A stretch of DNA of 41,957 nucleotides from Rhodopseudomonas sp. (lineage in GTDB: Bacteria; Pseudomonadota; Alphaproteobacteria; Rhizobiales; Xanthobacteraceae). This document shows, in pieces, positions 1 to 41,957 of the stretch. Every line of letters starts with the position of its first letter. Within the stretch, counting starts at the first letter, position 1. The notes under the pieces were generated by a model. That model was not told the origin of the DNA, did no database searches, and saw only the letters and a program-made list of their open reading frames with translations. The translations under genes were made by a program, and so were the position numbers. The DNA is taken from contig WGNB01000025.1 of the NCBI GenBank assembly GCA_016124795.1, forward strand, positions 1 to 41,957. The letters are read 5' to 3'.

Positions 1-251
1 GGCAGCAATTGAGACGAATTGGTGGCGAATGTCGGCTTGCCACCCATTGTGCGCTGCGCTAAGCCTCAACCGCTGCCGTCCTTAAAGCGCTTCCAAACAA
101 GGCCTTGTTTTTCGGACGTTTTGTGCGGCTCAAGCTCCGGTTTGGGCGCCGGTTCCGGCGCCGGGCAGTCCGACAGGGCATCGGACCGCCGGGCAGGTCG
201 AACGGTAAAGATGCCGGGGGTAGGGGCGCGGCTGTTCGCTGAGGTTCGCCA
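1..251 (+). promoter_or_regulatory. Leader region upstream of nuoA
   Basis: This non-coding stretch should hold the promoter of the complex I operon, but I see no convincing -35/-10 pair. It contains a perfect 16-bp palindrome (95-110) and a 6-bp inverted repeat GTCCGA / TCGGAC near 168-187. A GAGG at 241-244 lies seven bases before the nuoA ATG and is the likely ribosome binding site. An open frame crosses the region and overlaps the nuoA start, but its composition does not look like a protein. Confidence 0.4.
95..110. repeat. 16-bp perfect palindrome upstream of nuoA
   Basis: The sequence AAACAAGGCCTTGTTT is its own reverse complement. It is followed by TT, so it could be a weak A/T-stem hairpin (loop GGCC) ending an upstream transcript, or a dimeric regulator site for the nuo operon. 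It does not match the FNR/FixK consensus TTGAT-N4-ATCAA. The function is not known. Confidence 0.35.
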
Positions 252-617
252 ATGAACGCATTGCTGCTAGACTATCTGCCCTTGGTCGTCTTCATCGCCG
301 TTGCGCTGGTGATTGGCCTTGCCTTGCTGATCGCTCCGTTTCTTGTCGCCTATCAGCAGCCCGATCCCGAAAAACTCTCGGCTTACGAATGCGGCTTCAA
401 CGCCTTCGACGACGCGCGTATGAAGTTCGACGTTCGATTCTATCTGGTCGCCATTCTCTTCATCATCTTCGACCTTGAGGTGAGCTTCCTGTTCCCTTGG
501 GCCGTAGCGTTCAAGAGCGTCGGCGTGTTCGGTTTCTGGTCGATGATGGTTTTCCTCGGCGTGCTCACCATCGGTTTCATTTACGAATGGAAGAAGGGCG
601 CGCTCGAATGGGATTGA
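252..617 (+). CDS. nuoA: NADH-quinone oxidoreductase subunit A
   Basis: This is a small membrane subunit of respiratory complex I, sitting at the junction between the hydrophilic arm and the membrane arm. The 121-residue product has three hydrophobic helices (about residues 8-32, 61-84 and 90-112). It carries the family signatures SAYECGF near residue 45 and [12 protein letters not shown] near residue 75. The length is typical. The ATG follows a GAGG ribosome binding site, and the gene opens an uninterrupted nuoA-N operon. The stop codon lies 22 bp before nuoB. Confidence 0.97.
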
Positions 618-639
618 GGGCGCGAAGGACTCACAGCCA

Positions 640-1200
640 ATGACAATGGTCGCACCCGCACCGCGCGGCATTCTCGATCCCCGGACTGGCAAGCCGGTCG
701 GGGCCGACGACAGCTTTTTCGTCGGCGTCAATAACGAACTGGCCGACAAGGGCTTCATTGTCGCGGCCGCCGACGACCTGATCACCTGGGCGCGCACCGG
801 CTCGCTGATGTGGATGACCTTCGGTCTGGCCTGCTGCGCCGTCGAAATGATGCAGCTTTCGATGCCGCGTTACGACGTCGAGCGCTTCGGTTTTGCTCCG
901 CGCGCCAGTCCGCGTCAGTCCGACGTGATGATTGTCGCCGGCACCCTGACCAACAAGATGGCGCCGGCCCTGCGCAAGGTCTACGACCAGATGCCGGAGC
1001 CGCGCTACGTCATCTCGATGGGCTCCTGCGCCAACGGCGGCGGCTACTATCACTATTCCTATTCAGTGGTGCGCGGCTGCGACCGCATCGTGCCGGTCGA
1101 CATTTATGTGCCAGGCTGCCCGCCGACCGCCGAGGCGCTGCTTTACGGCGTGCTGCTGCTGCAAAAGAAAATCCGCCGTACCGGCACCATTGAGCGTTAA
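640..1200 (+). CDS. nuoB: NADH-quinone oxidoreductase subunit B
   Basis: This peripheral-arm subunit of complex I binds the terminal [4Fe-4S] cluster N2, which passes electrons to ubiquinone. The 186-residue protein shows the cluster ligands in their usual setting: the adjacent cysteines of [10 protein letters not shown], then [10 protein letters not shown], then [13 protein letters not shown]. The N-terminal 30 residues are variable and precede the conserved core. An in-frame ATG two codons downstream is also possible. The gene is 14 bp from nuoC and clearly co-transcribed with it. Confidence 0.97.
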
Positions 1201-1214
1201 GCGGAATCATTCGA

Positions 1215-1832
1215 ATGGAAGACTCGCTCGTCAGGCTTGGGGCTACGATCCAGACCGCGCTGCCCGCGTCGGTTCTCGGCCATGAGGTGGCGCACGGCGA
1301 ATTGACGGTGCAGGCCAAGGCCGCCGACATCGTCAAGGTCGCGACCTTCCTGCGCGACGACGCGGCCTGCCAGTTCGTCTGCATCATCGATGTCACCGCT
1401 GTCGATTGGCCGGGCCGCGAGCAGCGCTTCGACGTGGTCTATCATTTCCTGTCGCCGCGACTGAACCAGCGTATCCGCGTCAAGGTGATGACCGACGAAG
1501 TCACGCCGGTGCCGTCGCTGATCGAGGAATTCCGTGGCGCCGACTGGTTCGAGCGCGAAACCTACGATCTGTACGGCGTGCTGTTTACCGGACACCCCGA
1601 CATGCGGCGTATCCTCACCGATTACGGTTTCGAGGGACATCCGCTGCGCAAGGACTTCCCGCTGACCGGCTTTGTCGAAGTGCGTTACGACGACGAGCAG
1701 AAGCGCGTCGTCTACGACAAGGTCAGGCTGGCCCAGGAATTCCGTTCGTTCGATTTCCTCTCGCCTTGGGAAGGCACCGAATACGTGCTGCCGGGCGACG
1801 AGAAGGCCAAGGCTGAGGGTAAGGGCTCGTAA
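1215..1832 (+). CDS. nuoC: NADH-quinone oxidoreductase subunit C (30 kDa type)
   Basis: This structural subunit of the peripheral arm packs against NuoD. The 205-residue product carries the conserved 30-kDa-subunit block [19 protein letters not shown] followed by [12 protein letters not shown] (about residues 113-155). It is a separate gene here, unlike the fused nuoCD of Escherichia coli, which fits the alphaproteobacterial and mitochondrial arrangement. The stop TAA shares its last base with the nuoD ATG, so the two are translationally coupled. Confidence 0.96.
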
Positions 1833-3022
1833 TGGCTGAAACCTCACTGCGTAATTTCACCATCAACTTCGGCCCGCAGCATCCGGCCGCGCACGGCGTT
1901 TTGCGTCTCGTGCTGGAGCTCGACGGCGAGGTGGTCGATCGCGTCGATCCGCATATCGGCCTCTTGCATCGCGGCACCGAGAAACTGATCGAACACAAGA
2001 CCTATTTGCAGGCGGTGCCTTATTTCGACCGGCTCGATTACGTCGCGCCGATGAATCAGGAGCATGCCTTCTGCCTGGCGGTTGAAAAGCTGCTCGGCAT
2101 CCAGGTGCCCAAGCGCGCGCAATTAATCCGCGTTCTTTATTCCGAGATTGGCCGCCTGTTGTCGCACCTGCTCAATGTCACCACGCAGGCGATGGACGTC
2201 GGCGCCTTGACGCCGCCGTTGTGGGGCTTCGAGGAACGCGAAAAGCTGATGGTGTTCTATGAGCGGGCGTCCGGCTCGCGCATGCATGCCGCTTACTTCC
2301 GTCCCGGCGGCGTTCATCAGGATATTCCGACCCAGTTGGTCGACGACATCTATAACTTCTGCGATCCGTTTCTGAAGGTCGTTGGCGATCTTGACACGCT
2401 TTTGACCGGCAACCGTATCTTCAAGCAGCGTAACGTCGATATCGCGATCGTGAAGCTGGAAGACGCCTGGAACTGGGGCTTCTCCGGCGTGATGGTGCGC
2501 GGCTCGGGCGCAGCCTGGGACCTGCGCAAGGCGCAGCCTTACGAATGCTATGCCGAACTCGATTTCGACATTCCTGTCGGCAAGAATGGCGACTGCTACG
2601 ATCGCTATCTGATCCGCATGGAAGAAATGCGCCAGTCGGTGCGGATCATGAAGCAGTGCTGTGACAAGCTGCGCTCGCCGGAAGGGCAAGGACCGGTTTC
2701 AGCGGTCGATCAAAAGATTGTTCCGCCCAAACGCGGCGAAATGAAGCGCTCGATGGAAGCGCTGATCCATCATTTCAAGCTCTACACCGAAGGCTTCCAC
2801 GTTCCGGCGGGTGAGGTCTATGCTGCTGTCGAAGCGCCCAAGGGCGAGTTCGGCGTCTATCTGGTCGCCGACGGCACCAACAAGCCGTACAAGTGCAAGA
2901 TTCGTGCGCCGGGTTTCGCGCACTTGCAGGCGATGGACTGGCTGTGCAAGGGCCACTTGCTGGCCGACGTTTCGGCCATTCTCGGCTCCATCGATATCGT
3001 GTTCGGAGAAGTGGATCGATGA
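1832..3022 (+). CDS. nuoD: NADH-quinone oxidoreductase subunit D (49 kDa type)
   Basis: This is the quinone-site subunit of the complex I peripheral arm, homologous to the large subunit of [NiFe] hydrogenases but without the metal-binding cysteines. The 396-residue product begins with the diagnostic [20 protein letters not shown] (residues 11-30), which lines the quinone cavity, followed by [14 protein letters not shown]. The C-terminus ends in the usual DIVFGEVDR. The length matches alphaproteobacterial NuoD. Its TGA overlaps the nuoE start as ATGA. Confidence 0.97.
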
Positions 3023-3633
3023 GCGTTCGCCGCACCGCCCCGCCGGAAGTTCAGCCGAAGCAATTCGCCTTCACGGCCGAGAATCTCGACTGGGCCAAGA
3101 AGCAGCTGCTGAAGTTTCCCGAAGGCCGTCAGGCGTCGGCGGTGATTCCGCTGATGTGGCGCGCCCAGGAGCAGCATCACGGCTGGCTGCCGGAAGCCGC
3201 GATCCGCTACATCGCCGACATGCTTGGCATGGAGCACATCCGCGCTCTCGAAGTCGCGACCTTCTACACGATGTTCATCCTGCAACCGGTCGGCAAGAAG
3301 GCGCATGTCCAAGTCTGCGGCACGACGCCGTGCCGGCTGCGCGGCGCCGACGCGCTCTTCGAGGTTTGCAAGCACCGTATCGCACATGAGCCGTTCGAGA
3401 TTTCGAAAGACGGCGACTTCTCCTGGGAAGAGGTCGAATGCCTGGGCGCTTGCGTGAACGCGCCGATGGTGCAGGTCTGGAAAGACACTTACGAGGACCT
3501 GACGGTCGAGACCTTCGAGAAGATGCTCGATGGCTTTGCCAAGGGCAATCCGCCGAAACCCGGTCCGCAGATCGACCGGCAATTCTCCGCGCCCGAGGGC
3601 GGCGCGACCACTCTTAAATCCGTGAAGGCGTGA
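3019..3633 (+). CDS. nuoE: NADH-quinone oxidoreductase subunit E (24 kDa type)
   Basis: This thioredoxin-fold subunit of the NADH dehydrogenase module holds the [2Fe-2S] cluster N1a. The 204-residue protein shows the ligand cysteines in [13 protein letters not shown] and in CLGACVNAP. The start at 3019 is chosen because it gives the conserved alphaproteobacterial N-terminus and an ATGA overlap with nuoD. The open frame runs further upstream only as a shadow of nuoD. The C-terminal 40 residues are a Pro/Gly-rich tail. nuoF follows three bases after the stop. Confidence 0.96.
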
Positions 3634-3636
3634 ACG

Positions 3637-4946
<1,310 letters not shown>

Positions 4947-4950
<4 letters not shown>

Positions 4951-5153
4951 GCTATGAAACCACCAGTCTGCGCTGTCACAATTGCCGGTATTGGTGGCCG
5001 CTCGACGATGGCGAGCCGCGCGAGCATTTGCGGCAATACGCCAGGCGCGGCCAGTGCCGTCGGCACGCGCCGCCGCCGGTCAGCGCCGAACAGGAATGGG
5101 CGATCGTCATGCGTAACGATTGGTGCGGGGAGCATTCCCATGTCGAAATGTAA
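4947..5153 (+). CDS. Small Cys/His-rich protein inside the nuo operon
   Basis: I do not recognise this 68-residue protein as a named family. It starts in an ATGA overlap with nuoF and ends 46 bp before nuoG, so it is embedded in the operon. It has three evenly placed metal-type pairs: CHNC (Cys10, Cys13), CRRH (Cys37, His40) and CGEH (Cys60, His63). It also contains five tryptophans. No signal peptide or membrane segment is visible. The pattern suggests a zinc or Fe-S binding protein. Its position among Fe-S subunits suggests, by inference only, a role in assembly or regulation of the NADH module. A competing open frame at 4954-5199 lacks this motif order. Confidence 0.75.
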
Positions 5154-5199
5154 CGACATAGTGGCGCCCGGCAACGAACACGCGGCAAGGCTGAACTAA

Positions 5200-7269
5200 A
5201 TGACCAAAGTCATCATCGACAACGTCGAAATCGAGGTCGCGCCGGAGCTGACGCTGCTCCAGGCCTGCGAGCAGGCGGGCGCCGAGATTCCGCGCTTCTG
5301 CTTCCATGAACGGCTGTCGATCGCCGGCAATTGCCGGATGTGCCTGATCGAGGTGAAGGGCGGACCGCCGAAGCCGGTAGCGTCCTGCGCCATGAACGTG
5401 CGCGACCTGCGGCCCGGCCCGAAGGGCGAGCCGCCGGAAATGTTCACCAAGTCGCCGATGGTGAAAAAGGCACGCGAAGGCGTGATGGAATTCCTGCTGA
5501 TCAATCATCCGCTCGATTGCCCGATCTGCGATCAGGGCGGTGAGTGCGATTTGCAGGATCAGGCCATGGCCTATGGCGTCGATCACACGCGGTTCCAGGA
5601 AAACAAGCGCGCCGTCGAAGACAAATATATCGGCGTGCTGGTCAAAACCTCGATGAATCGCTGCATCCAGTGCACGCGTTGCATCCGGTTCTCCAGTGAG
5701 GTTGCCGGCGTGTCCGAACTCGGCGCCACCGGGCGCGGCGAGGACATGGAGATCACCACCTATCTCGAACAGGCGATGACCTCGGAATTGCAGTCGAACG
5801 TTGTCGATCTGTGTCCGGTCGGCGCGCTGACCTCGAAGCCTTATGCGTTCTCGGCCCGGCCTTGGGAATTGATCAAGACGCCGTCGATCGACGTCATGGA
5901 CGGTCTCGGCTCGGCGATCCGCGTCGATACGCGTGGCCGTGAAGTGATGCGCATTCTGCCTCGCCTCAATGAGGACGTGAACGAGGAGTGGATCTCCGAC
6001 AAGACCCGCCATATCGTCGACGGCCTGCGCACCCAGCGGCTCGACCAGCCTTATGTCCGCGAAAATGGAAGACTGCGGCCGGCATCGTGGAAGGAAGCCT
6101 TCGCGCTGATCGCCAACAAGATGCGGCCGATCGACAGCTCGCGTGTTGGTGCCCTGGCCGGTCAATTGGCCTCGGTCGAGGAGGTCTTCGCGCTCAAGGC
6201 GCTGATGGGTGCGCTCAACGTCAAGAATCTGGACGCCCGTTATCCCGGCTCTCCGCTCGATCCCAAACACGGCCGGACGAGCTATCTTTTCAACTCGCGC
6301 GTCGCCGGCATCGACGATGCCGACGCGATCATGTTGATCGGCACCAATCCGCGCATCGAGTCGCCGGTGCTCAATGCCCGTATCCGCAAGCGGTACCTGA
6401 AAGGCAATGTGCTGATCGGTCTGGTCGGCGAGCAGGCCGATCTGACCTATCCCTATACATATCTCGGCGCTGGTCCCGAAAGCCTGGCGCAGTTCATCGA
6501 CCATCCGCCGGCCAAGAAAGAACGTCCGATGTTCATTGTCGGGCAGGGTGCGCTCAATCGCGCCGATGGCGCGGCGGTGCTGGGGCAGATCGCCAAGGCT
6601 GCGGCTTCGCTGGGCGTCGTCAAGGACGGTTGGAACGGCTTCAATATTCTGCATACCGAAGCCGGTCTTGTCGGCGCGCTCGATGTCGGCTTCGTGCCGG
6701 GCGAGGGCGGGCTCGATACGGCCGGCATGCTCAAGCCGAACGCGCTCGACGTCATGTTCCTGCTCGGTGTCGATGAAATCGATGTCCCGGCGGGCCCCTT
6801 CGTCATCTACATCGGCACACATGGTGACCGTGGCGCGCACCGCGCCGACGTGATCCTGCCGGGCGCGGCCTATCCGGAAAAGTCCGGCACTTACGTCAAC
6901 ACCGAGGGCCGGGTGCAGATGGCCAACCGCGCAGCCTTCCCGCCGGGAGATGCCCGCGAGGACTGGTCGATTTTGCGGGCGCTGTCCGACGTGCTCGGCT
7001 GCCGGCTGCCGTATGATTCACTTCAGGCCTTGCGGCAGGCGCTTTATGCCGCGCATCCGCACATGATGCGGCTCGATCAGATCGCGGCCGGCGACGCCGG
7101 CGATATCGCCAATCTGGCCAAGCTCGGCGGCACGCCGGAGAAGTCGGCCTTCGTCTCGCCGGTGAAGGATTTCTACTTCACCAATCCGATCGCGCGGGCG
7201 TCCGCGGTGATGGCCGAATGCTCGGCGCTGGCTCAGTCCGCCGGCAAAACCTTGACGGCGGCGGAGTAG
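5200..7269 (+). CDS. nuoG: NADH-quinone oxidoreductase subunit G (75 kDa type)
   Basis: This large iron-sulfur subunit of the NADH module carries one [2Fe-2S] and two [4Fe-4S] clusters. The 689-residue product has the N-terminal ferredoxin domain ([19 protein letters not shown], about residues 32-51), the His/Cys cluster region [19 protein letters not shown] (about 102-120) and [11 protein letters not shown] (about 153). The rest is a molybdopterin-oxidoreductase-like domain without cofactor. The length suits the alphaproteobacterial/mitochondrial form, which is shorter than that of E. coli. nuoH follows 5 bp after the stop. Confidence 0.97.
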
Positions 7270-7274
7270 GGGTA

Positions 7275-8318
7275 ATGGATTTCTTCTGGACCTATCTCTG
7301 GCCGGTGATCGTGATGCTGGCGCAGTCGGTGCTGCTGCTGGTGATTCTGTTGGTAGCAATCGCCTATATCCTGCTAGCTGACCGCAAGATCTGGGCGGCG
7401 GTGCAGATGCGGCGCGGTCCCAACGTGGTCGGGCCCTTCGGCCTGTTCCAGTCCTTCGCCGACCTGATCAAGTTCGTGCTGAAGGAGCCGGTCATCCCGG
7501 CGGGCTCGAACAAAGGCGTGTTCCTGCTGGCGCCGCTGGTCACTTGTGTTCTGGCGTTGGCCGCCTGGGCAGTGATCCCTGTCAACCTCGGCTGGGCGAT
7601 TGCCGACATCAATGTCGGTGTGCTGTATATCTTCGCCGTGTCCTCGCTGATGGTCTACGGCATCATCATGGCCGGCTGGGCGTCGAACTCGAAATATGCC
7701 TTTCTGTCGGCGGTGCGCTCGGCGGCGCAAATGGTGTCCTACGAAGTCTCGATTGGCTTCGTGATCATCACCGTGCTGTTGTGCGCCGGTTCGCTCAATC
7801 TCACCGCCATCGTCGAAGCGCAGAATGGACCTTACGGTATCTTCTCCTGGTACTGGCTGCCGCTGTTCCCGATGTTCGTCGTGTTCTATATCTCGGCGCT
7901 GGCCGAAACCAACCGTCCGCCGTTCGATCTGGTCGAAGCCGAATCCGAACTGGTCGCCGGCTTCATGGTCGAATACGGCTCGTCGCCGTATATGATGTTC
8001 ATGCTCGGCGAATACGTCGCCATCGTCACGATGTGCGCCATGGGCACGATCATGTTCCTCGGTGGTTGGCTGTCGCCGATCCCTTACGCGCCGTTCACTT
8101 ACGTCCCGGGCGTGATCTGGTTCGTGCTCAAGGCCTTCTTCATGTTCTTCCTGTTCGCGATGGCCAAGGCGATCGTGCCGCGTTATCGCTACGACCAATT
8201 AATGCGTCTGGGCTGGAAGGTGTTCCTGCCGCTGTCGCTGGCGATGGTGGTGATCGTGGCTGGCGTCTTGCAATACGGCCATCTGGCCGGTTTCACATCC
8301 AATTTGGCAGCGAAGTGA
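7275..8318 (+). CDS. nuoH: NADH-quinone oxidoreductase subunit H
   Basis: This membrane subunit forms the quinone-access cavity and the first part of the proton path. The 347-residue, highly hydrophobic product contains the conserved cytoplasmic loop [20 protein letters not shown] (about residues 36-55) and the acidic loop [20 protein letters not shown] (about residues 208-227), which contacts the quinone tunnel. The start at 7275 follows a GGGGT stretch and gives the family N-terminus MDFFW. A longer frame from 7218 only extends into the nuoG coding end and is rejected. Confidence 0.96.
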
Positions 8319-8325
8319 GGATGAG

Positions 8326-8814
8326 ATGAGACTCGATCGCGCAGCCAAGGCCCTTTTCCTCTGGGAGTTCGTGACCGGCTTCATGCTGGCCATGCGCTAT
8401 TTCTTCCGGCCCAAGGCGACGCTGAATTATCCGTTCGAGAAGGGCCCGATCTCGCCGCGGTTCCGCGGCGAGCATGCGCTGCGCCGTTATCCGAACGGCG
8501 AAGAACGCTGCATCGCCTGCAAGCTATGCGAGGCGATCTGTCCAGCCCAGGCGATCACTATCGAGGCAGGTCCGCGACGCAATGACGGCACCCGGCGCAC
8601 CACCCGATACGACATCGACATGGTGAAGTGCATTTATTGCGGCTTGTGCCAGGAAGCCTGCCCGGTCGACGCCATCGTCGAGGGCCCGAATTTCGAATTC
8701 GCCACAGAGACCCGCGAAGAGCTTTATTACAACAAGGATCGTTTGCTCGCGAACGGCGATCGTTGGGAGCGAGAGATCGCCAAGAACATCGCGCTCGACG
8801 CGCCGTACAGGTAA
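8326..8814 (+). CDS. nuoI: NADH-quinone oxidoreductase subunit I
   Basis: This amphipathic peripheral subunit carries two [4Fe-4S] clusters (N6a, N6b) that connect the NADH module to NuoB. The 162-residue product has two complete ferredoxin motifs, [12 protein letters not shown] (about residues 60-71) and [12 protein letters not shown] (about 101-112). The length is typical for alphaproteobacteria. The region before the start is GTGAGGATGAG, which supplies the ribosome binding site. The stop lies 4 bp before nuoJ. Confidence 0.97.
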
Positions 8815-8818
8815 TCCG

Positions 8819-9484
8819 ATGATCGTCGCCGCACTCTTCTTTTATCTCTTTGCCGCCGTGCTGGTCGCGTGCGCCTTTATGGTGATCGCGTCGAAGAACC
8901 CGGTGCACTCGGTACTCTATCTGATCCTGGCCTTCGTCAACGCCGCCGGACTGTTCATGATGATGGGCGCCGAGTTCCTAGCGCTGATCCTGATCGTCGT
9001 TTATGTCGGCGCGGTCGCGGTGCTGTTCCTGTTCGTCGTCATGATGCTCGACGTCGATTTTGCCGAACTCAAGCGTGGGGTGTTGCAGTATCTGCCGATC
9101 GGCATGCTGATCGGCGGCATTTTCCTGGCCGAGTTGCTCTTTGTGGTCGGCGCCTGGGTCATCGGCTCCGGCGTGCCGAAGGCGATTGTCGCCGCGATCC
9201 CGACCAATATCAGCAACACCGAAGCTATCGGCCTGGTGATGTATACCCGCTACGTTTACTTCTTCGAGATCGCCGGCATGATCCTGCTGGTCGCGATGAT
9301 CGGCGCCATCGTGCTGACGTTGCAACATAAGGCGCGTGTGAAGCGGCAGGTGATCGCCGACCAGAACGCGCGTACCCCGGCCATGGCGATGGAAGTCGTC
9401 AAGGTCCGTAGCGGGCAGGGACTGGGGAGCAATCTGATCGGCGGCGGCGCCGCAACCAATGACAGCCTGGGGGGCAATTCATGA
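8819..9484 (+). CDS. nuoJ: NADH-quinone oxidoreductase subunit J
   Basis: This membrane-arm subunit has five predicted helices. The third includes the pi-bulge region seen here as [20 protein letters not shown] (about residues 56-75), where the family has a conserved tyrosine. The product is 221 residues. Its last 40 or so residues form a hydrophilic Gly-rich tail that is not part of the conserved core. The last bases overlap nuoK by ATGA. Confidence 0.96.
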
Positions 9485-9789
9485 CCATCGGGCTCGGCCA
9501 TTATCTGTCGGTCGCCGCGATCCTGTTCACGCTTGGAATCTTCGGCATCTTCCTGAACCGTAAGAACGTGATCGTCATCCTGATGTCGATCGAGTTGATC
9601 CTGCTCGCGGTCAACATCAATTTCGTGGCGTTCTCGACCCATCTCGGCGATCTCATTGGCCAGATCTTCGCGCTGCTGGTGTTGACAGTCGCCGCCGCCG
9701 AGGCAGCCATCGGGCTCGCCATTCTGGTCGTTTTCTTCCGCAACCGTGGCTCAATCGCGGTTGAAGATATCAATGCGATGAAAGGCTGA
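9481..9789 (+). CDS. nuoK: NADH-quinone oxidoreductase subunit K
   Basis: This three-helix membrane subunit (102 residues) is part of the proton path of complex I. The two conserved membrane glutamates are present in the stretches [13 protein letters not shown] (about residues 36-48) and [13 protein letters not shown] (about 70-82). The length and ends match the family exactly. It is followed by the only sizeable gap (65 bp) in the distal half of the operon. Confidence 0.97.
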
Positions 9790-9854
9790 TCGCGCATGAT
9801 CCCGAATAATCGGAACGGGTTTTTCGGTCAGGGCATGCGCCGGGGAATAGCTTA

Positions 9855-11954
9855 ATGTTTCAGGCCATCGTTTTCCTTCCGCTGCTTGGGGCCATTCTCG
9901 CCGGCCTGATCGCGCTGTTCGGCGCGCGCGCCCGGTTTCCCGGCATGGCGCCGCCGCCCGGTGTCGAGGACGCCGCGACCGACGCCCATGCGCACCACCA
10001 TGCACCGGACCTTCATGGCGGCGGGGCCATTCATCACGACCATCACGAAGGCGACGATCACGGGCATGGTCCGGTCGAGCCGGCGGCCGCCGGTTCGCGT
10101 ACCGTGGAACTGATCACCACGACGTTGCTGCTCGCTTCGATGATCCTGTCTTGGATCGCTTTGGTTCAGGTAGGCTTCAATGGCCACGATGCCCGCGTTC
10201 CGGTCATGGACTGGATCGTCTCGGGCGATCTGCGGATCGCCTGGGCGCTGCGCGTCGATACTCTGACCGCGATCATGCTGGTTGTGGTGACGTCGATCTC
10301 GGCGCTCGTCCATCTCTACTCGATCGGTTACATGAACGAGGACCCGAACCGGCCGCGCTTCTTCGGTTATCTGTCGGTCTTCACCTTCTTCATGCTGATG
10401 CTGGTGACGTCTGACAATCTGGTTCAGATGTTCTTCGGCTGGGAAGGCGTCGGTCTCGCCAGCTATCTGCTGATCGGTTTCTGGTACCACAAGCCCGAGG
10501 CCAACGCGGCCGCGATCAAGGCATTCGTGGTCAACCGCGTCGGTGATTTTGGCTTCGCTCTCGGCATTTTCGCGCTGTTCGCGATGACCGGCGCGGTCGA
10601 TTTCGACACCGTCTTCGCCCAGGCGCCGGCGCTGACCGGTAAGTTCATCGATTTCTTCGGCTGGCACGCCGATGCAATGACGCTGATCTGCCTGCTGCTA
10701 TTCATGGGCGCGATGGGCAAGTCGGCGCAGTTCCTGCTGCACACCTGGTTGCCGGACGCGATGGAAGGCCCGACGCCGGTTTCGGCGCTGATCCACGCCG
10801 CGACCATGGTGACAGCCGGCGTGTTCATGGTGGCGCGGTTGTCGCCCTTGTTCGAGCTCGCGCCGCATGCGCAGACCTTCGTGACCTTCATTGGCGCGAC
10901 CACCTGCGTGTTCGCGGCGACGATCGGTCTGGTGCAGAACGACATCAAGCGGATCGTGGCTTATTCGACCTGTTCGCAGCTCGGCTACATGTTCGTGGCG
11001 ATGGGTTGCGGCGCTTACTCGGTCGGCATGTACCACCTGTTCACGCATGCCTTCTTCAAGGCACTGCTGTTCTTAGGTTCCGGCTCGGTGATCGTCGCGA
11101 TGCATCACGAGCAGGATATCCGGCAAATGGGCGGGCTTAAGAGCCGCATTCCCTTTACTTATGTCGTGATGCTGATCGGTACGCTGGCCTTGACCGGTTT
11201 CCCGCTCACCGCCGGCTACTTCTCGAAGGACGCTATTATCGAAGCCGCTTTCGTTGGCAAGAATTCGATGGCGCTCTATGGCTATGTCTGTACCGTCGCT
11301 GCGGCGCTGCTGACATCGTTCTATTCGTGGCGCCTTGTGTTCAAGACCTTCCATGGCGAACCGCACGACCTGAAGCACTGGAAGGCGGCGCACGAGAGCC
11401 CCTTGGTGATGTTGATCCCGCTCGGCGTGCTCGCCGCCGGCGCGATCCTCGCCGGCTATCCGTTCAAGGGTGTTTTCGCCGGCGCGGGGGTCGAGCATTT
11501 TTTCCGGGCGTCGTTGTTCTTCGCCAAGGATAATACCGTGCTGGAGGATATGGAGCATATCCCGACCTGGATCGGCCTGATCCCGACGGTGATGATGGCC
11601 ATCGGCTTCCTGGTGGCCTGGCTGTTCTATATCCGCTCGCCGCAGTTGCCCGTCGAATTGGCCCGTCAGCACGAGTTCCTGTACCGCTTCTTGCTTAACA
11701 AGTGGTACTTCGACGAGCTCTACGATTTCATCTTCGTGCGTCCGGCGAAATGGGTCGGCTACGAACTATGGAAGAAGGGCGACGGCTGGCTGATCGACGG
11801 CTTCGGCCCGAACGGCGTCTCGGCCCGCGTGCTTGACGTCACCCGCAACGTGGTCCGGCTGCAAACCGGCTACCTCTATCATTACGCCTTTGCCATGCTG
11901 ATCGGAGCGGCTGCCTTCATCACCTGGTTCATGTTCTCGACGGGGATGCACTAA
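9855..11954 (+). CDS. nuoL: NADH-quinone oxidoreductase subunit L, with a His-rich insert
   Basis: This is the distal antiporter-like proton-pumping subunit of complex I. The 699-residue product has the antiporter signature [20 protein letters not shown] (about residues 299-318) and a C-terminal segment for the long lateral helix. It is longer than E. coli NuoL (613 residues). Part of the excess is a hydrophilic insert after the first helix, where residues 45-71 contain 11 histidines among Asp, Glu and Gly. A GGGGA motif before the ATG provides the ribosome binding site. Confidence 0.96.
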
Positions 11955-11956
11955 CC

Positions 11957-13501
11957 ATGAATTGGCCCGTCCTTTCGGTCGTCACCTTCCTGCCGCTGCT
12001 TGGCGCGTTGCTTGTCATGATCATGGCGCGCGGCAACGGCCCGGTCGCCAAGGGCACCGCGCGCTGGATCTCGCTGTGGACCACCGTCATCACCTTCGCG
12101 GTGTCGCTGGTGCTGGTGCGGCGCTTCGATGCCTCGTCGGCGGAATTCCAGTTTGTCGAGAAACACGATTGGCTCGGTGTGGCGTCTTACCACATGGGCG
12201 TAGATGGCATTTCGCTGCCCTTCGTGATCCTGACGACGGCCCTGATGCCGATCTGCATTCTCGCGAGTTGGACCTCGGTGCAGAAGCGCGTCAAGGAATA
12301 CATGATTGCCTTCCTGGTGCTGGAAACGTTGATGATCGGCACCTTCTCGGCGCTCGACCTGGTGCTGTTCTACCTGTTTTTCGAAGGCGGCCTGATCCCG
12401 ATGTTCCTGATCATCGGCATCTGGGGTGGTCAGCGCCGGGTTTATGCCAGCTTTAAATTCTTCCTTTATACGCTGGCCGGGTCGGTGCTGATGTTGCTCG
12501 CTATCATGGCGATGTATTGGCAAGCCGGCACCACCGATATTCCGCAGCTACTGCGCTATGGCTTCCCGCCGGGGATGCAGACATGGGCATGGCTGGCGTT
12601 CTTCGCGTCGTTCGCCGTTAAAATGCCGATGTGGCCGGTGCACACTTGGCTGCCGGACGCTCACGTCGAAGCGCCGACCGCCGGTTCGGTGCTGCTCGCC
12701 GCCGTCTTGCTGAAGATGGGCGGCTATGGCTTCCTGCGTTTCTCGCTGCCGATGTTCCCGTTGGCGAGCCATGATTTCGCGCCGCTTGTCTTTACACTGT
12801 CGGTCGTCGCCATCATCTACACCTCGCTGGTCGCGCTGATGCAGGAAGACGTCAAGAAGCTGATCGCCTATTCGTCGGTCGCGCACATGGGATATGTCAC
12901 CATGGGCATCTTCGCCGCGACCACGCAGGGCGTCGCCGGCGCGGTGTTTCAGATGATCTCGCATGGCATCGTTTCGGGCGCGCTGTTCCTGTGCGTTGGT
13001 GTCGTCTATGACCGTATGCACACCCGCGAAATCGCCTTCTACGGCGGCTTGGTGACGCGGATGCCGCTTTACGCCGCGATCTTCATGCTGTTCACCATGG
13101 CCAATGTCGGCCTGCCGGGCACCTCCGGCTTCATCGGAGAATTCCTGTCGCTGATCGGCACCTTCAAGGCCAATATCCCGGTCGCGACTTTTGCCACCAT
13201 TGGCGTCATCCTGTCGGCGGCTTATGCGCTGTGGCTTTACCGCAAGATGATCTTCGGCACGCTGAAGCCGGCGCTGGCCGGCATTACCGATATCGGATGG
13301 CGCGAGGGTTTGATTTTCGCGCCGCTGGTGGTCCTGACCATTCTGTTCGGCGTCGCGCCCAAGCCGGTGCTCGATATGTCGGCAACCTCGGTCGCCAACC
13401 TGCTGACCGGCTATAACAAGGCGATCGGCGTCAAGACCGCTTCCACACCTGCGGGCTCTGTCAATCAGGCTCACATCATTCCGGTGAGCGTCACGCGATG
13501 A
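11957..13501 (+). CDS. nuoM: NADH-quinone oxidoreductase subunit M
   Basis: This antiporter-like proton-pumping subunit is the middle of the three. The 514-residue polytopic product shows the family block [17 protein letters not shown] followed by a lysine-containing helix, and an upstream helix with a conserved glutamate in [15 protein letters not shown]. The length is typical. The start codon lies 2 bp after the nuoL stop, and its TGA overlaps the nuoN ATG. Confidence 0.97.
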
Positions 13502-14937
13502 ACCAATTGACCACACTTCACGACGTCATGCCGGCATTGCCGGAACTGGTGCTGGCGGGCGGCGCCATGCTCCTGCTGATGATCGGCGCTTACGCCGGCG
13601 AGGGCAGTTCGCGCTTCGTCAACGTCCTGTCCATCCTGCTGCTGGTCGTCGTCGGCGCGCTGGTGGTGATGTTGCCGGCCGGCCGGTTGGCCTTGTTCGG
13701 CGGCAGCTTCGTGGTCGACGACTTCGCGCGCTTCCTGAAAGTTCTGATGCTGTGCGGGTCGGCCGGCACGCTGGTGTTGTCGCTTGATTACCTGAGTGTC
13801 GAGAAGCTGCAGAAGTTCGAATTCGGTGTGCTGGTTCTGTTGGCGACGCTCGGCATGATGCTGCTGATCTCGGCTGGCGACCTGATCGCGTTATATCTCG
13901 GCCTCGAACTGATGAGCCTGCCGCTTTACGTGATCGCCTCGTCGAATCGTGACAATGTGCGTTCGACTGAAGCCGGCCTGAAGTACTTCGTCCTCGGGGC
14001 GCTGTCGTCAGGCATGTTGCTCTACGGTGCGTCATTGATCTATGGCTTCACCGGAACCGTTAATTTCGCCGGGATCGCCGCCGCGACCCGGCACGGCGCC
14101 GGGCTCGGGCTGATCTTCGGGCTGGTATTCCTGTTCGCCGGCTTCTGCTTCAAGGTGTCGGCGGTGCCGTTCCACATGTGGACGCCGGACGTCTACGAAG
14201 GCTCGCCGACGCCGGTAACGGCGTTCTTCGCCGCCGCGCCCAAGGTCGCCGGCATCGCGATTTTCGTGCGCGCCAGCACCGTTGCCTTCCCCGGCATCAC
14301 CCATTCCTGGCAGCAGATCGTGGTTTTCGTGTCGATCGCCTCGATGGCGCTCGGCGCCTTCGCGGCCATCGGCCAGAAGAACATCAAGCGCCTGATGGCC
14401 TATTCGTCGATCGGCCACATGGGCTTTGCGCTGGTCGGGCTGGCCGCCGGCACCGCCGAAGGCGTGCAGGGCGTGTTGATCTACATGGCGATCTATGTCG
14501 GCATGACGCTCGGCACCTTCGCTTGCATCCTGTCGATGCGGCGCGATGGCGTCATGGTCGAGAACATCAGCGATCTGGCGGGGCTGTCGCGGACCAAACC
14601 GGCGATGGCGTTTTTCCTCGCCATGCTGCTGTTCTCGCTGGCCGGCATCCCGCCGCTCGCCGGCTTCTTCGGCAAGTTCTATGTGTTCCTGGCCGCCATC
14701 AATGCCGGACTCTATACGCTGGCGGTGATCGGCGTGCTCGCCAGCGTGGTGGGCGCTTTCTATTATCTGATGATCGTCAAGACGATGTATTTCGACGAAC
14801 CGGCCATGCCGTTCCAGCGCACGCCGGCGCTGCTGCAGCTGGTGCTTGGGGTCGCCGGCATCCTCAACATCGTCTTCTTCGTCTATCCGGCGCCGCTGGT
14901 AAGCGCGGCCACGGTGGCGGCGAAATCGCTTTTCTAA
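13498..14937 (+). CDS. nuoN: NADH-quinone oxidoreductase subunit N
   Basis: This antiporter-like proton-pumping subunit is nearest to the quinone module and completes complex I. The 479-residue product has the conserved helix [18 protein letters not shown] with its glutamate (about residues 125-142) and [20 protein letters not shown] (about 223-242). Start and stop codons fit the family. The next gene begins 51 bp further on, with no terminator visible between them. Confidence 0.97.
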
Positions 14938-14988
14938 AGACGCTTTGAGCGCGGCTCCGGGCGCTATTGCTCTGGGGCCAGACCACGG

Positions 14989-15750
14989 ATGAACCGCGAA
15001 GCCACGGACCTGGCGGGGGTCCGGCACATAGCTTATGACGCGCTCGGCTCGACCAATGCCGAGGCGCTGGTGCGCGCGCGTGCCGGCGAGCGCGGGCCTG
15101 TGTGGATTTCCGCCGTCAGCCAGAGCGGCGGCCGTGGCCGGCGCGGCAGCGCCTGGACCTCGGTGCCGGGCAATCTCTATGCTTCCTTGCTGCTGACCGA
15201 CCCGGCGCCGCCGGCGCAGGCTCCGCAGCTTTCCTTTGTCGCGGCGCTCGCGGTGCATGATGCCGTAGCCGAGACCGCGCCGCACCTCGGACCACAACTG
15301 GCGCTGAAATGGCCGAACGACCTGCTGCTCGGCGGCGCCAAGCTTGCCGGAATCCTGATCGAGGGCGATAGCACGCCGGGCCAGCTGTCCGGCGCCACGG
15401 TCGTCGTCGGGATCGGTATTAACTGCGCCAGTCATCCGGACGGCACGCCTTATCCGGCGACGGACCTTGCCACCGCCGGCGCGATCGTCACGCCGCCGGC
15501 CTTGTTGCAGGCCCTGGCGGCGGCGATGCAGACGCGGCTGGCGCAGTGGGACCGGGGGCGGGGCTTTGCCACCATCCGCGCCGACTGGCTCAAGCGGGCG
15601 GCGGGCCTCGGCAACACCATCAAGGTCCGGCTGCCGGAGCGTGAATTTGCCGGGCTGTTCGAAGGTCTGGACGATGCCGGGCGCCTGCTGGTGCGCGGTC
15701 CTGCCGACGTGATCGCGGTCAGCGCCGGCGAAGTATTTGGATTGGGATAA
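14989..15750 (+). CDS. birA: Biotin--[acetyl-CoA-carboxylase] ligase
   Basis: This cytoplasmic enzyme attaches biotin to carboxylase carrier proteins. The 253-residue product is the short, catalytic-only form without the N-terminal DNA-binding domain of E. coli BirA, so it should not act as a repressor. The biotinyl-AMP loop is seen as GRGRRGSAWTSVPGNLYASL (about residues 47-66), followed by LALKWPNDLLLGGAKLAGIL. In many Rhizobiales (by recall) a type III pantothenate kinase gene follows. Here RNase J starts 2 bp after the stop instead. Confidence 0.94.
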   Translation: MNREATDLAGVRHIAYDALGSTNAEALVRARAGERGPVWISAVSQSGGRGRRGSAWTSVPGNLYASLLLTDPAPPAQAPQLSFVAALAVHDAVAETAPHLGPQLALKWPNDLLLGGAKLAGILIEGDSTPGQLSGATVVVGIGINCASHPDGTPYPATDLATAGAIVTPPALLQALAAAMQTRLAQWDRGRGFATIRADWLKRAAGLGNTIKVRLPEREFAGLFEGLDDAGRLLVRGPADVIAVSAGEVFGLG

Positions 15751-15752
15751 TC

Positions 15753-17429
15753 ATGGCGCAGGAAAAACAACAAGACCTGGTTTTTGCGCCGCTCGGCGGC
15801 GTCGGCGAGATCGGCATGAACCTGTCGGTCTACGGCCTCGGCACCGATAAAAACCGGACCTGGCTGGCGGTCGATCTCGGCGTGTCCTTCGCTGGCGAGG
15901 AACAGTTGCCCGGTGTCGATCTGATTTTCCCGGACATCAAGTTCCTGCTCGCCAACCGCAAGAACCTGGCCGGTCTGGTCATCACTCACGCGCACGAGGA
16001 CCATTACGGCGCGCTGCTCGATCTGTGGCCGAAGCTGAAGTGCCCGCTTTACGCGACGCCATTTACCGCCTCGCTGCTCGCCGGCAAGACCGCCAATGAG
16101 CCCGGCGCCGAGGATATTCCGATCACGATCGTCGAGCCCGGCAGCCGCTTCACGGTCGGCGCCTTCGATGTCGATCTGGTCAACATGGCGCATTCGATTC
16201 CGGAATCGACCGCGCTGATTATCCGCACGCCGGCCGGCACGGTGCTGCATACCGGCGACTGGAAGATCGACCGGACGCCGGTGCTCGGCACCGGCACCGA
16301 CGAAGCCAAACTGCGCGCGCTCGGCGAAGAGGGTTGTCTGGCCGTCGTCGGCGACTCGACCAATGCCGTGCGCGACGGCGTCTCGCCGTCGGAAGCCGAT
16401 GTTGCCAACAGTATCGAAGCGCTGATCCGGGCCGCCAAGGGCCGCGTCGCCGTCACCACCTTCGCGTCGAATGTCGCCCGGTTGCGCGCCGTGGCGCAGG
16501 CCGCGCAGAATGCCGACCGGGAGGTCGTGGTGGTCGGCCGTGCCATGGAGCGCGTGGTCCATATCGCGCGCGAACTCGGTTACCTCGACGGCATCAAGGC
16601 ATTCCGCCCGATGGATGCTTACGGCTACCTGCCGACCAACAAGGTGGTTCTGCTGTGCACCGGCAGCCAGGGCGAAGCGCGGGCGGCGCTGGCCCGCATC
16701 GCCGAGGACCAGCACCCCGAGGTGACCCTGTCGCGCGGCGACACCGTGATCTTTTCGGCGCGGACCATTCCGGGCAATGAAAAGGGCGTCGGCCGCATCA
16801 TCAATGGCCTGATCGATCAGGGCATCGAGGTCATCACCGATCGCACCCATATGGTGCACGTCTCCGGCCATCCGCGCCGGGCCGAAGTCGAGGAATTGCT
16901 CGGCTGGGTCAAGCCGAAAATCCTGATCCCGGTGCACGGCGAATCCCTGCATCTGTCGGAACACGCCAAGCTTGGCCGCCGTATCGGCATCAAGGAGGTC
17001 GTGCAGATCCGCAACGGCGACCTGGTGCGGCTGGTCGAGGGCCGTGCCGGCGTCATCGACGAGGTGCCGGCTGGCCGGACCTATAAAGACGGCTACATTC
17101 TGATCGAGGCCGATGCCCGCACCATTGCCGACCGCAAGCGCTTGAGCTTCGCCGGCTGCGTGTCAGTGGCTCTCGCCGTTACCGATAACGGCTTGCTGGC
17201 GGCCGATCCCGAACTCGATCTGATCGGTATCCCCGAGCGCGACCGCGAGGGTGTCGTGATCGAGGAGGCGGTCTATGACGCCATCGAGGACCTGATGGAA
17301 GCGCTGCCGCGCAAGAAGCGGCTGGACCCGGATGCCGTCGCCGAGGCGGTGCGCCGAACCGTGCGAGCGACCGTGGCGCAGCGTTGGGGCAAAAAGCCGA
17401 TGTGCCAGGTCCATGTTCTGTCGGTATAA
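15753..17429 (+). CDS. rnj: Ribonuclease J
   Basis: This metallo-beta-lactamase/beta-CASP ribonuclease has 5'-exo and endo activity in mRNA decay and rRNA maturation. The 558-residue product shows the metal motif THAHEDHYGAL (about residues 76-86), the downstream ligands in LHTGDWKID and GDSTNA, and the beta-CASP motif SGHPRRAEVEELL (about 371-383). Position after birA is standard for Rhizobiales. The initiator ATG is 2 bp from the birA stop, implying coupled translation. Confidence 0.95.
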   Translation: MAQEKQQDLVFAPLGGVGEIGMNLSVYGLGTDKNRTWLAVDLGVSFAGEEQLPGVDLIFPDIKFLLANRKNLAGLVITHAHEDHYGALLDLWPKLKCPLYATPFTASLLAGKTANEPGAEDIPITIVEPGSRFTVGAFDVDLVNMAHSIPESTALIIRTPAGTVLHTGDWKIDRTPVLGTGTDEAKLRALGEEGCLAVVGDSTNAVRDGVSPSEADVANSIEALIRAAKGRVAVTTFASNVARLRAVAQAAQNADREVVVVGRAMERVVHIARELGYLDGIKAFRPMDAYGYLPTNKVVLLCTGSQGEARAALARIAEDQHPEVTLSRGDTVIFSARTIPGNEKGVGRIINGLIDQGIEVITDRTHMVHVSGHPRRAEVEELLGWVKPKILIPVHGESLHLSEHAKLGRRIGIKEVVQIRNGDLVRLVEGRAGVIDEVPAGRTYKDGYILIEADARTIADRKRLSFAGCVSVALAVTDNGLLAADPELDLIGIPERDREGVVIEEAVYDAIEDLMEALPRKKRLDPDAVAEAVRRTVRATVAQRWGKKPMCQVHVLSV

Positions 17430-17463
17430 TCCGTTTGCCGGTTCTCGCTATTAGAGGGGTCCC

Positions 17464-17868
17464 ATGATCGGTCGTCTCAATCACGTTGCCATCGCGGTGC
17501 GCGACATTGCCAAGGCCGCCGCGGTCTACCGCGACACGCTCGGCGCCGAGGTGTCGGACAAGGTCGCGCAGCCCGATCATGGCGTCTCGACGGTGTTCAT
17601 CACCTTGCCGAACACCAAGATCGAATTGCTCGAGCCGCTTGGCGAAGGCTCGCCGATCGGCAAATTTCTCGACAAGAACCCGGACGGCGGCATTCATCAC
17701 GTCTGCTACGAAGTGCCGGATATTCTGGCGGCGCGTGACACATTAAAGGCGCAAGGCGCGCGCGTATTGGGCGACGGCGAGCCGAAAATCGGCGCGCACG
17801 GCAAGCCGGTGATGTTCCTGCATCCGAAGGATTTCTGCGGCACGCTGGTCGAACTCGAGCAGGCCTGA
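17464..17868 (+). CDS. mce: Methylmalonyl-CoA (ethylmalonyl-CoA) epimerase
   Basis: This VOC-fold metalloenzyme interconverts the 2R and 2S epimers of methylmalonyl-CoA in propionate and ethylmalonyl-CoA metabolism. The 134-residue product has the paired metal-binding modules: GRLNHVAIAVRD at the N-terminus, IHHVCYEVPD near residue 80, and the terminal glutamate in FCGTLVELEQ. The length is normal. GAGGGG before the ATG is a good ribosome binding site. It follows rnj by 34 bp. Confidence 0.92.
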   Translation: MIGRLNHVAIAVRDIAKAAAVYRDTLGAEVSDKVAQPDHGVSTVFITLPNTKIELLEPLGEGSPIGKFLDKNPDGGIHHVCYEVPDILAARDTLKAQGARVLGDGEPKIGAHGKPVMFLHPKDFCGTLVELEQA

Positions 17869-17891
17869 CGGGCCGGGATGACGGTTATCTG

Positions 17892-18167
17892 ATGAGTACT
17901 CCCATCGCGATTGCGACCTATTTTGTTCTCTGGTGGATCACGCTGTTCGCAGTGCTGCCGTTCGGCGTGAAGAGCCAGCGCGAGAGCGGCGGTGACATCG
18001 AGCCGGGCACCGATCCGGGCGCGCCGACGGTGCATGTGATGTGGCGCAAGGTGCTGTGGACGACCTTGATCGCCACTCTGATCTACGGGCTTGCTTATGG
18101 CGCTTACGTCAACAACCTGCTGCCGATCGAGTTTCTGAAGCGGATCTCGAGCCCACCCAATCCGTGA
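17892..18167 (+). CDS. DUF1467 family membrane protein
   Basis: This 91-residue membrane protein of unknown function has two hydrophobic helices (about residues 5-26 and 53-76) joined by a hydrophilic loop rich in Asp, Gly and Pro. The opening with ATYFVLWWITLFAVLPFGVKS is the usual start of the DUF1467 family, which in alphaproteobacteria commonly follows mce. It is probably the last gene of the nuo-birA-rnj-mce transcription unit, since a hairpin follows within 76 bp. Confidence 0.85.
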   Translation: MSTPIAIATYFVLWWITLFAVLPFGVKSQRESGGDIEPGTDPGAPTVHVMWRKVLWTTLIATLIYGLAYGAYVNNLLPIEFLKRISSPPNP

Positions 18168-18217
18168 CGCGACAGCCGATGACGCTGTTGGACCTGACGC
18201 AGGGTGCATTCAACAGC

Positions 18218-18243
18218 GCCGCGTATCGTCGAAGATACGCGGC
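18218..18243 (+). terminator. Hairpin after the DUF1467 gene, possible operon end
   Basis: Perfect 10-bp arms GCCGCGTATC and GATACGCGGC flank a 6-base loop (GTCGAA), 50 bp after the stop. No clear U-tract follows, so it may be a Rho-dependent or stabilising 3' structure rather than a true intrinsic terminator. Confidence 0.5.
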
Positions 18244-18376
18244 AAGCTCGATGAAAAATCGGGCTCTTCGGTAACGTCGGTTGGGGACGGATTGAAGGCC
18301 AAATGGCGGGCAGGGCCGCCCAGAAAATCGCCTTGCCGGCGGTAGGAAATCGGACATAACAACGGCGCCAATTTCC

Positions 18377-18407
18377 AAAAAAAAGAGCAGGGCAACGTGC
18401 CCTGCTC
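18377..18407 (-). terminator. Intrinsic terminator on the minus strand
   Basis: A perfect 10-bp stem (GAGCAGGGCA / TGCCCTGCTC) with a 3-base loop is flanked on its left by eight As. Read on the minus strand this is a hairpin followed by eight Us, the best intrinsic terminator in the window. It implies a transcript coming from the right, either the small frame at 18417-18542, the copD remnant, or an untranslated RNA. Confidence 0.85.
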
Positions 18408-18416
18408 GGTCGCGTA

Positions 18417-18542
18417 TCAATGTCCCATATCCTCGACTTTTATTGGCCTTCTGTTCGAGGTGGCAGCGGCACTCGCGCCAGAGACTTCCCTCCCAAGACT
18501 TGGACCGTTTGTCGGGACCGGTCTTGATGCCGGAGTTCCCAT
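18417..18542 (-). CDS. Possible 41-residue protein of unknown function
   Basis: An ATG frame of 41 codons ends 9 bp before the strong minus-strand terminator. The predicted peptide is Pro/Ser/Ala-rich at the start and ends with RRPIKVEDMGH. It has no membrane helix and no signal peptide. The ribosome binding site is weak, and an in-frame stop lies seven codons upstream, so the ATG is the earliest start. The tight fit of stop codon to terminator is the main support. I do not recognise a family. It may instead be part of an untranslated RNA. Confidence 0.4.
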   Translation of the reverse strand: MGTPASRPVPTNGPSLGREVSGASAAATSNRRPIKVEDMGH

Positions 18543-18797
18543 CCACGCGGATGCAGATTCTTAGCCTATAGTCTGAGCGCTGTCATCAGCATTCGTTGCT
18601 GCACTGCGTTATCGCAACCGCTGCGTCGAGCCCGTTCGATGACGCGAGATGGCGAGCGGAAGACCGGCGTGGCAAGGGTCCGCCATCGGCGATGGACCTC
18701 ACGAGTCCGCCGTCGGTGTCGACGAATTGTCGCCTGGGTGATGTGGATTTCAGGTTCCCGTTTCGTCGCGGGCGGAGAACGGCGCACTGTCTTCGCG
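18543..18797. other. Spacer with no recognised gene
   Basis: These 255 bp separate the copD remnant from the small minus-strand frame. Open frames exist on both strands, but the translations are Arg/Ser-rich and look like noise. A TATAGG hexamer on the minus strand, about 22 bases before the 18542 start, could be a -10 element. No matching -35 was seen. Confidence 0.4.
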
Positions 18798-19708
18798 CTA
18801 TGGCTGTAGTCGGCTGTCGATTGGACGCTTGTTCGTCGGATTGAAGCGGCTATCGACTGGCCCGTCAGCGCTATGGTTGTGTACAAGCGCTGTCTCACCC
18901 ACGAATTCTGCCGAAGATATGTGCAGGTGCTTCGACGGATTCATTGTGCCGAGCAGCGCCACTAAAAGCAGCACGCCTAATCCGAGGGCAAATTCGGCGA
19001 AGCTGTTGCGATAGAGTTTGTGGATTGCGGTCGGTGCCGGCAGCTGCGGCGTCAAACATTGGTGGTTTATCGCCGCGACAGTCACCATCGCGGCAAAGAG
19101 AGCGACCTTGAAAGCGAGCAGGCGGCCGTAATCGTTTGTCCACAAGTCATCGATGTGGGCCAGTTGCCGCCAGCCGTTGACGACACCGGTCGCGATCAGG
19201 ACCGCGACACTCACCATGCCGAGGATCGAGAAACGCCGGATCGACCGGATCGCCAGTCGATCCAGCGCGCCGTGCCGATGACGCGTTTCGGCGAGCAGCA
19301 GCGCGAGCGCCGGCAGTCCGCCGACCCAGGCTACGGCGGCGACCAGATGGCAAAGGTCGGCGGCGACGAGAGCCCGTCCGCGGGCGCCGGGGGGCGCGCC
19401 GGCATGGCCGGTCAAGGCCATCAGACCGACCAAGCCGGTTGCCGCGATCAGCGATAATCCGATCGCGGCTAGCGATCGGATTGACGGGCCGAGCCCAACC
19501 GCGACGGCCAGCCGGAGGCCTGCGATGTCGCCGAAACGGATGTCGGTGAGAACCTGCCACAGGCCGCCATCGGCCAGCGCTTCCGACGGAGTTTCGCCGA
19601 GGGAGTTTCACCGAGAATGTCGCCAGCGACCCTCGTCAGCCAGAGCGCGCCGGGTGGCACCATGCCGCACAGCATCACATGCAAGGCGACGGCGTAAACC
19701 GACACCAT
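18798..19708 (-). pseudogene. Frameshifted CopD-like copper-resistance membrane protein
   Basis: The minus strand encodes a polytopic membrane protein of the CopD type in two frames. The first covers 19708 down to about 19613 (residues like LHVMLCGMVPPGALWLTRVAGDILGE in one stretch). The second runs from about 19598 to the stop at 18798 and includes LWQVLTDIRFGDIAGLRL, GLMALTGHAG, LCHLVAAVAWVGGLPALALL and a final helix. A 14-bp tandem duplication at 19585-19612 lies exactly at the frame change, and removing one copy restores a single frame. The N-terminal helices expected of a full CopD seem absent, so it may also be truncated. Copper import or resistance is the family role. This copy is probably not functional. 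Confidence 0.8.
19585..19612. repeat. 14-bp tandem duplication that breaks copD
   Basis: Two adjacent copies, GACGGAGTTTCGCC (19585-19598) and GAGGGAGTTTCACC (19599-19612), match at 12 of 14 positions. Because 14 is not a multiple of three, the duplication shifts the reading frame of the minus-strand copD-like gene. The two mismatches suggest that it is not a simple assembly artefact. Confidence 0.8.
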
Positions 19709-19752
19709 CGTTACACCTTCGCGGACCCGTTTCAGCCTGCCGTCACGGGAAA

Positions 19753-19768
19753 TTAACCGGTCGTTAAC
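19753..19768. promoter_or_regulatory. Consensus CtrA binding site
   Basis: TTAA, seven bases (CCGGTCG), then TTAAC matches the alphaproteobacterial CtrA full-site consensus TTAA-N7-TTAAC exactly. It lies between the divergent copD remnant and the asparagine synthase gene, 208 bp before the latter's start. A weaker partner, TTAA-N7-TTTA, lies at 19850-19864. Binding by the cell-cycle regulator CtrA is inferred from sequence only. Confidence 0.6.
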
Positions 19769-19975
19769 TTAGCGCCATACCGTAGCACCGACGCATAGGG
19801 GAAGCCGCGATCAAATGCAGAATTTAAAGCGGTCACCGTGTTCCGCCGGTTAAGGCAAAGTTTATCCCTCGGCCAATAGCGTTAATTGGTTCTGAAATTT
19901 TCGGCCTGAGTCGCATGTCCGCATGCACGGGCCACTCGATTGACCGGTTGGGCGACTGGAACGGAGATTTGGTCC

Positions 19976-21574
19976 ATGTGCGGATTTGCTGTCGCGATCG
20001 GTTGGCCGGAAGCCAACGCCACGGTCACTCAATTGATCGAGGGCATCCTGCATCGCGGCGATATCACCGACCCGCTGTTTGCGCCGTTGCCGAATGTCGC
20101 GATGTGCACGCGCCGTCTGCGCATTGTCGATGCCGTTCACGGCGTTCAGCCGCAGGTGTCGTTTTATGGCCGGCTGGCGGTGTCGTTTAACGGTGAGATC
20201 TATAATCACATCGAACTGCGCCACGAACTTGAAGCGCTCGGGGTCGGTTTCAGGACCAGTTCCGATACCGAAGTGCTGGCCAATGCGCTCCAGGTTTGGG
20301 GCCATCGCGCGCTCGAACGCTTCAACGGCATGTACGCTTTCGTTGCCGTCGATCTGGTCAGTGGCGAATTCCTGGCGGCGCGCGATCCGTTCGGCGTCAA
20401 GCCGCTTTACGTGATGCAGCAGGGCGCCGGCTTTCTGTTCTGCTCGGAGATGAAGCCGTTGCTCGACACCGTACCGGTCGGCGACGTGATGTTGCTGCCG
20501 CCGGGTTATGCGCTGTCGCGCAAGACCTGCGCGCGTTTCAAGTCGCCGGTCTTCCCGCGCGTCGATACGCCGGTTGAGAATTCGCCGAAGGCGCTCGACG
20601 CGATCCTGCGTGCCGCGGTCGAACGGCGCTTGCCGCCCGATCTGCCGGTGGCGACCTTGTTTTCCGGCGGCATCGACTCGACGCTGGTCGCGCATTACAC
20701 GCGCGAATTCCGGCCGGAAGCGCCGGGCTATTTCGTCGGCGGGACCGACGCGCCGGACTATGTTTACGCGGCGGCCTATGCCGAGAAGACCGGTTACGAC
20801 CTGCGCATGGTCGATTTCGATCCGCAAAGCGATGAAGCCTTTGCGATGATCGACGATGCCGTCGTGGTGACCGAATCCTTCGAGCCCAACCTGATCCGTG
20901 GCGCGGTTTGTTCGTTGGCCGCCAGCCGGCAAATGCGCGATGACGGTTACCGCGTCGCGTTGTGCGGCGAGGGCGCCGACGAATTGTTCTGCGGTTACGC
21001 GCCGCTCGAAGTCGCCTTCAACGAGAGCCATGCCGAAGGCCAGCCGATCCGCGACGAAGTGCTGGGCCTGATGAACCGGGTCAGCCTGCAGCGGGTCGAC
21101 CGCTGTTCGATGCGCTATCAGGTCGAAACCCGCGAGCCGTTCCTCGATCCGGCCGTGGTCAATTACGCGCTCAACCTCGAGGCTGGCTCGCTGGTTCGAG
21201 ACCTCAACGGTCTGCCGACGGGCAAGATGCCGTTGCGCGATCTCTACGACCTCTATCCGAATGCCTTGCCGACCTCGATCCGCGACCGCACCAAGGTTCC
21301 GTTCGGCGAGGGCGCCGGCCTCAATGTCGGCCCGAAGGATTCGGCCTGGAAGCAACGCTTCGACGCGGCGATTTCCGACGCGGAACTGGTCGAGGGCAAG
21401 GCGCTGTTCGCCGGTTTCAATGTGCAGTCAAAGGAGGAGCTGTTTTATCTGCTCCGTCTGGCGCAGGCATTCGACATTACCCGCGTGCCGCATCTGCGCG
21501 ACCGGGCCTGGATATCGGTGCCGGTGATGCAGCACCTGGAAAAGCTCAAGGCCCATCCGCATTTCAGTCTTTAG
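19976..21574 (+). CDS. asnB: Asparagine synthase (glutamine-hydrolysing) family protein
   Basis: This class II amidotransferase makes asparagine from aspartate, glutamine and ATP, or amidates a related substrate. The start at 19976 leaves Cys2 (MCGF) as the N-terminal nucleophile after Met removal. A frame beginning 12 codons earlier would bury it. The glutaminase residues are present: RRLRIVD (46-52), NGEIYN (72-77) and SDTE (96-99). The synthetase domain has the ATP-pyrophosphatase loop SGGIDST (230-236) and GEGADELFCGY. The total of 532 residues is usual. The RGPD stretch common near residue 28 reads RGDITDP instead. CGGAGA lies ten bases before the start. The gene stands alone between DUF1467/copD and proS, so the substrate is not certain. 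Confidence 0.85.
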   Translation: MCGFAVAIGWPEANATVTQLIEGILHRGDITDPLFAPLPNVAMCTRRLRIVDAVHGVQPQVSFYGRLAVSFNGEIYNHIELRHELEALGVGFRTSSDTEVLANALQVWGHRALERFNGMYAFVAVDLVSGEFLAARDPFGVKPLYVMQQGAGFLFCSEMKPLLDTVPVGDVMLLPPGYALSRKTCARFKSPVFPRVDTPVENSPKALDAILRAAVERRLPPDLPVATLFSGGIDSTLVAHYTREFRPEAPGYFVGGTDAPDYVYAAAYAEKTGYDLRMVDFDPQSDEAFAMIDDAVVVTESFEPNLIRGAVCSLAASRQMRDDGYRVALCGEGADELFCGYAPLEVAFNESHAEGQPIRDEVLGLMNRVSLQRVDRCSMRYQVETREPFLDPAVVNYALNLEAGSLVRDLNGLPTGKMPLRDLYDLYPNALPTSIRDRTKVPFGEGAGLNVGPKDSAWKQRFDAAISDAELVEGKALFAGFNVQSKEELFYLLRLAQAFDITRVPHLRDRAWISVPVMQHLEKLKAHPHFSL

Positions 21575-21618
21575 TTGCAGCGCTCCGATGTGAACCTGGG
21601 AGCCGCAGGCGCTGGCGC

Positions 21619-21885
21619 TTAGTGTTTCGCCAGGCCGGTCCAGCTATGATTGCGGGTCTTGAAGGTGCCGGTTTTCCGACAAGTGCGGCCTTCGGCATTG
21701 CAATAGGACACACAGGACGCGCCGCAGGCTCCGCGCTGCGGCTGCAGGCAATAGGCCACGGCGTCTTTGCAGGAGGTCGGACTGAAGCCTTTCTGCGCCC
21801 AGGCCGGCCCATCCAGTGCAGGGACCATCGGGCTGGCGATGACGACGGCGATGGCTGCCGCGACGATAAGCGCTGGTTTCGTCAT
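21619..21885 (-). CDS. Small secreted six-cysteine protein
   Basis: This 88-residue protein has a clear Sec signal peptide (KP, a hydrophobic core from about residue 5 to 24, then PAWA before Gln31). The mature part of about 58 residues has cysteines at 39, 46, 54, 58, 62 and 69 and a basic C-terminal tail. Six cysteines in an exported peptide suggest three disulfides in the periplasm. The start at 21885 is preceded by GGGGA seven bases away, while the open frame continues upstream only as noise. I do not recognise a function. It lies alone and convergent with the asparagine synthase gene. Confidence 0.75.
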   Translation of the reverse strand: MTKPALIVAAAIAVVIASPMVPALDGPAWAQKGFSPTSCKDAVAYCLQPQRGACGASCVSYCNAEGRTCRKTGTFKTRNHSWTGLAKH

Positions 21886-22151
21886 AGCGTTTCCCCGATC
21901 CATGGCCGGCAGGGTAGCGTGGTTCGCCATTCCGGCCGCCGGTTCGGGCAATTGTCTCCGAACGCCTTGCAACCGGCAATAGGCGGCGGCCAAAGGGCGG
22001 CTGGCCGGCCCGGAGAATACCTTTTGAAGGCCCGGCGAGGCCGAATTGCCATGTCCGCGCCAATTTGGCGGCGTCTCGCGCCCCTTGTTTTTTGGCGCCC
22101 GATCCGCTTTCACTCGGGGCCTAATTCACCCTCGAATCGCGGCAAAAAACC
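21886..22151. other. Spacer between the secreted protein gene and proS
   Basis: This 266-bp gap separates two divergent genes and must hold both promoters. I see no clear promoter pair, no strong hairpin and no credible additional coding sequence in it. Confidence 0.4.
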
Positions 22152-23474
22152 ATGCGCCTGTCCCGTTATTTCCTGCCCACCTTGCGCGAAGCGCCGCGCG
22201 AGGCCGAGATCGTCTCGCATCGTTTGATGTTGCGCGCCGGCATGATGCGGCAGGAAGCAGCCGGCATTTATGCCTTTCTGCCGCTCGGCCTGCGGGTACT
22301 GCGCAAGATCGAGCAGATCATTCGCGAGGAGCAGAACCGCTCCGGCGCCATCGAACTCCTGATGCCGACCATGCAGTCCGCCGATCTGTGGCGCGAGAGC
22401 GGCCGCTACGACGCCTATGGCAAGGAGATGCTGCGGATCAAGGACCGCCACGAACGGGAGATGCTGTTCGGGCCGACCAACGAGGAAATGATCACCGAGA
22501 TTTTCCGTGCCTCGGTGCGATCCTACAAGGATCTGCCGCTCAACCTCTATCATATCCAGTGGAAGTTCCGCGACGAGGTCCGGCCGCGTTTCGGCCTGAT
22601 GCGCGGCCGCGAATTCCTGATGAAGGACGCTTATTCCTTCGATCTGGATCAGGCCGGCGCGACCCATTCCTACAACAAGATGTTCGTCGCCTATCTGCGG
22701 ACTTTCGCGCGGATGGGTCTGAAGTCGATTCCGATGCGGGCCGACACCGGGCCGATCGGCGGCAACCTCAGCCATGAGTTCATCGTGCTGGCCGAGACCG
22801 GCGAGTCGGAAGTGTTCTGTCACAAGAACTATCTCGACATGGCGGTGCCGCCGGCCGACGTGAATTTCGATGACAAGGAAGGCCTGGCCGCGATCTTCCA
22901 GCAGTGGACCGCGCAATATGCCGCGACGTCGGACATGCACGACGCGGCGGCCTACGCCGCGATCCCGGCCGACAGCCAGGTGTCGGCACGCGGCATCGAG
23001 GTCGGCCACATTTTCTACTTCGGCACCAAATATTCCGAGCCGATGAAGGCCGTGGTCGCGACCGGCGACGGCGGCGAAGCACCGGTGCATATGGGGTCTT
23101 ACGGCATCGGTCCGAGCCGGCTGGTGGCCGCCATCATCGAGGCCTCGCATGACGAGGCCGGCATCATCTGGCCGGAGGCGGTGGCCCCGTTCAAGGTCGG
23201 GCTTCTCAACCTCAAGCAGGGCGATGCGGCGACCGACGGCGCCTGCGACCAGCTTTACCGGGACCTGACCGCCAAAGGCATCGAGGTGCTCTATAACGAT
23301 CTCGACGAGCGGGCCGGCGCCAAATTCGCCAATGCCGACCTGATCGGCCTGCCATATCAGGTCATGGTCGGTCCGCGCGGCCTGGCCGAAGGCAAGGTCG
23401 AGGTCAAAACCCGCGCGACCGGCGCCAAGGAGATGATGGGCCTGCCGGCGGCGCTCGATTGGCTGTCCCGCTGA
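22152..23474 (+). CDS. proS: Prolyl-tRNA synthetase, short alphaproteobacterial form
   Basis: This class II aminoacyl-tRNA synthetase charges tRNA-Pro. The 440-residue product has motif 2 in [20 protein letters not shown] (about residues 136-155) and motif 3 in [17 protein letters not shown] (about 314-330), followed by an anticodon-binding domain. The approximately 180-residue editing insert of E. coli ProS (572 residues) is missing, as is normal for Rhizobiales. It begins [10 protein letters not shown]. Two hairpins follow the stop, so it is probably transcribed alone. Confidence 0.95.
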
Positions 23475-23480
23475 TTTCGA

Positions 23481-23518
23481 CGCCGCGGCCGGTCGGCCTG
23501 GCCGGGAAGGCCGCGGCG
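23481..23518 (+). repeat. GC-rich inverted repeat after proS
   Basis: Perfect 10-bp arms CGCCGCGGCC and GGCCGCGGCG, 18 bp apart, begin 6 bp after the proS stop. There is no U-tract, so it is likely an mRNA 3'-end structure that acts before the true terminator at 23588. Confidence 0.5.
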
Positions 23519-23587
23519 ATAGACGGGAAAATGCCGCGGCGCTCGCGCTTTCGTGGGGGACATTGGCCCGGAATGGCGGCGAGCGAC

Positions 23588-23613
23588 AAAGCTGTGAGCC
23601 GTCACGGCTTTTT
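23588..23613 (+). terminator. Intrinsic terminator between proS and lolC
   Basis: The arms AAAGCTGTGA and TCACGGCTTT pair over 10 bp with one G-U, have a GCCG loop, and end in five Ts. This should end the proS transcript and leaves about 56 bp for a lolC promoter. Confidence 0.75.
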
Positions 23614-23669
23614 CGCCCACGAAACCGCCCGAATCGTGTGAAAACCCGGAGCATGGGAATAAGTCACCA

Positions 23670-24938
23670 ATGAGCGAGCCCACCGGGACGCGGCCCTTTG
23701 CTCCGTTCGAATGGATGTTGTCGCTGCGCTACCTGCGGGCGCGGCGCAAGGAAGGCTTTATCTCGGTCATCGCCGGGTTTTCGTTCCTGGGCATCGTGCT
23801 CGGCGTCGCCACGCTGATCATCGTCATGGCGGTGATGAACGGTTTCCGCGCCGAGTTGCTCGACAAGATCCTCGGTCTGAACGGCCATCTGCTGATCCAG
23901 CCGCTGGAGAAGCCGCTGACCGACTGGGATGAGGTCGCGACCCGCGTTTCGGCGGTCAAAGGCGTGAAGCTGGCGGCGCCGATCGTCGAGGGACAGGCGC
24001 TGGCCTCGTCGCCCTTCAACGCCGGCGGCGTGCTGGTGCGCGGCATCCGGCTCAAGGACCTCGAGGGCCTGCCGTCGATCGTCAACAACATCAAGCAGGG
24101 CACGCTCGCCGGATTCGACGAGGGGCAGGGCGTCGCCATCGGCCGAAGGCTCGCCGACCAGTTGTCGCTGCGCGCCGGCGACAACATCACGCTGGTCGCG
24201 CCACGCGGCGCGGTGACGCCGATGGGGACGACGCCGCGCATCAAGGTCTACAAGATCGCCGCGGTCTTCGAGATCGGTATGTCGGAATATGACAGCGCCA
24301 TGGTGTTCATGCCGCTGAAGGAGGCGCAGGCCTATTTCAATCGCGCCGGCGACGTCACCGCCATCGAGGTCTATACCGACAATCCGGACTTGGTCGACCA
24401 GTACCGCAAGGATATTCAGGCTGCCGCCAAACGCCCGATTTTCATGGTGGACTGGCGTCAGCGCAACGCGACCTTCTTCAATGCGCTTCAGGTCGAACGC
24501 AACGTGATGTTCCTGATCCTGACGCTGATCGTGCTGGTGGCGGCGCTCAACATCGTCTCGGGCCTGATCATGCTGGTGAAGGACAAGGGGCAGGACATCG
24601 CCATTCTGCGCACCATGGGGGCGACGCAAGGTTCGATCATGCGCGTGTTCCTGATTACCGGTGCGGCGATCGGTGTGGTCGGCACCTTGTTCGGCTTTTT
24701 GCTCGGCGTCGTGGTCTGCCTCAATATCGAGAGCATCCGGCAGTTCCTGTCCTGGTTGACCAGCACCGATCTGTTTCCGCCGACGCTGTACTTCCTGTCG
24801 CATTTGCCGGCGCAAATGGACACCGGCGAGACGACGGCCGTGGTACTGATGGCGCTGGTTCTGTCGCTTCTGGCGACGCTCTATCCGTCCTGGCGCGCGG
24901 CGCGCCTCGATCCGGTGGAGGCGTTGCGCTATGAATGA
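23670..24938 (+). CDS. lolC: Lipoprotein-releasing ABC transporter permease (LolC/E family)
   Basis: This inner-membrane permease of the LolCDE system extracts outer-membrane lipoproteins and passes them to LolA. The 422-residue product has an N-terminal helix (about 32-58), a large periplasmic domain, and three C-terminal helices (about 275-300, 320-350, 385-408). These regions and the end [15 protein letters not shown] are typical. A single LolC/E-type protein is usual in alphaproteobacteria. The last 8 bp overlap lolD (ATGAATGA). A six-codon frame at 23653 ends across the lolC start as ATGA. Confidence 0.92.
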
Positions 24939-25662
24939 GATGGCCGTCGGCATGGATGGACCGGTCGGGCAGGCCGATCAGGAAATCCCGATTCTGTTCC
25001 TGCACGAGGTGGAGCGCACCTACCGGCAGGGCGAGGCGGCGCTCAACATTCTCAACGGCGCGGAGCTTGCGCTCTGGCCCGGACAATCGGTCGCGCTGGT
25101 GGCGCCGTCGGGTGCCGGCAAATCGACCCTGCTGCATGTCGCCGGCCTGCTGGAGCATCCGGATCACGGCGACGTCTATATCGACGGCCGTTCGACCGCG
25201 ATCCTGCCGGATCACGAGCGGACCCGCATTCGCCGCAACGAGATCGGCTTCGTCTACCAGTCACACCATCTGCTGCCTGAATTCTCCGCCCTGGAGAATG
25301 TCGTCCTGCCGCAGCTGATCCGCGGTCTGGGCCGACGTGAGGCGAAGAAGCGGGCGATCGAACTGCTGGATTATCTCGGACTGCATAACCGGATCGATCA
25401 CCGGCCGGCCGAACTGTCGGGCGGCGAACAGCAGCGCGTCGCGATTGCCCGCGCGGTCGCCAATGCGCCGCGCATCCTGCTGGCCGACGAGCCGACTGGT
25501 AACCTCGACATCAAGACCGCCGATCATGTATTCGCGGCCTTCACCCAGCTGGTGCGCGCTTCGGGCCTCGCCACCATCATCGCGACCCACAACATGGAAA
25601 TCGCCGACCGGATGGACCGTCGCGTGACGATCCAGGACGGCCTCGTGATCGAGCTCGACTGA
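24931..25662 (+). CDS. lolD: Lipoprotein-releasing ABC transporter ATP-binding protein
   Basis: This cytoplasmic ATPase powers the LolC/E permease encoded just before it. The 243-residue product shows Walker A as APSGAGKST (about residues 53-61), the Q-loop in VYQSHHLL, the signature LSGGEQQR (about 158-165), Walker B with [12 protein letters not shown], and the switch histidine in IIATHN. The ATG lies inside the lolC end, so synthesis of the two partners is coupled. MNEM is the likely start. Confidence 0.95.
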
Positions 25663-25726
25663 GAGCGCTGTTCGTCCGCATGGCCCGTAACGCCGGCGGA
25701 TGCGGGTCGATTCTCTTAAGTAGTTG

Positions 25727-25738
25727 AATTATATAATT
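25727..25738. repeat. AT-rich 12-bp palindrome
   Basis: AATTATATAATT is a perfect palindrome inside a longer A/T tract (25724-25746, arms GAATTA / TAATTC), striking in a GC-rich genome. It contains a perfect TATAAT (25732-25737), which could be a -10 element, though no good -35 stands 16-18 bp upstream. It could also be a regulator site or an easily melted region. Confidence 0.4.
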
Positions 25739-25815
25739 TAATTCTTTCGCCATGCGTCGGCGAGTGTCCGCTGAGCGTCGCGAGATTGTCGATCTCTCCC
25801 TGTTGACGAAAGCGC

Positions 25816-25845
25816 TTGACATTAGAACAAACGACGAACTATGTT
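25816..25845 (+). promoter_or_regulatory. Sigma-70 type promoter with overlapping LexA boxes
   Basis: A perfect -35 TTGACA (25816-25821) is followed after 18 bp by TATGTT (25840-25845), four of six matches to the -10 consensus. Both LexA boxes cover the spacer and the -10 region, so bound LexA should block polymerase directly. Confidence 0.65.
25825..25839 (-). promoter_or_regulatory. LexA (SOS) box 1, GAAC-N7-GAAC
   Basis: GAAC AAACGAC GAAC is the reverse-strand form of the alphaproteobacterial SOS box GTTC-N7-GTTC, matching all eight fixed bases. It sits in the promoter spacer of the small membrane-peptide gene. Confidence 0.75.
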
Positions 25846-25857
25846 CTCATTCTGTTC
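25843..25857 (+). promoter_or_regulatory. LexA (SOS) box 2, GTTC-N7-GTTC
   Basis: GTTC TCATTCT GTTC matches the alphaproteobacterial LexA consensus exactly, in the opposite orientation to box 1 and only three bases from it. It overlaps the -10 element and transcription start region. Two exact boxes in 33 bp are very unlikely by chance. Confidence 0.8.
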
Positions 25858-25890
25858 TAGTGGTCTTTTTAGTGGTCTTGGGAGGGATTG

Positions 25891-25989
25891 ATGATCAAAG
25901 CCGTCGTTCAAGAAGCCGCCACACTCGCCGCCCTGTCGATGTTCGTCGGCATGCTCGCCATCTGGACGCAGGTTTTCAGCAGTCTCTAG
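25891..25989 (+). CDS. 32-residue single-pass membrane peptide under SOS control
   Basis: This short frame is preceded by an excellent ribosome binding site (GGGAGGG, 25880-25886) and by a promoter with two LexA boxes. The peptide begins MIKAVVQEAATL, and residues 9-30 form one hydrophobic helix containing a Trp and a polar Thr-Gln pair. It ends VFSSL. There is no signal cleavage site, so it should stay in the inner membrane. Caulobacter SidA is a 29-residue SOS-induced membrane peptide that blocks division through FtsW. The size, topology and control are the same here, but I cannot show homology. Other options are a membrane-active toxin peptide or a regulator of an envelope enzyme. dnaE begins 475 bp downstream. 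Confidence 0.75.
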   Translation: MIKAVVQEAATLAALSMFVGMLAIWTQVFSSL

Positions 25990-26464
25990 ACCGTGTTTGC
26001 GCGGTAGCCGGGCCAGCGCCGGGTTGCAGCCATCATTTGCCACGCAGGCTTTGTCCGATGGGTCCCGTTGAACCGCGTTTGGCCTGGGTGGGTCGTTTGT
26101 CCTTGTTGCGTTGTATGTTGTGTCGCGTTGCGTGTGGCGTAACCCCGCGTATGTCATGCCCGGCCTGTCGGCGTTCCCCGACGCCCAGCCGGCATGACAA
26201 GGCGAGGCCCGGCGGAGAGCGGGCTGTCGCGAGAGAAGGCCGCAAAGGCGCGTGATTCAGGTTGAAGTTCCGGGTTGGCGGCGTCCGCCGGCCTTATGCG
26301 ATAACCCTCCCGAGAAACGGGTCAGGTGGGCGTATTCGGGTAGGGGCTGCGGGAAAGCGGGCATAGCCAGCTGTCATGCCGCCTTGACGGTGGACTTGGT
26401 GGGCTTGCGTCACCACTCTGGTTCTTCATAGCAGAATCACCAGACCGCCCGGTGCCGGATCATC
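25990..26464. other. Gene-poor spacer before dnaE
   Basis: These 475 bp hold no convincing coding sequence. They include a hairpin-forming repeat (26153-26198) and a small stem just upstream of dnaE (TCTGGT at 26417 with ACCAGA at 26439). A TTGACG at 26384 is a possible -35 for dnaE, without a clear -10. The ribosome binding site for dnaE is weak. Confidence 0.4.
26153..26198. repeat. REP-like extended hairpin element
   Basis: The outer arms GTCATGCCCGGC and GCCGGCATGAC enclose an inner stem GTCGG / CCGAC. Elements that begin GTCATGCCCGG are common intergenic repeats in Bradyrhizobium-type genomes (by recall). It could be a dispersed repeat, a 3'-end stabiliser of the SOS peptide transcript, or both. 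Confidence 0.5.
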
Positions 26465-29400
26465 ATGGCCGATCTCGATTTCGTGCACTTGCACGTCCAT
26501 TCATCCTACTCCTTGCTCGAGGGCGCTCTGCCGATCGCCCGGCTGGCGGAACTCGCCAAGACGGACAAGCAGCCGGCGCTGGCTCTGACCGACACCGACA
26601 ACATGTTCGGTGCTCTGGAATTCTCCGAAAAGATCGCCGGCTACGGCATCCAGCCGATTATCGGCTGTGCGCTCGCCATTGACTTTGGCGACAACGATAA
26701 CGGCCCGCGCAACGTCAATGTCGTGAACGAACGCCAGCGTATCGTGCTGCTCGCCGCCGACGAGGCAGGCTACCGCAGCCTGATGAAGCTCAATTCCCGC
26801 GCTTTCATGGAATCGCCGGCGAACGAACCGCCCCGGCTCAAGGTCGAATGGCTGGAAGGTGAGACGAGTGGCCTGATCGCATTGACCGGCGGTCCGGGCG
26901 GGCCGCTCGACCGGGCGATTGCCACCGGTCAAAGTCCACTCGCCGCCACCCGTCTCGACAGCCTCAAGCGCCTGTTCGGCGACCGGCTTTATGTCGAATT
27001 GCAGCGTCATGGCGAAGCCAGCGAACGCATGACCGAGAAGGTGCTGATCGATCTCGCTTACGAGCGCGAACTGCCGTTGGTCGCGACCAACGAACCTTAC
27101 TTCGCCACCACCAGGGATTATGAATCCCACGATGCGCTGATCTGCATCGCCGAAAGCCGTTACGTCGCCGATACCGAGCGCCGTCATCTAACGCCGGAAC
27201 ATCGCTACAAGACCCGGGCCGAAATGGTCGAGTTGTTCAGCGATCTGCCGGAGGCGGTCGCCTCCACCGTCGAGATTGCGCAACGTTGCGCCTACCGTCC
27301 GCGCACGCGCCAGCCGATCTTGCCGCGCTTTTCGGTCGGCGAGGGCGGCGATGCCGTCGACGAAGCGACCGAACTGCGCCAGCAGGCCGAAGCGGGGCTT
27401 ACCCGAAGGTTGGCGGCCGGCGGGCCGGCGCCCGGCTTTACCGAGCAGCAATATCGCGAGCGGCTTGAGTTCGAGCTGAACGTCATCGATAAGATGAAGT
27501 ATCCCGGCTACTTCCTGATCGTGTCGGACTTCATCAAATGGGCCAAGAGCAAGGAGATTCCGGTCGGGCCGGGCCGTGGTTCGGGCGCCGGCTCGCTGGT
27601 CGCCTATTCGCTGACCATTACCGATCTCGATCCGATCCGCTTCGGCCTGCTGTTCGAACGCTTCCTCAATCCCGAGCGTATCTCGATGCCGGACTTCGAC
27701 ATCGATTTCTGCCAGGATCGCCGCGAGGAAGTCATCCATTACGTCCAGCAGCGTTACGGCCGCGATCAGGTCGCGCAGATCATTACCTTTGGTACCTTGC
27801 AGGCGCGCGGCGTGCTGCGCGATGTCGGCCGCGTATTGCAGATGCCTTACGGCCAGGTCGACAAGCTGTGCAAAATGGTGCCGCAGAATCCGGCGGCGCC
27901 GATCACGCTGGCCAAGGCCATTGAGGACGAGCCGAAGCTGCAGGCCGAAGCCGACGCCGATCCGACCGTCAAGCGCGCCTTCACCATCGCTCAGAAGCTT
28001 GAGGGATTGACGCGCCACGCCTCGACCCATGCCGCCGGCATCGTCATCGGCGACCGGCCGCTGAACCAGCTGGTGCCGCTTTATCGCGATCCGAAGTCCG
28101 ATATGCCGGTGACCCAGTTCAACATGAAATGGGTCGAACCGGCGGGTCTGGTCAAGTTCGACTTTCTCGGTCTCAAGACGTTGACGACCTTGAAGACCGC
28201 GGTCGAACTGCTCAGGCGGCGCGGCGTCGATGTCGATCTCGGCGCGATCCCGCTCGACGACGCCAAGACCTATAAGTTGCTGGCGCGCGCGGAAGCGGTC
28301 GGCGTGTTCCAGTTGGAAAGCGCCGGCATGCGACGCGCGCTGATCGACATGCAGCCCGACCGTTTCGAGGACATCATCGCGCTGGTCGCGCTCTATCGTC
28401 CGGGCCCGATGGCCAACATCCCGACCTATTGCGCGCGCAAGCACGGCCTCGAAGTGCCGGACTACATTCACCCCAAACTGGAGCCGGTGCTGAAGGAAAC
28501 CTTCGGCGTTATCGTCTACCAGGAGCAGGTGATGCAGGCAGCGCAGTTGCTCGCCGGCTACTCGCTCGGCGACGCCGACCTTCTGCGCCGCGCCATGGGC
28601 AAGAAGATCCGCGCCGAAATGCAGAAGCAGGGCTCGATCTTCGTCGAGGGCTGCGCCAAGAACGGCATCGAGAAGGCGCAGGCCGAGGCGATCTTCGAAT
28701 TGCTCGAACGCTTCGCCGATTACGGCTTCAACAAATCGCACGCCGCGGCTTACGCGCTGGTCGCCTATCAGACCGCCTACATGAAGGCGAATTATCCGGT
28801 CGAGTTCCTGGCCGCGTCGATGACGCTGGATATGGGCAACACCGACAAGCTGTCCGAATTCCGCGCCGAGGCCGAACGCCTCGGCATCAAGATCGAGCCG
28901 CCATCGATCAATCGATCCAATGTCGATTTTGAAGTCGACGGCAATACGATCATCTACGCGCTGGCCGCGCTCAAGGGCGTCGGCAAGGAAGCGGTCAAGT
29001 CGATCGTCGCTTCGCGCGCCGATGGACCTTTCACCGATCTCGCCGACTTCTCGGCGCGGATCAATCCGCGCGCCGTCAACAAGCGGGTGCTCGAGAGCCT
29101 GACCCAGGCCGGCGCTTTCGATGCTTTCGACGTCAACCGTGCGCGGGTGCTCGGCGCGGTCGACATGGTGATGGGGCGCGCTCAGCATAGTCATGAGACG
29201 GCGGCGGTAGGCCAGAGCGAATTGTTTGGCGGGTCGGGCAAGCCGGACCCGATCCTGCTGCCGAATGTCGATCCCTGGCTGCCGACCGAGAAGCTGAAGC
29301 GCGAATATGATTCCATCGGCTTCTTCCTGTCCGGCCATCCGCTCGACGATTATGCGGCGGTGCTGAAAAAGCTGCGCGTGCAGTCCTGGGCGGATTTTGC

Positions 29401-29914
29401 CCGCGCGGTGAAAAACGGCCAGACCGCGGGGAAGGTGGCCGGCACCGTGGTCTCGCGGCAGGAGAAACGCACCAAGACCGGCAACAAAATGGGGATATTC
29501 GGGCTGTCCGATCCGACCGGCCATTATGAAGCGATCATTTTTTCCGAGGGGCTGGCCGAGTATCGTGACCTTCTGGAGCCGGGCACGGTCGTGCTGCTGG
29601 TCCTGTCGGCCGAAGTGCAGGGCGACGAAGTTCGCGCTCGCATTCAGTCGGTCGAGCCGCTCGACCGCGCCGCCGCCAATCTGCAGAAGGGTTTGCGGGT
29701 CTTCCTCCGCGATGGCGCGCCGCTCGATGGCGTCGCCAAGCGTCTGGAGCCGTCACCGAAAAAAGTCAGCGGCGACGGCGAGGTCAGCGTGGTGCTGATG
29801 CTGCGCCAGGGCACCGAGGTCGAGGTGAAGCTGCCGGGCCGCTTCAAGGTGTCGCCGCAGATTGCCGGCGCCATCAAGGCCGTGCCGGGCGTGGTGCAGG
29901 TCGAGGCCTTGTAG
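26465..29914 (+). CDS. dnaE: DNA polymerase III alpha subunit, replicative form
   Basis: This catalytic subunit of the replicative polymerase has 1149 residues. The N-terminal PHP domain opens with FVHLHVHSSYSLLEG (residues 6-20). The polymerase palm carries catalytic aspartates in MPDFDIDFCQDRREE (about 409-423) and GPGRGSGAGSLVAYSLTITD (about 367-386). Helix-hairpin-helix and C-terminal OB domains follow. The N-terminus and length fit DnaE1 rather than the error-prone DnaE2. It stands downstream of the SOS peptide gene but is separated from it by 475 bp, and it ends at a strong terminator. Confidence 0.96.
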   Translation: MADLDFVHLHVHSSYSLLEGALPIARLAELAKTDKQPALALTDTDNMFGALEFSEKIAGYGIQPIIGCALAIDFGDNDNGPRNVNVVNERQRIVLLAADEAGYRSLMKLNSRAFMESPANEPPRLKVEWLEGETSGLIALTGGPGGPLDRAIATGQSPLAATRLDSLKRLFGDRLYVELQRHGEASERMTEKVLIDLAYERELPLVATNEPYFATTRDYESHDALICIAESRYVADTERRHLTPEHRYKTRAEMVELFSDLPEAVASTVEIAQRCAYRPRTRQPILPRFSVGEGGDAVDEATELRQQAEAGLTRRLAAGGPAPGFTEQQYRERLEFELNVIDKMKYPGYFLIVSDFIKWAKSKEIPVGPGRGSGAGSLVAYSLTITDLDPIRFGLLFERFLNPERISMPDFDIDFCQDRREEVIHYVQQRYGRDQVAQIITFGTLQARGVLRDVGRVLQMPYGQVDKLCKMVPQNPAAPITLAKAIEDEPKLQAEADADPTVKRAFTIAQKLEGLTRHASTHAAGIVIGDRPLNQLVPLYRDPKSDMPVTQFNMKWVEPAGLVKFDFLGLKTLTTLKTAVELLRRRGVDVDLGAIPLDDAKTYKLLARAEAVGVFQLESAGMRRALIDMQPDRFEDIIALVALYRPGPMANIPTYCARKHGLEVPDYIHPKLEPVLKETFGVIVYQEQVMQAAQLLAGYSLGDADLLRRAMGKKIRAEMQKQGSIFVEGCAKNGIEKAQAEAIFELLERFADYGFNKSHAAAYALVAYQTAYMKANYPVEFLAASMTLDMGNTDKLSEFRAEAERLGIKIEPPSINRSNVDFEVDGNTIIYALAALKGVGKEAVKSIVASRADGPFTDLADFSARINPRAVNKRVLESLTQAGAFDAFDVNRARVLGAVDMVMGRAQHSHETAAVGQSELFGGSGKPDPILLPNVDPWLPTEKLKREYDSIGFFLSGHPLDDYAAVLKKLRVQSWADFARAVKNGQTAGKVAGTVVSRQEKRTKTGNKMGIFGLSDPTGHYEAIIFSEGLAEYRDLLEPGTVVLLVLSAEVQGDEVRARIQSVEPLDRAAANLQKGLRVFLRDGAPLDGVAKRLEPSPKKVSGDGEVSVVLMLRQGTEVEVKLPGRFKVSPQIAGAIKAVPGVVQVEAL

Positions 29915-29941
29915 GCAATCCTGCGGCTCACGAGAGGCAAG

Positions 29942-29975
29942 GCGGACGCCGGGACGAAACGGCGTCCGCTTTTTT
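29942..29975 (+). terminator. Intrinsic terminator of dnaE
   Basis: Perfect 10-bp arms GCGGACGCCG and CGGCGTCCGC with an 8-base loop are followed by six Ts. It lies 27 bp after the dnaE stop and also separates it from the convergent binding-protein gene. Confidence 0.9.
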
Positions 29976-29977
29976 GG

Positions 29978-30946
29978 CTATTGCGGCTTGATGTCGGCCT
30001 TGTGGATCATGCCACCCCAGCGGGTGAGCTCGGTCTTCACAAAGGCGTCGGTCTCGGTGCTCGCCATATAGGCCGGATCGAGGCCCATCAATGTCAGCCG
30101 GTTCTGGATCTTGGCGGTCGACATCAGCTGTTTGACAGCGGCATCCAACTTGCTCCTGACATCGGCTGGGATATGCGCCGGCGCAAAGACGCCGACCCAG
30201 GCAATGATGTTGGTGCCGGGGAATCCGGACTCCGCCATGGTCGGGACATTGGGCAGCAACGGCGTGCGTTCCGGCCCGGTGGTGACCAAAGCCCGCAGGT
30301 TGTCCGCCTTGATATTGGTCAGAGCCGCAGCGAGATCGACAAAGGCCATCGAGGTGATCTGGCCCATGACGTCGGTCATGGCCTGCGGTGTCTGCTTATA
30401 GCGCACCTGGGTCACGGTGACGCCGGCGACCTGCTTCATGGTTTCGCCGGCGACAATGGCGGCGCTGCTCGGCGCGCCGTAAGTCATCGTGCCCGGCTTG
30501 GCCTTGGCGGCGGCAACCACGTCGGCGATCGTTTTGTACGGCCCCTTGGACGAAACGACGAGCACGAAAGGCGCGGTGGCCAGCCGCGCGATCGGCGTGA
30601 AGTCCTTGATCGGATCGTAAGGCAGCTTCTTGAACAGGTACGGATTGGCCGAGTGCGTGGTATTGCCGGCCATCAGCAAGGTGTAGCCATCCGGTTTGGC
30701 GCGGGCGGCGTATTCGGTCGCGATGATGCCGCTGGCGCCGGGCTTGTTCTCGACGACGACCGTCTGGCCGAGATTGGCCGACAGTTGCTGGGCAAGTTCG
30801 CGGGCCATGGAATCGGTGCCGCTGCCGGCGCCGAACGGCACGACCAGCGTGATCGGATGGTTCGGATAATCGCTCTGCGCCCAGGCCGGGACGGTCGCCG
30901 GCGTGACGGCGGTCAGAAGCGCAATCGCAAGAAGACGTTTCAGCAT
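29978..30946 (-). CDS. Tripartite tricarboxylate transporter substrate-binding protein (Bug/TctC family)
   Basis: This periplasmic solute-binding protein has 322 residues. A Sec signal peptide (MLKRLLAIALLTAV, cleavage after PAWA at residue 23) precedes the family start YPNHPITLVVPFGAGSGTD, then GTMTYGAPSSAA and the C-terminal lobe. Bug proteins bind carboxylic acids. The membrane partners TctA and TctB are not in the window, so this is an orphan, as is common in this family. It lies 114 bp downstream of the UbiD-type gene on the same strand and may deliver that enzyme's substrate. Confidence 0.9.
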   Translation of the reverse strand: MLKRLLAIALLTAVTPATVPAWAQSDYPNHPITLVVPFGAGSGTDSMARELAQQLSANLGQTVVVENKPGASGIIATEYAARAKPDGYTLLMAGNTTHSANPYLFKKLPYDPIKDFTPIARLATAPFVLVVSSKGPYKTIADVVAAAKAKPGTMTYGAPSSAAIVAGETMKQVAGVTVTQVRYKQTPQAMTDVMGQITSMAFVDLAAALTNIKADNLRALVTTGPERTPLLPNVPTMAESGFPGTNIIAWVGVFAPAHIPADVRSKLDAAVKQLMSTAKIQNRLTLMGLDPAYMASTETDAFVKTELTRWGGMIHKADIKPQ

Positions 30947-31060
30947 GGGCTATCAAATCCTCGCTCTACGGCCGGTCGGCCAGGATGATCGGTTGGACGT
31001 TTTCCCTGGGGTCTGACGACAACGACTGTTCGCCACCGCGATGCTTCTTTTCCGGCTGGT

Positions 31061-32413
31061 TTAATGTGCGCTCCCCGTCAGGGGATCGAGAAAATCGTCG
31101 AGGTTGAGTTCGTCGATGCCGGGAAACCGTCGACGCTTGAAGACATCGCGCATTGCCATGGGCGCGGTGGCGTCGATGCCGACCTTGCCGCGATGGGCGG
31201 CGCGCACGTCGGCGCGTTGAAAACTGCCAAGACGCGGAATGACGTAGACGCCGGTCTCCGGTGTATTGCGGGTGTGGATCGCCCACAGCACTTCGTTGGT
31301 GTCGTGCGGGTCGACATCGGCATCGACCACGACCACGACCTTCATCCAGGGGTGCGCCGCCATCGCCGCCAGCATGACGGCGCGCGCCTGATCGTCGTTG
31401 GATTTTTCGATGCTGACGACGCAGCCGAAGATGTGGCCCGGCGTCGCGACATCGCGGATCGGCGCGAAGGCGGCCACGCGCTTGTAGACTTCCGCCTGCA
31501 ACGGCACGCCGAGCAGAACCGAATCCTCCGGACCGCCGGCCAGGATGACATGATAGATTGCATCCTTGCGCCGGGTGATGGCGGTGACGCGCATGACGTG
31601 GTTGGGCGCCGCTTCGGCATAGGCATCGGTGAACTCGCCGAAGGGACCTTCGACCTCTCGCAGGTCCGGCAGGACTTCGCCTTCGATGACGAACTCGGCG
31701 TCAGCCGGCACCAGCAGCGGCACGGTTTTCGCGGCGACCATTCGCAACGGCGTGCCTTGCCAGGCGCTGGCGACCTGCAACTCGTCGGCATCGATCGGAA
31801 TTTTCGACGCGGCGCTCAACATCAGCGCCGGCGGCGCGCCGATAACGATGGCGACCGGCAAGGCCTTCGAATGTCGTTCGGCGGCTTCCTGATATTGGCC
31901 GAGATGTTGCGGCGGCATCATTCGGATACGGGTGTGGTCGCCGCCGACCAGTTGAACGCGGTTCCACGATGCGTTGTATTCGCCCGTGTCGGGATGGCGC
32001 GCGATGCAGACGCCGGCGCTGATATAGGCGCCACCATCGCGCTCGCAGTGTACGACCTGCGGAATGTCGCGGGCGATATCGAAGCCGTCGGTCTTGACGA
32101 TCTCGTGCACCGGCGCGTCGGCCACCGTTTCATACGGCATCGCCTGGCCTTCCTTGGCCACAAGCGACGGCACCAGCGAACGGGTCTCGAGACCCAACGC
32201 ATCGGCCAGAATGCCGCGACGGCACAGGATGTTGGTCGCGACCGCCGCTGGGCTGCCGGTCACATGCTCGAACAGCAGCGGTTCATTCGTCGTTTTTTGC
32301 ACCTTGCGCATGACCGCGACCAATTGGTGGGTCGGGTCGACGGGCCGTGAGACGTGACGCAGCAGTCGCTGGTCGTCGAGATGCTTGAGAAGACCGCGAA
32401 ATGTCGTCTGCAT
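31061..32413 (-). CDS. UbiD family (de)carboxylase
   Basis: Members use prenylated FMN to add or remove CO2 on aromatic or alpha,beta-unsaturated acids. The 450-residue product has the family blocks YNASWNRVQL (about residues 146-155), VEGPFGEFTDAY (about 254-265), with the acidic catalytic residues, and VDPHDTNEVLWAI near the C-terminus. The start at 32413 follows CGGAGA and gives MQTTFRGLL. The open frame runs 28 codons further upstream as Pro/Gly-rich noise. The substrate cannot be read from sequence. The neighbouring TctC-type protein and LysR regulator suggest catabolism rather than ubiquinone synthesis, and no ubiX partner is seen here. Confidence 0.88.
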   Translation of the reverse strand: MQTTFRGLLKHLDDQRLLRHVSRPVDPTHQLVAVMRKVQKTTNEPLLFEHVTGSPAAVATNILCRRGILADALGLETRSLVPSLVAKEGQAMPYETVADAPVHEIVKTDGFDIARDIPQVVHCERDGGAYISAGVCIARHPDTGEYNASWNRVQLVGGDHTRIRMMPPQHLGQYQEAAERHSKALPVAIVIGAPPALMLSAASKIPIDADELQVASAWQGTPLRMVAAKTVPLLVPADAEFVIEGEVLPDLREVEGPFGEFTDAYAEAAPNHVMRVTAITRRKDAIYHVILAGGPEDSVLLGVPLQAEVYKRVAAFAPIRDVATPGHIFGCVVSIEKSNDDQARAVMLAAMAAHPWMKVVVVVDADVDPHDTNEVLWAIHTRNTPETGVYVIPRLGSFQRADVRAAHRGKVGIDATAPMAMRDVFKRRRFPGIDELNLDDFLDPLTGSAH

Positions 32414-32515
32414 CGGTTCTCCGGGCCCGCGATGAGGATCGCCGGATGGCGCGAACGGGCCGCGATCAGGTTGAAACCCTGCGGCCGACGAGTCCAATTC
32501 GTTTTAATGCAATGG

Positions 32516-33529
32516 TCATAGCCGCAGGGAATGCCCCAGATCGGCATCCTGGGCGCTTGACCGATCCGGCGTCGGCTCGTCCGGCGTTGTCGACGGCAGC
32601 AGCGGCGCGGCCGTGGCCAATGAACCGTCGAGCGTGGCGCAAAGCAGGGCGGCGAACCGCGCACAGGCCGGCAATTGAGTCGTGGTCCTTCGCCAGCACA
32701 CGTAAAGCTGCCGCTCCCACGCGATGTCGTCGACCTCGATCGGCACCAGCGGTTCGGCGCCGCGATCGTCTTCGATCAGGAGGCGCGGCATCCAGGTCAG
32801 AAAACCGCCGTCGCGTACCAGTGATGTCATGCAGAGCGCGGAATTGGTCTCGACGGTTGGCTCGGGCGCGCTGAGGCCGACGGCGCGGAACACGGCCTCG
32901 AAACGATGTCGCACCGGTTCATTGCGGTCGGGCAGAACCCAGCGGTAGGCCGACAACTCGGCCAGCCGGCAGCGACCGGCGCGAGCGAGCGGATGGCTGG
33001 CGGCGGCCACCACCGAAAGACTGTCGCGCCGCACCGGCTTGTGGACGAACACATCCTCGTCGATGCCGCGGGCATTGGAGACAACGGCGATATCGATATC
33101 CGCGGTCACCAAGGCCGCCAGCAGTTCCTCGATCAGGCCCTCGCGGACGATCACGCGGGTGTCCGGCTGTTCGACCAGAAAGGCCTGAATGGTTCGGGGC
33201 AGAACCTGGGCGATGATGCTGGGGCCGGCGCCGACCCGCACGCGACCGCTGTTGCGCCCTTGCAGGGCGTTGATTTCGTCCTCGGCGTGGCGCACTTCGG
33301 TCAGGATCGCGCGCGCGTGAGCGGCCAGCGTCTGGCCGAACACCGTCGGCACGATACCTTGCGGGGTCCGATCGAACAGCTTGACGGCCAGAACCTCTTC
33401 CAGCCGTTGCAGGCTTTTGCTCAATGCCGGCTGCGACATGCCGAGCGCAATGGCGGCGCGGCCGATGCTGCCGCGTTCGATGACACAGAGAAATTGTTGG
33501 AGCCGTTGGATATCGTTGGTCAGCGACAC
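32516..33529 (-). CDS. LysR-type transcriptional regulator
   Basis: This 337-residue regulator has an N-terminal winged helix (residues 8-67) with SIGRAAIALGMSQPALSKSL as the DNA-reading part, and a periplasmic-binding-like effector domain from about residue 95. The last 25 residues are a Pro/Ser-rich tail beyond the usual 300. It reads in the same direction as the UbiD-type gene, 102 bp upstream of it, and probably controls that gene and the binding protein in response to their substrate. Confidence 0.9.
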   Translation of the reverse strand: MSLTNDIQRLQQFLCVIERGSIGRAAIALGMSQPALSKSLQRLEEVLAVKLFDRTPQGIVPTVFGQTLAAHARAILTEVRHAEDEINALQGRNSGRVRVGAGPSIIAQVLPRTIQAFLVEQPDTRVIVREGLIEELLAALVTADIDIAVVSNARGIDEDVFVHKPVRRDSLSVVAAASHPLARAGRCRLAELSAYRWVLPDRNEPVRHRFEAVFRAVGLSAPEPTVETNSALCMTSLVRDGGFLTWMPRLLIEDDRGAEPLVPIEVDDIAWERQLYVCWRRTTTQLPACARFAALLCATLDGSLATAAPLLPSTTPDEPTPDRSSAQDADLGHSLRL

Positions 33530-33936
33530 GCGTAAGCAGGCTTTCGGGAGAAACCGCAGTCGCCCTTCGGATCAGTTCCGCTGACGGCTTCGGCTCGGTC
33601 TATCCGGCGGTTGATGCTACGCCCCGGCGGCGGCGAAGTGAAATGCCTTGCGCCGCGTCGCCCGCGAGGCCGTCAGCCAAGGGCAGGGCGGTATGAGCCG
33701 CGAGCCTCCGGGTCGGCCGGTCCCGCCCGGAGCGGTCCCGACAATCCTCGACGGATCAAATGCTTGCATCGGCGCAAGGGCACCTATATAAGCCGCCAAA
33801 TCACTCACGCGGATGTTTGGCTTTAGGCCCCGACAATGGGTCACAAAAGCCTTCCGGTGGCCGATTTCCTCAATTAAATCAACGGGAAATCAATGGCTCA
33901 CACACCTCCGCGGCGGCTCAACCGGAGAATGCGTTA
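33530..33936. other. Divergent spacer between the LysR gene and rpsB
   Basis: This 407-bp region carries the promoters of two divergent genes. The left part has GC-rich partial hairpins and no coding signal. The right part holds the rpsB promoter (33764-33792), whose -35 and spacer contain the inverted repeat CTTGC-N6-GCAAG (33763-33778), then a leader of about 140 bases with a short frame at 33893-33937. Confidence 0.5.
33764..33792 (+). promoter_or_regulatory. Candidate rpsB promoter
   Basis: TTGCAT (33764-33769) and TATAAG (33787-33792) are spaced by 17 bp and precede rpsB by about 145 bp. The overlapping inverted repeat CTTGC-N6-GCAAG may bind a regulator. The leader length leaves room for S2 feedback control, known for rpsB in other bacteria. 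Confidence 0.55.
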
Positions 33937-33937
33937 A
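33893..33937 (+). CDS. Possible 14-codon leader peptide of rpsB
   Basis: An ATG frame with a GGGA seven bases upstream encodes a very basic 14-residue peptide ([14 protein letters not shown]). It ends in TAA, whose last base is the first base of the rpsB ATG. Such a TAATG junction could couple rpsB translation to the leader. It may also be chance. Confidence 0.35.
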
Positions 33938-34944
33938 TGGCTCTTCCTGACTTCACGATGCGTCAGTTGCTGGAAGCTGGCGTCCACTTTGGCCATCAGG
34001 CCCACCGTTGGAACCCGAAGATGGGTCAATACATCTTCGGCACCCGCAACAATATCCATATCGTCGACCTGGCCCAGACTGTGCCGATGCTGCACCGCGC
34101 CTTGCAGGCGGTCAGCGATACCGTCGCCAAGGGCGGCCGTATCCTGTTCGTCGGCACCAAGCGTCAGGCGGCCGATGGCATCGCGGCCGCTGCGAAGCAG
34201 TCGGCGCAGTATTACGTCAATTCGCGTTGGCTCGGCGGCACGCTGACCAACTGGAAGACCATCTCCGGTTCGATCCAGCGCCTGCGCAAGCTCGAAGAAA
34301 TGCTCGGCACCGGCGCGGCGCACAGCTACACCAAGAAAGAACGCCTGACGATGCAGCGCGAGCACGACAAGCTCGATCGCTCGCTCGGCGGCATCAAGGA
34401 CATGGGCGGCGTGCCCGACCTGATCTTCGTGATCGACACCAACAAGGAAGACATCGCGATCCAGGAAGCGCGCCGGCTCAACATTCCGGTCGCCGCCATC
34501 GTCGACACCAACTGCGACCCGGCCGGCATCACCTATCCGGTGCCGGGCAATGACGACGCCAGCCGCGCCGTCTCGCTTTACTGCGACCTGATCGCCCGCG
34601 CGGCGCTCGATGGCATCTCGCGCTCGCAGGGCGAACGCGGCGTCGATCTCGGCGCGTCGGAAAAGCCGATGGTCCAGGAAGACCTGCCGACCGTGCCGGC
34701 CTCGACCGATCTCGGCTTCGAGCAGCTTGCCGGTCCGCGCGGCGTCGCCGACGACCTCAAGAAGCTGCCCGGCATCTCGCCGGCGATCGAGAAGCAGCTC
34801 AACGATCTCGGTATCTTCCACTACACCCAGATCGCCGAACTGTCGCCGACCGCCGCGCACAATGTCGGCGAAGAAGTCGGCCTGCCGGGCCGCGTTGACG
34901 GCTGGGTCGCCAAGGCCAAGGCCATGACGGCGGAAGCCGAATAA
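33937..34944 (+). CDS. rpsB: 30S ribosomal protein S2, with C-terminal extension
   Basis: S2 binds the 30S subunit near the head-body junction. Residues 1-240 match the family: [20 protein letters not shown] at the start, [14 protein letters not shown], and [20 protein letters not shown]. The protein is 335 residues, about 95 longer than E. coli S2. The extension ends in a helix-hairpin-helix-like segment with [20 protein letters not shown], a form seen in alphaproteobacteria. The start at 33937 has GGAG nine bases upstream. An open frame from 33760 is rejected because its extra residues look like non-coding leader. Confidence 0.95.
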
Positions 34945-34987
34945 TAGAGCCCGGCGCAAGCCGAACTCACTGAAAGAAAGCTGCACC

Positions 34988-35015
34988 GGCGCCTGTCATA
35001 ATCCTGACGGGCGCC
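34988..35015 (+). promoter_or_regulatory. Hairpin in the rpsB-tsf gap, possible attenuator
   Basis: Arms GGCGCCTGTCA and TGACGGGCGCC pair over 11 positions (one T-G) with a 6-base loop, 43 bp after rpsB. No T-run follows, so it may only slow polymerase or protect the rpsB mRNA end. It could set the S2 to EF-Ts ratio. Confidence 0.5.
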
Positions 35016-35091
35016 GAGCGCTTAAATCCGATTGGAACGATATCGCCGGCAGCTCGGCTGTCGACCGGGATGGTTGAAGGAATAGATCAAG

Positions 35092-36021
35092 ATGGCTGAA
35101 ATCACCGCACAAATGGTCAAGGAACTGCGCGAGTCGACCGGCGCCGGCATGATGGATTGCAAGGGCGCGCTGAAGGAGACCAACGGCGACATGACGGCGG
35201 CGCAGGATTGGCTGCGCAAGAAGGGCCTTTCGAAGGCCGCCAAGAAGGCCGGCCGCGTCGCCGCCGAAGGTTTGGTCGGCATCACGGTGCAGGGCACCAA
35301 GGCGGTTGTCGTCGAGGTCAATTCGGAAACCGATTTCGTCGCCCGCAACGACCTGTTCCAGGGTCTGGTCAAGATGACCGCCGACGTCGCCATGAAAGTC
35401 GGCACCGATGTCGAAGCGATCAAGGCGGCCAAGGTCGGCTCGATCACCGTCGGCGATGCTTTCACCGATACCATCGCCAAGATCGGCGAGAACATGACCG
35501 TGCGTCGCGCCGCCGTCCTCGAAGTCGGCAAGGGCGTCATCGGCCAATATATCCATAACGCCGTCAGCGAAGGTCTCGGCAAGATCGGCGTGCTGGTCGC
35601 GCTCGAGTCGCCCGGCAAGACCGATGAACTGACCGCGCTCGGCCGTCAGCTCGCGATGCATGTTGCGTCGTCGAACCCGCTGGCGCTCGATGCCTCCGGC
35701 GTTGATCCCGAAATCATCAAGCGCGAGAAGGATGTTCTGGCCGACAAGTTCCGCCAGCAAGGCAAGCCCGAAGCGATGATCGAGAAGATCGTCGAGTCCG
35801 GTCTGAAGACCTTCTACAAGGAGCAGACCTTCCTCGAACAGCCTTTCATTTTCGACGACAGCGGCAAGAAGAGCGTGGCTCAGGCTGTGAAGGAAGCGGA
35901 AGGCAAGATCGGCGGCCCGATACAAATCAAGGGCTTCGTGCGTTACGCGCTCGGTGAAGGCATCGAGAAGCAGGAAACCGACTTTGCCGCGGAAGTTGCC
36001 GCGGCGTCCGGTCAGGGTTGA
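35092..36021 (+). CDS. tsf: Elongation factor Ts
   Basis: EF-Ts is the nucleotide-exchange factor for EF-Tu. The 309-residue product has the N-terminal UBA-like domain with the conserved [19 protein letters not shown] (about residues 7-25) and the core motif [13 protein letters not shown] (about 74-86), which contacts EF-Tu. The length is typical for Rhizobiales. The usual rpsB-tsf order is kept. The start ATG is preceded by GAAGGAAT at about 15 bases. Confidence 0.96.
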
Positions 36022-36046
36022 TCGGATCGATATTGTGAAGCGTCGC

Positions 36047-36084
36047 TGCGGCGCCTTCCGTTATTCATGACGGAAGGCGCCGCA
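36047..36084 (+). terminator. Large hairpin after tsf
   Basis: Perfect 15-bp arms TGCGGCGCCTTCCGT and ACGGAAGGCGCCGCA with an 8-base loop form a very stable stem 25 bp after the tsf stop. No U-tract follows. A second, smaller stem (ACCGGC 36098 / GCCGGT 36112) comes next. Together they likely end or weaken transcription before pyrH. Confidence 0.6.
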
Positions 36085-36156
36085 AGCCGGCGAGCTAACC
36101 GGCAAAGTCTGGCCGGTGAAGATTTTGGATGAGACGATCAAGCAAGGATCGCGGCG

Positions 36157-36184
36157 CATGAGTGATCCCACATGAGTGATCCCA
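36157..36184 (+). repeat. Perfect 14-bp tandem duplication across the pyrH start
   Basis: CATGAGTGATCCCA occurs twice without a gap (36157-36170 and 36171-36184). Each copy contains an ATG. The first opens a five-codon frame (MSDPT) that stops at TGA 36173-36175, overlapping the second ATG, which is the true pyrH start. Confidence 0.95.
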
Positions 36185-36897
36185 ACGGCGATCCGATTTA
36201 CCGGCGCGTTATCGTCAAGCTGTCGGGCGAAGCGCTCAACGGCGACAAGCCCTTTGGCATCGATCAGGCGACGGTTGAACGCATTGCCGCCGATCTGGCC
36301 GCGACCGCCGGCCTGGGCGTCGAACTCGGCGTCGTTGTCGGCGGCGGCAACATTTTCCGTGGCGTGGAAGTATCCGAGCGTGGCGTGCCGCGACCGGTCG
36401 GCGACACCATGGGCATGCTCGCCACTGTGATGAACTGCCTGGTTCTGGAAGCGGCCATCGAGCGGCAAGGTTGCGAGGCGCGGACCTTGTCGGCGCTGTC
36501 GATGACGTCGGTGTGCGAAACCTATAACCGCAAGCGGGCGATGAAGAATCTGGCCAAGGGCCGGGTGGTGCTGTTGGCCGCCGGTACAGGCAATCCGTTT
36601 TTTACCACCGATACCACAGCGGTGTTGCGCGCGGCCGAGCTCGAATGTCAGGCCGTGCTCAAGGCGACCAACGTGGACGGTGTCTATACGGCGGACCCGA
36701 AGAAGGATCCGTCGGCGGTCCGTTATGAGCGCCTGACCCATCAGGAAGCCATCGAAAAGGACCTGCGGGTCATGGATGGCGCGGCCTTCGCGCTTGCCCG
36801 CGAAAACCGGACGCCTATCATCGTTTTTTCGATCGCGGATCGAAACGCCATCGAGACTGTATTGCGCGGCCAGGGACGGACCACTGTCGTCGGCTAA
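36172..36897 (+). CDS. pyrH: UMP kinase
   Basis: This enzyme phosphorylates UMP to UDP, the first step to UTP and CTP, and is a hexameric amino-acid-kinase-fold protein. The 241-residue product shows the phosphate-binding loop [15 protein letters not shown] (about residues 13-27), [10 protein letters not shown] (about 57-66) and [20 protein letters not shown] (about 139-158). The start is in the second copy of a 14-bp tandem repeat, because the first ATG is out of frame. The ribosome binding site (AAGGA, 36144) therefore lies about 24 bases from the real start and suits the first ATG better. pyrH follows tsf and precedes frr as usual. Confidence 0.94.
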
Positions 36898-37012
36898 CGG
36901 GCTGCCGTATCATGGGATTCTGGGCGTCGGGGCCGGCGAGGCGTGACCTCCGAGGAGGCGGGCCGTTGCACCTGACGTCACAGCGCGGACGACGAAAGCG
37001 GGGAATAAGCCA

Positions 37013-37576
37013 ATGGCAAACGCAACCTACGATATCGACGACATCAAACGCCGTATGGCCGGCGCCTCGGTGGCGCTGAAGAGCGAACTGTCGGGCCTGC
37101 GCACCGGTCGCGCTTCGGCGCATCTCCTCGATCCGGTGATGGTCGAAGCCTACGGCTCGCAGATGCCGTTGATCCAGTGCGCCAGCGTCACCATTCCCGA
37201 GCCGCGCATGATCTCGGTCAGCGTCTGGGACAAGTCGCTGGTCAAGCCAGTGGAAAAGGCGATTGTCGATTCCAATCTCGGCCTGTCGCCGGCGACCGAA
37301 GGCCAGACCATCCGTCTGCGCATTCCGGAATTGAACCAGGACCGCCGCAAGGAACTGGTCAAGCTCGCCCACAAATATGCCGAGGCCGCGCGCGTCGCCG
37401 TTCGCCACGTGCGTCGCGATGCGATGGACATCATCAAGAAGCTGGAAAAGGATAACGCCATCACCAAGGACGATCACGATCGTCACTCGGCGGAGATCCA
37501 GAAAGCGACCGATGCCGGCATTTCCGAAATCGATCAATTGCTCGGCGTGAAGGAAAAGGAGATCCTCACCGTTTGA
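37013..37576 (+). CDS. frr: Ribosome recycling factor
   Basis: RRF splits post-termination ribosomes together with EF-G. The 187-residue product has the hinge region seen as [20 protein letters not shown] (about residues 44-63) and the C-terminal long-helix domain with [19 protein letters not shown] and [17 protein letters not shown]. The length is standard. AGCGGGGAATAAG before the ATG provides a ribosome binding site. The stop TGA lies 11 bp before the uppS ATG. Confidence 0.96.
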
Positions 37577-37587
37577 GGTCGCAACCG

Positions 37588-38370
37588 ATGTCCGAGGCAC
37601 CCAGCGCGTCCAACGCAAAATCCGGCAGCAATGCCGCGGCCTTCGACGCGTCGCGGCCGGCGCCTCGACATGTCGCCATCATCATGGATGGCAATGGCCG
37701 TTGGGCGGCGGGACGTGGCATGCCCCGTGTCGAGGGGCACCGGCGTGGTGTCGAGGCGCTGCGGCGCACCATCCGCGCCGCCGCTGACATCGGCATCAAG
37801 GTGCTGACGATCTTCTCCTTCAGTTCGGAGAACTGGTCGCGTCCGGCCGCCGAAGTCGGCGAATTGATGGGTCTGCTGCGCCGCTTCATTCGCAATGACT
37901 TGGCGGAACTGCACAAGAGCGGCGTTCGGGTTCGCGTGATCGGCGAGCGGGAAGGGCTTGCCGACGATATTGGCCGGCTGCTGATCGAAGCCGAGGAACT
38001 GACCAAAGCCAACCAGGGCCTGACTCTGGTGGTGGCGTTCAATTACGGCGCGCGTCAGGAGATCGCGCGGGCCGCGCGTCGCATCGCCGAGGCGGTCGCC
38101 GAAGGTCGGCTCGAAGCTGCCGCTATCACCCCGGACACCGTGTCCAGTTATCTCGATGCGCCGGATCTGCCCGATCCCGACCTGATCATCCGCACCAGCG
38201 GCGAGCAACGACTGTCGAACTTCCTGTTATGGCAGTCGGCCTATAGCGAACTGGTATTTCTGCCGGTTCATTGGCCGGATTTCGATCGCGCAGCGCTTGA
38301 AGCCGCGATCGGCGAATATCACGGCCGCGAGCGACGCTTTGGCGGCCTTGTCGCCAAGACCGGGTCCTGA
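37588..38370 (+). CDS. uppS: Undecaprenyl diphosphate synthase (cis-prenyltransferase)
   Basis: This enzyme elongates farnesyl diphosphate to the C55 lipid carrier used for peptidoglycan and O-antigen. The 260-residue product has the catalytic block [20 protein letters not shown] (about residues 25-44), SSENWSRP, and the C-terminal [20 protein letters not shown] (about 196-215). The start at 37588 is chosen because GAGG lies nine bases upstream. A TTG at 37573 would add five residues and overlap the frr stop. Confidence 0.94.
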
Positions 38371-38373
38371 CCC

Positions 38374-39261
38374 GTGGCTGAGCCGGGCCCCGTCGCCGAC
38401 CAAAAATCCAGCGCCGGCGGCAGCACAAATTCGGCGTCGCGCTTCGCGTCCGTCAACAATCTGGTCTTGCGTATCGTTTCGGCCGCCGTGATGGCGCCGC
38501 TCGCGGTGCTGGCGGCCTATTGGGGGGGCTGGGCCTTCGCGTTGTTCTGGGCTGCCGCGGCCATCGCCGTCCTCTGGGAATGGATCACGCTGGTCGCCGG
38601 TCCGCATAACCGGCTGATGTTTTCGTCCTGTGGCAGCGCGCTGGTCGTGGCCGCGCTGCTGGCCTGGCGGGAACGTCCGGTGGTCGCGGTTTTCATTGTC
38701 GGGCTGGGTGCGATTGCCGCGACGGTGTTTGCCCCGCGCGCGCAACGGACCTGGATTACCGCCGGCATCGGCTATTCCAGCGTTCTGTTGCTGGCGCCGA
38801 TGATGTTGCGCGGCGAGGACTGGCTTGGCTTTGTCGCGCTGGTACTGCTGTTCGCGATCGTGTGGACCACCGATATTTTCGGCTATTTCGCCGGCCGCAC
38901 TTTTGGCGGCCCCAAGCTGATGCCGTCGGTCAGTCCGAAGAAAACCTGGTCGGGGGCGATCGCCGGCGTGCTGGGCGCTATGGCCGTCGCCGCCGGCGTC
39001 GCCAAGCTGCTCGGTCAATTCAATACCTGGGCGATCGTCGCGCTGGCTTTGGTGCTTTCGGTGGTGTCGCAGTGCGGCGATCTCCTGGAGTCGCATATCA
39101 AGCGGCACTTCGGCGCCAAGGACGCCAGCGCCTTGATCCCCGGCCATGGCGGCGTGATGGACCGCCTTGATGGTTTCTGGGCGGCCGTGCTGGTCGCCTG
39201 TCTGATCGGGCTGTTGCGCGGTGGACTGGAAGAAACGGCCCGCGGGCTGCTGATATGGTGA
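38374..39261 (+). CDS. cdsA: Phosphatidate cytidylyltransferase
   Basis: This integral membrane enzyme makes CDP-diacylglycerol, the precursor of all phospholipids. The 295-residue product has about eight hydrophobic helices and the family signature [20 protein letters not shown] plus the following [10 protein letters not shown] near the C-terminus. The start is a GTG three bases after the uppS stop. The first 30 residues are hydrophilic and variable, so a later start is possible. The stop is 4 bp before dxr. Confidence 0.93.
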
Positions 39262-39265
39262 GGGT

Positions 39266-40492
39266 ATGACCGTCCCCGGATTTGCCCGGACCGTGCCTCA
39301 TGCGGTCGCCGGCCCGCGCAGCGTCACCATCCTCGGCGCTACCGGTTCGGTGGGCTTAAGCACCGTCGATCTGATCAAACGCGAACCGCAGCGCTATCGC
39401 GTCGAGGCGGTCAGCGCCAACCGCAACGCGCTGGCTTTGGCCAAGATCGCCCGCGAGGTCGGCGCCCGCGTCGCGGTGGTCGCTGATCCGCAAAGCTACG
39501 GCGAACTGAAAGAGGCGCTGGCCGGTACCGGTATCGCCGCCGCCGCCGGCGTCGACGCGGTCGACGAAGCCGCGCTTTATCCGGCCGACTGGGTGATGGC
39601 CGCGATCGCCGGTTCAGTCGGCCTGCGACCGACCATGGCCGCGATCGAACGCGGCGCGACGGTTGCACTCGCCAACAAGGAATGTCTGGTCTGTGCCGGC
39701 AGCTTGTTCATGCGCGCGGCTGCCAAAGCCGGCGCAACCGTGCTGCCGGTCGACAGTGAACATAACGCGGTGTTTCAGGCGCTTGGCGGCAGCCGCCGCG
39801 AGGACCTGCGCCGCATCATCCTGACCGCCTCGGGCGGTCCATTCCGAACCTGGACCGCCGAAGCGATCAAGGCCGCGACTCCCGAGCAGGCGCTGCGCCA
39901 TCCGAATTGGGTGATGGGTCCCAAGATCACCATCGATTCCGCGACGATGATGAACAAGGGCCTCGAGCTGATCGAGGCGCATCATCTGTTCGCCCTGCCG
40001 CCGGACGAGATCGATGTCCTGGTGCATCCGCAGTCGGTCGTCCACGGGCTGGTGGAATTCCGCGATGGCTCGGTGGTGGCGCAAATGGGACCCGCCGACA
40101 TGCGCGTGCCGATCGCCCATTGTCTGGCCTGGCCGGAACGGATCGACGGACCGGTGGCGCGGCTCGATCTGGCGGCTTTGGGTCAGTTGACCTTCGAGGA
40201 GGCGGATAGCATGCGGTTTCCGGCGCTGGCGCTGGCCCGTCAGGCGATGCGGACGGGTGGGGCGGCCCCGACGGTTTTGAACGCCGCCGACGAGGTCGCG
40301 GTCGCCGAATTCATCGCCGGCCGGATCTCGTTTCCGGCGATTGCCGCGCTGGTCGAGGCGACGCTCGAGGCGGCGGCGGCGCGTGGGCTTCTGGCCGACC
40401 CCGCCAGCATCGACGCGGCCCTTGGCGTTGACCATATTGCGAGAAGTTTGGCCCGCGACCTTTTGCTCAATAATGCCGTAAAGGCATCATAG
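39266..40492 (+). CDS. dxr: 1-deoxy-D-xylulose 5-phosphate reductoisomerase
   Basis: This enzyme is the committed step of the MEP isoprenoid pathway, supplying precursors to UppS encoded just upstream. The 408-residue product shows the NADPH loop [16 protein letters not shown] (about residues 17-32), [20 protein letters not shown], and the metal/substrate stretch [20 protein letters not shown] (about 217-236). The length is typical. The ATG follows GAGGGT. Confidence 0.95.
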
Positions 40493-40540
40493 TTATCATC
40501 GGTTGGACTGAGGGCCCGTTCGGGCGGGATGAGGGTTAAC

Positions 40541-41674
40541 ATGAATATTCTGAACAGCTTGGGCGCCTTCAGCGGCAGCATGGCCGGTTACATCGTTCCG
40601 TTCCTGTTCGTTCTGACCATCGTGGTGTTCTTTCACGAACTCGGCCACTTCCTGATCGCCCGCCGGTGCGGCATCCGGGTCCTCGTATTCTCGCTCGGCT
40701 TCGGTCCGGAAATCGTCGGTTTCAACGACCGTTACGGCACGCGCTGGAAGCTGTCGGCGATCCCGCTCGGCGGCTACGTGAAATTCTTCGGCGACGAGAA
40801 CGCCGCCAGCGTGCCGGACAATGAAGCGGCCGCCGAAATGAGCGAAGAGGACAAGAAGGTCACCTTCACCCACCAGAAAGTCGGCCCCCGTGCTGCCGTG
40901 GTGGCGGCCGGTCCGATCGCCAATTTCATCCTGGCGATCGCGATTTTCGCCGGCATTTTCATGACCGTCGGCAAGCAGACCACCACCGCGCGCGTCGATT
41001 CCGTCTTGCCGAACAGCGCCGCCCAGGCCGCCGGTTTCAAACCGGGCGATTTGGTGTTGTCGATTGCGGGGCAGAAAATCGACAGCTTTACCGACATGCA
41101 GCGGATCGTCTCGATCAGCGGCGGCGAAACGCTCGATATTCTGGTCGAACGCGGCGGCGTCCCGGTCACGCTGCACGCCACGCCGAAAATCATGAAAGAC
41201 AGTTCCGGCAATGAACTGGGCATGCTCGGCATCAGCCGCTCGATGGCCGCCGGCGACATCAAGACCGTCAGGATGGGGCCGCTCGAAGCGGTCGGCGCCG
41301 GCGCCAAGGAAACCTGGTTCGTGGTGTCGCGCACCTTGTCCTATATCGGCGGGGTCTTTACCGGCCGCCAGCCGGCCAATCAGCTCGGCGGCCCGATCCG
41401 GATCGCCCAGGTCTCCGGCCAGGTCGCGGCCGGCGGCTTTATCCCGCTGATTCACCTGGCGGCGGTGCTGTCGATCTCAATCGGCCTTCTCAACCTGTTC
41501 CCGATTCCCTTGCTCGACGGCGGTCACCTTTTGTTCTACGGGATCGAGGCGGTCCGCGGCCAACCGCTGTCGGAGCGGGCCCAGGAATTCGGCTTCCGGA
41601 TTGGGCTGGCGATTGTCGTGATGTTGATGATTTTTGCAACCTTTAATGACATTGTTCACCTTGCGACCTCATAA
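40541..41674 (+). CDS. rseP: RIP-type site-2 zinc metalloprotease
   Basis: This inner-membrane protease cleaves transmembrane substrates such as anti-sigma factors in envelope stress. The product has the zinc motif HELGHFLIARR in the first helix, a PDZ domain (about residues 145-225, with PNSAAQAAGFKPGDLVLSI), and the third metal ligand in LNLFPIPLLDGGHLLF. The start at 40541 (377 residues) has GAGGG six bases upstream. An ATG at 40529 would add four residues and has no better signal. The order dxr-rseP-bamA is the classic one. Confidence 0.94.
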   Translation: MNILNSLGAFSGSMAGYIVPFLFVLTIVVFFHELGHFLIARRCGIRVLVFSLGFGPEIVGFNDRYGTRWKLSAIPLGGYVKFFGDENAASVPDNEAAAEMSEEDKKVTFTHQKVGPRAAVVAAGPIANFILAIAIFAGIFMTVGKQTTTARVDSVLPNSAAQAAGFKPGDLVLSIAGQKIDSFTDMQRIVSISGGETLDILVERGGVPVTLHATPKIMKDSSGNELGMLGISRSMAAGDIKTVRMGPLEAVGAGAKETWFVVSRTLSYIGGVFTGRQPANQLGGPIRIAQVSGQVAAGGFIPLIHLAAVLSISIGLLNLFPIPLLDGGHLLFYGIEAVRGQPLSERAQEFGFRIGLAIVVMLMIFATFNDIVHLATS

Positions 41675-41676
41675 GC

Positions 41677-41697
41677 GTTGCCGAGGAGCAACTTTTT
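41677..41697 (+). terminator. Short hairpin with T-run after rseP
   Basis: GTTGC, loop CGAGGA, GCAAC and five Ts start 3 bp after the rseP stop. The stem is short, so termination is probably partial. A TTGACG (41696-41701) overlapping the T-run could be a -35 for bamA, but no good -10 was found. Confidence 0.45.
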
Positions 41698-41839
41698 GAC
41701 GGGAAAGGGAAAGTTGAGCCGGTAGTTTCGTTTGCAGTGGGTTTAAAACGCTGTACAAAGCACCATAGGCGGCCTGAGAATCTCTCGGGGTAGGAGCGGT
41801 GCGGAGACGGCCGCTAGGAATAAAAAGGGCGCGTGGCGC

Positions 41840-41957
41840 ATGACACTTGGTATGCGGTTGGTTCGGGGACTGACCCTTTCGTGTTTGGTCCTCAGCGGTA
41901 TCCTTGTCGGTACCGGAATCGCGACGGTCGCGTCTTCGCGTCCCGTCATGGCACAGA
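41840..41957 (+). CDS. bamA: Outer membrane assembly factor BamA, N-terminal fragment
   Basis: Only the first 39 codons are in the window. They encode a signal peptide: MTLGMRLVRG, a hydrophobic core (about residues 11-28) and a likely cleavage after PVMA. The identity comes from position, since bamA follows rseP in nearly all alphaproteobacteria, and from the exported start. No POTRA or barrel sequence is visible. An ATG four codons later (41852) is an alternative start, and neither has a strong ribosome binding site. Confidence 0.7.
   Translation, partial: MTLGMRLVRGLTLSCLVLSGILVGTGIATVASSRPVMAQ

Follow-up and report, generated by a model that had tools for sequence, protein, structure and literature searches.

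In Caulobacter, SidA is a peptide of 29 residues that is induced in the SOS response and binds FtsW (PMC4211646). Deletion of its gene relieves the filamentation of a lexA mutant (PMC12700426). The box type known for Caulobacter LexA is the direct repeat GTTCN7GTTC (PMC12700426, PMC4211646), and about 97% of the Caulobacter SOS promoters carry one box (PMC12700426). DidA of Caulobacter is also a small, damage-induced division inhibitor with a single transmembrane segment, but it comprises 71 residues and is SOS-independent (PMC4211646). YneA, SosA, ChiZ and DivS of Gram-positive bacteria are small membrane proteins, too, which the SOS response induces and which block division (PMC13396833). 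They come from other phyla, YneA has a LysM domain (PMC13396833), and they are likened to the peptide of this report by description. No description of sidA orthologs outside Caulobacter was found in the literature searched; the 2011 SidA paper, which is not part of that literature, may discuss homologs.

The gene described here lies in a stretch of 41,957 nucleotides from Rhodopseudomonas sp., referred to as the window. This sidA-type gene spans 25891–25989 of the forward strand, from the ATG at 25891 to the TAG at 25987–25989, and encodes the 32-residue peptide MIKAVVQEAATLAALSMFVGMLAIWTQVFSSL, a predicted single-helix membrane peptide. Its slot is bounded on the same strand by lolD upstream (24931–25662) and by dnaE downstream (26465–29914), the gene of the replicative polymerase III alpha subunit (PF07733 over its cut-off). 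The best model for lolD is LolD TIGR02211, whose 249 bits are below the cut-off of 308. The lolC/E permease that precedes it (23670–24938) is above its own cut-off (lolCE TIGR02212, 502 bits, cut-off 362), so the name lolD follows from the best-matching model and the neighbouring gene.

A promoter scan located the -35 element TTGACA at 25816–25821 and the -10 element TATGTT at 25840–25845, both on the forward strand. TTGACA-18-TATGTT is the only promoter-like site in 25650–26480, a region that on shuffling contains 0.4 such sites on average. LexA box 1, GAACAAACGACGAAC (GAACN7GAAC, 25825–25839, forward strand), is located inside the spacer of the promoter. LexA box 2, GTTCTCATTCTGTTC (GTTCN7GTTC, 25843–25857, listed on the forward strand), is opposed to box 1 and lies over the -10 element and the probable transcription start. 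The two boxes are separated by TAT (25840–25842), and the -10 element is made up of this 3-bp gap and the GTT that begins box 2. Thus, the spacer is covered by one LexA site, and the -10 element and the start by the second. The ribosome binding site GGGAGGG follows at 25880–25886 (forward strand). Two exact opposed LexA boxes, a perfect TTGACA, a GGGAGGG site and a 32-codon frame had been described in an earlier note on this DNA, and each of them is present at the position given there. No Rfam match was found in 25600–26520.

The leader contains a tandem duplication of 12 nt (25855–25878, forward strand), which makes the distance from the boxes to the ATG longer than in relatives. The boxes are found at -66 and -48 in the window and at -46 and -28 in the nearest relatives, i.e. 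the ATG is about 20 nt farther away.

One exact LexA box alone is uninformative, because the counts in the 5.14-Mb genome are at chance level (63 and 61 exact single boxes versus 54 and 65 for the reversed control pattern). What is informative is the pairing of the boxes and the conservation of this arrangement. The motif fits the organism since its lexA carries a box of its own, GAACACATATCGAAC, about 150 nt 5' of its ATG, which served as positive control. The palindromic GAACN7GTTC was also searched in the genome and was rejected as the wrong motif for Alphaproteobacteria.

A protein search of 100 genomes, the own genome included, gave matches in 54 genomes at E ≤ 1. The window peptide was matched in 35 of 42 genomes of the same genus and in 12 of 17 other genomes of the same family; the weakest of these 47 matches has an E-value of 2.8e-4. 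The best-scoring 30 of the 54 matches (the own locus and 29 others) were compared. All 30 loci have a frame of 32 codons and GGAG just 5' of the start codon. Both exact opposed boxes, 3 bp apart, are found in 27 of the 30, always with TAT as the gap, and TTGAC is present in 26 of these 27 promoters (24 at one place, two one base later). Among the three exceptions, one locus (L034) has the identical layout with one box at 7/8, one (L017) has Ns in the box region and one (L028) has 37 bases upstream, which contain one exact box. The gene next to the frame is dnaE in 29 of these best 30 loci and the contig ends in the remaining one; lolD was found upstream in 22. The gap between the stop codon and dnaE ranges from 122 to 601 bp across the 30 loci and is 476 bp in the window. 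For the 30 distinct coding sequences, the Nei-Gojobori method gives a mean pS of 0.56 and a mean pN of 0.13 (ratio 0.23), with pN below pS in all 435 pairs. The entropies of the three codon positions are 0.56, 0.11 and 1.05, the third position being the most variable. The 32-codon frame is a real conserved gene. The conserved short frame with LexA boxes that the earlier note had proposed to look for in relatives is present there, and the comparison of synonymous with non-synonymous change, also proposed, speaks for the peptide in every pair.

Four Caulobacter sp. genomes were reached with an S-layer protein as query, and their dnaE loci were read. In all four, one exact box and two LexA-like boxes at 7/8 lie some 150–200 bp before dnaE and are followed, after a GGAGG, by an ORF of 29 residues that precedes dnaE. 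The three distinct peptides score 73–74 bits with the curated SidA model of NCBI (NF033228 div_inhib_SidA, cut-off 35) and are thus SidA by this model. In one Caulobacter sp. locus (L178), lolD is found upstream of sidA. The divergent neighbour in two loci (L180 and L181), which begins with or contains MRLIIDTDTAGDDVF, is presumably a nucleoside hydrolase. A divergent ORF beside the sidA slot accords with CCNA_02005, a nucleoside hydrolase gene (PMC3667746), next to CCNA_02004, which is sidA (PMC10769358). The family f103 (L214, L215 and L218) appears to be the Caulobacter family, as its gene content and its scores with the SidA model suggest. L214 is above the cut-off of the SidA model with 44 bits and displays the order lolD, box, sidA, dnaE explicitly. 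L215 and L218 are below the cut-off (18–24 bits); in both, two boxes lie 3 bp from each other and dnaE adjoins. The slot of sidA is thus that of the window gene. The window gene is the positional ortholog of Caulobacter sidA by virtue of the common lolD-dnaE slot. The term 'SidA-like', used earlier for the window peptide, therefore means more than resemblance: sidA itself is found in the same slot before dnaE, after lolD (L178, L214) and behind LexA boxes.

The LexA boxes of Caulobacter sidA, one exact and two 7/8, stand in a row, and those of L215 and L218 have the same orientation. Extra LexA boxes on the sidA-type gene may be the rule.

The window peptide and SidA share the lolD-dnaE slot, LexA boxes with a Shine-Dalgarno sequence directly 3' of them, one short hydrophobic helix and an R/Q-E-x9-F core. 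The window peptide is three residues longer (32 versus 29), carries close to its C-terminal end a Trp that is absent from SidA, and lacks the FVW motif. Its promoter has two opposed boxes around the -10 element, whereas an exact box and two 7/8 boxes follow one another at Caulobacter sidA.

The link between the two at the level of amino-acid sequence was examined with single peptides and with families. No Pfam model matched the window peptide, and NF033228 gave no match in searches at E ≤ 10 and E ≤ 1, so that its curated cut-off of 35 bits is not reached. Searches with NCBIfam and PHROGs gave nothing or chance-level matches (Rv2732c family, E 0.028; phrog_7793, E 0.48), which were discarded. 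Against a SidA-only profile, the score of the window peptide alone is reached by 73 of 200 shuffles. Alignment by hhalign of 17 order peptides (peptides from the order of the window) with six Caulobacteraceae SidA sequences gave a Prob of 58.6 and an E-value of 9.5e-5 over 24 ungapped columns. The order profile scores 13.1–14.1 on five Caulobacteraceae SidA; these scores were reached by 2–18 of 1000 shuffles and by 0–1 of 216 membrane-like (TM) windows. In the reverse test, 31 order peptides as a group beat membrane windows with the SidA profile (Mann-Whitney p 2e-12, a value that overstates independence because the 31 peptides are related; one of the SidA rows lacked two residues). A core [KRQE][DE]x9F occurs in 19 of the 23 slot peptides from the order, in 6 of 6 SidA and in 3 of 12 others; its P values are post hoc, as it was first spotted by visual inspection of data that overlap with those counted. 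For this count, over-long starts were trimmed to an inner ATG (f1, f20, f16b, f37; f1 appears to include Bradyrhizobium-like genomes) and one of three f84 rows was omitted. Trp25 is present in all 31 order peptides; SidA has no equivalent residue at this position, and some other order slot peptides lack it. Taken together, these comparisons suggest a family-level relationship to SidA that is weak but significant. What ties the gene to SidA is its slot, its regulation and its family taken together, and not the score of the window peptide by itself.

With a profile built from 16 peptides, 397 genomes of the window's order, probably the rhizobial Hyphomicrobiales, were searched, and 207 gave matches at E ≤ 1, many of which are probably noise. 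Forty-nine of these order loci were read, namely 29 from the search (L035–L063) and 20 weaker ones (L094–L113) picked by hand with short frames favoured. All 49 adjoin dnaE and encode peptides of 27–38 residues; in this partly hand-picked set, 44 of the 49 carry one or more exact LexA boxes in the 150 bases upstream. The opposed pair of boxes 3 bp apart is common in the family of the window, whereas other families have one box, or two that are wider apart or in the same direction. As sequence search fails at distance, the interval before dnaE was also read directly. The slot census of the order covered 49 loci from 45 families, out of 110 genomes in which dnaE was found; 41 loci represent one per family and eight, several of them known hits, were added later. 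An exact box within 900 bp of dnaE was found in 24 of the 49 loci, and a box together with a ribosome site and a hydrophobic ORF of 22–60 residues in 23 (21 families). Leaving aside the eight added loci, box and ORF occur in 17 of 41. Eleven permuted control motifs gave boxes in 0–2 loci and ORFs in none.

The class census comprised 60 of 374 dnaE loci, for the most part single representatives of families in the upper portion of the list. Here, an exact box within 700 bp and a hydrophobic ORF were sought and, unlike in the order census, a ribosome site was not required. Exact boxes were found in 17 of the 60 loci and box with ORF in 11, compared with 0–2 and 0, respectively, for the 11 control motifs. 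Four loci belong to the window's order and supply three of the 11 hits; the other eight, out of 56 loci, are from six families, with three of these eight hits in the family f84. Allowing one mismatch weakened the contrast and gave 27 loci, 14 of them with ORF (controls: 10–25 loci, 0–4 with ORF). One locus (L161) had 130 bases upstream, and some printed frames do not have the best start. Another one (L118) was boxed with an ORF when first read, but fell below the hydropathy cut in this census. Box and ORF are absent from 26 of the 49 order slots and from 49 of the 60 class slots.

Two families outside the order, f59 and f117, score clearly with the order profile, and L158, an extra class locus under the one-mismatch boxes, has an obvious relative. 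The slot peptides of f84, f155, f149, f97 and f153 and of one f42 locus have no significant similarity to the order profile and were counted as slot genes only. A profile search of the class with the alignment of 16 peptides matched 128 of 387 genomes at E ≤ 1. These matches were read as chance, because the best one outside two genomes of the own family has an E-value of 0.011 and lies within a long frame. The class-wide gene is seen by its slot and is missed by sequence search alone. The SidA model behaves likewise: it matches 135 of the 387 class genomes at E ≤ 1 and exceeds its cut-off in one. In the order, by contrast, the slot gene is common, so the earlier expectation that relatives would be widely missed holds for family models. 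Among 14 control genomes the model exceeded its cut-off in one, presumably Caulobacter vibrioides. Its very small size and, outside the [E/D]-x9-F core, its rapid change probably explain why such models largely fail to see the gene.

Three f84 loci (L133, L170 and L172) have a boxed slot peptide of the type MSKRNYLKNGFEFVVFASVLATLVFWSEIVHSFTG, in which no similarity to either SidA or the window family was detected; it is either a product of extreme drift or a replacement in place. Even an order genome as small as 1.4 Mb (L246, family f4) has a boxed slot peptide, MNLFNISKIYLKDFVALSSMLVFFIMLVKWSEILLSF, before dnaE.

The window peptide is predicted to form a single helix (residues 2–31, mean pLDDT 94) with a hydrophobic core (KD19 1.69), and a membrane location is predicted. 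The hydrophobic moment is 0.12, i.e. the helix is not amphipathic. Among the 31 order peptides, Phe18 and Trp25 are invariant, and conservation is concentrated on one face of the helix (P 0.00055). In the predicted helix, such one-sided conservation suggests packing on a partner in the membrane.

DNA damage leads to RecA-driven cleavage of LexA, an established pathway. The layout of the promoter suggests that LexA, bound to the two opposed boxes over the spacer and over the -10 element and start, would keep it shut. Cleavage of LexA would free the promoter and the 32-residue peptide would be made. Most likely it would insert into the inner membrane as one helix, as the prediction implies, in an orientation that is itself conjectural. 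Its conserved face (Ala10, Ala14, Phe18, Met21, Trp25) may then dock on a membrane protein of the divisome, which by comparison with SidA would most likely be FtsW. As in Caulobacter, the docked peptide might hold septal wall synthesis until repair is done. By analogy, the window gene is probably a divergent SidA-type SOS division inhibitor that acts on the septal wall machinery, with FtsW as the first candidate.

The same slot gene could, under the same SOS control, inhibit division through FtsN, FtsI or FtsB/L in place of FtsW. The sequence has drifted far from SidA and includes a Trp that is invariant in the 31 order peptides, and in Caulobacter the targets of SidA and DidA are FtsW or FtsN (PMC13396833). 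On the other hand, YneA acts on FtsW, and models place ChiZ, SosA and SidA on FtsW as well, although their authors call these models not high-confidence (PMC13396833). Going by YneA and these models, such peptides are known or proposed to act on FtsW more often than on any other protein, and a different divisome target is unlikely, if still worth some weight. TisB and DinQ of Escherichia coli are likewise short SOS-induced membrane peptides. TisB is a toxin controlled by an antisense RNA. DinQ is an SOS-linked toxic peptide with a single transmembrane segment and is also controlled by an antisense RNA (PMC3567139). A toxin of this type, which would depolarise the inner membrane and slow growth, would fit the size, hydrophobicity and SOS control of the window peptide. 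However, no antisense RNA signal is seen at the window gene, as the minus strand has no promoter-like site in 25650–26480 (a weak test, in which sigma-70-like sites were scanned). Moreover, relatives have short leaders, the hydrophobic moment is low, the one-face conservation suggests a protein partner and the slot is that of SidA, all of which makes a membrane toxin improbable.

The constant position before dnaE (29 of the best 30 of 54 matches, 49 of 49 order loci read) might point to a leader ORF that regulates dnaE, SOS induction serving to adjust polymerase III. In Sinorhizobium meliloti, the translated short frame sORF25, supported by ribosome profiling, lies in the 5'-UTR of dnaE1 and is possibly regulatory in the view of its authors (PMC10117765). 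By position it is a candidate ortholog and may be the sidA-type gene of S. meliloti. Regulation of dnaE would leave the strong constraint on the amino-acid sequence, as for a membrane helix, unaccounted for; the gap to dnaE varies widely (122 to 601 bp, 476 bp here), and Caulobacter sidA in that slot is a known division inhibitor. The leader reading is thus highly improbable. A mere coincidence of a chance frame with chance boxes agrees with the chance-level number of single exact boxes in the genome, but not with the conservation of frame, boxes and spacing, nor with the exact-box slot hits, which are zero for each of the 11 control motifs. The conservation of the frame, the pN/pS ratio and the order slot census refute coincidence in our view, and its probability is negligible.

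On balance, we favour the view that sidA is an old alphaproteobacterial SOS division brake fixed beside dnaE and not a speciality of Caulobacter; it would be a membrane peptide of about 25–50 residues with a LexA-boxed promoter in the lolD-dnaE interval. Besides the Caulobacter group, the spread consists of 17 of the 41 unselected order families and six class families elsewhere. If this is true, the gene would be the alphaproteobacterial counterpart of SulA, and the brake, so far familiar chiefly from a single bacterium, may be widespread. With the fixed slot, the LexA box and the short helix, a candidate checkpoint gene could be named in many sequenced Alphaproteobacteria. The variation from family to family around the conserved core motif would show what the peptide needs to hold its divisome target.

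A second DnaE homolog is encoded in the own genome on the minus strand (C1:18463–22621); some 3 kb upstream of it lies an exact LexA box (C1:22607). The homolog is probably dnaE2, and the box is placed as expected for an SOS-controlled imuAB-dnaE2 operon.
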